This document shows positions 1 to 64,000 of a DNA stretch of 64,000 bases, in pieces. The position numbers and the translations under genes are program-made. Origin of the DNA: a bacterium. Its GTDB lineage: Bacteria; Myxococcota_A; UBA9160; UBA4427. The stretch lies in contig JANSYR010000018.1 in the NCBI GenBank assembly GCA_024742285.1, positions 1-64,000 of the forward strand, given 5' to 3'. Every line of letters begins with the position of its first letter. Positions within the stretch are counted from its first letter, which is position 1. Under the pieces are notes generated by a model. The model did not search any database, was not told the origin of the DNA, and was given only the letters and a program-made list of their open reading frames with translations.

Positions 1-1
1 G

Positions 2-190
2 AAGGCCGAGCGCTTCATCCAGACGATGAAGCGCCGCTGGGCCTACCGCTACATCTTCCGGTCCTCAGCCATGCGTGCCGAAAGCTTGCGGCCCTGGGTC
101 AAGCACTACAATCATGAGCGACCCCATCGCTCGCTCGGCAAAAAGACGCCTATGCAGCGGCTCAGGGAATACCGTCAACAAGCTGCTTAG
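2..190 (+). CDS. IS481-like transposase, C-terminal fragment
   Basis: An open frame enters from the window edge and ends at TAG 188-190, giving 62 residues. It starts KAERFIQTMK and contains YNHERPHRSLGKKTP, the tail signature of the rve integrase core in IS481/IS3-type transposases (K/R-x-E-R-F near the last catalytic Glu, then YN-x-x-RPH-x-x-L). The catalytic Asp residues lie outside the window. The stop is only 9 bases from the end of the convergent oxidoreductase gene, and I see no clear terminal inverted repeat in that gap. Family assignment to IS481 rather than IS3 is by the KAERF/RPHRSLG pattern. Whether the full element is intact cannot be judged here. Confidence 0.8.
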   Translation, partial: KAERFIQTMKRRWAYRYIFRSSAMRAESLRPWVKHYNHERPHRSLGKKTPMQRLREYRQQAA

Positions 191-199
191 GTCCCACAT

Positions 200-1117
200 C
201 TAGTCGCCCGCGAGGCGGCTCTCGAGGAAATCGAGGGTCCGCGCTTCGGCTCCGTCGTCGATCGGGATGATCGCCGCATTCAGGTCGGTCACGCCGGCGT
301 CGCGCAATCGGTCGAGCTGTTCGCCGAGGCGCTGCTCGTCGCCGACGATCGCGACGTCGCCCGGATGGGCGGCGCCCTCGCGGTCGAGGACACCGCGATA
401 GCTCGGGATCGTGTTGTAGGCGTTCATCAGCTCCGAGATCCGCGCGCGCCCTTCGGCCTCGTCGTTCGTGAGCGCGACGGGCAGGCCCGAGATGATGCGC
501 GGCTCGGGCCTGCCCGCTTCCTTCGCTGCCGCGTCGAGGGTGGGCTTCACGAAGTCCTCGACGGTCTTCGGTCCCGTCATCCAGAGACTCGTTCCGTCGG
601 TCCGCCCGCCGGCAAGCGCGAGCATCTTCGGGCCGAGTGCCGCGACGACCACCGACACGGGCTGCGAGTCGGGCACCGGCGTCGAGACGTGCACGCGGTA
701 TTCCTCGCCGTCGAAATCCGCCGCGTCTCCCCGGAGCAGGGGCAGGAGTACTTCGAGGTACTCGCGCATGTGGCTGGCGCGTCGTTCGTACGAGAGGCCG
801 AAGAGACCTTCGATCACGATCTGATGGGAGAGGCCGATGCCGAGGGTGAAACGTCCGCGGCAGGTCGACTGAGCGGTGAGGGCCTGCTGCGCCATGACGG
901 TGGGATGCCGGGGAAAGGTCGGAACGACGGCGGTACCGAGCTCGATCGACCGGGTCTCCCGTCCGATCAGCGCGATCGCGGTCATGGCGTCGATCGCGAA
1001 GATGTTGCCGAACCAGAGAGAAGGGAAGCCGCGGGCTTCGAGGTCTCTGGCCTTCGTGATCAGGGCCTCGACGCCTTCGTCCTGTCGTCCGTGTCCCGAC
1101 ATGATCCCGATCCGCAT
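200..1117 (-). CDS. LLM-class flavin-dependent oxidoreductase (F420-type)
   Basis: The protein has 305 residues, normal for single-domain luciferase-like monooxygenases. It begins MRIGIMSGHG, with RARDLEARGFPSLWFGN, ELGTAVVPTFPRHP, GRFTLGIGLSH and a C-terminal DLNAAIIP strand, the usual TIM-barrel landmarks of the family. I chose ATG 1117 because GGAGAGGAG lies just upstream, although the frame stays open to about 1597. Members bind F420 or FMN and oxidise or reduce alcohols, aldehydes and sulfonates; the substrate is not evident. It is divergent from the DUF5916 gene and convergent with the transposase fragment. F420 use is inferred from similarity to the F420 subgroup and would imply an F420 pathway elsewhere in the genome. 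Confidence 0.85.
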   Translation of the reverse strand: MRIGIMSGHGRQDEGVEALITKARDLEARGFPSLWFGNIFAIDAMTAIALIGRETRSIELGTAVVPTFPRHPTVMAQQALTAQSTCRGRFTLGIGLSHQIVIEGLFGLSYERRASHMREYLEVLLPLLRGDAADFDGEEYRVHVSTPVPDSQPVSVVVAALGPKMLALAGGRTDGTSLWMTGPKTVEDFVKPTLDAAAKEAGRPEPRIISGLPVALTNDEAEGRARISELMNAYNTIPSYRGVLDREGAAHPGDVAIVGDEQRLGEQLDRLRDAGVTDLNAAIIPIDDGAEARTLDFLESRLAGD

Positions 1118-1310
1118 GGAACTCCTCTCCGCGTGGGTGCGTCCCTCGAAGGACGTGTCGGCGCGTGCGCCGCGACCCCCGGACGCCCGGTGTTTCGCCG
1201 GACGATAATGGAATCCGTGGGCCGAGGCTGCCGCACGTAAAGCCCTGGCGCCGATCTGTCGAGGGGCGAGGAGCACCGTTAACCTCGGGCGCCCGCCCTC
1301 CAGGAGATCC

Positions 1311-3548
1311 ATGTCCGACCGGTCCGAGAGCGTCGCGCGACCTTTCCGTCGGACCCTGCGCACGCTCGTGCGTACGGGCGGGATCGCGGTCGCGCTCGCG
1401 TTCGGCGCCGCGGCGGCATCGGCGGCGGAGGAGCCCGAGCGCCCCTCGATCCAGATCGGCTGGACGCAGACCGCGCCGGTGATCGACGGTCGGATCGACC
1501 CCGGCGAATGGCAGGATGCAGCGCACGTCGACGGGCTGACCCAGGCGCTGCCCGACGAGGGACGGCCGGCGACCGAACGGACCGAAGTCTGGATCATGAC
1601 CGACGAGGACCACCTCTACGTGGCCGCGCGCCTCTGGGACTCGGATCCTTCGCAGATCGTCCGGAACGCGATGGCGCGGGACGCCTTGACGAGCGGTGAC
1701 GATCGATTCGGCTTCACGATCGATCCCTTCCTCGATCGCCAGAACGGCTACTTCTTTCAGGTCAACTCGAACAGCGTCCGCTTCGACGCGCTCCTCGAAG
1801 GCGGGAACAGCGAGAGCAGCTGGGACGGGCGGTGGTACGCGAAGGCGACGATCGACGGGGAGGGATGGACGGTCGAGTTCGCGATCCCGTACCAGTCCAT
1901 CAACTTCGATCCGGACACGGACGTCTGGGGCTTCAACATGGCGCGGGGGATCCGACGGCGCGACGAAATCGATCGCTGGGCCGACCCCGTACGCGAGCGC
2001 TTCCTCATCGCGATGGGCCGAGCCGGCAACCTCGTCGGCATGACGGGCATCCGACAGGGTCTCGGGATCCAGGCGATCCCGTCGCTCACCCTGCGGCGCG
2101 TCGACGACACGAATCGTCCGTCCGACGATCCGACGGGGGACGAGCGCCACTACTCGCGGATCGATCCGAGCTTCGATGCCTTCTACAAGGCCACACCGAG
2201 CGTGACCGCTTCGGTGACCACGAAGACCGACTTCGGGGAGACCGAGGTCGACGATCGGCAGGTGAATCTGGGTCGCTTCGAGCTCTTCTTCCCCGAGCGC
2301 CGGGACTTCTTCCTGCAGGACGCCCTGATCTTCGACTTCGGCGATCTCGCCGAGAACGGACGGCCCTTCTTCTCGCGCAACATCGGCCTCGACGCCGAAG
2401 GGGAGCCGGTCAGCATCCTCGGCGGCGGCAAGGTCTCGGGCCGCGTCGGAAACGTGAAGTTCGGCGTACTCGACGTGGTGATCGACGAGAAGCGTCGGAG
2501 CGACCAGCAGAACCTCTTCGTCGGGCGCGTGGCGGCGAATTTCGGCGAGTCTACGCTCGGTGGGATCCTGACCCACGGCGAGCCCGACGGCGACGGCAAC
2601 AACACCGTCGCGGGTCTCGACTTCATCTATCGCAACACGAACTTCCGCGGCGGCAAGACCTTTCGCGGCGTCGCCTGGGGTCAGATCAGCCGCAACGACC
2701 CCCACCGGACACCTGCGGACGACCCGCCGATCAGTGGCGTCGGCTACGCCTACGGCGGGCGGCTCTCCTACCCGAACGACAAACACAACTGGGAGTTGTT
2801 GGCGAACGTCTTCGACGACGAGTTCGAACCGGCGCTCGGGTTCGCGAATCGCGTCGGGGTCCGGGAGTTTCGCGGCAACTATCGAAGGCGATGGCGGCCG
2901 ACGAACTCCGTCCTCCAGACGATCGACTCGCGGATCGAAGGCGCCGTGATCACGGAGCAGGGGAGACAGGTCGAGACCGCCTCCTTCGCCTGGCGTCCGA
3001 TCGAAGTCCAGAACTACGTGAACGACGGCTTCCGGATCGAGTACGAGCACATCTACGACGTCGTGACCGTCGAGAATCCGCTCTCCTTCGACGTGCCCGA
3101 GGGGCGCTACAACTTCGACGAGGGCCGCATCCGCTTCACGACGAGCGAGAACCGGGCGCTCACGGGGACGTTCGTCGCCGGCTACGGAACGTTCTACGAC
3201 GGAACCCGAGCCCGGCTCTCGAGCGACGTGACCGTCCGCTTCAGCCGGCACGTGCAGGCGGGACTGATCTACGGCTTCGACGATCTCCGCCTGCCCGGTG
3301 GCGACGAGAACATCCACCTGATTCGCGGGCGCCTCAGCTTCTTCTTCAATGCAGACGTCTCCTGGGTCACGCTCGTCCAGTACGACAGCATCTCCGACCA
3401 GATCGGTGTGAACAGCCGCTTCCGGTGGATCATCGAGGACGGCCGCGAGGTCTTCCTCGTCCTCAATCAGGGCTTCGACTCGCGAGACGACGTCCGAGCG
3501 ACGCGGACGGCGCCCCTCGCGAAGGTGCAGTGGACGTTCTGGTTCTAG
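1311..3548 (+). CDS. DUF5916 outer-membrane protein with N-terminal CBM9-like domain
   Basis: The protein has 745 residues. A basic N-terminus and hydrophobic stretch ending AAAASAAEE (about residues 25-42) form a probable signal peptide. Residues about 50-220 resemble the carbohydrate-binding family-9-like domain (PVIDGRIDPGEW, EVWIMTDEDHLYVAARLWD). The rest matches the DUF5916 pattern (NLGRFELFFPERRDFFLQD, FFSRNIG) and ends with alternating strands closing in WTFWF, typical of an outer-membrane beta barrel with a C-terminal aromatic. CAGGAG precedes ATG 1311. The family is common in Bacteroidota and Proteobacteria and its function is unknown; surface binding or transport of a glycan or peptide is only inference. 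It converges with the yaeQ-like gene 12 bases away. Confidence 0.85.
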   Translation: MSDRSESVARPFRRTLRTLVRTGGIAVALAFGAAAASAAEEPERPSIQIGWTQTAPVIDGRIDPGEWQDAAHVDGLTQALPDEGRPATERTEVWIMTDEDHLYVAARLWDSDPSQIVRNAMARDALTSGDDRFGFTIDPFLDRQNGYFFQVNSNSVRFDALLEGGNSESSWDGRWYAKATIDGEGWTVEFAIPYQSINFDPDTDVWGFNMARGIRRRDEIDRWADPVRERFLIAMGRAGNLVGMTGIRQGLGIQAIPSLTLRRVDDTNRPSDDPTGDERHYSRIDPSFDAFYKATPSVTASVTTKTDFGETEVDDRQVNLGRFELFFPERRDFFLQDALIFDFGDLAENGRPFFSRNIGLDAEGEPVSILGGGKVSGRVGNVKFGVLDVVIDEKRRSDQQNLFVGRVAANFGESTLGGILTHGEPDGDGNNTVAGLDFIYRNTNFRGGKTFRGVAWGQISRNDPHRTPADDPPISGVGYAYGGRLSYPNDKHNWELLANVFDDEFEPALGFANRVGVREFRGNYRRRWRPTNSVLQTIDSRIEGAVITEQGRQVETASFAWRPIEVQNYVNDGFRIEYEHIYDVVTVENPLSFDVPEGRYNFDEGRIRFTTSENRALTGTFVAGYGTFYDGTRARLSSDVTVRFSRHVQAGLIYGFDDLRLPGGDENIHLIRGRLSFFFNADVSWVTLVQYDSISDQIGVNSRFRWIIEDGREVFLVLNQGFDSRDDVRATRTAPLAKVQWTFWF

Positions 3549-3560
3549 CGCGTCCGCACG

Positions 3561-4109
3561 TTAGGCGAGGGGGTCGCCGAGCCAGACTTCCGGGGGCGTC
3601 TCGAAAGCGTCCTCTCCGCTCGCCAGGAAAACGATCCCGTCGCTGAGAGTGACCGTCCAGCGCAGCTGGCGATCCGTCACCGCCGCCAACGCCGCGAGGA
3701 ACCCGTCGTCGATCCGGGCGACCGAGACGTTCGCGGGCAGGTCGGTGCTTCCGATCTGGGCCTCGCGCCAACGCTCCACGCCTTCCCCGAACGCGAAGAC
3801 CGTCGTGCGCTCGGACTGCCGGCCGGCCTTCACGAGCCGCTTGCCATCCGGTTGTCCGACCTCGATCCACTCCCGCGGCCGGCCGTCGCCCGCCCGGCTC
3901 CAGAGATCCGGCTCGTCCGTGGCCGACACGCCCCGCCCGAACTCGAGGTCCCGGTCGTAGCGAAGCGCGAAGGCGAGCGCGCGGACCAGGGTTCGCTCAT
4001 GGGTCTCCGAGGGATGTCGAGCGATCGTCACCTGGACCTCGTCGTAGACGTTCCGGTCGACGAGGGAGAGCTCGAGACTTGCCTTGTAGATCGTCGCACC
4101 GCGGGCCAT
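3561..4109 (-). CDS. yaeQ: YaeQ family protein
   Basis: The protein has 182 residues, the usual family length. Recognisable blocks are MARGATIYKASLELSLVDRN, HPSETHERTLVRALAFAL, DEPDLWSRAGDGRPREWIEVG and the C-terminal TVTLSDG. YaeQ proteins adopt a PD-(D/E)XK nuclease-like fold; E. coli YaeQ was once proposed to compensate for RfaH, and its biochemical role remains unclear. The conserved EPDLW and EWIEVGQPD acidic residues of the putative active site are present. It is transcribed away from the M20 peptidase, sharing a 186-base divergent region, and converges with the DUF5916 gene. Confidence 0.9.
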   Translation of the reverse strand: MARGATIYKASLELSLVDRNVYDEVQVTIARHPSETHERTLVRALAFALRYDRDLEFGRGVSATDEPDLWSRAGDGRPREWIEVGQPDGKRLVKAGRQSERTTVFAFGEGVERWREAQIGSTDLPANVSVARIDDGFLAALAAVTDRQLRWTVTLSDGIVFLASGEDAFETPPEVWLGDPLA

Positions 4110-4295
4110 CGCGCGAGCGTGGCACGTCGGGACGCACGGTCAATGCTGCTGCCACGGCGACCGAGCGGACCCCGCGGTCGAGGTTGCGCTCGAGGTGACG
4201 GAGCGGACCCGGCGGTCGCGGACCCGGCGCGCGGGGTCGGCGGGCTTCCGATAGGCTTGGGCGCCCGGGTCCGATGGCCCGAAGGAGGGATGGAC

Positions 4296-5720
4296 ATGTA
4301 CGCACGGATCGATCTCGCAGCCGCGATCGTCCTCCTCACGTCGGTCCTGGTGAGCGGGGCCGCGTTCGCGGACGGTCCGGCCTCGGACGCGATCGCCGAT
4401 CGCCTCGCGGGTGCGATCCGGTTCGAGACGATCAGTCCGGAGGATCCCGCGGACTTCCGGTCCGAGCCCTTCGTCGCGCACGAGGCCTACCTGCGCGAGA
4501 CCTATCCGCGCGTCTTCGACGCGCTCGATCTCGAGCACGTGAACGAGTACACGCTCCTCCTGCGCTGGGAGGGCAAGGACGACACGCTGAAGCCGGCGCT
4601 CTTCATGTCCCACACCGACGTCGTGCCGGTCTCCGCGGCCGCGGCGGAGCAGTGGAGCCAGCCGCCCTACGGTGGGGTGATCGCCGACGGCTACGTGTGG
4701 GGTCGCGGCGCCCTCGACGTCAAGACGGGGGTGATCTTCTGGCTCGAAGCGGTCGACGCGCTGCTCGCAGAGGGCGTGACGCCCGCGCGAACGATCTATC
4801 TGGCCTTCGGGCACGACGAGGAGATCGGCGGGACGCAGGGCGCGAAGCTCGTCGCGGAGCTGCTGGCGGAGCGCGGGATCCGACTCGCGATGCTCTTCGA
4901 CGAGGGCGGGTTCATGATCGAGGGGCATCCCCTCGTACCGGACCGGGTCGCGGCCGCGATCATGACTGCCGAGAAGGCGTACATGAACGTCCGACTGCGG
5001 GCGCGGGGCGTGAGCGGCCATTCGTCGATGCCGCCGCGTTCGACGGCGATCGGACAGCTGGCGCGGGCCATCGAGCGGATCGAATCGAACCCGATGCCCG
5101 CGCGGTTCACGATGCCGGTGCGTGAGATGCTCGAGGCGGCGGCGCCCTTCCAGCCCTTCGGTCGTCGCTTCGCGTTCGGCAACCTCTGGCTGACGGGGTC
5201 GCTCGTGAAGAGCGAGTTCCTGAAGGACGACCTCAACCGCGCGCTCCTGCAGACGACCTTCGCGGTCACCCTCGTGTCGGGAGGCGTGAAAGCGAACGTG
5301 ATTCCGGAGCTCGCCGAGGCCCTCGTGAACGTGCGGATCCTGCCCGGGGACACCCACGACGACGTGCTCGCGCACTTCGAGAAGGTGATCGACGACCCGG
5401 AGATCGAGATCGTCGGCGAGCGCTGGGGCACTTCGGCGCCGCCGGCCTCGGCCTCGGGTCCCGCCTTCCAGCTCGCGAAGGACTCGGTCCTCGCAGAGAT
5501 CCCCGACGCCGTCGTGATGCCCGGACTCGTTCCGGGTGCGACGGACACGCGCCACTTCGGGGACGTCGCCGACGAGATCCTGCGCTTCGTGCCGATGCAG
5601 CTCGAGATCTCGGAGCGGAGCGGCGCCCACGGTCGCGACGAGCGGATCCTGATCGAGCCTCTCGCGCGTTCGGTTCGGATCGCGACCGGGATGGTCCGGC
5701 GGGCGGCTTCGGGGGAGTGA
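4296..5720 (+). CDS. M20 family metallopeptidase (PM20D1/carboxypeptidase S-like), secreted
   Basis: The protein has 474 residues. ATG 4296 is preferred over ATG 4290 because AGGAGG ends 7 bases before it, and it gives a clean signal peptide (LAAAIVLLTSVLVSGAAFADG). Catalytic and metal motifs are MSHTDVVPV, WGRGALDVKTGV and GHDEEIGG, with GHSSMPP starting the dimerisation domain and PGATDTRHF near the end. This set matches di-zinc M20 amidohydrolases, closest in pattern to PM20D1 and yeast carboxypeptidase S, which act on N-acyl amino acids or peptides. The predicted location is periplasmic. Its stop overlaps the start of the DUF924 gene (GTGA), so the two are probably co-translated. Confidence 0.88.
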   Translation: MYARIDLAAAIVLLTSVLVSGAAFADGPASDAIADRLAGAIRFETISPEDPADFRSEPFVAHEAYLRETYPRVFDALDLEHVNEYTLLLRWEGKDDTLKPALFMSHTDVVPVSAAAAEQWSQPPYGGVIADGYVWGRGALDVKTGVIFWLEAVDALLAEGVTPARTIYLAFGHDEEIGGTQGAKLVAELLAERGIRLAMLFDEGGFMIEGHPLVPDRVAAAIMTAEKAYMNVRLRARGVSGHSSMPPRSTAIGQLARAIERIESNPMPARFTMPVREMLEAAAPFQPFGRRFAFGNLWLTGSLVKSEFLKDDLNRALLQTTFAVTLVSGGVKANVIPELAEALVNVRILPGDTHDDVLAHFEKVIDDPEIEIVGERWGTSAPPASASGPAFQLAKDSVLAEIPDAVVMPGLVPGATDTRHFGDVADEILRFVPMQLEISERSGAHGRDERILIEPLARSVRIATGMVRRAASGE

Positions 5721-6322
5721 GCGCGGATCCGCGGGTCGACGCCATCCTCGACTACTGGCTCGGCGAGTGCGGGGACGTGCCGCCGGGCCCGGAGGCGCGC
5801 ACGCGCTGGTTCTTCGCGAACCCCGAGGTCGACGAGGAGATCCGGCTGAAGTTCGGCGCGCTGGTGGAAGCGGCGCTGGCCGGCGAGCTCGACGCGTGGG
5901 GCAGGGCCGGGGGGCGCGAGCGCGTCGCTCTCGTGATCCTGCTCGACCAGTTCACGCGCAACCTCTTTCGCGGCGATGGCCGATCGTACGCCGGGGATCC
6001 TGCCGCGCTCGCCCTCACGAAGGCGACGTCCGCAGCGGAGCAGGCTGCGCTCCATCCCCTCGAACGCTACTTCCTGCTGATTCCATGGGAGCACTCGGAA
6101 GACCTGTCCGACCAGGAGGCCGGCGTCGAGGCCTTTCGCCGCGCCGCGCAGGAGGCGCCGCCGGCCTTCACGGCCTTCGTTTCGGAGGCCGGCGACTTCG
6201 CCGAGCGCCACCGCGCCGTGATCGAGCGTTTCGGACGCTTCCCGCGCCGGAACGCCGCGCTCGGGCGGACCTGTACGCCCGAAGAAGAGGCCTATCTCGC
6301 GGAGAACCCGGACGGGTTCTGA
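5717..6322 (+). CDS. DUF924 family protein
   Basis: The protein has 201 residues starting at GTG 5717, whose TG is shared with the stop of the M20 gene. DUF924 landmarks are ILDYWLGE near the N-terminus, WFFANPEVDEEI, LILLDQFTRNLFR-like LLDQFTRNLFRGD, HPLERYFLLIPWEHSED and RFPRRNAALGR close to the end. The family is an all-helical, TPR-like soluble fold of unknown biochemical function. Coupling with the peptidase is a context observation only. After its stop there is a 17-base direct repeat with period 30 (6346-6392). Confidence 0.9.
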   Translation: MSADPRVDAILDYWLGECGDVPPGPEARTRWFFANPEVDEEIRLKFGALVEAALAGELDAWGRAGGRERVALVILLDQFTRNLFRGDGRSYAGDPAALALTKATSAAEQAALHPLERYFLLIPWEHSEDLSDQEAGVEAFRRAAQEAPPAFTAFVSEAGDFAERHRAVIERFGRFPRRNAALGRTCTPEEEAYLAENPDGF

Positions 6323-6345
6323 GCCGCACGGACGTGCGCGAAGAG

Positions 6346-6392
6346 GGTCGCCTTCGCGCGGTGGCTCTCGACGGAGGTCGCCTTCGCGCGGT
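6346..6392. repeat. Short direct repeat, period 30
   Basis: GGTCGCCTTCGCGCGGT occurs at 6346-6362 and again at 6376-6392, between the convergent DUF924 and alcohol dehydrogenase genes. No function is evident. Confidence 0.7.
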
Positions 6393-6397
6393 CGCGC

Positions 6398-7564
6398 CTA
6401 GCCAAGATCGCCGCCGATCGCCCGGCGGAGCACGTCCTCGATCTCCGCGAGGGAGCAGGACTTCGGGTTCGTGGCGAGGGAGGGATCCTCGCTCGCCATG
6501 CGAACGAGGTCGGCGATCTGGTCCTCTTCCACGATCCCGTGGAGGTCGCCGGGGAGGCCGAGTCGGCCGCGGAGCGTGATCGTCCAGGCGAGGACGTCGT
6601 CGAACCCGCCGTCGATCCCGATCGCCTGCGCCATGCGTGGCATCCGCTCCTCGATGACCGGGCGGTTGTGCTGCATGACATAGGGGTGGAAGATCGCGTT
6701 CGCCGTCCCGTGATGGAGTCCGGTCACGCCGCCGACGGGATGCGAGAGCGCGTGGATCAGACCGAGTCCCTTCTGGAAGGCCGTCGCGCCCATCGAAGCC
6801 GCCATCAGCAAATGGGTCCGGGCCGCGACGTCCGCCCCGTTCTCGGTCGCGACGACGAGGTTCTCCGAGATGAGGCGAATGCCTTCGAGGGCGATTCCGT
6901 CGGCCATCGGGTGATAGCCGGGGGCGCAATAGGCCTCGAAGCAGTGGGCGAGGGCGTCCATCCCCGTCGCGGCCGTCAGCGTGGGTGGGAGGCCGAGGGT
7001 GAGCTCCGGATCCGCGACGACCGCGTTCGGCTGCATCGCCGGATGGAAGATGATCTTCTTGTTGTGATCCGCCGGGTCGACGATCACCGCCGCGCGCCCG
7101 ACCTCGGACCCGGTGCCTGCGGTCGTCGGGATCGCGACCGTCGGGAGGACCTTCGCCGCATCGGCCCGCTTCCAGTTGTCGCCGACGTCCTCGTAGTCGA
7201 GGACGGAGCCGGGATTGTCGACCAGGAGCGCGACGCATTTTCCGGCGTCCATCGCGGAGCCGCCGCCCAGGAGAACGAGGCCATCCGCTTCGTGTGCCCG
7301 CGCCGCGGCAATGCCACGCTCGACGTGAACGACCGACGGGTTCGCGTCGATATCGGAGAACGTGTGCGCGTCCAGCCCGTTCGCGGCGAGGGCGTCGAGG
7401 ATCTTCGGGAACCAGTCGAGGCCCGTGATGCCCGGGTCGGTCACGACGAGGGGGCGCGTCATGCCGAGGTCGCGACAGACGATGGGCAGCTCCGCGCTCC
7501 GGCCCGCACCGATCCGGTAGGCGCTCGGGTAGTTGAATTGCCCGCTGATCGCTTCGTCCGCCAC
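6398..7564 (-). CDS. Iron-containing (group III) alcohol dehydrogenase
   Basis: The protein has 388 residues, standard for the family. The NAD(P)-binding GGGSAMDAGK motif lies at about residues 99-108, followed by IPTTAGTGSEV. Metal ligands expected for this family are visible in TGMDALAHCFEAY (Asp/His), HALSHPVGG and HHGTANA. It reversibly oxidises alcohols to aldehydes or ketones with NAD(P). The gene sits one base after the stop of the glutamine-synthetase-like gene on the same strand, so it belongs to the minus-strand cluster 10913-6398. A role in turning an alcohol or aldehyde intermediate over together with the neighbouring aldehyde dehydrogenase is inference. Confidence 0.92.
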   Translation of the reverse strand: MADEAISGQFNYPSAYRIGAGRSAELPIVCRDLGMTRPLVVTDPGITGLDWFPKILDALAANGLDAHTFSDIDANPSVVHVERGIAAARAHEADGLVLLGGGSAMDAGKCVALLVDNPGSVLDYEDVGDNWKRADAAKVLPTVAIPTTAGTGSEVGRAAVIVDPADHNKKIIFHPAMQPNAVVADPELTLGLPPTLTAATGMDALAHCFEAYCAPGYHPMADGIALEGIRLISENLVVATENGADVAARTHLLMAASMGATAFQKGLGLIHALSHPVGGVTGLHHGTANAIFHPYVMQHNRPVIEERMPRMAQAIGIDGGFDDVLAWTITLRGRLGLPGDLHGIVEEDQIADLVRMASEDPSLATNPKSCSLAEIEDVLRRAIGGDLG

Positions 7565-7565
7565 G

Positions 7566-8939
7566 TCAGATGATCTCGAAGTAGCGGGCGAGGTCCCAAT
7601 CGGTGACGGCCTTCCGGAACTCCCGGTCTTCCCACTCCCGGGTCGCGGCGTAGTGGTCGACGAAGGCGTCGCCGAAGGCGTCCCGGGCGAGGGCGGAGCC
7701 GCGCAGGGCGGTGGCCGCGTCGCGCAGGGTGGTCGGGAGCGGGCTCGCCTGGGCGCGCGGATCCTCGTAGGCGTTTCCGGCGATCGGATCCGGGACCTCG
7801 AGGCCTTCCTCGACCCCTCGGAGTCCCGACGCGAGCGCCGCGGCCATCGCGAGATACGGGTTCGCGTCGGCGGGGGCGATCCGGTACTCGCTACGCTGGC
7901 CGCCCGGGCCGGCGGGAATCGCGCGGATCGCGGTCGTGCGGTTCTCGACGCCCCAGTTGGCCGCCGTCGGCGCCCACATGCCGGGCACGAGCCGCCGGTA
8001 GCTGTTGATCGTGCTGCAGACCATCGCGAGCAGCTCGGGCAGGTACTTGACCTGCCCGGCGACGAACTGCTGCATCGTCACGCTCATGTCATGGGGCGCC
8101 CCCTCCTCGTAGAACGCGTTCGCGCCCTCCTTCGAGAGGGAGAGATGGAGGTGGCCGCTCTGGCCGGGGTAGTCGTTGCTCCACCTGGCCATGAACGTGG
8201 CCATCAGCTCGGCCTGCTGGGCGAAGACCTTCGTGAAGGTCTTGAAGATCGCCGCGCGATCCGCCGCATCGATCCCCCCCGTGTAGCGGATCGCCGCTTC
8301 GAGAACGCCGGGCCCGGTCTCCGTATGGAGGCCCTCGAGCGGGCAGCCGAAATCCGACATCGACTCGAGCAGGTCGTGATAGAAGTCCGCGTGGACCGAG
8401 TTCCGGATCACCGAGTAGCCGAACATGCCGGGGGTGACGGGCGTGAGGTCCCGGAAGCCCTTCTCGCGGACGCTGTGGGGCGTCTCGTCGAAGAGGAAGA
8501 ACTCGTACTCGAAGGCGCCGTTCACGTCGAAGCCCATCGACGCGGCCTTGTCGATCGTCCGCGAGAGGACCGTGCGGGGGCAGACCTCGGCGTAGTCCCC
8601 GGTGAAGCTCCCGATCAGCAGCAGCGTGTCCTCCTCGTACGGAATCCGGCGGAGCGTCGAGAGATCGAGACGGACCGGGGCGTCGCGATAGCCGGTGTGC
8701 CAGCCCGAGACCTCGACGCCGACGTCGGCGTAGAGCTCGTCGTGGAGATCCCAGCCGAGGACGACGTCACAGAAGCCGAAGCCCTTGTCGACGGCGCTCG
8801 AGAGCTTCGAGCGATCGACGTACTTGCCGCGGAGCACGCCGTCGACGTCGAAGACCCCGATCTTGAAGAAGCGGATGCCCTCGCGATCGATCCACGCGTC
8901 GAGCTCCCCCTTGTTCGTGACGGTCGCTTCACAGGTCAT
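7566..8939 (-). CDS. Glutamine synthetase family ligase (gamma-glutamyl-amine synthetase-like)
   Basis: The protein has 457 residues, in the GSI-beta/PuuA range. Blocks include FFKIGVFDVDGVLRGKYV, GAFEYEFFLFDE (metal-binding Glu), TETGPGVLEAAI, SGHLHLSLSK and NRTTAIRAIP, with the catalytic-loop glutamate in NPYLAMAAALASG context. The Asp/Val-rich N-terminus without the Asp-50 loop of true GlnA, and the neighbourhood of aldehyde and alcohol dehydrogenases, suggest glutamylation of an amine, as in PuuA or IpuC, rather than ammonia assimilation. That assignment is inference; the amine is unknown. It ends one base before the alcohol dehydrogenase start. Confidence 0.85.
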   Translation of the reverse strand: MTCEATVTNKGELDAWIDREGIRFFKIGVFDVDGVLRGKYVDRSKLSSAVDKGFGFCDVVLGWDLHDELYADVGVEVSGWHTGYRDAPVRLDLSTLRRIPYEEDTLLLIGSFTGDYAEVCPRTVLSRTIDKAASMGFDVNGAFEYEFFLFDETPHSVREKGFRDLTPVTPGMFGYSVIRNSVHADFYHDLLESMSDFGCPLEGLHTETGPGVLEAAIRYTGGIDAADRAAIFKTFTKVFAQQAELMATFMARWSNDYPGQSGHLHLSLSKEGANAFYEEGAPHDMSVTMQQFVAGQVKYLPELLAMVCSTINSYRRLVPGMWAPTAANWGVENRTTAIRAIPAGPGGQRSEYRIAPADANPYLAMAAALASGLRGVEEGLEVPDPIAGNAYEDPRAQASPLPTTLRDAATALRGSALARDAFGDAFVDHYAATREWEDREFRKAVTDWDLARYFEII

Positions 8940-8993
8940 GCGATCCCCCTCCGCGCTTCGTCGGCCTCCGGGCCGGTGTCTGTCGGTCGGCCG

Positions 8994-10385
8994 CTAGGCC
9001 GATTCCTCGCGCAAGTGATAGCTCTTCGGTCGCGTGACCGACTGGAAGCCCAGACTCGAGAGCGAGCAACCGAAGCCCGAGTCCTTGACGCCGGTCCAGG
9101 CGAGCGCCGGATCCAGGTAGTCGCAGCGGTTCGCGAACACGGTTCCTGCTTCGACGTCTTCGGAGAGGCTCGCGGCGCGTTCGAAGTCGCCGCTCCAGAT
9201 CGAAGCCGTCAGTCCGAACTCGGAATCGTTCATGAGGGCGATGCCTTCGGAATCGTTCGCGACCTTCATGATCCCGATCGCCGGACCGAAGGTCTCGTCC
9301 ACCATGAGCGACATCGTGTGGTCGACGCCGACGAGGACCTGGGGCGCCAGGTAGCAGGCGGACCGGTCCGGCACGTCGAAGTCCTCGTCGCCCACGAGCT
9401 GGGAGGCGCCGGCGTCGACGGCGGCTGCCACCTGATCGCGAACGAAGTCCGCGGACTTCGCGTCGACCATCGGCCCGATCGTCGTCTCCTCGTCCAGTGG
9501 ATCCCCGAGCCGGTAGCCCTTCGCGAGCCGCACGAACTCGTCGACGAAGTCGTCGTAGACGCGCTCGTGCACGTAGATCCGCTCGATTCCGCAGCAGCTC
9601 TGGCCTGCGTTGTAGAACGCGCCGTCGACCAGGTTCTCCGCCGCGAAGGCCACGTCCGCGTCCTCGAGGACGAGGGCCGGGTCCTTTCCGCCCAGCTCCA
9701 TGCCGGCCTGGATGAAGTTCTCGCTCGCGATGGCGCGGTAGATCTCGTGTCCGCCGCGGACGGAGCCGGTGAAGGAGACGTAGCCGAGGGCGCGGGAGCG
9801 AATCAGGTTCGCGGTCACGTCATGGCTCATGGGGACGGCCTGGACGAGTCCCTCCGGCGCCCCGGCGTCGGCGAAGGAACGGGCGAACTGCTCGGCGACG
9901 AGGGCCGTCTGGGACGCGTGCTTCACGAGGACGCTGTTGCCGGCGAGGACCGACGGCACGATCACGTTGACCGCGATGGCGAGGGGGTAGTTCCAGGCGG
10001 CGATGTCGAGGACGACGCCGACGGGCTCGTGGCGGATGAAGCGACGGAAGCCGGGCTTGTCCGGGAGGACCTGGTCGGCGAGGGACGCTTCGGCGATCTC
10101 GCAGAGATGGGCCGTCCGCTCCCACATCGTCTTCGCGAACTCGCCCATCGACTGGAGGATGGGCTTGCCCATCATGCGGGTGATCTGCTCTGCATACTCG
10201 TCGCCTCGGGCCTTGTAGGCGTGGAGCATGCCGCGGCAGAGCTCGGCGCGGTCGACGATCGGGGTTTCGCGGAACGCTCGCTGGGTCGCGGCGGCGAGGG
10301 AGAGGCGCTCTCCGACCGCCTCGTCGTCGAGGAGATCGAAGGAATAACAGGGCTGGCCGTCGATGGGACTGATGATCTCGGGCAT
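8994..10385 (-). CDS. Aldehyde dehydrogenase family protein
   Basis: The protein has 463 residues, slightly short for the ALDH superfamily. Seen are the catalytic cysteine in FYNAGQSCCGIERIYVHE, the general-base glutamate in GMELGGKDPALVLEDADV, the Rossmann SFTGSVRGG segment and the late ETFGPAIGIMKV motif. It would oxidise an aldehyde to the acid with NAD(P). Within the minus-strand cluster it follows the SRPBCC gene and precedes the glutamine-synthetase-like gene by 54 bases, consistent with one transcript. Its pattern is nearest to succinate-semialdehyde or gamma-glutamyl-aminobutyraldehyde type enzymes, but I cannot fix the substrate. Confidence 0.92.
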   Translation of the reverse strand: MPEIISPIDGQPCYSFDLLDDEAVGERLSLAAATQRAFRETPIVDRAELCRGMLHAYKARGDEYAEQITRMMGKPILQSMGEFAKTMWERTAHLCEIAEASLADQVLPDKPGFRRFIRHEPVGVVLDIAAWNYPLAIAVNVIVPSVLAGNSVLVKHASQTALVAEQFARSFADAGAPEGLVQAVPMSHDVTANLIRSRALGYVSFTGSVRGGHEIYRAIASENFIQAGMELGGKDPALVLEDADVAFAAENLVDGAFYNAGQSCCGIERIYVHERVYDDFVDEFVRLAKGYRLGDPLDEETTIGPMVDAKSADFVRDQVAAAVDAGASQLVGDEDFDVPDRSACYLAPQVLVGVDHTMSLMVDETFGPAIGIMKVANDSEGIALMNDSEFGLTASIWSGDFERAASLSEDVEAGTVFANRCDYLDPALAWTGVKDSGFGCSLSSLGFQSVTRPKSYHLREESA

Positions 10386-10403
10386 GACGCGTGCGGGGCC
10401 TCG

Positions 10404-10913
10404 CTAGAGGGCGTTCTTGCGGAGCTCGGGGAGCTTCGCGTGATCGACGGGGGTATCCGTCCGGTAGTTCTCCGCGAGACAGACCGCGCTGTCGAGGACG
10501 TTTCGCGCGAAGAGGCGCCGAAAGAAGAGTGCGTCGGCCAGTCGGCCGAGCGGCCCTCCCGGAAGCGTGTACGTCATCGAGCAGTGGATCTCGCACGCGC
10601 CGGGCACCCCGCCGTCGCGGAACGCGTATCGAAAGTGCGCTTCCTTGAATGGCGTCGCCGGCTTGTCGCCCTTGTGGAGGCGGATGGTCATGCCCACGCC
10701 CTCGTCCCACTGGACGACGGTCTCGTTCATGTCTCCGAACTGCGCATGGGAAACGATCCGGCTCGCCCCGACGCCCTGCTTCTGCTCGGTCGTGATGACC
10801 GTGTCCGTCAGCCCGGGGACGTAGTCCTTCGCCCGGGTGAGATCGAGGAAGCGTTCCCAGCACGCCTCGATCGGAAGCGGGATCGGCGCAGCTGCGTGGA
10901 CGGTCGTCGCCAT
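10404..10913 (-). CDS. SRPBCC family protein (CoxG/polyketide-cyclase-like)
   Basis: The protein has 169 residues. ATG 10913 was chosen because the sequence from MATTVHAAAPIPLPIEACWERFLD is a typical SRPBCC start (I-x-A-P-x-E-x-x-W-x-x-L), while the upstream in-frame codons look non-coding. The helix-grip pattern continues through VITTEQKQGVGASRIV and HFRYAFRDGG to a C-terminal helix. These proteins bind hydrophobic ligands or assist cyclisation and hydration steps; the ligand is unknown. It is the first gene of the minus-strand catabolic cluster and is divergent from the MDR enzyme at 11069, leaving a 155-base promoter region. Confidence 0.8.
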   Translation of the reverse strand: MATTVHAAAPIPLPIEACWERFLDLTRAKDYVPGLTDTVITTEQKQGVGASRIVSHAQFGDMNETVVQWDEGVGMTIRLHKGDKPATPFKEAHFRYAFRDGGVPGACEIHCSMTYTLPGGPLGRLADALFFRRLFARNVLDSAVCLAENYRTDTPVDHAKLPELRKNAL

Positions 10914-11068
10914 CGGGGCCCCTCTCGGTTGGGTCGCCGGCGACCGGGAGTCCGCCGGGCGGGCGGAGTATCGCGGGTCTCGCCATGGGCGCCAAACCTG
11001 ACGCGGGCTCGGACGCCGCACTCGAAGCGGGGCGCTAGCATGCGGGTCCCTTCGAGAGGAGAAGCGAC

Positions 11069-12049
11069 ATGCGATCGATCGTCTGCAAGGAATTCGGACC
11101 GCCGGAGAAGCTCGTGCTCGAAGAGGTGCCCGATCCCGTCGCCGGAGAGGGGCAGGTCGTGATCGAGTCCCGCGCCTCGTCGGTCACCTTCCCCGACGCG
11201 CTCATGATCGAGGACAAGTATCAGTTCAAGGCCCAACTCCCCTTCGTGCCCGGCGGCGAAGCGGCCGGCGTCGTGGCGGAGGTCGGTTCGGGGGTCGAGG
11301 GCTTCGAGGTCGGAGACCGGGTGATCGGCCAGAGCGGGCTGATCGGTGGCTTCCAGGAGAAGGTCGTCTGTGCGGCCGCCGCGACTCGCAAGCTCTCGAA
11401 GAACGTCGGCTTCGCCGAGTCGACGGGCCTCCTCTACGCCTACGGCACGGGCTACTACGGCCTCAAGTTCCGGGGGAACCTCCAGCCCGGCGAGACCCTG
11501 CTCGTGCTCGGTGCCGCCGGCAACGTCGGCCTCGCCGCCGTCGAGCTCGGCAAGCTGATGGGTGCGCGGGTGATCGCCGCCGCTTCGAGCCGCGAGAAGC
11601 TCTTGGTCTGTCTCGACCGCGGAGCCGACGAGACGATCGACTACTCGACCGAGGACCTGAAGACCCGCGCCAAGGAGCTGACCGGCGGCAAGGGCGTCGA
11701 CGTGATCTACGACTGCATCGGCGGCGACTACGCCGAGGCGGCGCTCCGCGCGATCGGTTGGGAGGGTCGCTTCCTCGTGATCGGCTTCACCGCGGGCATC
11801 CCGCAGCTGCCGCTCAACCTGACGCTCCTCAAGAGCTGCCAGGTGATCGGCGTCTTCTACGGCGCGATGATCTCGAAGCAGCCGGAGCTCCTCCAGGAGA
11901 TCACGACGGATCTCTACGCCTTCATGGAAGAAGGGAAGCTCAAGCCCTACGTGTCGGCGCGCTACCCGCTCGCCGAGGCGCCGCAGGCGCTTCGTGACCT
12001 GCTCGACCGGAAGGTGACGGGCAAGGTCGTGATCGAGGCGAATCGTTAG
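11069..12049 (+). CDS. NADPH:quinone oxidoreductase-like MDR enzyme (zinc-free)
   Basis: The protein has 326 residues. It opens with MRSIVCKEFGPPEKLVLEEV and shows the MDR core: SRASSVTFPDALMIEDKYQ, LPFVPGGEAAGVVAEVG, the nucleotide-binding VLGAAGNVGLAAVELGK and C-terminal VTGKVVIE. The zinc ligands of alcohol dehydrogenases are absent, placing it with the quinone oxidoreductase/crotonase-reductase-like branch. It should be a cytosolic NADPH-dependent reductase. A GAGAGGAG sequence lies upstream of the ATG. It ends before a hairpin at 12052-12075 that can terminate transcription from both sides. Confidence 0.9.
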   Translation: MRSIVCKEFGPPEKLVLEEVPDPVAGEGQVVIESRASSVTFPDALMIEDKYQFKAQLPFVPGGEAAGVVAEVGSGVEGFEVGDRVIGQSGLIGGFQEKVVCAAAATRKLSKNVGFAESTGLLYAYGTGYYGLKFRGNLQPGETLLVLGAAGNVGLAAVELGKLMGARVIAAASSREKLLVCLDRGADETIDYSTEDLKTRAKELTGGKGVDVIYDCIGGDYAEAALRAIGWEGRFLVIGFTAGIPQLPLNLTLLKSCQVIGVFYGAMISKQPELLQEITTDLYAFMEEGKLKPYVSARYPLAEAPQALRDLLDRKVTGKVVIEANR

Positions 12050-12051
12050 GC

Positions 12052-12075
12052 AGCAGTGGAGCGGCGTCCGCTGCT
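12052..12075. terminator. Hairpin between convergent genes
   Basis: AGCAGTGGA (12052-12060) pairs with TCCGCTGCT (12067-12075), one G-T pair, with a 6-base loop. It lies between the stops of the MDR gene and the minus-strand hydrolase. There is no long T-run, as is common at high GC. Confidence 0.45.
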
Positions 12076-12080
12076 CGGGC

Positions 12081-12863
12081 CTAGCGCAACACGGGCCCGA
12101 GCGTTTCCCAGACCCGGTCCGCGATCAGCGCGTGTCCCTCGGCGGTCGGGTGGATGCCGTCGGCCTGATTGAGCTTGCGCCTCGCGGCGACGTCTTCGAG
12201 CAGAAAGGGGACGAGCGGCGCGTCGTACTTCTCCGCCAGGGCGGGGTAGACCGAGTCGAACTTCTCGACGTAGTCGGCGCCGAGATTCGGCGCGGCCCGC
12301 ATGCCGGAGATCACGAACTTCACGCCCGGGTGGGCTTGCCGGGTCTCTTCGAGGATCGTCTCGAGGTTCCGGCGGAGCTGCTCGACGTCGAGGCCGCGGA
12401 GCATGTCGTTGGCGCCGAGCTCGAGAACGAGGACCGCGACGGGCATCCGCAAGAGCCAGGTGAGCCGCCGCAGACCGCCCGCACTCGTGTCGCCGGAGAC
12501 CCCCGCGTTGATGACGCGATAGCCGAGTCCTTCGCTCTGGAGCCGCTCCTCGATCAGCGCGGGATAGGCCTGGCTCTCCTCGAGGCCGTATCCGGCCGTC
12601 AGGCTGGTCCCGAGGAACACGATGACCGGGAGATCGTCCGTTCCGGCGGCGGGATCGGCGTCGCCGGCGCTCGCCTCGACCCGAGCGATCTCGTCGGCTG
12701 CGGAGGACGTCGCGGACGCCTCCTCGTCGCTGCCGCAGCCCGCCAGCAGGCCGACGAGCAGGGCGACGCCCGCGGTCAATGCGACCGGCGCCCGCAAGAG
12801 ATAAGGTAGGAGCCGCGTCGCCCGCGTCCCCCCGGTCCGAATCGGATTCCACGGCCTAGTCAT
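12081..12863 (-). CDS. tesA: SGNH/GDSL arylesterase, TesA-like lipoprotein
   Basis: The protein has 260 residues. A hydrophobic segment ends in the lipobox LLAGC (Cys near residue 43), followed by a Ser/Ala-rich linker, so it is probably lipid-anchored. The SGNH blocks are FLGTSLTAGYGL (nucleophile Ser in a GTSL variant of GDSL), INAGVSGDTS, GANDMLRG and DGIHPTAEGH with the catalytic Asp/His pair. These match TesA-type thioesterase/arylesterases. It is divergent from the ABC ATPase with only 5 bases between start codons, which repeats the tesA-ybbA-ybbP arrangement known in E. coli. The start may lie further downstream given the tight spacing. Confidence 0.88.
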   Translation of the reverse strand: MTRPWNPIRTGGTRATRLLPYLLRAPVALTAGVALLVGLLAGCGSDEEASATSSAADEIARVEASAGDADPAAGTDDLPVIVFLGTSLTAGYGLEESQAYPALIEERLQSEGLGYRVINAGVSGDTSAGGLRRLTWLLRMPVAVLVLELGANDMLRGLDVEQLRRNLETILEETRQAHPGVKFVISGMRAAPNLGADYVEKFDSVYPALAEKYDAPLVPFLLEDVAARRKLNQADGIHPTAEGHALIADRVWETLGPVLR

Positions 12864-12868
12864 CGCGC

Positions 12869-13678
<810 letters not shown>

Positions 13679-13695
13679 CCGGGGGAGGGCGCGCG

Positions 13696-16260
13696 ATGCA
13701 TACGCGCTTCGTCTTCTCGATGGTCCGTCGCGAGCTGCGCGCCGCCGCGCGCCGCTTCGGTTTCTATGGGAGCTGCATGGCGATCGGGATCGCCGTCGTC
13801 GTCTGCCTCCACTCGCTTCGCGAGGCGGTGAATGAAGCGGTCGACCTGCGCTCGAAGGAGCTGCTCGGCGCGGACCTGCGGGTCGAGAGTCGCGACGTCT
13901 TCGGTCCCGACGTGCTCGAGGCCCTCGAACCGATCGACGCGGCGGCGCTCCAGCCGGCGACGCGGGTCACGCGCCTCGGCTCGATGGCCCTCGCCCCGCG
14001 ATCCGATCGCAGCCGCCTCGTCGATCTCGTGGCGATCGACGGCGAGTACCCGATCTACGGCGCGGTCTTCACGAAGCCCGCCTACCGCTGGGACGCCTTC
14101 GGCGAGGCGCCGGGTCGGGTCTTCGTCGACTCGACCCTGCTGATCCAGCTCGACGTCGAGGTCGGCGACACGCTGCGACTCGGCGGCGAGGACTTCGAGA
14201 TCGTCGCCGCCGTCACGAAGGCGCCCGGGAGCGTCGGCCTCCAGTCGGAGATCGCGCCGCGCGTCTTCCTGACCGCCGCCGACCTCGAACGGACCGGACT
14301 CGTCGTCGAGGGCAGTCTCGTCGAGCACCTCCGCTACTGGAAGCTCCCGCCGGATCTCGTCGAGCCCTGGGTCGACGAGCACGAGCTCCTCTTCGAAGAC
14401 CAACGGGTTCGCGTGCAGACCGTTTCGGGCTACCAGGAGGACATGTCCGAGGCGTTCGGGAACCTCACGCGCTACCTGGGCCTCGTGGGCCTCGCCGCGC
14501 TCGTGCTCGGGTCGATCGGCGTCGCGGCGGGGGTGCGGGTCTTCGTGCGCGAGAAGCTCGACGGGGTCGCGATGCTGCGATCGATCGGCGCGAGCCCGAG
14601 CGACGTCGTGGCGGTCTACACGGGGCTCGCGATCTGTCTCGGCCTCGCCGCCGGCGTACTCGGGATCGTGCTCTGTCTGCCCCTCGTTGCGGCCCTGCCC
14701 GGCATGCTCGGCGGCCTGCTCCCGGTCGAGATCACGATTCGTGTCGGACCGACGGCGATCGCGACGGGGCTCGGACTCTCGGTCTGGGCGACGCTCCTGT
14801 GTGCGATGGGGCCGGTGCTCGACCTGGCGCGGGTGGCGCCGCTCCGAGCGATCCGGCGTGACTTCTCCGAGGCGGAAGGCGACGACGGCGACTCGGGGGT
14901 GCGCGCCCGCTGGGCCGCCGTCGGGATCGTCACGGCGAGCCTCCTGCTCGCGTCGATCTGGCAGGCAGGCAACCTGCGCGTCGGTCTCTGGTTCGCGCTC
15001 GGGCTCGTGGTGACGGTCGCGATGCTCGCGCTGGCCGCGCGCGGACTCGTGCGACTGCTGAGGGAGCATCCGCCGAGCGGGCTCGCCTACTGGGCCCGGC
15101 AGGGCGTCGCGAACCTCTTCCGGCCGCGCAACCACACGCTGCCCACGACGATCGCGATCGGGTTCGCGCTCTTCGTGGTCGCGACGGTCCACGCGGTCCA
15201 GCGCAACGTGCTCGACCAGATGGCCGTCGACAACAGCCCGGACCGGCCGAACTTCGTGCTCTTCGACGTCCAGCGCGACCAGGTCGCCGGGGTGAAGGCG
15301 CTGCTCGTCGAGCATGGCGCAGGGCTGACGGACCAGGCGCCGCTGATCGCCGCTCGGTTGGCGGGGATCCAGGGTATCCCGCGCGCGACGTTCCTGGCGG
15401 ACGAGGAACTCTCTCGAGAGCTTCGCTGGGGACTCAGTCGCGAGTACCGCCTGACCTACGCCGACGCGCTGCGCGACACGGAGGAGCTCGTCGACGGGGC
15501 GTGGTGGGCGCCGGAAGATGTGACGGCGACGGACGCGGTCCATCCCGTGTCCCTCGAGCGCGACCTCGCAAACTCCCTCGGCGTCGGGGTCGGCGACCGG
15601 CTCACCTGGCGGATCCAGGGCGTCGACGTCGAGACGACGGTCGCGAATCTCCGGCAGGTCGACTGGGGACGCATGGCGACGAACTTCTTCGTCGTCTTCC
15701 CGACGGCGGCCCTCGAGCAGGCGCCGCAGAGTACCGTCCTGCTCGCGCACCTCGCCGAGGAGGAGGCGCGGGCGACGATGCAGCGCGATCTCGTCGGACG
15801 CTTCCCGAACGTGTCGGCGCTCGACGCGACGCTGATCCTCCGCTCCCTCGACACGATGCTCGATCAGATCGGGATCGCCATCCGGATCCTCTCGCTCTTC
15901 ACCCTCGGCACCGGGATCGCGATCCTGATCGCCGCGTCGATGGCGGCGCGGAGCGAGCGAGCGAAGGAGGCGCTGCTCCTTCGGGTGCTCGGGGCCTCGC
16001 GTCCGCTCCTGCGCCGGATCGTGGCGACCGAAGCGATCGTGCTCGCCGCCCTCGCCGCGACGGTCGGCGCCGGGCTCGCGGCGATCGCGTCCTGGCTCGT
16101 CGTCGTCTTCGTCTTCGAGCTGCCCTTCGATCCGCCGCTCCTCGACGTTGCGGGGCTGGCCTTCGCGACCTTCTTCGTGACGGCGCTCTTCGGCGGACTC
16201 GGTGGCGCCTCGGGCATGCGCGAGTCACCGCAGGCGGCGCTTCGCCGGGAAGCGGCCTGA
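13696..16260 (+). CDS. ABC transporter permease, FtsX/MacB fold (YbbP-like)
   Basis: The protein has 854 residues, close to YbbP. An N-terminal helix at about 20-40 is followed by a large periplasmic domain, three helices around 265-375, further helices near 405-445, a second periplasmic domain, and a last FtsX block of three helices at about 725-845 (ILIAASMAARSERAKEALLLRVLGAS and then LAALAATVGAGLAAIASWL). The duplicated FtsX domain arrangement is that of the YbbP/Lpr-type permeases, which take part in export or extraction of hydrophobic substrates. It is translationally close to the ATPase gene and presumably its membrane partner. Confidence 0.9.
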   Translation: MHTRFVFSMVRRELRAAARRFGFYGSCMAIGIAVVVCLHSLREAVNEAVDLRSKELLGADLRVESRDVFGPDVLEALEPIDAAALQPATRVTRLGSMALAPRSDRSRLVDLVAIDGEYPIYGAVFTKPAYRWDAFGEAPGRVFVDSTLLIQLDVEVGDTLRLGGEDFEIVAAVTKAPGSVGLQSEIAPRVFLTAADLERTGLVVEGSLVEHLRYWKLPPDLVEPWVDEHELLFEDQRVRVQTVSGYQEDMSEAFGNLTRYLGLVGLAALVLGSIGVAAGVRVFVREKLDGVAMLRSIGASPSDVVAVYTGLAICLGLAAGVLGIVLCLPLVAALPGMLGGLLPVEITIRVGPTAIATGLGLSVWATLLCAMGPVLDLARVAPLRAIRRDFSEAEGDDGDSGVRARWAAVGIVTASLLLASIWQAGNLRVGLWFALGLVVTVAMLALAARGLVRLLREHPPSGLAYWARQGVANLFRPRNHTLPTTIAIGFALFVVATVHAVQRNVLDQMAVDNSPDRPNFVLFDVQRDQVAGVKALLVEHGAGLTDQAPLIAARLAGIQGIPRATFLADEELSRELRWGLSREYRLTYADALRDTEELVDGAWWAPEDVTATDAVHPVSLERDLANSLGVGVGDRLTWRIQGVDVETTVANLRQVDWGRMATNFFVVFPTAALEQAPQSTVLLAHLAEEEARATMQRDLVGRFPNVSALDATLILRSLDTMLDQIGIAIRILSLFTLGTGIAILIAASMAARSERAKEALLLRVLGASRPLLRRIVATEAIVLAALAATVGAGLAAIASWLVVVFVFELPFDPPLLDVAGLAFATFFVTALFGGLGGASGMRESPQAALRREAA

Positions 16261-16374
16261 TTCGTTCGCGGCGCGGGGGGACGAACCGCGCCCGAGCGTC
16301 GCTTACGTGGCGCCTCGGGGTCGGATAGAATCGATCGGGGCGCAGGGGGGCGGCGCCTCGACGCGGAGAGGTCG

Positions 16375-17103
16375 GTGGCGGGCAGACTCGCAGAGTGGGT
16401 TTCGGAGGCGACGAGGCGGAGGGTCTTCCGGACCGTCGGCGTGTACATCGTCGCGGTCTGGGGTGTCTCCACCGGGAGTGCCGAGCTCGCGGACCTCTTC
16501 GGCGTGCCGCCGGAGTGGCTCCGGGCCGGGATCTACGCCGCCGTCGCCGCGATCCCGATCGTCGCGTTCCTCGCGTGGCGCTTCGACATCGGCCGCGAGG
16601 GGATCGTCCGCGATCCCCAGGACGTGATCGCCGACCAGCAGCGCGAGGCCGAGCTGGCCGCGATGCCGACGATGATCGGCGGGGACGGCGGGGGCGGGGC
16701 CCTCGTGATCCGCTGGAAGAGTGCGGACGGCGAGCACTCGGCGCTCTTCACCGACGAGCTCTTCCTGGGGCGCGGCACCGAATGCCGCGTGCGCTTCTAC
16801 GACCCGCTCGTTTCGCGCAAGCACGCCCGCATCTTCCAGGCAGAGGGGGCCTGGCTGATCGAAGACCTCGGCAGTCGGAACGGAACCCGGCTCGACGGCG
16901 CCGAGATCACGCGGGCGCCCCTCGGTGTCGACAGCGAGATCCGGCTGAACGACGATGGGCCCTTCCTTCGCGTCCAGCTCGTGGCGGCGGGGGCCGAGAC
17001 GCGCGAGGCGCTCGCCTCGTTCCCGCCCGGCCAGCCGACGGCGCACGTCCGGCGGAGCGGAACCGACAGCGCGACCACCGGCGGATCGACCGGCCGACGC
17101 TAG
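16375..17103 (+). CDS. FHA-domain protein with N-terminal membrane segments
   Basis: The protein has 242 residues from GTG 16375 (AGGTCG just upstream; the start is not certain). Residues about 15-70 hold two hydrophobic stretches (TVGVYIVAVWGVSTGSAEL and AAVAAIPIVAFLAW), a pattern resembling the pre-domain of adenylate-cyclase-like membrane proteins. Residues about 115-205 form a forkhead-associated domain with the phosphopeptide-binding residues FLGRGTECRVRF, LVSRKHARIF and LEDLGSRNGTRLDG-like IEDLGSRNGTRLDG. FHA domains read phosphothreonine, so a Ser/Thr kinase is expected somewhere in the genome. No kinase is in the window. The gene sits between the ABC permease and a KAS III-like gene. 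Confidence 0.8.
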   Translation: MAGRLAEWVSEATRRRVFRTVGVYIVAVWGVSTGSAELADLFGVPPEWLRAGIYAAVAAIPIVAFLAWRFDIGREGIVRDPQDVIADQQREAELAAMPTMIGGDGGGGALVIRWKSADGEHSALFTDELFLGRGTECRVRFYDPLVSRKHARIFQAEGAWLIEDLGSRNGTRLDGAEITRAPLGVDSEIRLNDDGPFLRVQLVAAGAETREALASFPPGQPTAHVRRSGTDSATTGGSTGRR

Positions 17104-17137
17104 ACCCCGCTCGACCCTGACTCGCCAGGAGAAAACG

Positions 17138-18262
17138 ATGAACGAAGTCCTGATCACCGGGACCGGACTCTGGACGCCGGAGCACGGCATCACGAACGAG
17201 GAGCTCGTCGAGAGCCTGACTCGGGCCGTCCAGAAGTGGAACGCCGAGCACGCCGCGGAGATCGAAGCCGGCGAGCTCGAGGAGCGCGACCTCCCGAGCG
17301 AAAAGTTCATCGTGCGCGCCTCCGGCGTCGGCCACCGCTACGTGATCGAGAAGGAGGGCCTCCTCGACCCCGACCGCCTGCGCCCCCACCTGCCGACGCG
17401 AGGCGAGGACGAGCTGTCCATCCAGGCCGAGCTCTGCGTCACCGCCGCGAAGGAAGCCCTCGCCCAGGCGGGCGTCTCCGGAAGCGATCTCGACGCCGTC
17501 GTCGTCGGGGCGTCGAACATCCAGCGCGCCTATCCCGCGGTCGCGATCGAGGTCCAGGAAGCCCTCGGCGCCGGGGGCTTCGCCTACGACATGAACGTGG
17601 CCTGCTCGAGCGCGACCTTCGCCCTCCAGAACGCGATCGACGCGATCAAGACCGGCAGTGCGAAGCGCGCCCTCGTCCTCTGCCCGGAGCTCACGAGCTG
17701 CCACAACAATTTCGAGCTCCGGGAATTCCACTTCATCTTCGGCGACGCCTGCACGGCGATCGTGCTCGAGTCTGCCGACGTCGCGGGAGGCGGCGAGTCC
17801 TGGAGCGTGCTCGGCACGCGGCTCGCGACGAAGTTCTCGAACAACATCCGCAACGACTTCGGCTTCATGAACGTCGCCGAGGACACGCCCCGGGACCGGC
17901 ACGAGCTCATGTTCCGGCAGAACGGGCGACAGGTATTCAACGACGTCTGCCCGATGGTGGCGGAGCACATCGCGAGCCACACGGCCGATCTCGGCATCGA
18001 GCTGAAGGATCTGAAACGCTTCTGGCTCCACCAGGCGAACCTCGGCATGAACAAGACGATCGCCAAGACGCTGCTCGGACGGGATCCGTCGCCCGAGGAG
18101 TCGCCGGTCATCCTCGACGAGTATGCGAACACGAGCTCCGCCGGCTCCGTGATCGCCTTCCACAAGCATCGCGGAGGGCTCGACGTCGGCGACCACGCGG
18201 TCCTCTGCTCGTTCGGTGCGGGCTACTCGGTCGGCAGCGTCCTGCTGCGTCGTCAGCGCTGA
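17138..18262 (+). CDS. 3-oxoacyl-ACP synthase III-like enzyme
   Basis: The protein has 374 residues, longer than housekeeping FabH (about 320). ATG 17138 follows CAGGAG. Thiolase-fold catalytic residues are all visible: Cys in NVACSSATFAL, His in WLHQANLGMNK and Asn in EYANTSSAGS. The N-terminal insertion (EIEAGELEERDLPSEKFIVRASGV) and RYVIEKEGLLDPDR recall the Pseudomonas PA3286-type KAS III that condenses medium-chain acyl-CoA with malonyl-ACP. That specificity is inference. The canonical FabH is encoded separately at 26614-27564, so this paralogue probably serves shunting of acyl-CoA or a special lipid. Confidence 0.85.
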   Translation: MNEVLITGTGLWTPEHGITNEELVESLTRAVQKWNAEHAAEIEAGELEERDLPSEKFIVRASGVGHRYVIEKEGLLDPDRLRPHLPTRGEDELSIQAELCVTAAKEALAQAGVSGSDLDAVVVGASNIQRAYPAVAIEVQEALGAGGFAYDMNVACSSATFALQNAIDAIKTGSAKRALVLCPELTSCHNNFELREFHFIFGDACTAIVLESADVAGGGESWSVLGTRLATKFSNNIRNDFGFMNVAEDTPRDRHELMFRQNGRQVFNDVCPMVAEHIASHTADLGIELKDLKRFWLHQANLGMNKTIAKTLLGRDPSPEESPVILDEYANTSSAGSVIAFHKHRGGLDVGDHAVLCSFGAGYSVGSVLLRRQR

Positions 18263-18289
18263 ATCGCTCGCCGCGGATCGCGCCGTCGA

Positions 18290-18985
18290 TCAGACGCGTC
18301 GTCGCGTCTGGATCGCCGCCGCCGCGCGGAGTCCGTAGGCGCCGAGCAGGAGCGTGAACGCGGGCCAGTAGGCGAGGTCCTCGGCGACACGACCGCCGTA
18401 GCTCGACAGGTAGATGATCGCGACGGTGAGCTGACCCAGGCCGTGGAGGCGGCTCCAGGCCTTGCCACCGAGGCGCTTCACCGCGGCATCGTTCGACGTC
18501 AGCGCCATCAGCCCGATCATCAAGAAGCCGAAGCCGCCGCCGTAGACCGCGACCGGGTCCTCGAGGAGCACCGGCTCGACGCGCGCGAGGCCGACGATCG
18601 CCGCGAGGTGGACGTATTGGGCGACGAAGTAGGCGAGTCCGATCGCGCGCCGCCGCTTGCGGATCGTGCGGGTCGACGCCGTGGGCGTGAGCCGCGCCAG
18701 CGGACCCGCCGTGTAGGCGAGGAGCCAGAACGGATAGGCGAAGACGGCGGTCGCTCGGACGGCGGCGTGCCAGCCGATCACGCCGAGGCCGTTCAGGCCG
18801 AGGGCGCCGCCCAGGACGGCGACGCTCACGACCAGAGAGATCGCCATCGCACGCCGCGGCGTCGCGGCCCAGGCGAGCCAGATGGGCGGCGTGGCAGGCG
18901 GCGTGGAGGGCGGCGTGGAGGGCGGCGTGGAGGGCGCATTCGAGGGTGGATTGGAGGGCGAGAGGGCGGGGTTCGCGGTCGACAT
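18290..18985 (-). CDS. Ferric-reductase-like transmembrane protein
   Basis: The protein has 231 residues. ATG 18985 follows GAGGAGAG; the first about 35 residues are a Pro/Ser/Thr-rich tract with PPST repeats encoded by 12-base DNA repeats. About six membrane helices follow, with histidines at helix positions in IGWHAAVRAT, FVAQYVHLAAIVG and WSRLHGLGQL, matching the heme-b-binding layout of the ferric_reduct/MsrQ superfamily. It probably carries electrons across the membrane. It is divergent from the cytochrome c gene, 81 bases apart, which suggests a shared redox role. A hairpin (18292-18309) covers its stop codon. Confidence 0.75.
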   Translation of the reverse strand: MSTANPALSPSNPPSNAPSTPPSTPPSTPPATPPIWLAWAATPRRAMAISLVVSVAVLGGALGLNGLGVIGWHAAVRATAVFAYPFWLLAYTAGPLARLTPTASTRTIRKRRRAIGLAYFVAQYVHLAAIVGLARVEPVLLEDPVAVYGGGFGFLMIGLMALTSNDAAVKRLGGKAWSRLHGLGQLTVAIIYLSSYGGRVAEDLAYWPAFTLLLGAYGLRAAAAIQTRRRV

Positions 18986-19066
18986 GACTCTCCTCACCGG
19001 GCGGGACACTGATTAGCCGTCGTCGTCGTTTCCGACAACCGTGCGGATCCCTATGTTCCCGGGCGC

Positions 19067-19990
19067 ATGGAGCCGGCCGTCCCCCCCATCGATCCACGCC
19101 CGGCGATCTCCCCGCTCCTTCGGGTTCTCGCCTCCGCGTTCCTCGTCGCTGCCGTGGCGCGTTCCGCCGTCGCCTCGGAGTCGGACATCCGCGCCCTCGT
19201 CTTCGTCGACGGGGCCGGCTCCGAGCGGACGATCGCGCTCGAGGCGCTGCGGGCGGCCTGTGCGGAAGACGACGTGACCGTCGCCGATCCCTATCACGAA
19301 CGGACCATGCGCTACCGCGCGCTGCCGCTCCGCTGCGTGCTCGATCTCGGCTTCGAGACGAGAGGGGGCGCTGCCGGCTTGTCCGAGGCGGGTCTGCTCC
19401 TGCGGGCGCTCGATGGCTATACGCGACCGGTCTCTGGACGGACGCTGCTCGAGCCGGGGGGCCACGTTGCCTTCGCCGAGTCGTCTCGACTCCCCGTCGT
19501 TGCGGGTGAGGCGCCGTTCTCGCCGATCGATCGACGCCGGGTCGACCCGTCACCCTTCTATCTGGTCTGGAGTGGTCCGGACCAGGGCGACCCCCACGAG
19601 ACGCCGTGGCCCTATCAGCTCGCGCGGATCGAGGTCGCGCCCTTCGAGCAGGCGTTTCCGGCGACGGTCCCGACCGGGCTCGCGGCGCAAGATCCGGGAT
19701 GGGCGGGCTACGGCCTCTTCCAGCGGGCCTGCGCGAGCTGCCATGCGATCAACGGGCAGGGGGGCCGGGTCGGGCCGGACCTGAACGTGCCTCGGAGCAT
19801 CGTGGAGTATCGTCCGGTTCCCCAGATCAAGGCGTACATCCAGAACCCGCAGTCCTTCCGCTACACCAGCATGCCGCCCCACCCGGACCTCGGGGAGGCC
19901 GATCTGGACGCCTTGATCGCCTATTTTTCCGCGATGCGCGCCAGGAAGCAGGACCCTTTCGGTGGGGCCGCCGACGGAACCGACGACTAG
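19067..19990 (+). CDS. Secreted c-type cytochrome with novel N-terminal domain
   Basis: The protein has 307 residues. A hydrophobic segment at about 18-36 ends SAVASES, giving a signal peptide. Residues about 40-200 resemble the sulfite-oxidase-like moulds seen in some periplasmic redox proteins (LLLRALDGYTRPVSG, YLVWSGPDQGDP) but lack an obvious cofactor motif. The C-terminal about 90 residues are a mono-heme cytochrome c: CASCH heme site near 226-230 and distal Met in TSMPPHPDL. It is followed after one base by the cyclohydrolase homologue, so the two are probably co-transcribed, an unusual partnership. Confidence 0.8.
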   Translation: MEPAVPPIDPRPAISPLLRVLASAFLVAAVARSAVASESDIRALVFVDGAGSERTIALEALRAACAEDDVTVADPYHERTMRYRALPLRCVLDLGFETRGGAAGLSEAGLLLRALDGYTRPVSGRTLLEPGGHVAFAESSRLPVVAGEAPFSPIDRRRVDPSPFYLVWSGPDQGDPHETPWPYQLARIEVAPFEQAFPATVPTGLAAQDPGWAGYGLFQRACASCHAINGQGGRVGPDLNVPRSIVEYRPVPQIKAYIQNPQSFRYTSMPPHPDLGEADLDALIAYFSAMRARKQDPFGGAADGTDD

Positions 19991-19991
19991 C

Positions 19992-21047
19992 ATGAGCGCC
20001 GATCGATCCCGCTTCGAAATCAGCAAGTCGACCCTCCACCTCGGGGAGCATCGCGTCGCCCACGCGGAGGGCGACTTCGACGTGCACTTCTTCCGGGATC
20101 TCGCGAACGAGACGACCGCGATGGCGATCACCGTCGGCGATCCGTCGATCGGCCGCCCCCTGCTGGCTCGGGTCCACTCGGCCTGCGTCACGAGCGAGAG
20201 CCTGATGGGGCGGGACTGCGACTGCCGGGAGCAGCTCGAAGGGGCGCTGGCGACGATGGCGCGCGCCGGGCGGGGCGTCCTCTTCTACCTGCTCCAGGAG
20301 GGGCGCGGCGCAGGGCTCACCGCCAAGGCCCGGGACCGGATGATGGTCCAGGCGAGCGGCAACCGGATCACGACCTTCGAAGCCTACGCGTCGATGGGCC
20401 TGCCGGCGGACCTTCGGCGCTACGACCTCGTGGCGCCGATGAGCCGCTTGCTCGGCGTGCGCGCACCCATCCGGCTGCTCACGAACAATCCCGACAAGGC
20501 AGCGGCGGTCGGGGAGGCCCTCGCGACCGAGAAGATCGAACTCCTGGGCACGGAAACGATCCAGGCCCCGAGCTCTCCCTTCAACAGTGACTACCTGAGC
20601 GCCAAGCAGGCCTCCGGCCACGCGCTCGATTCGCCGAGCAGCCTCGAAGGGGCGTCGCCGCCGGTCGACGTCCGCGTCTTCGATCCGATCGCGCTGCCCG
20701 GCGACGACCGCCGCGTCGTGACGGCTTCGTATTTTCTGCCCGTGACGCTGCCTTCGACGGACGCGGACGCCGTCGAATGGTTCCGGATGAGCGTCGTCTA
20801 CGACCGGGACCGCGAGCGCGAGTCGATCGTCCTCTCCCGCGGCGAAGGAGAGGCGGCCGGCCCGCCCGTCGCCCGCGTGCGGATGAACCTGCTCGACCGG
20901 CTGCCCTTCCCGCGCGCGGCGGGTCGCGCCGCGCTCGCGGACGCCCTGCAGACCCTCCGGGACCGCGGGCAGGGCGCCGTCTCCGTCGAGCTCGACGACC
21001 GCGACCTCGCTTCGACCGCCGCCCGGGACGCCGATGGCCGGGGCTGA
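19992..21047 (+). CDS. GTP cyclohydrolase II homologue, divergent, with C-terminal extension
   Basis: The protein has 351 residues; GCH II is normally about 200. Zinc-ligand cysteines are at 65, 76 and 78 (ARVHSACVTSES then RDCDC). The QEGRGAGL motif is at 102-109, the D-x-R pair of the active site at about 140-142, and RLLTNNPDK at 161-169. The tyrosine that follows QEGR in riboflavin-type RibA (RAYALQ) is missing: the segment reads ARDRMMVQ (113-120). From memory of work on Streptomyces GCH II paralogues, loss of this Tyr (to Met) yields the formylated product FAPy. Residues about 220-351 are extra and look like a decayed copy of the N-terminal half without cysteines. The stop overlaps the next gene by 14 bases. 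Confidence 0.85.
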   Translation: MSADRSRFEISKSTLHLGEHRVAHAEGDFDVHFFRDLANETTAMAITVGDPSIGRPLLARVHSACVTSESLMGRDCDCREQLEGALATMARAGRGVLFYLLQEGRGAGLTAKARDRMMVQASGNRITTFEAYASMGLPADLRRYDLVAPMSRLLGVRAPIRLLTNNPDKAAAVGEALATEKIELLGTETIQAPSSPFNSDYLSAKQASGHALDSPSSLEGASPPVDVRVFDPIALPGDDRRVVTASYFLPVTLPSTDADAVEWFRMSVVYDRDRERESIVLSRGEGEAAGPPVARVRMNLLDRLPFPRAAGRAALADALQTLRDRGQGAVSVELDDRDLASTAARDADGRG

Positions 21048-22950
21048 GTCCTCGTCCCCGGGCGAGGACACCGCTGCCCGCGGCCGGGCGCTGTTGGCCG
21101 AACGGATCGCCGCGGCCCCGGACGTGATCGCCGGGCTCCTCCCGCGACAGCCGGACCTCCGCGCGCTCCTCCCGCCCGGCTCGGCGGGTCCGCGGACCCT
21201 GGTCGCGACGGGGATCGGGACGAGCGAAGGGCACGCGCGGCATTTCGCCGAGGCCGCCGCGCGCTGCTTCGGGTGGCCGGCGCGCTTCGCCTCGACCGCG
21301 TCCCTTCAGCAGGCGCCCCACCCGGCGGCTCGGCAGGACTGGCTCGTCGTGTTCTCCCAGGGGCTCTCCGCGAACGCGCGCCATGCTCTCCGCCACGTGG
21401 AAGCGTGGGGGGGATGTGTCCTGGTGACGGGACTCTCGCTCGGGACGAGCGAGGACGACGGCCTCTCCGCGGAGAAGCGGAGCTGGCTCGAGACCCTCGA
21501 AGCGCGCGGCGTGGTCCTCGTCGATCTCGGCTGCGGGGCGGAGTACGGGTCGCTGATTCGGGTGATCGGTGCGCGTGCCGGCTACGTCGCCGGGTGGTCG
21601 ATCCTGCGCAGCCTCGCCCGTGCCCGTCTCGAAGAGACCGCCGTCCTCGACGTCGCTCCAGAAGCGCTTCGGACGGCGCAGGTCGATGCGCAGGCGCGTG
21701 CCGCCGCGACGTTTCCCGAGTCGGAGCCCGTCGCCGATTTCTTCTCGCCGGATCGCCCGCTCCTGATTCTGGCGGAGGGCGGGATCGGCGACTTCGCGGA
21801 ACACCTGACGCTCAAGGTCGCGGAGGGCATGCTCCGTCCGCAGCCGCGGGCCCTGGACGTCCTGCAGTTCGCGCACGGGCCGCTGCAATCGATCGCGGAT
21901 CGACCGGCCTCGCTTCTCTACCTCGTCCCGCCCGGTCGTGACGACACCTGGCTCGAACGCCTGCGCGCGACCCTCGACCCGGATCTCCACGATCTCCGGG
22001 TGTTGCGGGGCACGCTCCCATGGCCGCTCGCGGCGGTCGAGTTCGAGGCGCTCTTCGACGCCCTCGTCGAGCGCACCCTCGGCGAGACCGGGGGCGACGT
22101 GGTCGCCTGGCCCGGCGCCGCGCGAGAGGGCGCGCTCTACACCGTCGGTCCCGACCTTCCCACGCCTGCATCCGAGCCGCGGGCGACGCCCACGGTGTCC
22201 TGGGAAGCGCGGGTCTGGCCGGAGATGGAAGCGCTCGTCGCCAGAGGGCGACGGACGGCGTTGATCGGACTCGGTTCGATCGAGCAGCACGGTCCGCATC
22301 TCCCGCTCGGCACCGATCGCTGGATCGCAGAGGCGCTGCTCGCAGGACTGGAGGCCGACCTCGACGACGCCGTCGCCGTCCCGGCGATCGCGATCGGCTG
22401 TGCGAGCGAGCACCTCGACTTCGCCGGCACCCTCCACGTCGAGCCCGAGACCCTCGAGGCGATCCTGTGTGACGTGCTGCGCTCTCTTTCCCGTCACGGC
22501 TTCGATCGCGCGTTCCTGTTCACGGCGCACGGCGGGAATCTCGACGCCCTCGACGCGATGCGGAACCGGCTGTGTGCGGCGGTGCGGCCGCTCGAGCTGC
22601 GGATCGAGATGGACCCGCGGATCGGCGCCATGCAGTCGGCGGTCGTCGAGGCGGCCTCGCTCGCGCCGTCGGCCGCCGGCCCCCACGCCGGGGAGTACGA
22701 GACGAGCGTCGTCGCTCATCTGCGACCCGGGACGATTCGAACGGACGCGCTCGTTCCGGGGCGGATCGTCGCGCCGGGCGAGTCGCAGGGACTCTTCTAC
22801 CCGAGCCTCCGGCCGAACGCGGAGAGCGGCGTGCTCGGCGATCCCTCCCGCGCTGCGGCGGAGCGCGGGGCTGGGTACCTGGAGGCCTGGGTGGCGTTGC
22901 TCGCCGCCGCCTATCGCGACGCGTTCGAGCCCAGGGGCGCGACCGAGTAG
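21034..22950 (+). CDS. SIS-domain and creatininase-domain fusion protein
   Basis: The protein has 638 residues and starts inside the cyclohydrolase gene, so the two are translationally coupled. Residues about 50-340 form a double sugar-isomerase (SIS) module (VATGIGTSEGHARHF, VVFSQGLSANARHALRH, LILAEGGIGDFAEHLTLK). Residues about 400-638 form a complete creatininase domain with metal-site motifs SIEQHGPHLPLGTD (Glu about 417), FTAHGGNLDAL (His about 499) and HAGEYETS (about 551). Creatininase-fold enzymes include creatinine amidohydrolase and ArfB, the archaeal FAPy deformylase of F420/riboflavin synthesis. With the GCH II neighbour, deformylation of FAPy is the best guess; the SIS half would handle a phosphosugar. 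The last 40 bases overlap the convergent membrane-protein gene. Confidence 0.85.
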   Translation: MAGAESSSPGEDTAARGRALLAERIAAAPDVIAGLLPRQPDLRALLPPGSAGPRTLVATGIGTSEGHARHFAEAAARCFGWPARFASTASLQQAPHPAARQDWLVVFSQGLSANARHALRHVEAWGGCVLVTGLSLGTSEDDGLSAEKRSWLETLEARGVVLVDLGCGAEYGSLIRVIGARAGYVAGWSILRSLARARLEETAVLDVAPEALRTAQVDAQARAAATFPESEPVADFFSPDRPLLILAEGGIGDFAEHLTLKVAEGMLRPQPRALDVLQFAHGPLQSIADRPASLLYLVPPGRDDTWLERLRATLDPDLHDLRVLRGTLPWPLAAVEFEALFDALVERTLGETGGDVVAWPGAAREGALYTVGPDLPTPASEPRATPTVSWEARVWPEMEALVARGRRTALIGLGSIEQHGPHLPLGTDRWIAEALLAGLEADLDDAVAVPAIAIGCASEHLDFAGTLHVEPETLEAILCDVLRSLSRHGFDRAFLFTAHGGNLDALDAMRNRLCAAVRPLELRIEMDPRIGAMQSAVVEAASLAPSAAGPHAGEYETSVVAHLRPGTIRTDALVPGRIVAPGESQGLFYPSLRPNAESGVLGDPSRAAAERGAGYLEAWVALLAAAYRDAFEPRGATE

Positions 22951-23663
22951 AAACGCGCGTAGGCGAAGGGCACCCAGAAGGCGTAGTAGAGCTGGTTCGG
23001 CACGATGCGCACGCCCCAGCCGAGGTCGAGCCCGCCAGCGACGATCAGCACGTCCGCGCCGAGCCAGAGTACGTAGTAGGCAGCGCTGTACCCGAAGAGC
23101 GCGCGCAGGTAGTCGACCTTGGGGACGGCGCCGACGTCGTCGCCGAGGCTCCGCGGGACCCAACGTCGGGACAGGGCGATGCAGAGGCCCATGAAGCCGG
23201 CCTCGTAGACCATCCACAGGACCTGGCCGTGGAGGTCGTCGACGATCGCCCCGAGCGCGGCGTACGTCACGCCCGCGAAGACCGGCACGACGAGGGTCAC
23301 CCCCGCCGCCCAGCCGACGTTCTCCCGGAGCGTTCGCTCGGGGCGCGCCACGCCGATCGCGAGGAGCAGGACGCGGAAGTCGCCGAGCAGGACGAAGAAG
23401 AACATGATGAGGGTGGCCGCGAAGGTGCCCTCGATTCCGTCCTGCTTGGCGAGGAGCCCCGTCGAGAGCGGGTCGACCATCGTCAGGACCGCGAAGACCA
23501 GCGTCGTCCGCGAAACGAAGCGGGCGGCTTCGGGGACGCATGCGCGTGTCGGGTCCGTCGGGCTCGCGGCGCGCCAGGCGAGAAAGGCGATCGGCACCAC
23601 GAGGAGCGCCCAGACGGTCTGCAGCTCGCTGTAGTAGGCGGCCTGCCACGTGAAATCGGTCAT
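22911..23663 (-). CDS. Multi-pass membrane protein of unknown function
   Basis: The protein has 250 residues with about seven hydrophobic helices (LLVVPIAFLAW near the start, FAATLIMFFFVLL, GVTLVVPVFAGVTYAALG, VLWMVYEAGFMGLC, YSAAYYVLWLGADVLIVAGGL, LYYAFWVPFAY). I do not recognise a family; it does not show the YhhN/TMEM86 lysoplasmalogenase pattern. It starts 3 bases after the CarF stop on the same strand, so the two very likely form an operon, and a role linked to plasmalogen or ether lipids is inference from context. Its 3' end overlaps the creatininase-fusion gene by 40 bases in convergent orientation. Confidence 0.8.
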   Translation of the reverse strand: MTDFTWQAAYYSELQTVWALLVVPIAFLAWRAASPTDPTRACVPEAARFVSRTTLVFAVLTMVDPLSTGLLAKQDGIEGTFAATLIMFFFVLLGDFRVLLLAIGVARPERTLRENVGWAAGVTLVVPVFAGVTYAALGAIVDDLHGQVLWMVYEAGFMGLCIALSRRWVPRSLGDDVGAVPKVDYLRALFGYSAAYYVLWLGADVLIVAGGLDLGWGVRIVPNQLYYAFWVPFAYARFYSVAPLGSNASR

Positions 23664-23666
23664 GGA

Positions 23667-24398
23667 TCAGGAGCGCCGCTCGTCGGATCCGGATCGCTCG
23701 GCTTCGGAAGCGACCGAAGTTCCGAACCGTCGCTCGAGCGCGGCGAAGAAGCCCAGGCCATCGAGCATCGGGTTCAGCCAGCCCGAGGTCACACAGTAGG
23801 CGCGATCGTGCTCGCCGCGATGGTGCCGGGCGTGTCGGGCCGGCGTCAGGATCAAGCCCGACCGCTGCAGGATGCGAGCGAGCCGCGGGGGCTGCTTGGC
23901 GTGGGCCCAGCCGTGGAAGACGTTCGTTGCGACGGCGGCGGCCGCGAAGCTCATGCCGAACACGAAGAGGAGCGTCGATCCGAAGTCGTGCGGAAGCGGC
24001 GTCGCGAGCAGGGCACCGGCCAGGGGCACGCTCACCAGCGCATTGTTGCCGGCGACCTCGAAGAGGTCGTGGCGCGAGATGCTCCCGGGATCGTCGTGGT
24101 GGGCGCGGAAGGGCTCGATCAAGAGCGGCCCGACGACGGGCGTGGAAGGATCGAGGCAGCGATCCGCGAGCCAGTGGACCGTACCGGCGACGAACTCGGC
24201 CAGGAGATAGCCGCCGAGCAATCCGACGGGCAGGGCCAGGACCAGCTCCGGGCGCCAGGCGTGCGGCGCAGCCCGAACGAAGGCGAGGCCCGCGATTCCG
24301 ACGAAGAGGCCGACCGCGAGGCGGTCGAGCACCCACTTCGCCCGAGGCTTCGTGAGGGGCAGGGACGCTGTGGGGGCGTCGTGCGTTTCGGCGGACAC
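23667..24398 (-). CDS. carF: CarF/TMEM189-type plasmanylethanolamine desaturase
   Basis: The protein has 243 residues. Histidine clusters of the lipid-desaturase (CarF/Kua/TMEM189) family are present in order: EFVAGTVHWLADRCLD, FRAHHDDPGSISRHD, VFHGWAHAKQPP and ARHARHHRGEHDRAYCVTSG, ending WLNPMLDG. The last motif, H-x-x-H-H with SGWLNP, is characteristic. In Myxococcus CarF introduces the vinyl-ether double bond of plasmalogens and is needed for singlet-oxygen signalling; the human orthologue is PEDS1. Four membrane helices are predicted. The start is ATG 24398; earlier in-frame codons look non-coding. It is followed by the unknown membrane protein in the same operon. Confidence 0.92.
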   Translation of the reverse strand: MSAETHDAPTASLPLTKPRAKWVLDRLAVGLFVGIAGLAFVRAAPHAWRPELVLALPVGLLGGYLLAEFVAGTVHWLADRCLDPSTPVVGPLLIEPFRAHHDDPGSISRHDLFEVAGNNALVSVPLAGALLATPLPHDFGSTLLFVFGMSFAAAAVATNVFHGWAHAKQPPRLARILQRSGLILTPARHARHHRGEHDRAYCVTSGWLNPMLDGLGFFAALERRFGTSVASEAERSGSDERRS

Positions 24399-24553
24399 GG
24401 GTCGATCCTCTCGGAGGGCCGACCGCCCCGGCTCGAGGCGGCCCCTTCGCTCCAGGACGGGCGTGGCGCGTGGACGTCACGCGCCGAGGGAGTGTGCCAC
24501 GAATACGGGGCGTGGGGCATGGCCGGCTCCCCCCGGATCGACCGCCGAAACGC

Positions 24554-24587
24554 AGACCGGGGAGCCGCCTCGGCGACTCCCCGGTCT
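24554..24587. terminator. Strong hairpin terminator
   Basis: AGACCGGGGAG (24554-24564) pairs perfectly with CTCCCCGGTCT (24577-24587), and the inner bases CGC/GCG can extend the stem. It lies just downstream of the minus-strand secreted-protein gene that stops at 24609. A short TTT follows on the minus strand. Confidence 0.65.
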
Positions 24588-24608
24588 CGTTCGTGCTGGA
24601 GGTGTGCG

Positions 24609-25193
24609 CTACCGGACCCGGCCGCGCGCGCGGATCGACAGCGCGTCCACGTGGGAAAGGTCTCGATCGCAATCGCGATTGCGGGAGATCCGTCGCTCAC
24701 GGTCGCGGTCCCGCTCGCGGGCGATCTTCCGATCGATCCGGCGCTCCTTCTCCCAGCGCCGCTCGCGCTTGCTCCGCTTCCAGTCGTGGTCGCGACCGGA
24801 GCGACGATCGTTGCGGGCCCCACGCAGGGCGCGGTCGCCCTTGCGGTCGAGGCGCCGCTCGATGCGATCCCCCTTGCGGTCGAGGTGCTCGGCGAGGGCG
24901 TATTCGCCATTGGCCGCCGCGATGAACGCCAGCAGATCCAGCTGGAAGTCGATCGCCTCCCCCCGTCGGTCGAGCCGACGGTCGTATCGGCGCGCCTCGC
25001 GAACGCGGGCGCGACCTGCCCCGTGGTGTCGCGAGTCGCCGTGGACTCCGTGGCCTCCGTGGGCATGGTGATGGCGATGGCCTCGGTCGTGCGCCTCGGC
25101 AGCGCCCGCCAGGGCCAGCGCCGCGAGCGCGAGTCCGCTCGTCGCGATCGCTCGCATCCACTTCTTGTTCGATTCGCGATTCCTCGAATGCAT
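24609..25193 (-). CDS. His/Arg-rich secreted protein of unknown function
   Basis: The protein has 194 residues. ATG 25193 follows GAGGAGG and gives a signal peptide (WMRAIATSGLALAALALAGAAEA). The mature part starts with a histidine-rich tract (HDRGHRHHHAHGGHGVHGD), then long Arg/Asp/Glu-rich helices with repeats such as LDRRGEAIDFQLDLL, LDRKGDRIERRLDRKGDRAL. The His tract suggests metal binding; the charged helix could be a coiled coil or bind nucleic acid. No known family is recognised. It is monocistronic, between a 245-base region holding its promoter and a strong terminator at 24554-24587. Confidence 0.75.
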   Translation of the reverse strand: MHSRNRESNKKWMRAIATSGLALAALALAGAAEAHDRGHRHHHAHGGHGVHGDSRHHGAGRARVREARRYDRRLDRRGEAIDFQLDLLAFIAAANGEYALAEHLDRKGDRIERRLDRKGDRALRGARNDRRSGRDHDWKRSKRERRWEKERRIDRKIARERDRDRERRISRNRDCDRDLSHVDALSIRARGRVR

Positions 25194-25438
25194 CGGATGG
25201 TCCTCCTCGTGTCGGGTCTGATCCCGCATTCGAAGAGTGAGGACCTGACGATCTCCGTCGCGTTCCGCTCCTGGGGGGCCGTCATGGAAACGTCAAACTG
25301 GCCGCGGGAGCCGCGACAGGGCGCCACGACGCCGGGTCACATCCACGCGGGGCGGCCCTTCGGGATCGTCCGGAGCGCCCGCAGGGCGGTCACGAATCGC
25401 GGCGTTTCGGAACGTCGCGTATCGAGCTCGCGGTCGGC

Positions 25439-26617
25439 CTAACGCGGCGGGCCGAGGACGAGCGTGCCGTTGTGGCCGCCGAATCCGAACGAGTTGGAGA
25501 GCGAGAGGCCCGGCGTCCACGAACGCGGCTCCGACTTCACGACGTCGATCGGTGGCAGGGCCGGGTCGTAGTTCGTGAGTCCGTCCGTCGGCGGAACGAC
25601 GCCATGCTGCATGGAGAGCAGCACGGCGACCGCTTCGAGGGCGCCTGCCGCTCCGAGCGAGTGGCCGGTCACGCCCTTGATCGAGGTCACGATCGGACCG
25701 GGCGTACCGAAGAGCTTCGCGATGCCTTCGGCTTCGGCCGCGTCGTTCAAGGCGGTGCTGGTTCCGTGCGCGTTGATGTGGGCGATGTCCGCCGCGCCCA
25801 CGCCGGCATCGTCGAGCGCAGCCTGCATGCACCGGAGTGCGCCTTCGCCTTCCGGGGCCGGCGCGGTGATGTGGTGTGCATCGGCGAGACTCGCAGACCC
25901 GAGCACCTCACCCAGGATCTTCGCCCCGCGCGCTTCGGCCTGGCTCCACTCTTCCAGCACGACGACCGCACCGCCCTCGGCGATCACGAAGCCGTCTCGG
26001 TCGACGTCGAAGGGACGCGAGACGCCGCTGGGAGAGAGCGCCTTCATGTTCGTGAAGCCCGCCATCGAGATCGGTGTCATGGCGGCTTCGGCTCCGCCCG
26101 CCACCACTGCATCGCAGATGCCCCACTGGATCCAGCGCGCGGCGGCGCCGATCGCATGGGTCCCCGTCGCGCAGGCGGTGGCGAGGGTTTCGCAGGGGCC
26201 CTGGAAGCCCCAACGGATCGAGACGGCGGCGGCGGCGGCGTTGGCCATCATCATCGGCACGACGAAGGGAGAGACGCGCCGGGGGCCCTTCGAATCGAGC
26301 ACGAGGGTCTGGTCCTCGTGGGTCTGGACGCCACCGATGCCGGTGCCGACCAGGACGCCGCGCTTGCCGGGCTCGGCGGTCAGCTCGCCCGCTTGCTCGA
26401 GGGCCTCCTTGGAAGCAGCGACCGCGAATTGTTCGAAGCGGTCCGCTCGGCGGATCGTCTTCGCGTCGTCGTAGAAGTCCTTGGGCTCGAAGTCGTGGGC
26501 CCGTCGCTCCTCGGTCGGCTGCGGGGAGAGGATTCCCTTCCAATAGGCAGCCTGTCCGATCCCGACCGGGGAGACGACGCCGAGTCCCGTGATCGCGACG
26601 CGTCGCTTCTCGCTCAT
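25439..26617 (-). CDS. fabF: 3-oxoacyl-ACP synthase II
   Basis: The protein has 392 residues, slightly shorter than E. coli FabF (413). It starts MSEKRRVAITGLGVVSPVG; the catalytic triad is Cys in LATACATGTHAIG, His in INAHGTSTALNDAAE and His in GVTGHSLGAAGALEAV, with the C-terminal SNSFGFGGHNGTL. It condenses acyl-ACP with malonyl-ACP in fatty acid elongation. Its ATG overlaps the fabH stop (ATGA), so translation is coupled. The acpP, fabD and fabG genes that often accompany these are not in the window. Confidence 0.93.
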   Translation of the reverse strand: MSEKRRVAITGLGVVSPVGIGQAAYWKGILSPQPTEERRAHDFEPKDFYDDAKTIRRADRFEQFAVAASKEALEQAGELTAEPGKRGVLVGTGIGGVQTHEDQTLVLDSKGPRRVSPFVVPMMMANAAAAAVSIRWGFQGPCETLATACATGTHAIGAAARWIQWGICDAVVAGGAEAAMTPISMAGFTNMKALSPSGVSRPFDVDRDGFVIAEGGAVVVLEEWSQAEARGAKILGEVLGSASLADAHHITAPAPEGEGALRCMQAALDDAGVGAADIAHINAHGTSTALNDAAEAEGIAKLFGTPGPIVTSIKGVTGHSLGAAGALEAVAVLLSMQHGVVPPTDGLTNYDPALPPIDVVKSEPRSWTPGLSLSNSFGFGGHNGTLVLGPPR

Positions 26618-27564
26618 TCCGAGGCTCCCGAAACGGAGGGCGGCGACTGCCAGCGGAGGAGTGCGCTGCCCCAGGTCATGCCGGCCCCGAAGCCGGTCAT
26701 CAAGACGAGGTCCCCGTCTTCGAGGCGGCCGGCCTCGATCGCGTCGACGAGGGCGAGGGGGATCGAGGCGCTCGAGGTGTTGCCGGTCCGGCCGAGGACG
26801 ATCGCGGTATTCGCTTCGGCGATGCCCAGGCGATCGCAGGCCGCCTGGATGATCCGGATGTTCGCCTGATGCGGCACGAGCAGCTTGACGTGCTCCGGCT
26901 GGACCTTCGCCTGCTCGAGGGTCCGCTTCGCCGAGTCGACGAGGACCCGCACGGCGCGCTTGAAGACCTCGCGCCCGTCCATCTGGATGTAGCCGCCAAT
27001 GTCGCACTCGAGGATCTCGCGGGCGGTCCCGTCGAGCCCGAGGTCCCAACCGAGGAGCTGCCCCTCGCCGGCTTCCCGTTCGAGCACGAGCGCGCCGCCC
27101 CCGTCGCCGAAGAGGACCGCCGTATTCCGGTCGTTCCAGTCGGTGATCCGGGACAGGGTCTCCGCTCCCACCACGAGCACGCGGTTCGCGCCGCTCTCGA
27201 GCAACCCGTTCGCCATGACGAGGGCATAGACGAAGCCCGAGCAGGCCGCGTTCAGGTCGAACGCACCGCCGCCGAGTCCGAGCTCGTGGTGCACGTGCGC
27301 CGAGCACGCGGGGACCTGCTGGTCCGGCGTCGTCGTCGCCAGCACCATCAGATCGACGCTCGCCGGATCCACGTCCGCCTGTGAGAGCGCCGAACGGCCG
27401 GCGGCGATGGCGAGCTCGGCGGTCGATTCGCCGATTCGCCGCTCGCGGATTCCGCTTCGCTCGCGGATCCACTCGTCGCTCGTGTCGAGGGTCTTCTCGA
27501 GGTCGTGATTGGTCACGACCTTGTCGGGCAGTGCCGAGCCCCACCCGAGGATGCGCAGTCCCAT
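26614..27564 (-). CDS. fabH: 3-oxoacyl-ACP synthase III
   Basis: The protein has 316 residues, standard for FabH. It begins MGLRILGWGSALPDKVVTNHDLEK; the catalytic residues are Cys in LNAACSGFVYAL, His in VPHQANIRII and Asn in GRTGNTSSASIP, plus the FGDGGGALVLE loop. It starts fatty acid synthesis by condensing acetyl-CoA (or a branched primer) with malonyl-ACP. ATG 27564 was chosen because the conserved N-terminus begins there; the frame continues upstream without coding character. The upstream region contains the intergenic repeat array at 27744-27921. Confidence 0.93.
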   Translation of the reverse strand: MGLRILGWGSALPDKVVTNHDLEKTLDTSDEWIRERSGIRERRIGESTAELAIAAGRSALSQADVDPASVDLMVLATTTPDQQVPACSAHVHHELGLGGGAFDLNAACSGFVYALVMANGLLESGANRVLVVGAETLSRITDWNDRNTAVLFGDGGGALVLEREAGEGQLLGWDLGLDGTAREILECDIGGYIQMDGREVFKRAVRVLVDSAKRTLEQAKVQPEHVKLLVPHQANIRIIQAACDRLGIAEANTAIVLGRTGNTSSASIPLALVDAIEAGRLEDGDLVLMTGFGAGMTWGSALLRWQSPPSVSGASE

Positions 27565-27743
27565 GCCGTCTCCGAAGATCCGGGGCTCGCGCAGGATCGC
27601 GCGCTCAACCCCCCAAGAGTCGGCCCGAGGTGTACCACACCCGCCGGACCCACGATCGGAAAGCGTCCGACGACGCCGCTCCGCGAGACTGACACCGCCC
27701 CCACGCCGCGTCAGAACCCGCCCAGCCGGCCGACGCCACGCCA

Positions 27744-27921
27744 GAGCCCCGAGCGCAAGGCGCGGCCCGTAGCGGCCGCGCCGACCCAACGAACGGAGCC
27801 CTCAGCGCGAGACGCGGCCAGAAAGGCCGCGTCGAGAGGCGCTCTGCGCCGACCCAATAAACGGAGCCCTCAGCGCGAGACGCGGCCAGAAAGGCCGCGT
27901 CGAGAGGCGCGCAGCGCCGAC
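27744..27921. repeat. Intergenic hairpin repeat array (three copies)
   Basis: Two near-identical copies occur at 27796-27853 and 27864-27921 (period 68). Each reads GAGCCCTCAGCGCGAGA, then the hairpin CGCGGCC-agaaa-GGCCGCG, then TCGAGAGGCGC and GCGCCGAC. A shorter relative without the central hairpin flank is at 27744-27785. Related copies occur at 40.7, 43.1 and 48.9 kb (listed separately). The array ends next to the stop codon of the DUF1232 gene. The 360-base gap 27565-27924 holds nothing else I can support apart from the fabH promoter. Confidence 0.8.
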
Positions 27922-27924
27922 GGT

Positions 27925-28473
27925 CTAGAACAGCGAAATCGGCGACTTGCCCCGCCTGCGGGAGTGGCGCTCGCGGTCGCCGCGGCGGCGGCGGCGCATG
28001 CGGCCCTGGAGCGAGGCACGGCGCTTCTCGAGGCTCTCGGGGGTGGCCTTCTTCTCCTTCCGCTTCTGCTTGCGGAACTCGACGAAGGCATCGAAGGCTT
28101 CGATCTCGTGCTTCAGATCCTGGACGACGAGCTCGACCATGATCGCGTCGTCGAGGTAGCCGAGGCCGGGGACCTTGTCGGGGATCAGATCATCGGGATC
28201 GGCGAAGTAGGCGAGCGCGTTGAGCACGCGCTTGCGGTCCGCGCCCTCCAGCCGCCAGTCCTCGTCCTCGAGCATGTCGATCAGCTTCGCCAGCTGACCG
28301 ATCCGCCCCGTCACGAAGCTCGGCGCATCGGTGCCTTTGACTTCGTCGAGGAGGCTGCGCGCTTCGGCGAGGATCTTGTCCTCGTTCTCGGCGCTGCGTC
28401 CCTTGCGGACCTTCTGCAGGACCTGTCGGAAGTAGCGGAGGTCTTTGTCGCTGAGCTCGAATGAAATCTTCAT
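27925..28473 (-). CDS. DUF1232 (YkvA-like) protein
   Basis: The protein has 182 residues. The N-terminus is MKISFELSDKDLRYFRQVLQ; residues about 80-120 carry the DUF1232 signature ALAYFADPDDLIPDKVPGLGY followed by LDDAIMV. The C-terminal 45 residues are strongly basic (RKQKRKEKK, RMRRRRRGDRERHSRRRGK), which could bind nucleic acid or acidic lipids. The family function is unknown. The gene stands alone on the minus strand, with a 154-base upstream gap from the spermidine-synthase-like gene and the repeat array directly after its stop. Confidence 0.85.
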   Translation of the reverse strand: MKISFELSDKDLRYFRQVLQKVRKGRSAENEDKILAEARSLLDEVKGTDAPSFVTGRIGQLAKLIDMLEDEDWRLEGADRKRVLNALAYFADPDDLIPDKVPGLGYLDDAIMVELVVQDLKHEIEAFDAFVEFRKQKRKEKKATPESLEKRRASLQGRMRRRRRGDRERHSRRRGKSPISLF

Positions 28474-28627
28474 GATGGCGCGTAGTCTAACCGAATTCGC
28501 AACCGCCGCGCGCCTCGAAATCGGGCGATCGCGACGGGCTCATCGGGGCGATGCGCCCCCGAATCGCGTCCCTGTTCGGCGACGAATCGGCGGCGAGCGT
28601 CGAGCGGTCCGCGGCGGCGTTGCCGAC

Positions 28628-31600
28628 TCAGCGTCGTGGTTGCGCGGCGCGCGCGATCGTTGCCGCGAGGGGCGCGTGCGCTTCCGGCGGGATACCGAGG
28701 GCGCGGATCAGCCGATGGAGCGAGCGCGCCATGGCCGGGTTGCGCAGGACGTTCGGCGTGCCGAGGTGTTCGATCGCGGCCCAGGCGAAATCGTCCTGGT
28801 CCGCGGCGACGGCCGCGGCGGCGCGCAGATAGTAGTTCTGGGTCGCTCGGTGTCGTCGGAGCAGAGCGTCGAGCAGGGGGATCGCTTCGGCAGCGCGGGC
28901 CTCGTCGCCGGACTCGATTCGCCAGGTCGCACGCAGGCGGGTCGCGACGTCGAAGAGCAGATCCTGCGGCCCGATCTCCGCGAGCCGGGCGTCCATCTCG
29001 GCGACCGCCGCGAGGTCCTTGGCGACGCCATGACGCACCGCCTGCTCCATGAGTCGTTCACGCTCGGTCCAGGGGAGGTCGGGGGAGAGCGCGTCGAAGA
29101 ACTGCGGACCGAAGACCGTGAGGGCACCGGCGCGGGCCGAGGCGTTCTCGGGGTTCAGCTGGAGCGCGCGCGCGAAGTGGCGTCGCGCGAGCTGAACGCG
29201 GGCGGTGTCGAAGGCGCGCCAGCCGATGACGGCCTGTTGGTCGTCCTCGGGGAGGAGCTTCGTCAGTCGCTCGGCGCGCGCGACCTCCCCGGTCCAGCCG
29301 AGCCGGCGGATCAGGCGCGTCGCGCGAATGCCCGCGAGGCGCTCCTTCGTCCAGGGCTCGAGCTCGGCGAGGGCGGCTTCGAAGTCCTTGCGGTGGGTCT
29401 GTCGCTTCGCCGGCGGGAGCCGGGTCGTGGCGAGGCGGTTGTGATCGTCGGTGTTGAGCGGACGGCCCTCGCCGAAGGCGCGTACGCCTTCGGCGTCGAG
29501 GGTCAGGCCGGCGAGGATGTCCTCGACGTCGTCCATTCCGTGTCGGGAGAAGTCGTCCCCGGCGACCTCGAGGGCGCGCGGTCCGCTCTCGAAGAGATCG
29601 ATCGGCTCCTGCGAGGCGACGAAGACGAGGGCGGCGGGCACCGGGCGGTAGACGTTCACGTGCTCGAAGACGTCGGTCATGGCCGCCGCGAGACTGCCGA
29701 AGAGCGGTACGTCGACGAAGCCCTGGCCGATCCACTGCACGAAGATCCCACCCGGCTCGAGCTTCGAGTCGACGAGTTCGAAGAACTCCCGCGTATAGAG
29801 GTGGGAGGCGCCGGACGTCCACGGATGGGAGGGCTGCGACACGATCGCGTCGTAGGTCTTGTCGGAGAGGTTCATCGCGCCTCGCGCGTCCCCGAGTCGA
29901 AGCGAGACGCGCGGGTCCGCGAAGGGATCGACCGGGCGCGGGATCCGCTGGTTCGCGACGACGACCTCCTCCTCGAGCTCGATCACGTCGATCGCGGTGA
30001 CCGACTGCGCGGTCGCACTCAGCGTCTGCGCGCCGCCGAGCCCGATGATGAGCATGTCCTCGGTGTCCGGGCGGGCGGCGGTCGGGAGGAGCGACAGCCA
30101 GGCGGTCTCGTGGAAACGCACGTTCGGCATCTCGGGCCGGTCGATGCCCGACTCGGGAAGGCCGTTCGTGAAGAGGCGCCAGCCGCGGTTCGACTCGACC
30201 ACGGTCACCGTCGCGGAGCGTCCGACCCCCAGGTAGTAGATGGAGCCGGGCGTACGGGCTCCGCTGATGGCGGAGTGGAGGAGAAGGCCTTCGGGTCGAG
30301 GCAGGCCGACGATCAGGGTCGCGAGGAGAGCGACCGCACAGGCACCGGCCAGGAGCGTATGGCGCGGGGCCGAGAGGGTCGCGGCGAGGAGGCCGAGGAC
30401 GAGGCTCGTCAGGACACCGACGAGCGCGGTGTGCTCGAGGCCGAGGGTGGGCAGGAGAAAGAAGCCGGCCAGGGTGGCGCCGAGGATCGAACCGACGGTG
30501 TTCCAGGCGTAGACGCGGCCGCTGACCGCCGCGGCCTCGTCCGCGTCTCGCGCGAGCAGGCGCACGCCGAAGGGGAAGGTCGCGCCGATGCAGAGCGTGA
30601 CCGGCAGCAGGACGATGCCCGCGGCGGCCGCGCCCGGAGCGGGGGTCGCCGGATTCGCGCCGACGGCGGCGGCGAGGTCGGGCAATCGCTCCGCAGACCG
30701 GAACGCCGCATAACCGAGGAGTCCCGCCCCGAGCTGGACGAGGGCGAAGCCGCGTGCCGCGGCGGCTCGGCTCGTCGCGAAGCGGGCGGCGAGGGCGCTG
30801 CCCAGGGCGATGCCCAGCAGGAAGCTCGACAGCATCGACGCGAAGGCGGCCGTACTCCCGCCGAGGATCTGGCCGAGCAGCCGGGTCCAGAGCACTTCGT
30901 AGACGAAGGAGACGATCCCCGAGACGGTCATCGCCGGAAGGATCCAGTGGAAGCGCGGGCCCCGCGGCGCATCGGCCGCTTCGTCCGGCGGCAGGCCGGC
31001 GATTCCGCGGGCGAGCGCCCAGGCGGCGAGGAAGACGACGGCGTTGCCGGCGATCCCGATGTAGACGGTCTGGCGCAGACCGAAGGCCGGCAGGAAGTAG
31101 AAGGCCGCGACCAGCGTTCCGGCGATCGCGCCGAACGTGTTCACGGCGTAGAGAATGCCGATCCGCGGACCGACCTGCGCGTCGTCGCTCACCGCATAAC
31201 GTGCCAGCAGCGGAAGCGTCGCCCCCATCAGCGACGTGCACGGAACGAGCACGACGAAGGCGCCGAAGAGATGGAAGAGCGCCGTGCCGAGGGACATCGT
31301 CTCCGGTGGCGCCTCGAGACCGCCGGCGACCGAGATGTAGAGGCCCTGCACGAGCTGGATCATGAGGGGGACGCAGAGGGCGCCGATCGCGATGCCCAGC
31401 TCGAGGACGCCGTAGGCGAGGACCGGGCGCGTCAGCCGGCGAACGAAGCGCGCGGCGACGGCGGCACCGAGGGCGAGACCGGCCATGTACGCCGCCAGCA
31501 CCGCGACCACGGCGAGCTCCGACGTCCCGAAGAGGAACGCGAACTCGCGCGTCCAGGCGGTCTGGTAGAGCAGCGCCGCAAAGCCCGAGACGAAGAAGCA

Positions 31601-31630
31601 GATGAGAAGAAGGAAGAATCGGAGGTCCAT
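28628..31630 (-). CDS. Fused MFS-like membrane domain and spermidine-synthase-like protein
   Basis: The protein has 1000 residues. ATG 31630 follows GGAGGT-like TCCGATTCTT spacing only loosely, but MDLRFFLLLICFFVSGFAALLYQ is the typical start of this family. About twelve helices cover residues 1-440 (KYQ-like ALLYQTAWTREFAFLFGTSELA, SFVYEVLWTRLLGQILGGS duplicate motif). A Rossmann methyltransferase-like domain follows (MLIIGLGGAQTLSATAQ, IDVIELEEEVV, RLGDARGAMN, YDAIVSQPSHPW). The last about 250 residues are helical, TPR-like. Membrane spermidine-synthase-like fusions are widespread and mostly uncharacterised; the SAM/polyamine-binding GGG and DxE motifs are only partly kept, so polyamine synthesis is not assured. 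Confidence 0.85.
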   Translation of the reverse strand: MDLRFFLLLICFFVSGFAALLYQTAWTREFAFLFGTSELAVVAVLAAYMAGLALGAAVAARFVRRLTRPVLAYGVLELGIAIGALCVPLMIQLVQGLYISVAGGLEAPPETMSLGTALFHLFGAFVVLVPCTSLMGATLPLLARYAVSDDAQVGPRIGILYAVNTFGAIAGTLVAAFYFLPAFGLRQTVYIGIAGNAVVFLAAWALARGIAGLPPDEAADAPRGPRFHWILPAMTVSGIVSFVYEVLWTRLLGQILGGSTAAFASMLSSFLLGIALGSALAARFATSRAAAARGFALVQLGAGLLGYAAFRSAERLPDLAAAVGANPATPAPGAAAAGIVLLPVTLCIGATFPFGVRLLARDADEAAAVSGRVYAWNTVGSILGATLAGFFLLPTLGLEHTALVGVLTSLVLGLLAATLSAPRHTLLAGACAVALLATLIVGLPRPEGLLLHSAISGARTPGSIYYLGVGRSATVTVVESNRGWRLFTNGLPESGIDRPEMPNVRFHETAWLSLLPTAARPDTEDMLIIGLGGAQTLSATAQSVTAIDVIELEEEVVVANQRIPRPVDPFADPRVSLRLGDARGAMNLSDKTYDAIVSQPSHPWTSGASHLYTREFFELVDSKLEPGGIFVQWIGQGFVDVPLFGSLAAAMTDVFEHVNVYRPVPAALVFVASQEPIDLFESGPRALEVAGDDFSRHGMDDVEDILAGLTLDAEGVRAFGEGRPLNTDDHNRLATTRLPPAKRQTHRKDFEAALAELEPWTKERLAGIRATRLIRRLGWTGEVARAERLTKLLPEDDQQAVIGWRAFDTARVQLARRHFARALQLNPENASARAGALTVFGPQFFDALSPDLPWTERERLMEQAVRHGVAKDLAAVAEMDARLAEIGPQDLLFDVATRLRATWRIESGDEARAAEAIPLLDALLRRHRATQNYYLRAAAAVAADQDDFAWAAIEHLGTPNVLRNPAMARSLHRLIRALGIPPEAHAPLAATIARAAQPRR

Positions 31631-31818
31631 GCTTCGGTTTCCGTCTCGTGAGTAGCCTCGCGGTGCTCGTGCGTGACGCGGGCGGAGCGGTCGGAGGTGT
31701 GTAGCAGCGACCTCCCTCCTCCGCCTCGAAGCTGCGCGCGCGGGCGGGGCTCTTGCCCATCGCCTGCATTCGGGATGCGGCTGCTGCGCCTTGCGGTCGT
31801 GGGGATCCGGACCGGCTT

Positions 31819-32430
31819 CTAGTCGTCGAGCAGGACGAGATGCATGGTCCGCGGACCGTGAGCACCGAAGACGAGGGCCTGCTCGATGTCCGCGGTCTTG
31901 GACGGACCGCTCAGGAACCATCCGAAGTCCGTCTCGCCGAGGGCCATCCGGGGATAGGCGTCGTGAAGGCTCGGGACCAGGCGGGACGTGTGGCCGACGA
32001 TCACGAGGTGTTCCGCCAGCAGGGCGGCGGCGCGTTCGAGCGCCGAGCTCGGAACGTGCCAGGAAGCGCCGTTCTCGACGACCGTGAAGCGCGCCTCGAG
32101 CACGCAGACGTCGAGGGGCGCGAGCGCCTGGACCGTCGTCGCTTCGACACCGGCGCCGCGCGCCGAGACCCCATGGTCCGGGAGCGCGAGGGCGTCGGGA
32201 CAGTGGACGTGATCGAAGGAGGCGATCGGTGCGGGCAGTTCGATTCGCTCCGGCCAGTCGAACGCGCCGGCCCCCCGAACGAGCACGCCGCCGTTCTGAC
32301 CGAGGCGGGCGGCGAGGACGCCGGCTGGATCGTCGGGCATCGCCGGGGGCGTCGCACGCGGGACCGCCGCCGCCGGCGCGGTCGTGGCCGAGGCGAGTCG
32401 CGAAAGGATCTCCGCGCGCGCGTCGCTCAT
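31819..32430 (-). CDS. lutC: LutC-type lactate utilization protein
   Basis: The protein has 203 residues of the LUD domain. It starts MSDARAEILSRLASAT and shows the family pattern in the centre (VTVVENGASWHVPS-like FTVVENGASWHVPSSALERA) and the C-terminal ALVFGAHGPRTMHLVLLDD. LutC is the third subunit of the LutABC L-lactate oxidising complex. Its ATG overlaps the lutB stop (ATGA) and it ends the lutABC operon. The Ala/Pro-rich linker at about 18-35 is poorly conserved. Confidence 0.88.
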   Translation of the reverse strand: MSDARAEILSRLASATTAPAAAVPRATPPAMPDDPAGVLAARLGQNGGVLVRGAGAFDWPERIELPAPIASFDHVHCPDALALPDHGVSARGAGVEATTVQALAPLDVCVLEARFTVVENGASWHVPSSALERAAALLAEHLVIVGHTSRLVPSLHDAYPRMALGETDFGWFLSGPSKTADIEQALVFGAHGPRTMHLVLLDD

Positions 32431-33863
32431 CGCCCCCCTCCGTCTTCGCGTTTCGCGTTGGTTCGGGCTTCGCGTTTCGCGTTCGCTTCGCGATCCCGAA
32501 GCGCCTGCTGGAAGCTCTTCGCCGGAATCGCGGGCATCGCCCGGCTGCGACTCCACGGCCCGCCGAGCCGATCGAGCAGCGACGCGGGAAGCCGCCGCGC
32601 CAGCCAGCGGCCGATCCGCGTCGCGCGACCGTAGAACTCGGGGCTCGACAGGATCCGCGCCGCCATCCGGAAGGCCAGCCGTCGCCGTCGCGGGTGGTGG
32701 CCGGCCTCGGCCAGATGGGATCGCCAGGTCAGGAGCTGGTGATGGAGGGGCACGCCGACCGGGCAGACGTCGCTGCACGAGCCGCAGAGACTGCAGGCGT
32801 GGGGGAGCTCGGCGTGGCGCGCCGGGTCGCGACTCGGGGCGAGGACCGATCCGATCGGGCCGGGCACGGTCGCGCCGTAGCTGTGGCCACCGCTTCGCCG
32901 GTAGACCGGGCAGGTGTTGAGGCACGCGCCGCAGCGGATGCAGGCAAGGGCCTCGCGGAAGGCGGGCTCGGCGAGCAGGCGGCTGCGTCCGTTGTCGACG
33001 ATCACGACGTGGAGCTCGGAGGCCGATGTGTCGCCGGGGGCGGTCGCGCGGGGGCCGCGGAAGTGGGAGGTATAGGTGGTGATCGGCTGGCCGGTCGCCG
33101 ATCGGGCGAGCAGCCGGAGGAAGGGCGCGAGGTCGGTCGCGGTCGGGACGATCTTCTCGAGGCCGACGCACGCGATGTGGAGCGGGGGGAGGGCCGTTCC
33201 GAGATCGGCGTTCCCCTCGTTGGTCACGACGACGAAAGAACCCGTCTCCGCGACGGCGAAGTTCACTCCGGTGATGCCCGCTTCGGCCGCCAGGAAACGC
33301 GCGCGGAGGTCTTCCCGCGCGAGCGCCGTCAGCGCGTCCGGGTCGTCGAGGCCCGCCGGTGCGCCCATCTCGTCGTGGAAGAGCTCGCCGATCTCGCCCC
33401 GCTTCAGGTGGATCGCGGGCATGATGATGTGGCTCGGTGGCTCGTTCCGGAGCTGGACGATCCGCTCTCCGAGATCCGTGTCGACGACCTCGATCCCCTG
33501 CGACTCGAGATGGGGATTGAGGCCGCACTCCTCGGTCAGCATCGATTTGCTCTTCGCGACCCGGCGAACGCCGCGGTCCGACAGGAGCGCACTCACGATC
33601 CGGTTGTGTTCGGCCGCGTCCCGCGCCCAGTGGACCGTGGCCCCCGCCGCCTTCGCTTCCTTCTCGAAGCGCTGCCAGAGCTCGGGGAGCCGGGCGAGCA
33701 CGTCCCGCTTGATGCCCGCGGCCTCGTCCCGCAGCGCCTCCCACTCGGGCAGCGTGTCGGCGGCCGCGTCCCGCTTGGCGCGCACGAACCAGAGGACCTC
33801 GTCGTGCCAGGCCGTTCGCTCACCGTTCGCCACGAAGGCCGCTGCGCGCTCAACGTGGCCCAT
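32427..33863 (-). CDS. lutB: LutB-type iron-sulfur lactate utilization protein
   Basis: The protein has 478 residues. The N-terminal LUD domain includes AKSKSMLTEECGLNPHLES and GITGVNFAVAETGSFVVVTNEGN. Two 4Fe-4S motifs follow at about 305-365: CIRCGACLNTCPVY and CSLCGSCSDVCPVG. A basic C-terminal tail (REANAKREARTNAKRED) is encoded by short imperfect repeats. It carries electrons in L-lactate to pyruvate oxidation with LutA and LutC. Its start overlaps the 3' end of lutA by 14 bases, so the three genes form a tight operon in the order lutA, lutB, lutC. Confidence 0.93.
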   Translation of the reverse strand: MGHVERAAAFVANGERTAWHDEVLWFVRAKRDAAADTLPEWEALRDEAAGIKRDVLARLPELWQRFEKEAKAAGATVHWARDAAEHNRIVSALLSDRGVRRVAKSKSMLTEECGLNPHLESQGIEVVDTDLGERIVQLRNEPPSHIIMPAIHLKRGEIGELFHDEMGAPAGLDDPDALTALAREDLRARFLAAEAGITGVNFAVAETGSFVVVTNEGNADLGTALPPLHIACVGLEKIVPTATDLAPFLRLLARSATGQPITTYTSHFRGPRATAPGDTSASELHVVIVDNGRSRLLAEPAFREALACIRCGACLNTCPVYRRSGGHSYGATVPGPIGSVLAPSRDPARHAELPHACSLCGSCSDVCPVGVPLHHQLLTWRSHLAEAGHHPRRRRLAFRMAARILSSPEFYGRATRIGRWLARRLPASLLDRLGGPWSRSRAMPAIPAKSFQQALRDREANAKREARTNAKREDGGGR

Positions 33864-34638
33864 CGCCGCCTCCGTCCGCGTTGCGCTCGAGCCAGCCGGG
33901 GCCGAGGGTGGCCTCGGCGAGGATCTCCGCGACGTGCAGCACCCGCAGCGGCGTGTCCCCTCGTCGGGCGAGGCCCTCGAGATGAAGCAGGCAGGACACG
34001 TCGGTCGAGGTCAGGACCTCGGCCCCCCCGCGTCGATGGTCTGCGAGGCGGTCGAGTCCCATCCGCGTCGATACGGCCTCTTCTTCCACGGAGAAGACGC
34101 CCCCGAAGCCGCAGCACTCGTCCCGGCGGGTGAGGTCGATCCGTGTCAGGGCGGGGATCCGGTCGAGCAGGGTCAGGGCGGGATCGGGGCGCGCACCCTC
34201 GCGGGTTTCGGACGGATTTCCCTGCCGAAGCTCCCGGAGGGCATGGCAGCTCGCATGGACGCCGACGCGGTGCGGAAACGCGGTCGCCGGGGCCGGCAGG
34301 GAATCGCTCTCCTCGAGGAAACGGGTCAGCTCGACGACGCGGGCGCGACCACCCGGGGGATCGGACACGAGGCGTCGCCCGTGGATCTCGAGGGTCGCTG
34401 CGCAGGAGCCGGACGGGGCGACGACTGTCTCATAAGTGCGGGTCGCCTCGACGAAGCGCGTCACGAGGCCCCGGGCGAGGGGCTCTTCCCCGGCCGTGAG
34501 CATCGGCTGACCGCAGCAGGGGACGTCGCTCAGCACGTCGACGTCGAAGCCGGCGGTCTGGAGCAGGTCGAGGGCGGCGAGGCCGACGCGTGGCTTCAGC
34601 TGGTCGACGTAGCAGGGGACGAAGAGCGCGATCGACAT
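33850..34638 (-). CDS. lutA: LutA-type lactate utilization protein (CCG domains)
   Basis: The protein has 262 residues from ATG 34638 (MSIALFVPCYVDQLKP); an upstream in-frame ATG at 34653 is possible. Both cysteine-rich CCG domains are present: FVPCYVD with DVPCCGQPMLTAG, and HASCHALRELR with RDECCGFGGVFSVEE. They bind a [4Fe-4S]-type cluster as in the succinate/glycolate/heterodisulfide families. It is the first gene of lutABC. The promoter should lie in the long region upstream (34639-35591), which I could not resolve into clear boxes. Confidence 0.92.
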   Translation of the reverse strand: MSIALFVPCYVDQLKPRVGLAALDLLQTAGFDVDVLSDVPCCGQPMLTAGEEPLARGLVTRFVEATRTYETVVAPSGSCAATLEIHGRRLVSDPPGGRARVVELTRFLEESDSLPAPATAFPHRVGVHASCHALRELRQGNPSETREGARPDPALTLLDRIPALTRIDLTRRDECCGFGGVFSVEEEAVSTRMGLDRLADHRRGGAEVLTSTDVSCLLHLEGLARRGDTPLRVLHVAEILAEATLGPGWLERNADGGGDGPR

Positions 34639-35591
34639 CGCTGGGCGCACCATTCCCGGAAGACCCGGCTCCCGGAAGAGTCGGCGCGGCGGACCGCGCG
34701 AAGAGATTCGACCGGAGAATAAGTCGAAGCGCGCGCGGCGAGAAGGGGCCGCGCGCGCTTGGAACGGTGCGTCATGCCGCGGGGACTTCGCCGCGGACGA
34801 GTCGCCCGCGTTCGGGCGCGGGCGCGCGTCCTCGCGCGCTGACCCCGGGTCTTGAAGGCGGTCCGACTCACGGGTCGTCAGATGCAGATCCACGATGCAG
34901 ACGCGGCTGAGTGCGGGTGAGGGGCGGCCCTGCGAACTCGCAACAGTTCGAGTGAAGCCCAAAAAACCGCTTGGAAATCCGGTCTGGCTGCGAAAGAATA
35001 CGGGGCGCGCCCCAGACACTCCGGAGCGAACTCCGATCCCGGCCCCCCCGGTCTCGCGAGTTCGTTCGAACCCTTCCGGTCGTCCGAGTCCGTGGAAGTT
35101 GCGATTCGATCGCGATGCCCCGGCTCGGCCGTCCCCCGGGTCGTTCCCGGAGTTCCCTGTCAGGACGTTTCGATTCGGTTCGGTCGCCGCACTTCGCGGG
35201 AACGGCGAAACCGAGGAAGGGACGTCGGATCGGACCCGTCGACCGGCGCAAGAGCGCAGAGTCAACGGAGGACGACGAACACCGACAGCGGAACGACCCC
35301 ACGCCTGCCCTGGGCGCTCTCGATCGACGATCGAGGGCACGCGGGGAGCCGGTCCACGATCCCCGGGGTCCCCTGGGCGCGGTGTGCCGTGGGGCGCGAA
35401 ACGACGTCAGTCAGTGTAGTGTCCGTTGCCCTGCGTGGCGGCCTCGCGGGCCGAAGGCAGGCAACGAACGTATTCACGCGGCGCTCGAGCTTGGGGCGTC
35501 GCGGAACAGGGAGAGTCGTCGAGGCGCCTAACAAGTGTGCTCAGACGACCACGAGTCGAATCTGGTCCGGTGGGGACCGAGGAGAGAATTC
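34639..35591. other. Long intergenic region without a convincing gene
   Basis: This 953-base gap separates the divergent lutA and DUF3450 genes. Open frames across it (for example 34895-35419) lack the strong G/C third-position bias and any motif, so I do not call them. It must contain promoters for both operons. The base composition is more even than in the coding DNA on either side. The RBS GAGGAGAG at its right edge serves ATG 35592. Confidence 0.6.
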
Positions 35592-36371
35592 ATGATGACC
35601 TTCAAGGCGATGGCGAGCACGGTGCTCGCGCTTGCCCTCGGCGCGGGCGTAGCGTCCGCGCAGCAGCTCGATCCGCCGATCGATGCTCAAGTTGATGCGA
35701 ACGCGGCGAGCGCCGAATCCCAGAGGCGCGTCGAGGAGATCGCGACGGCGACCGACAGCCTCACGGCGGACTACCGCCTGACGCTCAAGAAGATCGAGTC
35801 GCTCCAGATCTTCAACCGCCAGCTGACCCAGGTCATCGATTCCCAGAACGAGGAGCTCGAGAGCCTCCAGTCCCAGATCGACGGGGTCGAGGAAGTCGGC
35901 CGCGCGGTCACGCCGCTCATGCTGCAGATGATCGAGGCCCTCGACCAGTTCGTGGCGCACGACATGCCCTTCCTGGTTCAGGAGCGGAAGGATCGCGTCG
36001 CCGGCCTCCGCGTGCTCATGCGCCGTTCCGACGTCGCCGAGCCGGAGCGCTACCGCCGCATTCTCGAGGCCTACCAGATCGAGAACGACTACGGCCGAAC
36101 CATCGACGCCCACTCGGGTACGATCGACAAGGACGGTGCCGAGGTGCCGGTCGACTTCCTGCGCGTGGGACGGATCGGCCTGATGTACAAGACGCGTGAC
36201 GGCCTGGAATACGGTGTCTGGGACCAGGCGAACGACGTCTGGCAGACGCTCGAGCCCGGCGACTACGCCAACTGGATCAACGAGGGCATTCGCGTGGCGA
36301 AGAAGCAGTCGGCGCCGCAGCTGATCCGTGTGCCGCTCCCGCAGCCCCAGCAGGCCGGAGGTGCGAGCTGA
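35592..36371 (+). CDS. DUF3450 periplasmic protein of the TonB-TtpC operon
   Basis: The protein has 259 residues. ATG 35592 follows GAGGAGAGAATTC, and the signal peptide ends GAGVASAQQ. A long coiled coil covers about residues 35-110 (QRRVEEIATATDSL, IDSQNEELESLQSQIDGVEEVG). The DUF3450 core includes MIEALDQFVAHDMPFLVQERKDR, RRILEAYQIENDYGRTIDAHSG-like segments and VDFLRVGRIGLMYKTRDG. Such proteins are encoded at the head of TtpC-ExbB2-ExbD2-TonB2 operons in marine gammaproteobacteria. The start of the next gene overlaps its stop by one base. Confidence 0.9.
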   Translation: MMTFKAMASTVLALALGAGVASAQQLDPPIDAQVDANAASAESQRRVEEIATATDSLTADYRLTLKKIESLQIFNRQLTQVIDSQNEELESLQSQIDGVEEVGRAVTPLMLQMIEALDQFVAHDMPFLVQERKDRVAGLRVLMRRSDVAEPERYRRILEAYQIENDYGRTIDAHSGTIDKDGAEVPVDFLRVGRIGLMYKTRDGLEYGVWDQANDVWQTLEPGDYANWINEGIRVAKKQSAPQLIRVPLPQPQQAGGAS

Positions 36372-37777
36372 TGTCGCGCTCGATCATCGTTCGAAAGAAG
36401 GTTCAGAACATGAAGAAGTGGGTCGTCGCGGGCGCGCTCGTGGCGCTCCTTCCGATCGCCGCTGGAGCGCAGGAGACCGAGCCCGGCGCGATGGTCATCG
36501 ACGTGCCCCAGTCGACCTCCGTCGACGACCTGCTCGAGAAGGTCCGCAAGGGCTTCGATGTCCAGAAGCGCGAAGACGCCGAACGCGTGCGGATCTTCGA
36601 GACCCGCCGCGAAGAGCAGGACCAGCTCCTGGCCGACGCGAAGGCGCGCGAGGCGCGCGAAGAGGCGCGCTCCCAGGCCCTCGAGAAGGAATACCAGGAG
36701 AAGGAGGTCAAGATCGCGGAGCTCGAGGCGGCCCTCGAACAGCGCATGGGCAACCTCGGTGAGCTCTTCGGTGTGACCCGGCAGATCTCGGGGGACTCGC
36801 GCGGTCTCATGGAGGCCTCGATCACGAGCTCCCAGTTCGACAACGAGCGCATCGCCTTCCTCGAGAGCCTCGGCGCGAGCAAGGAGCTGCCGTCGATCGA
36901 CGAGCTGAAGCGCCTCTGGTACGAGATGCAGCGTGAGATGACCGAGCAGGGCAAGGTCGTGACCTACACGACCGAGGTCTACACCCCGGGCGGCATCGAG
37001 CAGCGCGAGGTCACTCGCGCCGGCGTCTTCTCCGTCATCTCGGGCGGCGAATACCTGCTCTGGGACCCGAACAAGGGTCAGCTCCAGGAGCTCGCGAAGC
37101 AGCCCCCGGCGCGCTTCGTCGACACCGTCGGCGAGTACGAGGGCGGCGAAGGTCTGACCGGTCTCGCCGTCGATCCCTCGAGTGGTTCGCTCCTGGCGGT
37201 CCTCATCGAGAGCCGCGGCCTGGTCGAGCGACTGCAGGCCCAGGAAGGTGGCGCCGTCGGCAACGTGATCATGGGCCTCGGCGGGATCGCGTTCCTCCTC
37301 GGCGTCTTCAAGATGGCCTGGCTCTTCATCGTCGGCCGGAAGGTCGCCTCCCAGAAGAAGTCGACCACGCCGGACACCAGCAACCCGCTCGGTCGCGTCC
37401 TCGCCGTCGCGCAGGACAACCCGGATGCGGACCGCGAACAGCTCGAGCTCATGCTCGACGAGGTCGTGCTCCGCGAGTCGGGCAAGCTCGAGAGCCTCGT
37501 CTGGCTCGTTCGCATCGTCTCGGTCGTCGCGCCGCTGCTCGGTCTGCTCGGAACGGTCACCGGTATGATCCGGACCTTCCAGTCGATCACGCTCTTCGGT
37601 GCCGGTGACCCCCGCATGATGGCCGGTGGTATTTCCGAGGCGCTCATGACCACGATGCTCGGTCTGGTCGCCGCGATTCCGCTGGTCCTCCTGCACGCTG
37701 CGCTCGCCAACAACACGAAGAAGATCGTCGACACCCTCGACGAACAGAGTGCGGGCCTGATCGCGCAGCAAGAGTAG
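36371..37777 (+). CDS. ttpC: TtpC-type MotA/TolQ/ExbB protein with periplasmic coiled coil
   Basis: The protein has 468 residues, much longer than ExbB. The start at 36371 (TGATG overlap with the DUF3450 stop, GGAGG upstream) is used; ATG 36410 (MKKWVVAGALVALL) is an alternative that gives a shorter signal peptide. A charged coiled coil spans about 50-130. The C-terminal MotA/TolQ/ExbB domain has helices near 295-320, 370-400 and 415-445, including VVAPLLGLLGTVTGMIRTFQSI and GGISEALMTTMLGLVAAIP. In Vibrio, TtpC is required for the TonB2 energy-transduction system. It probably links the proton channel to the DUF3450 protein. Confidence 0.92.
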   Translation: MSRSIIVRKKVQNMKKWVVAGALVALLPIAAGAQETEPGAMVIDVPQSTSVDDLLEKVRKGFDVQKREDAERVRIFETRREEQDQLLADAKAREAREEARSQALEKEYQEKEVKIAELEAALEQRMGNLGELFGVTRQISGDSRGLMEASITSSQFDNERIAFLESLGASKELPSIDELKRLWYEMQREMTEQGKVVTYTTEVYTPGGIEQREVTRAGVFSVISGGEYLLWDPNKGQLQELAKQPPARFVDTVGEYEGGEGLTGLAVDPSSGSLLAVLIESRGLVERLQAQEGGAVGNVIMGLGGIAFLLGVFKMAWLFIVGRKVASQKKSTTPDTSNPLGRVLAVAQDNPDADREQLELMLDEVVLRESGKLESLVWLVRIVSVVAPLLGLLGTVTGMIRTFQSITLFGAGDPRMMAGGISEALMTTMLGLVAAIPLVLLHAALANNTKKIVDTLDEQSAGLIAQQE

Positions 37778-37795
37778 GAAGAGAAGGGGGCTCTC

Positions 37796-38329
37796 ATGGG
37801 CCAGATGATCATCGACGTAGAGGCGTTCCTGGAGACGGGTGGCCCCGTTCTCAACGTCATCGCCATCGTCACGGTCGTGATGTGGACGCTGATGCTCGAG
37901 CGCTTCTACTTCTTCTACCGGGTCTTCCCGCGCGTGGCGGAGAAGGCGCAGGAGGATTGGCAGGCCCGCGACGATCATTCGTCGTGGGGCGCGCACCAGA
38001 TCCGCCGGCTCAAGGTGTCGGAGCTCCGCATGGAGCTCGAAGACGGCCTGGCCTACATCCGCGTTCTCGTCGCGCTCTGCCCGCTCCTGGGGCTGCTCGG
38101 GACCGTGACCGGCATGATCGAGGTCTTCGACGTCATGGCGGTCGCCGGCTCCGGCAACGCCAAGGCGATGGCGGGTGGTGTGTCGCGCGCGACGATCCCC
38201 ACGATGGCGGGAATGGTCGCGGCACTCTCCGGTCTGATCCTGTCGGCCCGCCTCGAACAGTTCGCGGCGGACGAAGGGGAGCGGCTGGCCGACCGGCTCG
38301 AGATCGAGCATGGGGGAAGTGAAGAATGA
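37796..38329 (+). CDS. exbB: ExbB-like proton channel subunit
   Basis: The protein has 177 residues with three membrane helices (VLNVIAIVTVVMWTLMLE, LVALCPLLGLLGTVTGMIEVF, GMVAALSGLILS). The conserved LCPLLGLLGTVTGMIEVFDVM and AGGVSRATIPTMAGM segments line the proton path in the ExbB/TolQ/MotA family. With ExbD it forms the inner-membrane motor energising TonB. AGAGAAGGGG lies upstream of ATG 37796, 19 bases after ttpC. Its stop overlaps the exbD start. Confidence 0.92.
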   Translation: MGQMIIDVEAFLETGGPVLNVIAIVTVVMWTLMLERFYFFYRVFPRVAEKAQEDWQARDDHSSWGAHQIRRLKVSELRMELEDGLAYIRVLVALCPLLGLLGTVTGMIEVFDVMAVAGSGNAKAMAGGVSRATIPTMAGMVAALSGLILSARLEQFAADEGERLADRLEIEHGGSEE

Positions 38330-38736
38330 GACGCCGAAGATCCTCCGGCTTGAGTGAAGAGGCCGACGTCGACCTGACGCCCATGCTCGACGTCGTGTTC
38401 ATCATGCTGATCTTCTTCATCGTGACGGCCTCGTTCATCAAGGAAGTCGGCCTCGACCTCAACCGTCCCGAGGGCGGTGAGTCGACCAAGGTCGTGACGG
38501 ACAACGAGAACATCCTGATCCAGATCACCAACGATGGATTGATCTTCGTCGACCGCCGCAGCGTCGATGTCCGCGCCATCCGCGCGAACATCGAGCGCCT
38601 TCGAGCCGAGCGGCCGAACGGCCAGGTGATCGTCGCGCCCGGCGAGGCCTCCCAGAACGGGTTGCTGGTTCAGGTGATGGACCAGGCGAGACTCGCCGGC
38701 GCCGAGGAGATCTCCCTGGCAGCGGAGGTGAACTGA
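38326..38736 (+). CDS. exbD: ExbD-like proton channel subunit
   Basis: The protein has 136 residues. The single helix carries the essential aspartate in VDLTPMLDVVFIMLIFF (Asp about 22), followed by a periplasmic domain ending QARLAGAEEISLAAEV. It pairs with the ExbB-like protein. Start and stop codons overlap with both neighbours (ATGA with exbB, TGATG with tonB), so the motor subunits are translationally coupled. Confidence 0.93.
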   Translation: MRRRRSSGLSEEADVDLTPMLDVVFIMLIFFIVTASFIKEVGLDLNRPEGGESTKVVTDNENILIQITNDGLIFVDRRSVDVRAIRANIERLRAERPNGQVIVAPGEASQNGLLVQVMDQARLAGAEEISLAAEVN

Positions 38737-39359
38737 TGCCCGGTATCATCCGTTTCATCGTCCCCTTCGCGATCGCCGGCGTCGTGACCTTCGGTCTCTT
38801 CTGGCTCATGCAGAGCCTGATCGGCGTCGAGGGTGAGCTCGACAAGAGCGCGCGCACGAAGGTGATCGACTTCGTTCGCGTGAAGCGCAGCGAAGAGGTC
38901 AAGAAGAAGGAACGCGAGCCTCCGAAGAAGGAGGAAATCGACGACACGCCGCCGCCGCCCGACTTCACGATGGACCAGACCACCAGCATGGATGGTGGCG
39001 GGATCGGCATCTCGGCCGGCGTCGACACGAGCATGTCGCTCGACACCGGGGGTGGCTTCTCCATGGCCTCCGCCGACGGTGACGCCGTACCGATGGTGCG
39101 CGTGCCGCCGCAGTATCCGGAGCGTGCGCTCCAGCGCGGAATCGAGGGTCGCGTGCTGATCGAGTTCACGATCAGCAAGTCCGGGTCGGTCAAGGACGCG
39201 AAGGTGGTCGCGTTCGAGCCGAGCAAGATCTTCAACAAGGCCGCGCTGAAAGCCGTGAAGCAGTGGAAGTACAACCCCAAGATCGTGAACGGCAAGCCGG
39301 TCGAGCAGCCCGGCGTCCGGATCGCGATCCCGTTCAAGTTGGGCAGCGAAGCCGCATAG
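38736..39359 (+). CDS. tonB: TonB energy transducer
   Basis: The protein has 207 residues. The N-terminal helix (RFIVPFAIAGVVTFGLFWLMQ) anchors it in the inner membrane; a charged and proline stretch (KKKEREPPKKEEIDDTPPPP) follows, then a Gly/Ser/Met-rich linker. The C-terminal TonB domain includes PQYPERALQRGIEGRVLIEFTI-type sequence (YPERALQRGIEGRV), KAALKAVKQWKYNPKI and the closing IAIPFKL. It transmits proton-motive force to outer-membrane receptors. No TonB-dependent receptor gene is in the window. The short, TonB2-like proline region is typical of TtpC systems. Confidence 0.92.
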   Translation: MPGIIRFIVPFAIAGVVTFGLFWLMQSLIGVEGELDKSARTKVIDFVRVKRSEEVKKKEREPPKKEEIDDTPPPPDFTMDQTTSMDGGGIGISAGVDTSMSLDTGGGFSMASADGDAVPMVRVPPQYPERALQRGIEGRVLIEFTISKSGSVKDAKVVAFEPSKIFNKAALKAVKQWKYNPKIVNGKPVEQPGVRIAIPFKLGSEAA

Positions 39360-39375
39360 CGGCGGAGATGGACGT

Positions 39376-40653
39376 ATGACGGACGGAACCCGCAACTGCA
39401 CCCGCAACCCGGATCGGTGGCTCCGCTGGGTCGCCCTGGCGATCGTGGCGACCCTTTTCGCCGGCCCGGCCTTCGGCCAGGCGCAGTACCAGTTCAGCAC
39501 GCGCAACCAGAAGAAGATGGTCAAGGTCTTCGACGCCCTCCGCCTCGAAGGGACCGACGAAGAGGTCGCCGCCGCGCGTGCAGAGGCCAAGGAAATCCTG
39601 CTCGGGATCAACCTGAAGCGAGCGAAAGCCTATGGTCGCGCGCGGATCCTGTGCACGCTGGGCGGCATTTCGGTCCAGGACGGTGAGAACGAGGCCGCGC
39701 TCGACTATCTCGAGCAGTGTGTGGCCGAGGAGGCGCTCCAGCCCGAGGAGCAGCTGCGAAACCAGTTCATGGTCGGGCAGCTGCAGACGATGCTCGGGCG
39801 GTACGACGACGCGATCGTCACCCTCGAGAATTGGCTCGCCCAGACGGAGGTCCCCGCGCCCTCGTCCTACTACACGCTGGCGGTGACCTACTACCAGGCC
39901 GAGCGGGCCGAGGAAGCGCTCGCCCCCGCGAAGAAGGCGGTGGAGCTCTCCGTCGATACACCGAAAGAGAGCTGGTACCGCCTGCTCCTCTCGCTCCATC
40001 TCGAGCGGCAGGAGTTCGACGAGGCACTCGCGCTCCTCGACGACATGATCCTCGCCTACCCCAAGAAGGCGTACTGGTCGCAGATGGCCGCGATCTACTC
40101 CGAGAAGGCCGACTCGGCGCGGAGCCTCTCGGTCCAGCAGCTGGCCAAGCGCGAGGGGTTCGTGACCGAGTCCAAGGACCTGATGCGCGTCGCGCAGATG
40201 CTCATGGTCGAAGGTCTGCCCCACCAGGGCGCGGCGGTCATGAAGGCGGGGCTCGAGGACGGTTCGATCGAGCCGACCAAGGCGGCCTACCAGACCTACT
40301 CGGACACGCTCCTGCAGTCGCGCGAGTGGGAGCTCGCCGTCGAGCCGCTCGCCAAGGCGGCGGAGATGAACGAGGACGGGGCTCTCTACGTGCGCCTCGC
40401 CCAGGTGAATCTCCAGCTCGGACGCTGGGGCGACGCGCGTGGCGCACTCGACAGCGCCTTCGAGAAGGGCGACCTCAACGACGAGGGGCAGGCCCACATC
40501 CTCTATGGAATCGCCGCCTTCAACGACAAGAAGTGGAAGACGGCGACCCGCGCCTTCGGTCGCGCCGAGGGCTACTCGGGCACGGCGGAGACCGCCGGCA
40601 AGTGGAAGGCCTACGTCGAGCGTGAGAAGGCTCGCCTCGGCGTGCCGGACTGA
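39376..40653 (+). CDS. TPR-repeat secreted protein of the TonB operon
   Basis: The protein has 425 residues. The N-terminus has a signal peptide (LRWVALAIVATLFAGPAFGQAQ). Several tetratricopeptide-like helical pairs are visible, for example ALDYLEQCVAEEALQP, DDAIVTLENWLAQTE, EEALAPAKKAVELS, DEALALLDDMILAYP and ARGALDSAFEKGDLND. It lies 16 bases after tonB and closes the operon, as TPR genes do in TtpC/TonB2 loci. It is probably periplasmic and may scaffold the complex; that role is inferred. An intergenic hairpin repeat starts right after its TGA. Confidence 0.88.
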   Translation: MTDGTRNCTRNPDRWLRWVALAIVATLFAGPAFGQAQYQFSTRNQKKMVKVFDALRLEGTDEEVAAARAEAKEILLGINLKRAKAYGRARILCTLGGISVQDGENEAALDYLEQCVAEEALQPEEQLRNQFMVGQLQTMLGRYDDAIVTLENWLAQTEVPAPSSYYTLAVTYYQAERAEEALAPAKKAVELSVDTPKESWYRLLLSLHLERQEFDEALALLDDMILAYPKKAYWSQMAAIYSEKADSARSLSVQQLAKREGFVTESKDLMRVAQMLMVEGLPHQGAAVMKAGLEDGSIEPTKAAYQTYSDTLLQSREWELAVEPLAKAAEMNEDGALYVRLAQVNLQLGRWGDARGALDSAFEKGDLNDEGQAHILYGIAAFNDKKWKTATRAFGRAEGYSGTAETAGKWKAYVEREKARLGVPD

Positions 40654-40655
40654 TT

Positions 40656-40791
40656 CGCCGGCTTCGCCGGTCGGTGCTGCGCGCCTCTCGACGCGCCCCT
40701 TTCGTGGGGCGCGTCTTGCGTTGAGGACTCTGGTTGCCGGCTTCGCCGGTCGGTGCTGCGCGCCTTGCGTTGAGGACTCCCGCTTGGAGTC
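40656..40791. repeat. Intergenic hairpin repeat, two copies (minus orientation)
   Basis: The full copy, read on the minus strand, is 40730-40670: GAGTCCTCAACGCAAGA, hairpin ending GGGGCGCGTC, then GAGAGGCGCGCAGCACCGAC. It is followed by the small hairpin CCGGC-GAA-GCCGG at 40656-40670. A short copy lacking the central hairpin is 40779-40749, again with the small hairpin (40736-40750), plus GACTCC-CGCTT-GGAGTC at 40775-40791. These match the array at 27.8 kb. The rest of the 330-base gap up to the transketolase contains an 8-base inverted repeat (GGAATGGG at 40853, CCCATTCC at 40876) and no gene. Confidence 0.75.
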
Positions 40792-41004
40792 TGTGGCGGC
40801 GTAGCCGGCGGGCGCGCTCGTCGAGTGTGCTGGAAGGCGCCTGGGGCCCGCGGGAATGGGATTCCGGGGATTTCGCCCATTCCGCCGGAGCCGGTTCGGC
40901 GGTACTGTTGGGCGCGTTCTCGGGTCCGCTCCCCACCGGACACCCCCCACGAGCCGAGACCGACGCGCGGCGTCCGCCAGCGCATGAATCGAACGGAACC
41001 CCTC

Positions 41005-43083
41005 ATGACCTCCACCGCACTGCCGGCGGCTGGGACCGACGATCCCCAGCTGCTCGAACAGATCGAGAACACCATCCGATTCCTCGCCGTCGATGCCGTC
41101 GAACGCGCCGGAATCGGCCACGTCGGCGCCGCGATGGCCCTCGCGGCCTCCGCCTTCGAGCTCTGGGACAACCATCTCCGCTTCGACCCCCAGGATCCCG
41201 CCTGGCCGCTGCGCGACCGCTTCGTGCTGTCGAACGGGCACGCGTCGATGCTCCAGTACGCGCTGCTCCACCTCTTCGGGTACGACCTCTCCCTCGACGA
41301 CATCGCGAAGTTCCGCCAGCTCGGCTCGCGCACGCCCGGCCACCCGGAGTACGGCGAGACCGCCGGTGTCGAGCTGACGACCGGGCCGCTCGGTCAGGGC
41401 TTCGCGCATGGGGTCGGCATGGCGCTCGCGGCCAGGATGACGGGCTCGCAGTTCGGCGGAGAAGGCGACGGGGCCGATCGGCCGGGACAGCACTTCGTCT
41501 ACGGCTTCGTCGGGGACGGCTGCCTGATGGAAGGGGTTGCGTCCGAGGCGGCCTCCTTCGCCGGGGCGCACGCGCTCGGCAATCTGATCTACGTCTACGA
41601 CGACAACGCGATCACGATCGATGGGGGAACCGACATCACGTTCTCCGAGAGCGTCCCCGCGCGTTTCGCCTCCTACGGCTGGCACGTGGTCGACTCGGTC
41701 GACGGGCAGGATCGCGCTGGATTCGCGCAGGCCCTCGAGGCCGCGCGTGCCGAGACCGACCGCCCGACGCTGATCGTGCTCAAGACCCTGATCGGTCGCG
41801 GCGCGCCCAACTTCGAGGGGCGCAACAAGGCCCACGGCGGCCCGCTCGGCGAGGACGAGACGAAGCTCGCGAAGGAAGGCCTCGGATGGCCGACCGAAGG
41901 CGACCTCCTGGTGCCCGATGCGGTGCGTGCCTACTGCGACGAACGGGCGAAGGCGAAGCGCGCCGCGCGCGAGGCCAGCGATGTGAATCTCGCCGCCTGG
42001 CGCGAGGCGAACGCCGACGCGGCCGCGCGCTGGGACACGGCGCGCGAGCGATCGCTGCCCGCGGATCTCGTCGAGAAGCTCGTCGATGGACTCGACGGGG
42101 CCAAGAACGCGACGCGGAAGCACTCGCAGACGGTGCTCGAGCGGCTCGCGGACCTCGTGCCGTACATGACGGGCGGCTCCGCGGATCTGGCGGGCTCGGC
42201 GGCACCGCCGATCGTGAAGAGCGCCGGGATCGTCGGTCCCGCGGCGGGGGAGGGCGTCGACCCCTTCGCCGGGCGGAACATCCACTTCGGTGTGCGCGAG
42301 CACGCGATGGGCGCGATCGCGAACGGGATCGGTCTCGACGGGACCTTCCTGCCCTACTGCGGCACGTTCATGATCTTCAGCGACTACATGCGCCCGTCGA
42401 TCCGGCTGGCCGCGCTCCAGAAGTCGCCGACCCTCTTCGTCTTCACCCACGATTCGATCTTCGTGGGCGAGGACGGCCCGACCCATCAACCGGTCGAGCA
42501 GGTCGATTCGCTCCGCGTGATGCCCGACCTCACGGTCTTCCGTCCGGCGGACGGCGTCGAGACCGCGATGGCGTACGCGTACTACCTGAAGTCGGTCGCG
42601 GGCGAGGGCCCCGGCAAGCCCGGTCCGATCCTGCTCTCGCTCACGCGTCAGGGCCTGCCCGGACTCGAGCGTCCGGCGGGCTTCGTCCCCGAGGACGTCT
42701 GGAAGGGCGCCTACGTGGTGAGCGAGCCGGCCGAAAAGGCGGGCGTCGTGCTGCTGGCGACCGGCAGCGAGGTCTCCCTCGCCGTCGAAGCCGCCGGGGA
42801 GCTCGCGGGTTCGGGCATCCACGCCCGGGTCGTCTCGATGCCTTCGGTCGAGCTCTTCCTCGAGCAGAGCGACGCCGACCAGGACGCCGTCCTTCCCGAC
42901 GACGGCACGCCGATCGTCGCCATCGAAGCGGGCCGCGGAGAGACGCTGCGCCGCTTCGTCGGCCGCCGCGGCCTCGTGATCGGCATGGAGAGCTTCGGGG
43001 CCAGCGCGCCCTATGGCGACCTCGCCGAACACTTCGGCTTCACCGCGAAGAACGTCGCGGAGCGGGTGAAGGCCGCCGTCTGA
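41005..43083 (+). CDS. tkt: Transketolase
   Basis: The protein has 692 residues. ATG 41005 gives a normal-length N-terminus; ATG 40984 in the same frame is an alternative and neither has a strong RBS. Thiamine-diphosphate motifs are GPLGQGFAHGVGMA and GDGCLMEGVASEAASFAG with NAITIDGG; the pyrimidine domain has VREHAMGAIANGI and FSDYMRPSIRLAALQ; and HDSIFVGEDGPTHQPVEQ is near 500. The usual GHPG motif reads GHVG here (about residue 38), a small departure. It transfers two-carbon ketol units in the pentose phosphate or Calvin pathway. It is convergent with the cyclophilin gene. Confidence 0.95.
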   Translation: MTSTALPAAGTDDPQLLEQIENTIRFLAVDAVERAGIGHVGAAMALAASAFELWDNHLRFDPQDPAWPLRDRFVLSNGHASMLQYALLHLFGYDLSLDDIAKFRQLGSRTPGHPEYGETAGVELTTGPLGQGFAHGVGMALAARMTGSQFGGEGDGADRPGQHFVYGFVGDGCLMEGVASEAASFAGAHALGNLIYVYDDNAITIDGGTDITFSESVPARFASYGWHVVDSVDGQDRAGFAQALEAARAETDRPTLIVLKTLIGRGAPNFEGRNKAHGGPLGEDETKLAKEGLGWPTEGDLLVPDAVRAYCDERAKAKRAAREASDVNLAAWREANADAAARWDTARERSLPADLVEKLVDGLDGAKNATRKHSQTVLERLADLVPYMTGGSADLAGSAAPPIVKSAGIVGPAAGEGVDPFAGRNIHFGVREHAMGAIANGIGLDGTFLPYCGTFMIFSDYMRPSIRLAALQKSPTLFVFTHDSIFVGEDGPTHQPVEQVDSLRVMPDLTVFRPADGVETAMAYAYYLKSVAGEGPGKPGPILLSLTRQGLPGLERPAGFVPEDVWKGAYVVSEPAEKAGVVLLATGSEVSLAVEAAGELAGSGIHARVVSMPSVELFLEQSDADQDAVLPDDGTPIVAIEAGRGETLRRFVGRRGLVIGMESFGASAPYGDLAEHFGFTAKNVAERVKAAV

Positions 43084-43086
43084 TTT

Positions 43087-43120
43087 CGCCGGCTTCGCCG
43101 GTCGGCGCGGGGCGCCGACG
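43087..43120. repeat. Intergenic hairpin repeat copy after transketolase
   Basis: Directly after the tkt TGA comes CCGGC-TTC-GCCGG (43089-43101), then GTCGGCGC-GGG-GCGCCGAC (43101-43119). It is the small-hairpin part of the repeat family seen at 40.7 kb, in the same position relative to a stop codon. Confidence 0.65.
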
Positions 43121-43139
43121 ACTGAGCCGAAGGCTCAGT
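43121..43139. terminator. Hairpin between tkt and cyclophilin genes
   Basis: ACTGAGCC-GAA-GGCTCAGT is a perfect 8-base stem that overlaps the last codons and stop of the minus-strand cyclophilin gene. It can serve either convergent gene. Confidence 0.5.
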
Positions 43140-43566
43140 CCGAAATAACGACGGTCTCCATCACGTCGCCCTGGGCGATCGAATCGACGATGTCCTGGCC
43201 TTCGAGGACCTTGCCGAAGACGCCGTGCTTGCCGTCGAGCCACGGGGTCTCGACGTGGGTGATGAAGAACTGGGAGCCGTTCGTGTTCGGGCCGGCGTTG
43301 GCCATCGAGAGGATGCCCGGGCCGTCGTGCTTGCCGGCGAGGGCGCCGGCCTCGTCGTCGAACTTGTAGCCGGCGTCGCCCGTCCCCGTGCCGAGGGGGC
43401 AGCCGCCCTGGATCATGAAGTCGGCGATCACGCGGTGGAAGGTCAGGCCGTTGTAGAAGCCTTCGCCCGCGAGCTTGATGAAGTTGCCCGTGGTCTCGGG
43501 GGCGGCATCGGTGAAGAGCTCGAGCTTGATCGCGCCCTTGTTCGTGTTGATCGTCGCGGTGGTCAT
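43135..43566 (-). CDS. ppiB: Cyclophilin-type peptidyl-prolyl isomerase
   Basis: The protein has 143 residues, short for the family but complete. Core motifs are [57 protein letters not shown] and [17 protein letters not shown]. The catalytic Arg (FHRV) and the Gln/Phe of the QFFI segment are present. There is no signal peptide, so it is cytosolic. ppiB is given as the nearest E. coli type name. Confidence 0.95.
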
Positions 43567-43733
43567 CGGATTCTCCGTGTGTTCGTCATGGCTGTTCCGC
43601 GTATTCGTCCGCGGTTTCGGATACGCTCGCGGGGCCGAGTGAATGGGGCGCGGCCCGCGATGCGCGGACGAGGCCTGCCGTTACGGCGCGCGGAGTGTAA
43701 CGCGAAGGCGAGACGGCGGGATCCGGGGGGACG

Positions 43734-44246
43734 ATGGACATCAAGCGCTACTTCGTCGATCAACTGAAGGGCGTGTACCAGGAGCGGATCGCGAACGCCG
43801 GCCAGGCCGAGTCGAGCTCCGCGGACGCCGCGGAGCACATCCGCGGCGAGTCGTCCCGGCGCGAGGACGCCAAGGCCGCCGCGATGGAGGGGCGGCTCGC
43901 GTCGGGCCATCGACGCCGGCGGAAACAGGCGGTCACCGAGATGGAGACCCTGCTCGACTTCGCCGAGAAGGGGATCAAGCGCTATCGGCCGACCGATCGC
44001 GTCGGCCTCGGCGCGATGGTCGACGTCCGGATCGAGGACGACGAGGGGGAGGAGGAGCGCACCCTGATCGTGCTTCCGGTCGGGGCGGGGGAGGCGCTGA
44101 CCGGGCCGGGCGGCGATGGCTGGGTCCAGGTCGTCACGCCGAAATCCCCTGTGGGGAAAGCGCTCGTGGGGGCTCGGGAAGGGGACTCCTTCGAGATCGT
44201 GGTCGACGGCCGCGATCGAGAGTGGACGGTCGTCGACCTCGGCTGA
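43734..44246 (+). CDS. GreA/GreB C-terminal-domain protein
   Basis: The protein has 170 residues. The N-terminal half is charged and helical (DAAEHIRGESSRREDAKAAA) but does not match the GreA coiled coil closely. The C-terminal FKBP-like part has DRVGLGAMVDVRIEDDEGEE, LIVLPVGAGE and VVTPKSPVGKALVGAREGD, the typical GreA/GreB ending. Gre factors rescue backtracked RNA polymerase; this protein more likely belongs to the Rnk-like or Gre-domain relatives that bind polymerase without the cleavage tip. It is separated from neighbours by 167 and 233 bases. Confidence 0.8.
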   Translation: MDIKRYFVDQLKGVYQERIANAGQAESSSADAAEHIRGESSRREDAKAAAMEGRLASGHRRRRKQAVTEMETLLDFAEKGIKRYRPTDRVGLGAMVDVRIEDDEGEEERTLIVLPVGAGEALTGPGGDGWVQVVTPKSPVGKALVGAREGDSFEIVVDGRDREWTVVDLG

Positions 44247-44379
44247 CGCCGCCGTCCCACCGCTCCGGCGGAAGATGCCGCCGATTCCGCCCTCGGTCGG
44301 TCCTGCCGGTCGATTGCCACGGGCCTGCGCATCCGGCCTCTCTCCCGGTCGGGTCCGTCGTTGGTGACGCAGAAAACAA

Positions 44380-44408
44380 TGGACGTGGGAAAAATTCCCG
44401 CTTATACA
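44380..44408 (+). promoter_or_regulatory. Predicted sigma-70-like promoter carrying an operator
   Basis: TGGACG (44380-44385) as -35 and TATACA (44403-44408) as -10 are separated by exactly 17 bases, and that spacer is filled by the palindrome at 44385-44401. Transcription would start near 44415 and read the secreted-protein gene at 44480. Each box matches the consensus at four of six positions. Confidence 0.5.
44385..44401. promoter_or_regulatory. 17-base palindromic operator, copy 1
   Basis: GTGGGAAAAATTCCCGC: arms GTGGGAA and TTCCCGC around AAA, one mismatch from the perfect palindrome. It sits between the predicted -35 and -10 boxes. Confidence 0.7.
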
Positions 44409-44414
44409 GGGAAG

Positions 44415-44431
44415 GTGGGAAAAATTCCCAC
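44415..44431. promoter_or_regulatory. 17-base palindromic operator, copy 2
   Basis: GTGGGAAAAATTCCCAC is a perfect inverted repeat (7-base arms, AAA centre), starting 30 bases after copy 1, about three helical turns. It ends 48 bases before ATG 44480, in the expected early transcribed region. Confidence 0.75.
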
Positions 44432-44479
44432 ATACACCTGCCCGCGGCCTCGCCCGGGCGCATCCCCGTGAGGATCCCC

Positions 44480-44968
44480 ATGACTGCATCTCTTTCGTTC
44501 CGATCGATCGTCCTGGCCGGCTTCGTCGTGCTCGCCACGGCCGCCACCGCACACGCCCAGCGGGTCGTCTCCGACGCAGAGCTCGGTGACGCGCGCCCCG
44601 AGGCGGAGCTTCGCCTGGACATGCGCGAAGCCGTGGAGCGGGACACCGACACGGTGAACACCGCGCTCGTCTTCAACAACCCGAATGCCCAGACGGCCCA
44701 CGTCATGTGCCGCGCCTACGACTCGAACGGAAACCACATGGGACGCCGTGTCGTCGGCGTCCCCGGAAACGGCGTGCGCTACCTGCGCGCTTCGGACTTC
44801 TCGCGCGGCGGCGACTTCATCGGCGCCGCCGTCTGTTCGTCTCGGACGCGCGTCGCCGCGAGCGCGGTCCTGCTCGCGCCCGGCGCCATCACGAACCTCG
44901 ACGTGATCCAGGCCGACGCCTGGGACGACACGAACCGCGTGCGCTTCCCGCTGATCGCGACCTACTGA
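44480..44968 (+). CDS. Secreted protein of unknown family under palindrome control
   Basis: The protein has 162 residues. ATG 44480 follows GAGGA at good distance. The signal peptide is SIVLAGFVVLATAATAHAQ. The mature part has NTALVFNNPNAQTAHVMCRAYD, GRRVVGVPGNGVRYLRASD, GGDFIGAAVCSSRTRVAASAV and AITNLDVIQAD, a beta-rich pattern with two cysteines that could form a disulfide. I recognise no family. Two copies of a 17-base palindrome lie in its promoter region, and the same motif occurs before the DUF6502 gene, so a common regulator is likely. A strong hairpin (45055-45085) follows. Confidence 0.8.
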   Translation: MTASLSFRSIVLAGFVVLATAATAHAQRVVSDAELGDARPEAELRLDMREAVERDTDTVNTALVFNNPNAQTAHVMCRAYDSNGNHMGRRVVGVPGNGVRYLRASDFSRGGDFIGAAVCSSRTRVAASAVLLAPGAITNLDVIQADAWDDTNRVRFPLIATY

Positions 44969-45054
44969 CGGACGCCGTGATCTGCGCGCCCGATCCGTCG
45001 AACGCCTCGCCAACGTGTTCGCGGGTCGGGGAGCCGTGAGGTGCGGCTCGAAGG

Positions 45055-45085
45055 AGGCGCCGGACGGGATTCCCGTCCGGCGCCT
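45055..45085. terminator. Strong hairpin between convergent genes
   Basis: AGGCGCCGGACGGGA (45055-45069) and TCCCGTCCGGCGCCT (45071-45085) form a 15-base perfect stem around one unpaired T, in practice a tighter loop. CTTCGTTGG follows. It separates the secreted-protein gene from the minus-strand DUF5666 gene. Confidence 0.75.
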
Positions 45086-45123
45086 CTTCGTTGGGAGCGG
45101 GTCGTCGAAGGCGCGCGGTGGCC

Positions 45124-46434
45124 CTATCGCGCGAGGCGCCGGTCGAGCGCCGGCGCTCGCGGCCGGACCGCCGGCCGTTGGAGATCCCGCGCCGCCTTCG
45201 GTCGCATCGGTCGCGGCGGCGGGCCGACCTCGTCGCGCGGACGTCGTTTGGGACGCTCCGGGATCGCATCCGGTCGGGGCGGCTGGTCCGTGGGCCGCGT
45301 GCCCATGGGACCGGGCCGCGACGGCGCGGGTCGGGTCGGCATCACTCGCAGGACGCCGTCGCTCTCGATCCGTCCTCCCACCCGGAGCCGTGCGCCGGGC
45401 CGGATCGCGCGGCGAATCGCGTCCGGCGTGTCCTCGGGTACGGCGAGCTCGAGGCGGCCGATCCGGGGGCGGGCCTCGCGCCCGCCGACGAAGCCCTCGA
45501 CGGAGGCGTAGTCGATGCGGCCCTCGCGGCGCGCTTCCAGGAGCCGCGCGGCCAGCGTCGCCTCGAAGGCGGTGTCGGGAGCACGCGTTTCTCCCGCGCG
45601 TCCGGGCGCGATCCGCGTCGCGACCAGCTCGCCGTCGGGGCCGAGCTGGGCCTGGAAGGCGATCCATCTGCCCGGCGCGAGCTCGGCGTCGTCCAGGGAC
45701 GGGGAGCGGGTGGTGCTCTCGCGCAGTCGCAGTCGCCTGCCGTCGACGACGAGCGTTCCGTCTTCGTCACGCCGCTCGATCCGCCCGGCGCCGTCGCGCG
45801 CGACCACGATGCGCCGGGCGACGACGCCGTCCGCGGTCCGGACGGCTTCGACCAGCACGAGCTGCCCGGACGCCAGGCTTCGCGGGACGCCTTGGCCATC
45901 GGCGCCGGACGACGACTCGAGCGCCAGGCTCTCGGGGATCACGACTTCGACGCCACTCACGCAGACCCGCGCGCGTCGCCCTCGACCACCGCCTTCGGGA
46001 TCCGCGGAACCGCGCCCGACCGGTTCGGCGCGGCCGAAGAGGCCGAGACCGCGCGGGGCCGGACCGGCGTCGTCGGGGCCATCGCCATCCGAGACGGGCC
46101 CCCGTCCGGTGCCGCCGATGCCGCTGTCATCGTCGTCTCCGCCGGACGTACGCTGCATGCGGTCGCCGCGTGCAGGGCTCGATTCATCGGGACCGAAGCC
46201 GGTCCCGCCGAGACCGCTGTCGTCGGGACTGAAGGTGGTTCCGCGGAGACCGCTGTCGTCGGGACCGAAGCCGGTCCCCCCGATGCCGCTGTCGTCGTCG
46301 CCCGGCTCGAGGACGTGGATCGGGTGGCCGGCTCGCCCGCCGCCGCAGGTCTCGGTCGCGCCGCTCGGAAGCGGCGACAGCGACGCGAAGAGCGCGATGA
46401 TCGTGAGGGTGAGGAGCCGACGGCGATCAGTCAT
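45124..46434 (-). CDS. DUF5666-domain secreted protein with DDSGxGGTG repeats
   Basis: The protein has 436 residues. The signal peptide (LLTLTIIALFASLSPLPSGATE) is followed by four copies of a unit DDSGxGGTGFGP at about 47-115 (DDSGIGGTGFGP, DDSGLRGTTFSP, DDSGLGGTGFGP, DDSGIGGTGRGP). Residues about 150-365 hold repeated small beta domains of the DUF5666 type (VCVSGVEVVIPES, LASGQLVLVEAVRTADG, ARRIVVARDG, LAPGRWIAFQAQLGPDGELVATRI). The tail is Pro/Arg-rich and probably disordered. The family is of unknown function. Its start overlaps the DUF6502 stop by 8 bases. Confidence 0.8.
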   Translation of the reverse strand: MTDRRRLLTLTIIALFASLSPLPSGATETCGGGRAGHPIHVLEPGDDDSGIGGTGFGPDDSGLRGTTFSPDDSGLGGTGFGPDESSPARGDRMQRTSGGDDDDSGIGGTGRGPVSDGDGPDDAGPAPRGLGLFGRAEPVGRGSADPEGGGRGRRARVCVSGVEVVIPESLALESSSGADGQGVPRSLASGQLVLVEAVRTADGVVARRIVVARDGAGRIERRDEDGTLVVDGRRLRLRESTTRSPSLDDAELAPGRWIAFQAQLGPDGELVATRIAPGRAGETRAPDTAFEATLAARLLEARREGRIDYASVEGFVGGREARPRIGRLELAVPEDTPDAIRRAIRPGARLRVGGRIESDGVLRVMPTRPAPSRPGPMGTRPTDQPPRPDAIPERPKRRPRDEVGPPPRPMRPKAARDLQRPAVRPRAPALDRRLAR

Positions 46435-47305
46435 CGCTGCCTCCGTCTGCGTCCCCCGACGAGTCCTGCGGTGCTCGGAAGAACCACGCGCCGAAGCTCA
46501 TACGCTGACTCGCGTCGCTCTCGCCCGCGTCGGCGGCCTGGAGCTCGAGCGCGCGCGCGTTCACGCGTTGCAGCGCCTCCATGCCCGCCTCGCGGGCGAG
46601 GGCCTGGAGCTCTTCGACGGACTCCGGGCGGAGGTGGGCGTAGTAGACGCTTCGTTCGAGGAAGGGCGCGCCCACGCCGGTGAGGTTGTGACGCGCGGCC
46701 GCGAGGTGGTCGCGCACGTTGCGCCCCAGGTAGTAGGCCTTCTCCTCGAAGCCTTCCGACGGCACGAAGGCCTCCTCCACGAGGACGACGCGATCCTCGG
46801 CATCGAGTCGGGCGATGCCGAGGCGCAGCCACTCGTCGAGCACCGCGCGAGGGCGGATGTCCTGGGTGACCGCCTGCACGAGACCGTCGAAGGTCGGGCG
46901 GCCGTCCTCGGTCGCGAGTCGCGGCAGGGCGAGGGGGCGTCCGTCTCCATCGCGATAGGTGGGATCCGCGGTCCAGCGCAGCGCGAGCTGCGCGCCGAGG
47001 GAGACGCTCGGCGGGACGGCCGGGCGGGGCTCGCCCGCTTCCGCCTGGAGTCGCTTCACGTCCTTGCGGTGGATGCCGGTGAGCAGGGTGAGACGGCTGA
47101 TCGTCTGGGGCCGGTCGGGCAGGGCGTAGCCGCGCTCGGCCTCACCCACGTAGATCCGTTTCAGCAGGCCGGCGAGGGTCGGGAACGTGATCTGGTGATC
47201 GAGGAGCAGGCGGACGAGGGGGGCGAGCAGCCGCTCGACGGCATCGAGGAGCGCGCCGGAGGGACGGCCGGCGGACGTGGGGCTCTCCTCGGTTTCTCGG
47301 GCCAT
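46427..47305 (-). CDS. DUF6502 family protein, possible DNA-binding regulator
   Basis: The protein has 292 residues from ATG 47305 (MARETEESPTSAGRPSG). Residues about 20-90 match the DUF6502 pattern LLAPLVRLLLDHQITFPTLA, LKRIYVGEAERGY, then SRLTLLTGIHRKDVKRLQAE, which looks like a helix-turn-helix with recognition helix GIHRKDVKRL. The middle has a DAEDRVVLVEEAFVPS strand and the C-terminus helices. It is the first gene of an operon with the DUF5666 gene. A copy of the 17-base palindrome lies 61 bases upstream of its start, as expected for self-regulation, though DNA binding is inferred. Confidence 0.8.
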   Translation of the reverse strand: MARETEESPTSAGRPSGALLDAVERLLAPLVRLLLDHQITFPTLAGLLKRIYVGEAERGYALPDRPQTISRLTLLTGIHRKDVKRLQAEAGEPRPAVPPSVSLGAQLALRWTADPTYRDGDGRPLALPRLATEDGRPTFDGLVQAVTQDIRPRAVLDEWLRLGIARLDAEDRVVLVEEAFVPSEGFEEKAYYLGRNVRDHLAAARHNLTGVGAPFLERSVYYAHLRPESVEELQALAREAGMEALQRVNARALELQAADAGESDASQRMSFGAWFFRAPQDSSGDADGGSDD

Positions 47306-47365
47306 GTTCGTCGTCCGACTCCCGCCGATCGCCGCGCCGTCGTCTCGCGCGGGGACGCCAAGTGA

Positions 47366-47382
47366 GTGGGAAAAATTACCAC
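47366..47382. promoter_or_regulatory. 17-base palindromic operator, copy 3
   Basis: GTGGGAAAAATTACCAC differs by one base from the perfect palindrome at 44415-44431. It lies 61 bases before the DUF6502 start on the minus strand and 105 bases before the divergent SDR start, so either gene could be controlled. Confidence 0.65.
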
Positions 47383-47486
47383 AGAGTGTCGGTCCCTCTC
47401 GACGATCGACCTCCAGGCGAGACGATTGCCGGTATGCTGCGCCTTCCTTTCCGGTGGCCGTCCGTGCTGGGCGAGGAGGAGCAGGC

Positions 47487-48287
47487 TTGAGCACGCAGGA
47501 TCCGATCGAACCGGTGCAGGACTTTCTCGGGCGGCGCGCCTTCGTGACGGGCGCCGGCGGCGGGATCGGTGAGGGCATCGCGGTGCGCCTCGCGGCCGCG
47601 GGAGCGGCGGTCGCCTGCGTCGATGTCGATGGCGAAGCGGCCGCGAGGGTCGCGTTGGCGATCGAAGCGGCCGGCGGCAAGGCGTGCGCGATCCCCTGCG
47701 ACGTGTCCGACGCGTCGGCGGTCGCGCGCGCGATGGACGCCTCCGTCTCCCACCTCGACGGCCTCGACGTGCTCGTGAACAACGCGGGGATCGTGAAGAT
47801 CCAGTCCTTCGAGGAGATGTCCCTCGCCGACTGGGACCGGACGTTCGGTGTGAACCTGCGCTCGCTCTTTCTGACGTGTCAGGCGGCGCTTCCACATCTG
47901 CGCGCTTCCGAGGCGGGGGCGATCGTGAACATCGCCTCGATGGCCGCGCTTCGGTACACGGTGCCCCACGTCGACTACGCGGCGACGAAGGGCGGGGTCG
48001 TCTCCTTCACCCGCGATCTCGCGTTCGAGCTCGGGGCCCACGGCATCCGGGTGAATGCCGTCGCGCCCGGGCCGGTCGCCACGGGAATGATGGCGTCGAT
48101 CAGCGACGAGCAGATCGATCAGGCCGGGCTTCGCTTCCTGCTCGGCCGCATGGGCCGCCCCGCGGACATCGCCGAGGCCGTCGCCTTCCTTGCGTCACCG
48201 CGCGCGTCCTACATCACGGGCGCGACGCTGCCGGTCACCGGAGGCGCAGAGCTCGCGACGAGGCCGCTCCGGCCCGAAGACGAGTAG
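47487..48287 (+). CDS. Short-chain dehydrogenase/reductase
   Basis: The protein has 266 residues from TTG 47487, chosen because GAGGAGGA lies 7 bases upstream and no ATG fits. It carries the classical SDR motifs: TGAGGGIG (cofactor), VDVDG acidic end of strand 2 favouring NAD, NNAG, the catalytic Ser in NIASMAA, YAATK (Tyr and Lys), and ITGATLPVTGG at the end. It is a cytosolic oxidoreductase of unknown substrate. The GNAT gene follows after 5 bases, probably in the same transcript. Confidence 0.92.
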   Translation: MSTQDPIEPVQDFLGRRAFVTGAGGGIGEGIAVRLAAAGAAVACVDVDGEAAARVALAIEAAGGKACAIPCDVSDASAVARAMDASVSHLDGLDVLVNNAGIVKIQSFEEMSLADWDRTFGVNLRSLFLTCQAALPHLRASEAGAIVNIASMAALRYTVPHVDYAATKGGVVSFTRDLAFELGAHGIRVNAVAPGPVATGMMASISDEQIDQAGLRFLLGRMGRPADIAEAVAFLASPRASYITGATLPVTGGAELATRPLRPEDE

Positions 48288-48292
48288 GCCGA

Positions 48293-48838
48293 GTGAGTCG
48301 AGTGAGCCGCTCCGGGCGGGCGCTGCCGGAGGTGGACCTCGTCGTGCCTTCGCTTCGTCACGAGGAAGCGTTTCTCGACGCGGTCGCGCGCAGCCGCGAC
48401 CTGCACGCGCGCTTCGTCGAGCCGCCGACCACGAGCGCCACGTATCGCCTCAACATCGCGCGCCAGCACGAGCCGCGATACGAGCTCCGTCTCGTCGTCG
48501 ACCGCGAGAGCGGTCAGCTCGCGGGCGTCGTCAACGCGAACGAGATCGTCCGCGGGGCCGCGCAGTCGGCCTTCCTCGGGTACTACGTCTTCGCGCCCTT
48601 CGCCGGGACGGGCAGGATGGAAGCGGGGCTGCGCGCGATGCTCCGCGAAGCGTTCGGTCGGCTCGGTCTCCATCGCCTCGAGGCCAACATCCAGCCGGAC
48701 AACGCGCGTTCGATCGCGCTCGTCGAGCGGCTCGGCTTCCGACTCGAGGGACTCTCGCCGGGCTATCTCAGGATCCGCGGTCACTGGCGCGATCACGAAC
48801 GCTGGGCGATGACGCGCGAGGAGTTCCGAGCCGACTGA
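48293..48838 (+). CDS. GNAT acetyltransferase (RimJ/RimL-like)
   Basis: The protein has 181 residues from GTG 48293; GTG 48302 is also possible. The acetyl-CoA loop is in the segment FAPFAGTGRMEAGLRAML, followed by FGRLGLHRLEANIQPDNARSIALVERLGF and GYLRIRGHWRDHERWAM, typical of the RimJ/RimL branch that acetylates protein N-termini. It follows the SDR gene closely. The repeat element at 48866-48929 sits between it and dnaE2. Confidence 0.9.
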   Translation: MSRVSRSGRALPEVDLVVPSLRHEEAFLDAVARSRDLHARFVEPPTTSATYRLNIARQHEPRYELRLVVDRESGQLAGVVNANEIVRGAAQSAFLGYYVFAPFAGTGRMEAGLRAMLREAFGRLGLHRLEANIQPDNARSIALVERLGFRLEGLSPGYLRIRGHWRDHERWAMTREEFRAD

Positions 48839-48865
48839 GGGTCGGCGGCTTCGGTCAGGTATTTC

Positions 48866-48928
48866 GAGCCTTGAGCGCGAGAAGCGCCGCCGCTGCCAGG
48901 CGGCGCTTCGGGAGGCGCTCCGCGCCGA

Positions 48929-48929
<1 letters not shown>
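48866..48929. repeat. Intergenic hairpin repeat copy at the dnaE2 3' end
   Basis: GAGCCTTGAGCGCGAGA, hairpin AAGCGCCGCC-gctgcca-GGCGGCGCTT, then CGGGAGGCGC and GCGCCGAC. The outer parts match the copies at 27.8 kb while the central stem differs but keeps pairing. It ends at the dnaE2 stop codon. Confidence 0.75.
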
Positions 48930-52330
<3,401 letters not shown>

Positions 52331-52355
52331 GCCTCATTTTCGCCGTACTTTCGTC

Positions 52356-52373
52356 ATTGATCAATCGTATACT
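52356..52373. promoter_or_regulatory. AT-rich palindrome and -10-like box between dnaE2 and the response regulator
   Basis: ATTGATCAAT (52356-52365) is a perfect 10-base palindrome, and TATACT (52368-52373) resembles a -10 box reading toward 52450. No good -35 is visible, and no standard LexA box was found. The region stands out by its AT content. Confidence 0.35.
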
Positions 52374-52449
52374 TGGTTCATTCTCCCGGTCGCAGGCGGC
52401 CGACCCCGCTCCGACTCCGTTTCCTTCGCGCCACGAGGCCCTTCCGACG

Positions 52450-52878
52450 ATGACGACCGCCCCGCCGGACCGGACCGCCCTGATCGTGGACGACGAGGAT
52501 CAGCTCCTGCGCCTCATGACCCGCGTCCTCGAGCGGGAGCAGGTCCGGGTGCTGACCGCGAAGGACGGCACGCAGGCCCGCACGCTCTTCTCGGCCCACG
52601 AGAACGAGATCGACCTGCTCGTGCTGGACGTGTCGCTCCCCGACGGGGACGGCGCCGAGCGGCTCCTGCCCGAATTCCTGGCCCGCCGTCCCGCGGCCCG
52701 GTTCATCGTCGCGAGCGGCGACGAGCCGCCGGTGGGACTCGCCGCCGAGCTCACGCGCATCGGCGGCCACTTCCTTCGCAAGCCCTTCGTTCCGAAGGAG
52801 CTGATCCGCCTCGTCCGGGAATCGGCTCCGGCCACTTGCGGACGGCCGGGCACCGCGGTTCCGCCGGGACCCGCCTGA
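52450..52878 (+). CDS. Single-domain response regulator
   Basis: The protein has 142 residues with a receiver domain only. Acidic residues DDED near the start, the phospho-acceptor Asp in LLVLDVSLPDGDGAE (about 54), Ser/Thr switch in FIVASGDEPP and Lys in FLRKPFVPKEL are in place. There is no output domain and no histidine kinase nearby. Its stop overlaps the start of the FAD oxidoreductase gene (TGATG). A link to the divergent dnaE2 is only positional. Confidence 0.9.
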   Translation: MTTAPPDRTALIVDDEDQLLRLMTRVLEREQVRVLTAKDGTQARTLFSAHENEIDLLVLDVSLPDGDGAERLLPEFLARRPAARFIVASGDEPPVGLAAELTRIGGHFLRKPFVPKELIRLVRESAPATCGRPGTAVPPGPA

Positions 52879-54326
52879 TGGCCTCGATCGTCGTCGTCGG
52901 CGGAGGGCTCGCCGGCCTCGTCTGCGGTCAACGTCTCGTTCGCGCCGGTCACGACGTCGAAGTCTTCGAGGCGGGGGGCAAGGTCGGTGGCCGACTGCGT
53001 CCGATCGAGACCGAGCACGGGCTGCTCGAGCCTGCGGTCGGCGAGATCGGCTGGGGCGACGCGAACTGTCGCGCGCTCGTCGCGGGGCTCGGTCTCGAGC
53101 CCGCCGGCGACGCGTTCCTCGAACGAAAGCACGCGCTCGTCCTGGGCGGCCGGCTCCATCGCCCCCCGCCGCTCGGGCGCGCCGAGTTCCTCTTCCCGCG
53201 GCTGTCTCCGCGGATGGACCGACCGATCGATGCCGTGTTCCGGCGACCGCCGCGCTGGCGCGATCGCAAGCCGCTCGTGCGGGCGATCTGGGACTCCTTC
53301 GGCTCTCCGCGGCTCGATGCGCCGGACTCGGTCCGCGCCCTCGACGACACCCAATGGCAGCGCGCGTCGATCCGGGCCTTCGGGACGCGCTGGGTCACGA
53401 CGCGCCTCGCGCCGGCACTCCTCGCGCGGACCGGCGTCGATCTCTCGGCCGAGTCGGCCTCGGTCGTGGTGCCGATGCTCGCGCGGTTGCTCGCGGGACG
53501 CGGTCGCTCGGTGCCCCTGGCCGGCGGCCTCGTCGCGCTCGTCGAGGCGCTGGCGGCGTCCCTGCGACTGCGTCTGGCCACCCGCGTCGAGGCGCTCGAG
53601 CCGACGGCGGAAGGCGTGCGCGTCCGGTACCGGTCGGGAGGACGATCCGGACGGGCACTCGCCGACGCGGCGGTGATCGCGCTTCCGCCGAGCGAGATCC
53701 TGCGGATCTGCCCGAAGCTCAGCCCCGCCGAGCGGGGCCACTTCGAATCGATCGAGCCGCGCCGCTCGATCGTGATCCATCGCCGGGTGAGCGATCCCGC
53801 CTGGCTGTTGCGCGGCCTGGCGGGCGTGACCTTCGTGCCCGGGGAGCTGCCCGAGATGCGCGACCTCCGGATCCTCGGGCCGCCGGCGGAGCCCTATTCG
53901 TCGGACCCCTTCTGGATCCGGATCTCCCTGGAGGTCGGGGCCGTGGACGACTACTGGACCCGCTCCGACACCGAGATCGTCCGCCAGGTCGACGCCTCGT
54001 TCCGCGGCTCTTCCCTCGGCGCGCTGCCGGAGGGGCCGTCCCGGGTCGAGCGACTGCCGGAGATCATCTCGGTCCAGGGTCGGGGGGCGCTCGCCCGCCG
54101 CGACCGGTTCAACGCGCGCACCGATCGCTCGCCGCGCCTCGTCTTCGCGACGAGCGCGCTCACGACGCCGGACCTCGAAGGCCGCGTGACCATCGGGATG
54201 CGCGCCGCCGCCGAAGCCATCGCCTCCCTCCACGCACCGATCGTCGATCCTTCCCAGGTCGCGGACGCCGCGGCGGTCGAGCCGGCCCCGGACGAAGCGG
54301 CCGCCGACCTCCCGGTCGAAGGCTGA
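52878..54326 (+). CDS. FAD-dependent amine-oxidase/phytoene-desaturase-like protein
   Basis: The protein has 482 residues. The Rossmann motif is VVVGGGLAGLVCGQRLVRAGHDVEVFEAGGKVGGR-like at the start (GGGLAGL and FEAGGKVGGRL). The C-terminal FAD segment RLVFATSALTTPDLEGRVTIGMRAAAEAI fits the NAD(P)-binding Rossmann-like amine-oxidase family, which includes protoporphyrinogen oxidase and carotenoid desaturases. The substrate is not evident. It sits between the response regulator and dinB with nearly no gaps, so the three are likely co-transcribed. The tail after about 455 is Ala/Asp-rich. Confidence 0.85.
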   Translation: MASIVVVGGGLAGLVCGQRLVRAGHDVEVFEAGGKVGGRLRPIETEHGLLEPAVGEIGWGDANCRALVAGLGLEPAGDAFLERKHALVLGGRLHRPPPLGRAEFLFPRLSPRMDRPIDAVFRRPPRWRDRKPLVRAIWDSFGSPRLDAPDSVRALDDTQWQRASIRAFGTRWVTTRLAPALLARTGVDLSAESASVVVPMLARLLAGRGRSVPLAGGLVALVEALAASLRLRLATRVEALEPTAEGVRVRYRSGGRSGRALADAAVIALPPSEILRICPKLSPAERGHFESIEPRRSIVIHRRVSDPAWLLRGLAGVTFVPGELPEMRDLRILGPPAEPYSSDPFWIRISLEVGAVDDYWTRSDTEIVRQVDASFRGSSLGALPEGPSRVERLPEIISVQGRGALARRDRFNARTDRSPRLVFATSALTTPDLEGRVTIGMRAAAEAIASLHAPIVDPSQVADAAAVEPAPDEAAADLPVEG

Positions 54327-54329
54327 GGG

Positions 54330-55655
54330 ATGGGCGGGCCGGCCGGGTCACCGCGCTGTCTGCTCCACGCCGACATGGATGCGTTCTACGCGTCGGTCGA
54401 GCAGCGTGACCGCCCGGAGCTCCGTGGGCGGCCCATCGTCGTGGGTGGCGCGGGGAATCGCGGCGTGGTCGCGGCGGCGAGCTACGAGGCGCGCGAGTAC
54501 GGCGTGCACTCGGCGATGCCCTCGGTCGAGGCCAAGCGGCTCTGCCCCGACCTCGTCTTCGTCTCCGGGGACATGAAGCGCTATGCCGCGGAGTCGCGCC
54601 GGATCTTCGAGATCTTTCGCGGCTATTCGCCGAGCGTCGAGGGCTTGTCCCTCGACGAGGCTTTCCTCGATCTCACCGGGACGGAGCGCCTGCTCGGCGC
54701 GCCCGCCGATGTCGGCGAGCGACTCCGGCGCGAGGTGCGCGAGAAGACGGCGCTTCCGATCTCGGTCGGGATCGGGCCGATCAAGATGGTCGCCAAGATC
54801 GCGAGCGGCGCCGCCAAGCCCGACGGGCTCCTCGAGGTTCCGCCCGATGCGGTCGGGCGGTTCCTGGAACCGCTTTCGGCGCGCAAGATCTGGGGCGTCG
54901 GGCCGGTCGCGGGCGAACGCCTCGAGGGCTTCGGCTACCGCACGATCGGGGATCTCGCGCGCGCCGATCCCGCGACCCTGCGCGCTCATCTCGGCGACTG
55001 GGGCGAGTCGATCGGCCGCCTCGCCCGCGGCGAGGACCTGCGCGAGGTCGAGCCCCATCGCGAGGCGGTCTCGCTCTCCGAGGAGAACACCTTCGATCGG
55101 GACGTCACGGATCGGAGCGTGCTCGAAGCGACGATCCTGACCCACGCCGAGAGCGTGGCGCGACGACTGCGGCGTCAGCATCTCTTCGCCCGGACCGTCG
55201 TACTCAAGTGGCGCCTCGCGCGTCGCACGAAAGAAGGGCCGCGGGGCTATCCCGCGCGTACGCGGCAGCTGACCCTCGCCGAGCCGACCGACGACGGCGA
55301 AGTCATCGCCCAGGTCGCGAAGTCGCTCCTCGACGATGCGCTCGCGGAGCCGGTCCGGTTGCTCGGCGTCGGGGTGTCCGGGCTCGTCGACGAGGGGGGC
55401 GGCGCGGCGCAACTCTCGCTCTTCGACTCGGCCGAAGGCGCCGGCGACGCGGATCCGCGCGTCATGCAGGCGACCCCCAAGAAGCGCCAGCTGAACCGGG
55501 CGCTGGACGCCCTTGCGGACAAGTTCGGGGACGACGTCGTCCGTCGCGCGAGTCAGGGGGACGCACGGCACGCGACGCTCTCCGGGCAGTGGAAGCGCGG
55601 CAGTCGGGACACGGATCGACCGGATGCGGAGAGGGACGGGGACGAGGGACGCTAG
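54330..55655 (+). CDS. dinB: DNA polymerase IV (Y-family)
   Basis: The protein has 441 residues. The catalytic acidic residues are in LLHADMDAFYASVEQRDRPE and LSLDEAFLDLTG; other Y-family blocks are AASYEAREYGVHSAMP, SVGIGPIKMVAKIASGAAKPDG, KIWGVGPVAGERLEGFGY and the little-finger region with LRRQHLFARTVVLKWRL. Unlike the ImuB-like protein in this window it keeps all catalytic acids, so it should be active in translesion synthesis. The C-terminal tail (SGQWKRGSRDTDRPDAERD) is charged. It begins 4 bases after the FAD oxidoreductase stop. Confidence 0.95.
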   Translation: MGGPAGSPRCLLHADMDAFYASVEQRDRPELRGRPIVVGGAGNRGVVAAASYEAREYGVHSAMPSVEAKRLCPDLVFVSGDMKRYAAESRRIFEIFRGYSPSVEGLSLDEAFLDLTGTERLLGAPADVGERLRREVREKTALPISVGIGPIKMVAKIASGAAKPDGLLEVPPDAVGRFLEPLSARKIWGVGPVAGERLEGFGYRTIGDLARADPATLRAHLGDWGESIGRLARGEDLREVEPHREAVSLSEENTFDRDVTDRSVLEATILTHAESVARRLRRQHLFARTVVLKWRLARRTKEGPRGYPARTRQLTLAEPTDDGEVIAQVAKSLLDDALAEPVRLLGVGVSGLVDEGGGAAQLSLFDSAEGAGDADPRVMQATPKKRQLNRALDALADKFGDDVVRRASQGDARHATLSGQWKRGSRDTDRPDAERDGDEGR

Positions 55656-55703
55656 GCATCCCCACCGACTTCGACTAGCGTCGAGGTCTGGCAGGAGGTC
55701 TCC

Positions 55704-56483
55704 ATGTCGTCCCAGAGCGTCGTCCTCAACCCCCGTCCCCTCGGCTTCTTCGGGTTCCTGCGCGAGCTGCGTCGCGCACGCCGCGTGGGGCCCGGACCAG
55801 AGACCGTGTTCCGACTGCTGCGCCCCTTCCATGGTCCGGAATTCGACCGGATCTACGAACGCTGCATGGCCGACCCGACTGCGCGTCGGCTCCTCGAGGA
55901 AGGCCGGAGCCTCCACCCCGTTCTGCTCGACTTCGCCGGGATGCGGGCCATGCCGGAGGCTTCGCTCGGTCGCGCCTACGTCGACTTCATGGAAGCCAAC
56001 CAGATCGACATCGTCTCGTTCGCCGAGGCCAGCTTCAAGAACATGAAGCGCGAGGACTATGCGAACGACGCCGCGTGGGCGATGGCGAACCGGCTGCGCG
56101 ACATCCACGAGATCGTCCACGTGATCTCGGGCTATGGGACCGACGTACTCGGCGAGATGTGTGAGCTCGTCTTCAACCTCGCCGAGGATCCGCGACCGAA
56201 GGCGGTCCGTTTCGTCGTCCGGATGAACCTGATCAAGTTCGAGCGCGCGGGGCATGCCCACGCCCGTGCGGCGATCGCCGAGGCCTATCAGCGGGGCAAG
56301 ACGGCGGGTTCGCGGGTCGGCCAGGACTGGGCCGACATGCTCGACTGGGACCTCGACACGGTTCGTGCGCAGCTCGGAATCTCGCCGCCGACCGAGTACG
56401 CGCCGATCGACTTCGAGGAGTCCCCGCCCACCCCGTCGGTGATGCTCCGCGCGCTCCTGACGAAGGACGCCGACGCCGCGTGA
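55704..56483 (+). CDS. coq4: COQ4 family ubiquinone biosynthesis protein
   Basis: The protein has 259 residues. The Coq4 metal motif is in RLRDIHEIVHVISGYGTDVLGE (His/Asp plus distal Glu), and the core includes FMEANQIDIVSFAEASFK and FNLAEDPRPKAVRFVVRMN. Coq4 is needed for ubiquinone synthesis, recently linked to oxidative decarboxylation at C1 in mitochondria and bacteria. GGAGGT precedes ATG 55704. No other ubi genes are in the window. After it comes a broken SDR gene. Confidence 0.9.
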   Translation: MSSQSVVLNPRPLGFFGFLRELRRARRVGPGPETVFRLLRPFHGPEFDRIYERCMADPTARRLLEEGRSLHPVLLDFAGMRAMPEASLGRAYVDFMEANQIDIVSFAEASFKNMKREDYANDAAWAMANRLRDIHEIVHVISGYGTDVLGEMCELVFNLAEDPRPKAVRFVVRMNLIKFERAGHAHARAAIAEAYQRGKTAGSRVGQDWADMLDWDLDTVRAQLGISPPTEYAPIDFEESPPTPSVMLRALLTKDADAA

Positions 56484-56526
56484 GCCCGCGTGGGATGGGC
56501 GTGACGTTCGAGTGAGCGGGCACCGC

Positions 56527-56800
56527 TCGGCCCAGGTCGGGTACGTCCGGACCTTCTGAGCGGAAGCCGCGCGCCACGACGTGCAGATGAACCTGATCGC
56601 CCAGAGCTTCGTCGAGAAGTCGGAGTCTTTCCCTCCGGCGCTCACCGAGACCGCCGAATTCGAGCAGCTCCCCGCGAACGGCGTCCCGATCGGCCGGCTC
56701 GCGACCGGGCGCGATCGCGTGCTCTGCACTCTTTCCGGCGTCGGACGAGTGCGACTTCTTCGTCGGTCAGTCGATTCCGTTCAGCGGCGGACAGGCGCTG
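56527..56800 (+). pseudogene. Broken short-chain dehydrogenase, C-terminal remnant
   Basis: Strongly G/C-biased codons encode SAQVGYVRTF, an in-frame TGA at 56557-56559, then AEAARHDVQMNLIAQSFVE, FPPALTETAEFEQ and VPIGRLA. Near 56704 the coding frame shifts by one base and continues PGAIACSALFPASDECDFF and VGQSIPFSGG. Joined, these are the last about 90 residues of an SDR, where VNLIA, PLGRLA and FLASDE..ITGQ..xxGG are standard. The N-terminal half (cofactor motif, YxxxK) is absent. The remnant runs to the 3' end of the convergent GST-like gene. It is not a small intact gene despite an open frame 56581-56841. Confidence 0.75.
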
Positions 56801-56809
56801 TCGTCCGCG

Positions 56810-57904
56810 TCATCCGGGGACGCCGTCCCCGTAGACGTTGATCGCGCGATTGAAGGGCGCTGCGTTCGCTTCGTCGTAGTCGGAGCGGGCGATCGGCTCC
56901 GCGTCGGAGAGGAGCGTGTGCGCCTCGTTCGTGAGATGCGCCCGGACCGTTTCCTTCGCGGCATCGTCGAGGCGCGCCCACTCGCGGCGGAGCTCCTCGA
57001 GGCACCAGACGCGATAGCGGGAGACCGGGAGCTGCTCGTAGTCGCAGCCCTGGATCGTGCTCTCGAAGTGCGAGGCGCCCGCCGCGAAGGCCTTCGCGTT
57101 GTCGCGCAGCTGGATCATGTGCGTCTCGCAGGCCTCTCGGACGAGCGTCGCGAGGGGTGCGTCGATGGCCTGGATGAGCGCCGCGCCCGCCGGATCCGGA
57201 CTCGCCTCCCACATCCGCGCGACCCAGGTGAAGAGCTTCGGTGCGCGCTGGCGCATGAGCTCCGCGGGCGTCGGGTCCTGCGCGAAGTGGCGGAGCATCG
57301 GCCCGACGAATCCGAAGTCGGCGATGGTGCGTCGCTCGCCGAGCAGGAAGGGCCGCTCTTCGAGAATCGCTTCGAGCTGGTCGTAGGACGCCATCGCGGT
57401 TGCTTCCACGTGCCCGCGCGTCGCGTCGGTCACGCCGTCCCGCAGGACGAAGCCGCCATGCTGACGCTCGACCATCATCGCGCGGAGCTCGTCGCGCGGC
57501 GTCGGGACGCCGGCCAGCATCTCGTCGACGAGGTGTCCGCTCGCGTGATCCCGGTCCTGAAGGAAGCTCCAGCGGTAGTGCATCGCCGGCCGCCACAGCC
57601 ACTCGTCCGCATGGTCCTCGAGGAGCAGCGCCACGAAACGGAGCGCCGGGTCCTCGGGAAAGATCGACGGCGTTCCCGTCTCGGCATACTCGGTTTCGAA
57701 CCAGCGGAGGATCGGCGTCGTGTCCGAGGCCCAGCGTCCGTCTTCGAGGCGCAGGACGGGGCTCTGCACGGCCCCGGCGCCTTCCCGGATCAGGGCTTCG
57801 TGCGGCGCGTGCGGCAGCAGCGCGTAGGCGTGTCCCCGATAGCGGAGGTACGCCTCGAGCTTGCCCGCGTAGTAGGAGATCGTCGAGCCGTAGAGCGTGT
57901 GCAT
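56810..57904 (-). CDS. Glutathione S-transferase-like protein
   Basis: The protein has 364 residues, longer than a normal GST (200-230). The N-terminal thioredoxin-like part (MHTLYGSTISYYAGKLEAYL, AVQSPVLRLEDGRWASDTTPI) includes the cis-Pro and Ser-Asp glutathione-binding pair in modified form. A helical C-terminal domain with RTIADFGFVGPMLRHFAQDP, the conserved capping region, follows, then about 110 extra residues (DNAKAFAAGASHFESTIQGCDYEQ). The extra part is found in uncharacterised GST-like proteins of similar length. Glutathione use is probable but unproven. Confidence 0.85.
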   Translation of the reverse strand: MHTLYGSTISYYAGKLEAYLRYRGHAYALLPHAPHEALIREGAGAVQSPVLRLEDGRWASDTTPILRWFETEYAETGTPSIFPEDPALRFVALLLEDHADEWLWRPAMHYRWSFLQDRDHASGHLVDEMLAGVPTPRDELRAMMVERQHGGFVLRDGVTDATRGHVEATAMASYDQLEAILEERPFLLGERRTIADFGFVGPMLRHFAQDPTPAELMRQRAPKLFTWVARMWEASPDPAGAALIQAIDAPLATLVREACETHMIQLRDNAKAFAAGASHFESTIQGCDYEQLPVSRYRVWCLEELRREWARLDDAAKETVRAHLTNEAHTLLSDAEPIARSDYDEANAAPFNRAINVYGDGVPG

Positions 57905-57933
57905 CGCGACAGCCTAGCGGCTCGCGAACGGGT

Positions 57934-58557
57934 TCAGCGCTCGTCCGTATCCCAACGATAGACGCGCATGGGCGGCACGTTCAGCAGCTCGAGCTGGACG
58001 CTGGCCTTGCCGAAGACGCGCTTGCCGAGCGTGTGGACGACGTCGCGGAACTGGTACGCGACGAAGCGGCCGCCGGGTGCGAGGCTCTCCTTGACGGAGT
58101 GGAGGATCGCGAGCCCGACCGCCTTCGGCATCGTCGAGAAGGGGATGCCCGAGAGCACCGCGTCGGGAGCGTCGAGGCCGTTCTTCTCGAGCGCCTCCGG
58201 GATCTCGGCCGCGCTGCCGTGATGGACGATCAGGCGCGGGTCGTCGATCGTCGAGCGGAGCAGCTCGCAGAAGCCCGGGTTGATCTCGATTGCGAGGAGC
58301 TTCGCGTCGGGAGCCATCGCCTGGAGCAGCGCCTTGGTCGTTCCGCCGGTGCCCGGGCCGAGTTCGACGACCACGTGGGCGCTCGCGATCTCGGCGGTCC
58401 GGGTGATCCGTCGCTCCATCCAGCGGGAGCTCGGAATGATCGAGCCGACTTCCTTCGGTCGATCGAGGAAGCCCTTGAGGAAGGCGATCGGGTGGTCGGG
58501 CTGGGGAATCAACGACTGGGGGGGCTCGGCCCGCTCGGACCGACGAATCTCGGGCAA
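57934..58557 (-). CDS. PmtA-like phospholipid N-methyltransferase
   Basis: The protein has 207 residues. FLKGFLDRPKEVGSIIPSSRWM is the N-terminal signature of the bacterial PmtA/KsgA-like lipid methyltransferases, followed by the SAM motif VVELGPGTGGTTKALL, IEINPGFCELLR and SGIPFSTMP. PmtA methylates phosphatidylethanolamine to phosphatidylcholine using SAM at the inner membrane surface. Combined with CarF in the same window this hints at remodelled ethanolamine lipids, but substrate cannot be proven from sequence. The frame ends 29 bases before the GST gene start. Confidence 0.8.
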   Translation of the reverse strand: MPEIRRSERAEPPQSLIPQPDHPIAFLKGFLDRPKEVGSIIPSSRWMERRITRTAEIASAHVVVELGPGTGGTTKALLQAMAPDAKLLAIEINPGFCELLRSTIDDPRLIVHHGSAAEIPEALEKNGLDAPDAVLSGIPFSTMPKAVGLAILHSVKESLAPGGRFVAYQFRDVVHTLGKRVFGKASVQLELLNVPPMRVYRWDTDER

Positions 58558-58605
58558 CGTTCTCTCCTCGTTCCTTCGTGACGAAGGAAAAAGTCGACTC
58601 GCAGT

Positions 58606-60246
58606 CTAGTCGTACAACCCGTCGATCTGCCAGCGCTTCGTCTTCCAATCGAAGGCCAGCCGGAGGACCGTGCCGTCGTCGAGTTCGACGTCGTAGTGGT
58701 CGACGGCGAAGTGTGCGGCCTCCGACCACCAATGGCCGGTCGTTCGCCACGGCCCCGCCGTCTTCACGATCTCCCCCTGTCCGAGTCGGCAGCGGAGATG
58801 GGCCGGGCGTCCGTTCACGAGGTGGACCTGGGCACGAACGGCGGGGCGAAGTGCCCGCATCGAGAGGCGGGGCCCCCGCCGCGGCGGCGCGGAACGCGCG
58901 GGGGTGGCCTCGGACCTCACCCGCCGTGCGGGGCGCGCGCGCTTCGGGGCCGCGACGCGCGCAGGCTTTCGGAAGGGCTTCAGCCCGAAGGCGTCCGGGC
59001 GATGGGTGTCGACGATCTCCGGGGCGCCGACGCGACCCTCGCCACAGATCGAGGCGAGCTCGGCGAGGGTCTGGTCGAGATCGCTCGGGCTCGGTCCGCG
59101 CGGCAGGAAGAGGTCGAGCTGCTCCCGACGAAGCGGGAGCCCTTCGCAGAGCAGCGTCACGCTCTCGATGGGCGCCATCGGCGGGGCGCGCTCGACGGTC
59201 AGCCGCAGCAGGCGCAGGAGGACCCGTTCGTCCTGGGAGGGCGTCGCGACGCCGATCCGTCGGCTCTGCCGCGCGCCGTTCTCGAGCTGGAGCCCGAGGC
59301 GGAGCTCGGTGCAGCCGAGACCGCGCAGGGCGAGGCGTTCCGTCATGCGCGAGACGAGCCCGCGCAGGACGAAGGTGAGCGGCTCGAGGGAAGCGATCGG
59401 GGCTTCGAGGTCCTGCCCCTCCTCGAGGGTCGTCGTCCGGGGCTCCGGAATCGGGGGCTCCTGCTCTTCGCCGCGCGCGCGGGCGACGAGTTCCAGCAGC
59501 TGGGGGCCGACCCGCGCGGCGAGGTCGCGGCGGGGCAGGCGCAGCAGCTCGCGGACCCGGCGTACACCGAACCGTGTCAGTGCCTCCGCCGTCCGGTCGT
59601 CGGGATCGAGGAGGTCGATCGGAAGCGGTTCGAGGAATGCGACCTCGCGCTCGTGGGGGAGGACGCGCGTGGTCGGGACTTCCGGGGTCTCCGGGGTCTC
59701 CGGGGTCTTCGAGGTCTCCGAGGTGTTGGAGGCGAGCCGGCGATGCATCGCCGCGAGCGCGAGGTGTCGCGCGGCGAGGCGGGAGACGCCGCGGGTCGAG
59801 GCGATCGCGACGAAGCCCGGGATCCCGGCGCGCTCCGCCCGGGCGTGGAAGACCGAGGCGAAGCTCGACTCGTCGCCGTGGAGCGCGGTGGTCCCGCTGG
59901 CATCGACGAAGACGACGCCTTCGGAGGCGAAGATCCCCGAGGCTCTCGGCGCCGCTTCGGCACGCGGCGCGAGCGAGAGGGCGACGTCGAGCAGCGCTTC
60001 CCGGGCCGTGCGTTCGAGAACGGGAGAAGCGACCCGGACCTCGATGTCGGGACACACGGCCCGGGCCTGGGGCAGCGTCTGCCCGGGACGGACGGCCTGC
60101 TGCGCGGCCCGCTCGGCGACGGCGACGATCTCCGCCCGGTTCCCGGGACCGCTCGTGATCACGAGCGGCCGTTCCCGGAGCTCGGGCTCCGCCCGCAGTG
60201 CGGCCTGGAGGGGGAGGTCGGGGACGAGGAGACAGCCGACGCGCAC
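58606..60246 (-). CDS. imuB: ImuB-like Y-family protein, catalytically inactive
   Basis: The protein has 546 residues from GTG 60246 (VRVGCLLVPDLPLQAALRAE), three bases after the imuA stop. The frame continues upstream but within imuA. It has the Y-family layout (ERPLVITSGPGNRAEIV, AVRPGQTLPQARAVCPDIEV, the little-finger SRMTERLALRGLGCTELRL) yet lacks the second acid of DxD and the SxDE motif, as known ImuB proteins do. The C-terminus has the ImuB-type WRTTGHWWSEAAHFAVDHYDV segment. ImuB acts as a beta-clamp-binding adaptor for DnaE2 in induced mutagenesis. A Ser/Thr/Pro repeat (SNTSETSKTPETPETPE) is encoded by short DNA repeats. Confidence 0.9.
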   Translation of the reverse strand: MRVGCLLVPDLPLQAALRAEPELRERPLVITSGPGNRAEIVAVAERAAQQAVRPGQTLPQARAVCPDIEVRVASPVLERTAREALLDVALSLAPRAEAAPRASGIFASEGVVFVDASGTTALHGDESSFASVFHARAERAGIPGFVAIASTRGVSRLAARHLALAAMHRRLASNTSETSKTPETPETPEVPTTRVLPHEREVAFLEPLPIDLLDPDDRTAEALTRFGVRRVRELLRLPRRDLAARVGPQLLELVARARGEEQEPPIPEPRTTTLEEGQDLEAPIASLEPLTFVLRGLVSRMTERLALRGLGCTELRLGLQLENGARQSRRIGVATPSQDERVLLRLLRLTVERAPPMAPIESVTLLCEGLPLRREQLDLFLPRGPSPSDLDQTLAELASICGEGRVGAPEIVDTHRPDAFGLKPFRKPARVAAPKRARPARRVRSEATPARSAPPRRGPRLSMRALRPAVRAQVHLVNGRPAHLRCRLGQGEIVKTAGPWRTTGHWWSEAAHFAVDHYDVELDDGTVLRLAFDWKTKRWQIDGLYD

Positions 60247-60248
60247 GC

Positions 60249-61298
60249 CTAACGATCTCCGAGCGGAGAGGAAGCGAACGTCGCGCGGAGGGCGACCTTC
60301 TCGCCGGTCGGCCGGCTGCGGTGTCGTCGCAGGACCGCCTCGGTCTCGATCGATTCGAGGAGGTGGGGAGGCTCGCTCCAGCCGACGCGACGCGGGCGCA
60401 TCTCGAGGACGAGCTCGGCGCGGGAGCCCGTGGAAGGCGCGTCCGAGAGGGCGACGAGGGTCGTCCTCGTCCCCGCGGCGAGGCGTGCGAGGCGCAGCCA
60501 GGTCACGTCCTTCGGAGCGGGCCGGCCCTCCAGGCGGAAGAGATCGAAGACCACGAGCTCGAAGCCCTCGGTCCGCATCACGCGTTCGCACGCGCGCAGA
60601 GCCTCGTTCTCGTCCCGCGCCCGGACCCAGAGCAGGCGGTCCAGGGTCCCGTCCTCGTCGCCGCGGGCGCGGATCGTCTCCAGGGCCGAGTCGGGATCGA
60701 AGGCGTCCGCCAGGTCGATCCAGGCCGCGAGAACGCCGCTCGCGAGCGCTTCCGCGACCAGCGCCTGGGCGACGGCGGTCCGGCCGGAGCTGGGCGCGAC
60801 GGCGGCTCGAGGGGCACCCGGAGAGACCTCCGTCGGGCCACAGATCTCCGACAGGCGCCCGATCGGGAAGCCGCCTCCGAGCAGCCGGTCCAGGGGCGCC
60901 ACGCCGGTCGGCTGCCAGCGCGGGGCGTCGGCGACCGCGCGTGCGGAGCCTTTCTGGATCTGGGAGCCGAGGTCGACGAGCAGGGCCTCGAGGGCTTCGC
61001 TGCGTCGTTCGGGGAGTGCGTTCAGGCTTCGACGGGCGGACTCGACCGACGACTCGGTCGATCCCTCCCGATTTCCTTCTCCTCGCCTTCTCCCTCCCTG
61101 CCTCCTCCGACCCGGGGAGAGACCCTCCCGACCTGCCGCAGTGGCAGCGCCGGGGTGGAGGGGGGCGGCGGAAGAGAGAGGGTCGGCGGAAGAAAAGAAA
61201 CGGGGCCTGGGGGCACTCCTTCTCCGATTCCGATCACGGGGGGAGCCTTCGGGACCTCTGACCCGTCCGACCGGGGAGTCGGAGGGCGCGGGGGGCAT
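60249..61298 (-). CDS. imuA: ImuA-like RecA-fold protein
   Basis: The protein has 349 residues as read from ATG 61298. The first about 95 residues are Pro/Arg/Gly-rich, encoded by low-complexity DNA, and the true start may be later. From about 105 the ImuA pattern appears: WQPTGVAPLDRLLGGGFPIGRLSEICGP, then AVAPSSGRTAVAQALVAEAL in place of a Walker A, VLAAWIDLADAFDPDSAL, GFELVVFDLFRLEG and LARLAAGTRTTLVALSD. ImuA helps recruit DnaE2 with ImuB. It directly precedes imuB on the minus strand, as in imuA-imuB-dnaE2 cassettes, but dnaE2 is 6 kb away. Confidence 0.85.
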   Translation of the reverse strand: MPPAPSDSPVGRVRGPEGSPRDRNRRRSAPRPRFFSSADPLSSAAPLHPGAATAAGREGLSPGRRRQGGRRRGEGNREGSTESSVESARRSLNALPERRSEALEALLVDLGSQIQKGSARAVADAPRWQPTGVAPLDRLLGGGFPIGRLSEICGPTEVSPGAPRAAVAPSSGRTAVAQALVAEALASGVLAAWIDLADAFDPDSALETIRARGDEDGTLDRLLWVRARDENEALRACERVMRTEGFELVVFDLFRLEGRPAPKDVTWLRLARLAAGTRTTLVALSDAPSTGSRAELVLEMRPRRVGWSEPPHLLESIETEAVLRRHRSRPTGEKVALRATFASSPLGDR

Positions 61299-61330
61299 GG
61301 CGCTATTTTCGCTTCGTTTTCGCCCCCGTC

Positions 61331-61372
61331 AAGGCCAGCAGGTAGAAAGCCAAGGCCAGGAGGTAGAAAACC
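61331..61372. repeat. Two-unit 21-base tandem repeat upstream of imuA
   Basis: AAGGCCAGCAGGTAGAAAGCC (61331-61351) is followed by AAGGCCAGGAGGTAGAAAACC (61352-61372). It lies between purN and the imuA start. On the minus strand one frame reads YLLALAFYLLALT, but no start codon or RBS supports a peptide. Confidence 0.7.
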
Positions 61373-61402
61373 AAGGGGAATGCAAGGCGTGAACGGCGGT
61401 GC

Positions 61403-62065
61403 TCAGCCCTCCGCGATTCGGGTCCGCCCGTCCTCGATCGTGACGCGTCCTTCGGCGATCAGCCGGATCGCCTGGGGGACGAGCTCGCGCTCCTTCGCCT
61501 GGACCCGGGCGGCGAGGGTGTCCGGCGTGTCGTCGTCGCGGACCTCGACCGTGCCCTGGAGCAGGATCGGTCCCTCGTCGTACTCCTCGCTCGCGTAGTG
61601 GACGGTCGCCCCCGTCAGCTTCACGCCCTTCGCGAGGACGGCTTCGTGCACGTGATGACCGTAGAAGCCCTTGCCCGAGAAGGCGGGGACGAGCGCGGGG
61701 TGCACGTTCAGGCACTTGCCCTCGTAGCGTCCGCGCAGCTCGAAGATCGAGAGGAAGCCGAGCAGGCAGACGAGGTCCGGGTCGTAGGGCGCGAGCGCCT
61801 CGTGGAGCGCGTCGTTGAAGGCGGCCCCGTCCGCGTACTCCCGTCGCGGGACCGCGATCGCCGGCACGCCGCGGCGTTCCGCCCGCTCGAGGCCGAAGGC
61901 ACTCTTCTTCGAGGACACGACGCAGACGACCTCGGCGGGGAGACCGGCGTCGATGTGTTCGAAGAGGTTCTCGAGGCTCGTGCCGCTGCCGGAGAGCAGG
62001 ACGGCGAGCCGCAGCGGAGGCGTCGCAATTCCAGCCACGGTCACCACTCCAGACGACGGCGCCAC
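61403..62065 (-). CDS. purN: Phosphoribosylglycinamide formyltransferase
   Basis: The protein has 220 residues. It has RLAVLLSGSGTSLENLFEHI at the start, the folate and catalytic motifs NVHPALVPAFSGKGFYG (Asn, His) and TGATVHYASEEYDEGPIL with the catalytic Asp. It formylates GAR with 10-formyl-THF in purine synthesis. The start ATG 62065 lies one base after the metF stop, so metF-purN form a one-carbon operon; an internal GTG about eight codons later is possible. Confidence 0.93.
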   Translation of the reverse strand: MAPSSGVVTVAGIATPPLRLAVLLSGSGTSLENLFEHIDAGLPAEVVCVVSSKKSAFGLERAERRGVPAIAVPRREYADGAAFNDALHEALAPYDPDLVCLLGFLSIFELRGRYEGKCLNVHPALVPAFSGKGFYGHHVHEAVLAKGVKLTGATVHYASEEYDEGPILLQGTVEVRDDDTPDTLAARVQAKERELVPQAIRLIAEGRVTIEDGRTRIAEG

Positions 62066-62066
62066 G

Positions 62067-62933
62067 CTAGTCGAAGAGGTTGTGGTGGATCTCGCGGGAG
62101 GCGGGAGATCGGTTCAGCGTGAAGAGGTGGATTCCGGGCACGCCGTGCTCGATCAGCTCGCGGCACTGCTCCGTCGCCCAGCGCACACCGAGGGCATAGG
62201 TCGCCTCGTCGTCCCCGTCGACGCGGTCGAGCTCGGCGTTCAGCTCGTCCGGGAAGGACGTGTTGTTGACGCCGGCCATGCGCCGGATCCCCGAGACCGT
62301 CGCGATCGGCATGATGCCCGGGATGATCGGGCACTCGATCCCCGCCGCGCGCGCCGCCACCTCGAAGTCGAAGAACTTCTGGTTGTCGAGGAAGAGATTG
62401 CTGATCACGAACTCGCAGCCGGCGTCGACCTTGCTCTTCAGGTGGATCAGGTCGGTCGCCAGATCCGGCGCTTCGGGGTGGATTTCGGGGGAGCAGGCCC
62501 CGCCGATCGTGAAGCCGCCGCGCGCGGCGATGAACTCGACGAGCTCGTTCGCGTAGTCGAAGGCCTCCGGCGGATTCACGAAGTCCGGGTCGTCCTTCGG
62601 CGGGTCGCCGCGCAGGGCGAGGATGTTCCGGACCCCGCCCGCTTCGAGCTGGTCGAGGATCGCGGTGACCTGTTCCGGGCGGTAGCCGGTGCAGGGGAGG
62701 TGACACATCGTGACGAGGCCGATGTCACGGGTGATCTCGATCGTCAGATCGACGGTCTTCTCGCGGGTGGTGCCGCCGGCGCCCATCGTGACCGAGACGA
62801 AGCCCGGATCGAGCTGCTTCAGCTCCTCGATCGTCCGGAAGAGGGAGCGGTAGCCGGCGTCGGTCTTCGGAGGGAAGAACTCGTAGGAAAGGATCGGTCC
62901 GCTCGCAGTGGCGTAGATCTCGGTGATGCCCAT
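62067..62933 (-). CDS. metF: Methylenetetrahydrofolate reductase
   Basis: The protein has 288 residues. ATG 62933 gives MGITEIYATASGPILSYEFFPPKTDAG with the catalytic Glu in YEFFPPKT. FAD- and folate-binding blocks include VSVTMGAGGTTREKTVDL, ILALRGDPPKD, FVISNLFLDNQKFFDF and IIPGIMPIAT. It reduces methylene-THF to methyl-THF for methionine synthesis. It heads the metF-purN pair and is divergent from the PfkB kinase, sharing a 135-base promoter region. Confidence 0.95.
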   Translation of the reverse strand: MGITEIYATASGPILSYEFFPPKTDAGYRSLFRTIEELKQLDPGFVSVTMGAGGTTREKTVDLTIEITRDIGLVTMCHLPCTGYRPEQVTAILDQLEAGGVRNILALRGDPPKDDPDFVNPPEAFDYANELVEFIAARGGFTIGGACSPEIHPEAPDLATDLIHLKSKVDAGCEFVISNLFLDNQKFFDFEVAARAAGIECPIIPGIMPIATVSGIRRMAGVNNTSFPDELNAELDRVDGDDEATYALGVRWATEQCRELIEHGVPGIHLFTLNRSPASREIHHNLFD

Positions 62934-63068
62934 CCGGGAACCGTAGCATCGCTCTCGCCCGCGGTTCGCCGACCGTTGACGCCCCGCGCCCCACCGGCGA
63001 GACTGCCGCCCCTCGCGACGGTCCCGTCGCCGCTTCCCAGCCCATCCGATCGCCCTGGAGCCCCGCCC

Positions 63069-64000
63069 ATGTCCGTTCTCGTCACCGGATCCGTCGCCGT
63101 CGATCACATCATGGTCTTCGAGGACCATTTCCGGAACCACTTCGTGAGCGACAAGCTCGAGAAGCTGAACGTCGCCTTCCACGTCCCCGAGATGACGAAG
63201 AAGTTTGGCGGGACCGGCGGGAACATCGCCTACAACCTGGCGCGGCTCGGAATCGATCCGTTGCTGCTCGCCGCGGTCGGTCCCGACCTCGGCGCCTACG
63301 GCGACTGGATGGATCGGAGCGGCGTGCGCCGCGACCACCTCTACGTGATCGAGGACGAGTACTGCTCGGCGTGCTTCATCACGACGGATGCCGGGAACAA
63401 CCAGCTGATCTCGTTCCATCCCGGCGCGATGGATCGCGCGCACGAGAAGAAGATCGCGGACGTCGACGAGGACTTCTCGGTCGGCATCGTCTCGCCCAAC
63501 GGTCGGCAGGCCATGATCGACTACGCGCGGGACCTGAAGGCCGCCGGCAAGCTCACGGTCGTCGATCCGGGGCAGGGCCTGCCGATCCTCGACGAGGACG
63601 ACCTGATCACGGCGCTCTCCGGGGCCGCGGTCTACATCGTGAACGAGTACGAATGGGAGCTCACCCGCGAGAAGACGGGCCTCGACGAGGACGGTGTCGC
63701 GGAGAAGGTCGGCGCGCTGATCGTGACCCGGGGCGAGGACGGATCGCTGCTCCGCAAGGGCGGCCTCGACTGCGGGATCGTCGTCGAGAACGAACGGACG
63801 GAGATCGCGCCGGTCAAGGCGGCCGAGGTCGTCGACCCGACGGGCTGCGGCGACGCGTATCGCGCCGGCCTCCTCTACGGGATCGCGAACGGGCTCTCCC
63901 TCGAGACGGGCACCCGCCTCGGCAGCCTGATGGGCGCGCTCAAGGTCGCGCGCAGCGGGCCGCAGGGGATCGAGCTCGACCTCGCCGGGATCCGGAGCGA
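63069..64000 (+). CDS. PfkB family kinase (adenosine-kinase-like), partial
   Basis: The gene runs off the window end after 310 codons. It starts MSVLVTGSVAVDHIMVFEDHF and has the PfkB sugar-binding GGTGGNIAYNLARLG motif and the catalytic DPTGCGDAYRAGLLYGI segment (Asp near residue 260; GAGD reads GCGD here). The N-terminal region and the FHPGAMDRAH segment resemble bacterial adenosine kinases. Divergence from metF fits a role in the methyl cycle, since adenosine kinase removes adenosine from S-adenosylhomocysteine breakdown; this is inference. GGAG lies about 10 bases upstream of the ATG. Confidence 0.88.
   Translation, partial: MSVLVTGSVAVDHIMVFEDHFRNHFVSDKLEKLNVAFHVPEMTKKFGGTGGNIAYNLARLGIDPLLLAAVGPDLGAYGDWMDRSGVRRDHLYVIEDEYCSACFITTDAGNNQLISFHPGAMDRAHEKKIADVDEDFSVGIVSPNGRQAMIDYARDLKAAGKLTVVDPGQGLPILDEDDLITALSGAAVYIVNEYEWELTREKTGLDEDGVAEKVGALIVTRGEDGSLLRKGGLDCGIVVENERTEIAPVKAAEVVDPTGCGDAYRAGLLYGIANGLSLETGTRLGSLMGALKVARSGPQGIELDLAGIRS

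Follow-up and report, generated by a model that had tools for sequence, protein, structure and literature searches.

A GTP cyclohydrolase II variant and a SIS-creatininase fusion as a candidate split GTP cyclohydrolase I in a cytochrome c cassette of Myxococcota

Two overlapping genes in the window (the whole stretch of DNA that was analysed, 64,000 nucleotides of an uncultured myxobacterium) encode a variant of GTP cyclohydrolase II (GCH II), P0001, and a SIS-creatininase fusion protein, P0002. These genes are part of a larger cassette with the genes for a secreted cytochrome c protein (HEM), a membrane protein (MEM) and a lipid desaturase (CARF), and do not form a stand-alone pathway. In related bacteria this cassette holds an ordinary GTP cyclohydrolase I (FolE) in their place, and on these grounds P0001 and P0002 are proposed to act as a 'split GTP cyclohydrolase I', in which three unrelated domains would supply the HEM-MEM(-CARF) cassette with a pterin; the probability of this reading is put at about 0.5. 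It is built on observations of the order of the genes, the identity of their domains, the conservation of catalytic residues and the occurrence of FolE as an alternative in the cassette. GTP cyclohydrolase I is the first step to pterins and folate, and the reading, if true, would mean that the first pterin intermediate can be reached by a new enzymatic route. A literature search found no paper joining GCH II, creatininase and SIS.

Gene order and domains of the cassette

The HEM gene (19067..19990, + strand) encodes a periplasmic-type, secreted protein with a signal peptide, an N-terminal domain of approximately 170 aa and a C-terminal cytochrome c domain (CxxCH; PF00034, E=6e-9), and its alignment is conserved over 37 members. 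The stop codon of HEM lies 1 base ahead of the gene for P0001 (351 aa; 19992..21047, + strand), which runs from an ATG at 19992 to a stop codon at 21045-21047. The next ATG, at 21034, opens the fusion gene, which ends at 22950. MEM (22911..23663, - strand; 250 aa, with 6-7 hydrophobic segments by hydropathy) is convergent with the fusion gene, overlaps it by 40 bases, and is kept beside HEM in relatives. CARF (23667..24398, - strand), encoding a CarF/TMEM189-like lipid desaturase (PF10520, E=1.5e-42), shares its strand with MEM and lies directly upstream of it. The first-pass annotation had read the GCH II and fusion genes as a pathway. Their linkage was borne out, including the overlap of 14 bases (21034 versus 21047), but they belong to a cassette with HEM, MEM and CARF which had gone unnoticed.

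P0001 was identified as a GCH II by Pfam (PF00925; E=2e-37, 128.7 bits against a cut-off of 23.3) and matched the E. coli enzyme in the PDB (2bz0, E=6e-29). Its catalytic core spans residues 15-212, and is followed by a C-terminal extension of approximately 130 residues (about 215-345) that is restricted to the P0001 family. As had been claimed, the zinc cysteines C65, C76 and C78 (20184..20225, + strand) and the motif Q102-E-G-R105 are present, and they are invariant in the nine orthologues. The loop that reads KIRAYALQ in RibA is KARDRMMVQ in P0001 (K112 to Q120; 20325..20351, + strand) and KARDRM(M/I)VQ across the orthologues, with M/I118 as the sole variation. Tyr was found in 0/9 orthologues, and the loss of the loop Tyr is certain. 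Its change to Met, as earlier proposed, is not, because the loop is one residue longer than that of E. coli RibA, which allows the RibA Tyr to fall opposite either Arg116 (MAFFT, phmmer) or Met117 (alignment anchored on Gln). The RibA equivalog TIGR00505 was not reached (112.4 bits, cut-off 205.85), and a canonical RibBA is also present in the genome of the window.

Two further features of the GCH II family were observed in this genome. The C-terminal extension of P0001 (window 20634-21044) may represent a duplicated, degenerate N-lobe of GCH II, with a similar predicted strand order and, in a profile comparison, E=0.002 and a probability of 14%. A third GCH II paralogue (L056 9796-10548; G000 contig C11, approximately 241026) is 250 aa long, retains the Tyr and has SHEGR in place of QEGR.

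The description of P0002 as a two-domain protein was upheld, by Pfam for the creatininase half and by a family profile and a fold search for the SIS half. The creatininase-fold half (residues 386-638; 22189..22950, + strand) matched PF02633 over residues 395-626 (E=9e-58, 196 bits against a cut-off of 31.3) and PDB 3no4 (E=5e-20). The metal site had been called complete. This is accurate in the family-wide sense, as E417, H419, D428 and H499 are retained together with E554/E556 of the creatininase family motif HAGExET, but the ligand E122 of the P. putida enzyme is replaced by G501. The cut-offs of three more specific families were not reached by this half, namely creatininase sensu stricto (TIGR04448; 85 bits, cut-off 235), ArfB (NF033501; 23.4 bits, cut-off 180) and MftE (TIGR03964; 128.8 bits, cut-off 172). 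As MftE nevertheless gave the best NCBIfam score, this half might be an MftE-like peptidase, and the GCH II variant a typical RibA-type enzyme. Such an arrangement is very unlikely, given that the MftE cut-off was missed, that the RibA cut-off is likewise far off (112 versus 206 bits), and that the Tyr is gone in all orthologues.

For the N-terminal half of P0002 (residues 1-385; 21034..22188, + strand), a single-sequence Pfam search did not reach the SIS domain. When a family profile of this half was compared with the PDB, SIS isomerases were at the top of the list (3c3j, E=3e-4), and a fold search with a low-confidence model gave GlmS, NagB-II, FrlB and MurR among its matches. E264 and H281 (the latter in an H281-G-P motif) are invariant in 28 relatives and align with E...FRHGP of 3c3j. 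The AlphaFold models made in the analysis have pLDDT values of 54 and 51, too weak for residue-level claims. On profile and fold matches, this half is assigned to the SIS superfamily as a double-SIS isomerase. Its alignment with ketose/aldose isomerases includes the E...HGP motif. An Amadori-type aldose-ketose isomerase is the best explanation for it, rather than the amino-sugar step suggested in the first-pass annotation.

Distribution of the module and a GTP cyclohydrolase I in the same cassette

The survey covered 379 Myxococcota genomes and, for the GCH II variant, 398 Pseudomonadota genomes. The GCH II variant was found in 9 of the Myxococcota genomes, all of which carry the SIS-creatininase fusion, in line with the earlier claim of a link between GCH II and the creatininase domain. 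A contig-end fragment of the same family was present in one additional genome (G078), and another (G057, 89% complete) has the fusion, with the GCH II variant not found. No match at E<=1e-50 was obtained in the 398 Pseudomonadota genomes, while orthologues score 1e-149 or better. The pairing is not due to chance, because both genes are kept adjacent and intact in the 9 genomes, which belong to 4 genera. A search for the neighbours of fusion homologues had been proposed, with homologues that are never beside GCH II genes as the case against the idea; they were found adjacent to the GCH II variant. Within the genus, orthologous blocks occur in G001-G006; 4 further genomes of the order also have them, at 41-43% identity. 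Among the 379 genomes, creatininase is fused to SIS exclusively in the order of the window.

The SIS gene was more widespread, being found in 33/379 genomes and essentially always within a cassette with MEM and HEM (MEM directly adjacent in 32 of the 33, HEM in 29). The exceptions were a cassette split across contig ends (G349), one that is cut (G004), and two genomes (G055, G061) which retain GCH II-SIS-creatininase-MEM-CARF and have HEM located elsewhere. The GCH II variant and creatininase are absent from 23/33 SIS cassettes. A canonical Tyr-type RibA was present in the SIS-only genomes inspected. A second divergent GCH II in SIS-only genomes was considered and rejected as support, as it proved to be a RibB fusion whose RibA domain is degenerate and lacks QEGR.

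GTP cyclohydrolase I was then searched for, first with the aim of establishing whether SIS genomes are without FolE, and then by scanning all HEM loci. A second, divergent FolE was found directly beside HEM in genomes without SIS. The order FolE-HEM-MEM, with the genes overlapping or abutting, was present in 15 Myxococcota genomes, with CARF beside FolE in 7 of them. The cassette FolE retains the zinc and catalytic residues Cys110, His112, His113, Gln151, Glu152, His179, Cys181 and Arg185, in E. coli numbering, and its closest solved relative is 9ujf, 'GTP cyclohydrolase 1' (E=4e-62). The FolE-HEM-MEM(-CARF) loci (L128-L132, L134, L135, L231, L236-L239, L242, L243 and L247) make up an apparently undescribed gene set that has a GTP cyclohydrolase I of its own. 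On a Streptomyces sp. 3211 plasmid (L249 15001-15531), a FolE sharing 58% identity with that of the cassettes was observed among transposases, with no annotated cytochrome c gene nearby.

The 33 genomes with SIS cassettes and the 15 with FolE cassettes showed 0 overlap, for which simple counting, uncorrected for kinship, gives 5e-10. Both types are represented in two families, f7 and f1, the latter being that of the window. When 69 HEM proteins were placed in a tree, those of the FolE type formed a single clade (100/96); another group (99/97) held the SIS and GCH II types together. As the FolE type is one clade, the exchange between FolE and SIS counts once, as one old event and not as repeated displacement. 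Three HEM-MEM pairs with readable flanks (G015, G049, G062) carry neither module.

The proteins of the window include no FolE or FolE2 detectable by sequence homology; the FolE match of its own genome sits on another contig (C7). An ordinary or divergent FolE is present elsewhere in most genomes carrying the module, and the module is therefore not needed for the general folate supply. Loss of FolE from SIS genomes was considered as evidence for the proposal and set aside: FolE and FolE2 searches gave no match in two SIS-bearing genomes (G186, 98% complete; G378, 86% complete), but in the other SIS genomes tested a divergent FolE is present, and most of its catalytic residues are intact. Further divergent FolE genes with intact catalytic residues were observed away from HEM in G008, G003 and G004 (L232, L233 and L234).

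The distribution also bears on the possibility that the substrate of SIS is an ordinary sugar phosphate, used in a lipid or envelope modification by MEM, HEM and CARF, with the GCH II variant and creatininase added to serve some unrelated end, e.g., regulation or flavin secretion. The 23 SIS cassettes lacking both would agree with this. It is nonetheless unlikely, as it makes the SIS-creatininase fusion, the overlap with GCH II and the alternative cassette FolE all a matter of coincidence. Of the product classes first suggested, a pterin-like one is now favoured, because the cassette of relatives contains GTP cyclohydrolase I; this both strengthens the suggestion and makes it specific.

A proposed route to a pterin and its relation to known systems

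In the proposed split GTP cyclohydrolase I, we infer every reaction, the product and its use. The GCH II variant would hydrolyse GTP at C8, release pyrophosphate and, because the loop Tyr is missing, let FAPy monophosphate go. The creatininase domain would deformylate this to the diaminopyrimidine ribosyl phosphate. The fused SIS sugar-phosphate isomerase would then carry out an Amadori rearrangement, and ring closure would give 7,8-dihydroneopterin 3'-monophosphate, the product being a monophosphate because GCH II loses pyrophosphate. In SIS-only lineages, the third step would draw on the deformylated product of the ordinary housekeeping RibA. Taken together, the three domains would stand in for GTP cyclohydrolase I in the cassette. 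FAPy, deformylation and a pterin-like product are the most economical reading. An alternative for the last step is that SIS is an FrlB-like deglycase, which would cleave the deformylated intermediate, taking off its ribose phosphate and giving free triaminopyrimidinone for a new pyrimidine cofactor. FrlB, GlmS and NagB-II were among the fold matches of the SIS half, and FrlB chemistry begins with Amadori-type N-glycosides. This is improbable, as GTP cyclohydrolase I, the alternative enzyme of the cassette, gives a product that retains the sugar carbons.

Release of FAPy by a GCH II has a reported parallel. Spoonamore and colleagues are said to have found in 2006 that Streptomyces coelicolor SCO6655, a GCH II paralogue without the loop Tyr, releases FAPy. 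P0001 is likened to SCO6655 by this description and not by sequence; a difference noted is that the P0001 loop is one residue longer than that of E. coli RibA, and is accompanied by the C-terminal extension. GCH II and an isomerase have also been linked before, as Adams and colleagues reportedly described in mBio in 2014 that RibA and TrpF replace FolE in Chlamydia, with the GCH II product passed to an Amadori-type isomerase to give dihydroneopterin. Handing over of a GCH II product to such an isomerase is common to both systems. The Chlamydia isomerase, however, is TrpF (a TIM barrel) and not SIS, and that system is without a separate deformylase and without a HEM-MEM cassette.

GTP cyclohydrolase I itself proceeds by opening of the imidazole ring, then Amadori rearrangement of the ribose, then closure of the new ring (PMC6718149). 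The net chemistry proposed for the window module (ring opening, deformylation, Amadori shift, ring closure) would be the same, as is its position in the cassette when compared with 15 relatives. The module differs from FolE in being non-homologous, in having three domains in two proteins, and in that its product would be a monophosphate. If the proposal is true, each step of GTP cyclohydrolase I would be found on a separate fold, and the textbook mechanism would become dissectable.

A GTP-opening enzyme with a separate creatininase-fold FAPy deformylase is also found in archaeal ArfA/ArfB, of which ArfB had been cited in the first-pass annotation. ArfA (GCH III) is unrelated to GCH II, however, the archaeal pathway leads to riboflavin, and P0002 misses the ArfB equivalog cut-off (23 versus 180 bits). 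Creatininase-family FAPy deformylases also exist in bacteria: BrbF of Rhizobiales is a formamidase of this family that acts on FAPy ribosyl phosphate in a riboflavin pathway, and its GTP enzyme partner is described as undiscovered (PMC9478397). The likeness of P0002 to BrbF comes from the description of BrbF and not from sequence, and no SIS fusion is described for BrbF (PMC9478397). If the proposal is true, the window would offer a bacterial example of GCH II paired with creatininase, a type of pair that has been proposed for BrbF but is missing there (PMC9478397).

These systems use FAPy toward riboflavin, and, with the partner of BrbF still missing (PMC9478397), the pair in the window might be a second, dedicated riboflavin entry, analogous to ArfA/ArfB or to a 'BrbG/BrbF' pair, with SIS and the cassette as mere neighbours. 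This is quite unlikely: SIS and HEM/MEM are found repeatedly in the absence of the GCH II variant, a canonical RibBA is present in the same genome, and the cassette FolE could not feed riboflavin. Returning to a pterin product, it is tentatively suggested that the FAPy-releasing GCH II, creatininase-fold deformylase and SIS Amadori isomerase may form a further modular pterin route, dedicated to a membrane/cytochrome c cassette that elsewhere uses its own GTP cyclohydrolase I. Such a route would imply a pterin-dependent periplasmic redox or lipid-modifying system that is not yet described.

The membrane and cytochrome c genes

The findings point to a cytochrome and membrane cassette that seemingly needs its own pterin supply. 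MEM had no Pfam or NCBIfam match, and its alignment has no column with His in most members. A sulfite-oxidase-like molybdopterin fold was considered for the N-terminal domain of HEM and rejected, as PF00174 was matched by 1/37 members (E=0.027) and profile comparison was unsupportive. CARF also adjoins the FolE-type cassettes, and it was in the phylum Myxococcota that CarF-type plasmalogen chemistry was elucidated.

HEM-like cytochrome c proteins were also observed in Pseudomonas, Cupriavidus, Microvirga, Caballeronia and Burkholderia (L091-L095), where MEM, SIS and FolE are not beside them; for the HEM relatives on Burkholderiales and Pseudomonas replicons, FolE and SIS were not found alongside. 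In the window, a gene for an MsrQ/MamZ-like membrane protein (18290-19009, - strand) lies upstream of HEM, an arrangement shared by some members of the genus. Two ketosynthase III (FabH-like) genes (16955-18262 and 26614-27789) are located on either side of the cassette, and are kept in the genus.

Follow-up and report, generated by a model that had tools for sequence, protein, structure and literature searches.

A conserved 17-base palindrome as the probable operator of DUF6502, an uncharacterised protein family linked to exported proteins

The window, that is, the whole stretch of 64,000 nucleotides that was analysed, contains three 17-base palindromes with a GTGGGAA-N3-TTCCCAC-like consensus, two of them before the gene of a secreted protein at 44480 and the third before a DUF6502 gene that is followed by a DUF5666 gene (Table 1), and the question raised by this locus is which protein reads them and to what effect. 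A preliminary description of this DNA had proposed that DUF6502 acts as a repressor. Our results, obtained in the absence of binding or expression data, make it highly probable that the palindromes are operators of DUF6502 and that this protein represses its own operon together with the 44480 gene.

Table 1. Features of the window involved in the proposed control by DUF6502
Feature	Coordinates	Strand	Description
Probable promoter of the 44480 gene	44380-44408	+	-35 TGGACG (44380-44385), -10 TATACA (44403-44408), 17-bp spacer
O1, putative operator 1	44385-44401	+	GTGGGAAAAATTCCCGC; between the -35 and -10 boxes of the 44480 gene
O2, putative operator 2	44415-44431	+	Perfect palindrome GTGGGAAAAATTCCCAC; 30 bp from O1; about +1 to +17
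O3, putative operator	47366-47382	-	GTGGGAAAAATTACCAC; towards DUF6502 reads GTGGTAATTTTTCCCAC; ends 60 bp before the DUF6502 start codon
Exported protein, 162 aa	44480-44968	+	Signal peptide; invariant C77 and C119; predicted beta-sandwich; no Pfam family
Exported DUF5666 protein, 436 aa, GIGGTG motif	45124-46434	-	PF18914, 50.9 bits (curated cut-off 27 bits)
DUF6502 protein, 292 aa, probable repressor	46427-47305	-	PF20112; predicted HTH, residues 69-89, recognition helix HRKDVKRLQ

The positions given earlier for the three palindromes (44385, 44415 and 47366) were found to be exact. A scan of the 6.55-Mb genome with the pattern GTGGKAANNNTTMCCAC, allowing at most one mismatch, recovered the three window sites plus a single one on contig 7, which was rejected as an operator because it sits within a coding frame. 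The preliminary description had seen no further copy in the window, and this absence extends to the genome as a whole except for that intragenic near-match; many random genomic copies, which would have refuted the proposal, were not found (three intergenic copies and one intragenic match in 6.55 Mb). The chance expectation for the palindrome matches with up to three mismatches was 0.02. A literature search with the motif halves returned only unrelated DNA, such as primers and Notch/CSL sites.

Pfam matches and the presence of a signal peptide agreed with the gene contents previously named, namely, the secreted 44480 protein, DUF6502, and DUF5666. The DUF6502 protein matched PF20112 along residues 18-249 (E 4e-31, 108.2 bits, curated Pfam cut-off 27 bits), and the DUF5666 gene, at its start, shares 8 bp with the end of DUF6502, stop codon included (ATGACTGA, 46427-46434). 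In related loci, the gene directly 3' of DUF6502, often with a 4-bp overlap, codes for an exported protein that bears a GGIGGTG motif, and 69 of the 74 proteins encoded directly downstream of DUF6502 showed a DUF5666 match, which bears out the link between both families claimed earlier. Overlapping neighbours annotated as DUF6502 and DUF5666 were also found on plasmids of Methylocystis, Azospirillum, Rhizobium, and Pseudoroseomonas. Pfam gives no function for DUF6502 (PF20112) or DUF5666 (PF18914); no paper naming DUF6502 or PF20112 appeared in a literature search whose coverage left out most subscription journals and preprints, and DUF5666 is mentioned in a few papers, in those examined no more than in passing.

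Regarding the 44480 protein, Pfam returned nothing above cut-off, the only hit being DUF4307 with 14.2 bits, below the cut-off of that family. Its predicted fold had 1nc7 (TM1070) as best structural match (Z 9.2, 3.1 A over 96 residues), with Z values of about 6 over 71-79 residues for structures of the Anabaena sensory rhodopsin transducer (ASRT; 2ii7), a weak profile match in the TM1070/ASRT comparison (E 0.65), and no ASRT match in Pfam. Any likeness to this ASRT/Thermotoga TM1070 fold lies in the predicted beta-sandwich, whereas the signal peptide, the two invariant cysteines, and the lack of a Pfam match above cut-off set the 44480 protein apart. In addition, a protein with a GreA/GreB C-terminal domain is encoded between a cyclophilin and the 44480 protein (43734-44246), in an order kept in the nearest relative (L064).

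Conservation of the palindrome near DUF6502 homologues, set as a test by the preliminary description, was observed across two phyla. DUF6502 was present in 34 of 60 genomes of relatives, most of those with at least about 45% identity showing the palindrome shortly upstream of the gene. A scan of species genomes, comprising 54 named DUF6502 loci from Myxococcota and Gamma-, Beta-, and Alphaproteobacteria, revealed a near-identical palindrome just 5' of DUF6502 in most of them, with the form ATGGGAAAWTTTCCCAT in Alphaproteobacteria (Pseudovibrio, Roseibium, and others). The picture is the same for plasmid-borne homologues from Alphaproteobacteria (Methylocystis, Azospirillum, Pseudoroseomonas, and Microvirga; four additional loci), and in two Rhizobium loci, it lies instead downstream of the DUF5666 gene, beside TTGACA in the one inspected. 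Under our own scoring scheme, the best upstream palindrome was unique and had a centre of length 3 for 52 of the 71 distinct DUF6502 genes in the window subfamily. The 250 bp upstream of DUF6502 contained sites scoring at least 11 of 12 at 183 times the density seen in the rest of the named loci. Other genes of this subfamily (e.g., L015, L018, L022, L025, L026, and L086) showed no recognisable upstream site, and in some of their genomes, the palindrome pair precedes the exported-protein gene. Finally, in some Gamma- and Betaproteobacteria (L079, L083, L089, and L091), tandem palindromes were separated by 58-64 bp, which corresponds to about six helical turns and not to three as in the window.

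The co-occurrence of palindrome and protein was analysed in 282 genomes, an even sample of the phylum, in which PF20112 was detected in 27, the strict palindrome in 15, and both in 14. In other words, the strict palindrome was present in 14 of the 27 DUF6502 genomes versus one of the 255 genomes without the protein (Fisher p 1.7e-15). The control, consisting of the reversed pattern, appeared in a single genome of the 282. Two genomes, G004 and G014, presented palindromes without detected DUF6502, their assemblies being incomplete (76% and 91%, respectively). Some different sort of repeat, such as mobile-element ends or terminators, or mere chance could also be invoked for the palindromes, given that they are short and AT-rich, and that on the minus strand, a terminator-like stem coincides in part with O1. 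However, we give this possibility almost no credence, in view of the three copies in 6.5 Mb, all at intergenic promoter positions, the conservation of this position across phyla, the enrichment in density upstream of DUF6502, and the near absence of the control pattern.

Even if the palindromes are operators, this does not by itself identify the protein bound to them, and another transcription factor could be the binder, with DUF6502 merely among its targets. The lack of direct binding data and the few genomes with palindromes and no detected DUF6502 leave room for it, but the palindrome and DUF6502 co-occur across two phyla, so that an unseen regulator would need to follow DUF6502 wherever it is found, and DUF6502 has a predicted HTH of its own. 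The best evidence came from the comparison of two subfamilies. The DUF6502 protein of the window belongs to a subfamily apart from the core one, which scores highest against the PF20112 model and forms a separate clade (support 100/100). Genes of the core subfamily lack the palindrome with a 3-base centre and often show TTGGGAA-N4-TTCCCAA in the same place, and the recognition helix reads TGIHRKDVKRLR in the window subfamily (centre 3) versus TGLTRKEASRL in the core subfamily (centre 4). With the count restricted to unique best sites that scored 10 or more, the window subfamily had a 3-base centre in 52 sites, a 4-base centre in one, and another length in three, whereas the core subfamily had a 4-base centre in nine and another length in one (Fisher p 5e-10). 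As the operator, in its centre length and outer bases, changes together with the subfamily and its recognition helix, DUF6502 itself is likely the binder, and another factor seems very unlikely.

The same genome encodes a DUF6502 paralogue on contig 1, at 100578 (L143), within a DUF5666-like - DUF6502 - DUF5666-like row whose flanking genes were assigned by eye, and TTGGGATTTTTTTCCCAA, with a 4-base centre (L143:179-196), precedes the first gene of this row. A further 4-base-centre palindrome, ATGGGAATATATTCCCAA, was found in L235 and L237 (at 1501) before a gene (MTATQLNFERLELKYLID...) which we take to resemble a VTC/polyphosphate polymerase domain and which is perhaps a target of the paralogous core subfamily.

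The helix-turn-helix-like segment reported before in DUF6502 was recovered as a confident HTH prediction, although only in a model (AlphaFold2, pLDDT 89, pTM 0.78), with helices at residues 69-76 and 80-89 (pLDDT about 95) and near-invariant residues S70, T76, G77, H79, R80, K81, D82, V83, R85, and L86. The predicted layout includes this N-terminal HTH, a second winged-helix-like segment (99-175, or 139-175 in a narrower delimitation), and two long C-terminal helices. The HTH superposes on known DNA-binding domains with 1.5-2.4 A over about 50 residues and Z of about 6, the structural alignment being limited to its region (about 40-94) and involving the IclR, CRP, GntR, TetR, and DeoR families; since the fold-search scores stay below Z 8, this match has to be considered generic. 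No PDB chain matched the DUF6502 sequence at E 1 or better, so that no solved relative was identified by sequence, Foldseek gave no match at E 0.001, and searches with NCBIfam and PADLOC produced no matches. HetR, with Z 6.5 but an rmsd of 11.6, was set aside as a structural relative.

The arrangement of sites over the target promoters suggests how such a protein could act. In the window, the claim that O1 fills the 17-base spacer of a predicted promoter is correct to within one base, but a strict sigma-70 scan of this stretch called no promoter, and the boxes of the 44480 gene are weaker than those of relatives (TTGACG and GATAAT-like). Homologues of the 44480 protein were found in 20 of the 60 relatives, one of them as a broken remnant, and palindromes were located upstream in 15 of the 20 copies of the gene, with no site in the other five. 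The 15 copies with palindromes include genes unlinked to DUF6502 (e.g., in G013, G027, G022, G025, and G056), in support of the link to the secreted protein proposed earlier. The tandem pairs before these homologues are spaced 30-39 bp apart, with a mode of 30. For a count of the promoter layout, 26 distinct tandem pairs separated by 30-39 bp were used, excluding those of DUF6502 itself; TTGAC abuts the distal palindrome exactly in 16 of them and with four of five bases in eight more, and a TATAAT-like -10 box follows it in relatives, as in L139 (cTTGACGTGGGATTATTTCCCACcGATAATctatatGTGGGAAAAATTCCCAC). Consequently, the distal palindrome fills the 17-bp spacer, overlapping the target promoter, and the proximal one lies near +1, which, as far as the sequence can tell, is the layout of a repressor acting by promoter occlusion.

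An operator within the -35/-10 spacer is also a feature of MerR-type promoters, and DUF6502 could bind the palindromes and mainly activate, or do both, for instance through MerR-like remodelling of the spacer. The poor appearance of its own promoters, none of which could be clearly recognised, would fit such a role. However, MerR-type activators correct spacers of 19-20 bp, whereas the DUF6502 targets have the optimal 17 bp with -35 boxes near consensus, and a second operator at about +1, where activators rarely help. No MerR HTH domain was detected by Pfam in DUF6502, and we regard activation as unlikely, repression being the preferred reading.

Beyond the 44480 type, the other proteins encoded after such palindromes in relatives likewise start with signal peptides, pointing to a regulon of exported proteins, although its membership differs between lineages. 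Among these proteins are an outer-membrane-like protein (Phenol_MetA_deg, PF13557), small cytochrome-c-like proteins, and charged exported proteins with RGDGSxDD repeats. Behind tandem palindromes in L089 (5407-6000), L076, L073, and L128, we found exported proteins of no Pfam family, with repeats like GGLKLRGDGSVDDTQPG and long charged ERPERVERP tails, and behind operators in L067, L125, L129, and L134, a conserved exported protein of 520 aa (RRSLFVTELDVVQ...CAGCHQ) without significant Pfam match. In addition, a palindrome with TTGAC located upstream of DUF6502 in L101, L103, L104, and L108 faces an exported gene that diverges from DUF6502, and a single operator may therefore act both ways. 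A divergent SDR gene was discarded as a conserved target, as this neighbour varies by lineage (AMP-ligase-like, glycosyltransferase, or CcmA-like).

In the mechanism that we propose, a DUF6502 homodimer would read the half-sites GTGGGAA and TTCCCAC, about one helical turn apart, through the recognition helix of its N-terminal HTH. Bound at O3, it would repress its own operon, formed by DUF6502 and the translationally coupled exported DUF5666 protein. O1 and O2 are about three helical turns apart and thus on the same DNA face, and DUF6502 bound at both would lie over the transcription start of the 44480 gene as well as over the spacer between its -35 and -10 boxes, excluding RNA polymerase. Release of DUF6502 would come from a signal as yet unidentified, which its C-terminal half may sense, and the exported proteins would then be switched on together. 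Sites, conservation, co-occurrence, promoter layout, the match of operator to subfamily, and the predicted HTH were obtained by computation, whereas binding, dimerisation, repression, O1-O2 cooperativity, and the inducer are inferred. The repressor role claimed in the preliminary description is hence supported by the conserved sites at its own gene and by the repressor layout, but neither binding nor the sign of regulation has been shown experimentally, and the "envelope response" assigned to the regulon is a guess.

If this is correct, a family of unknown function present in two phyla can be assigned a testable role in repression, together with its DNA target and the genes that it controls, and a conserved group of exported proteins under common control comes into view. 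Operator recognition can be tested with the two paralogous subfamilies in one genome and their palindromes with 3- and 4-base centres, and direct testing is possible in the cultured Azospirillum, Methylocystis, and Rhizobium strains that carry the system. More tentatively, and with considerable doubt, DUF6502 could comprise transcription factors from Pseudomonadota and Myxococcota, the subfamilies using different operators (centre 3 or 4, outer base), each with an exported GGIGGTG/DUF5666 partner that helps to signal surface conditions back to the repressor; if true, this pairing of a cytoplasmic repressor with an exported sensor would be one undescribed so far.

In conclusion, DUF6502 very probably represents an uncharacterised family of autoregulated HTH repressors of exported proteins and not a new type of mechanism, the novelty lying in its operator and in the operator code of its two subfamilies, undescribed to our knowledge. 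Unlike the TetR, IclR, and LexA-type families, it has no match to HTH families of Pfam or NCBIfam and no solved relative by sequence, but it resembles their autoregulated repressors in the inferred HTH dimer, in the palindrome over its own and its target promoters, in the small local regulon, and in the occupation of both the spacer and +1.
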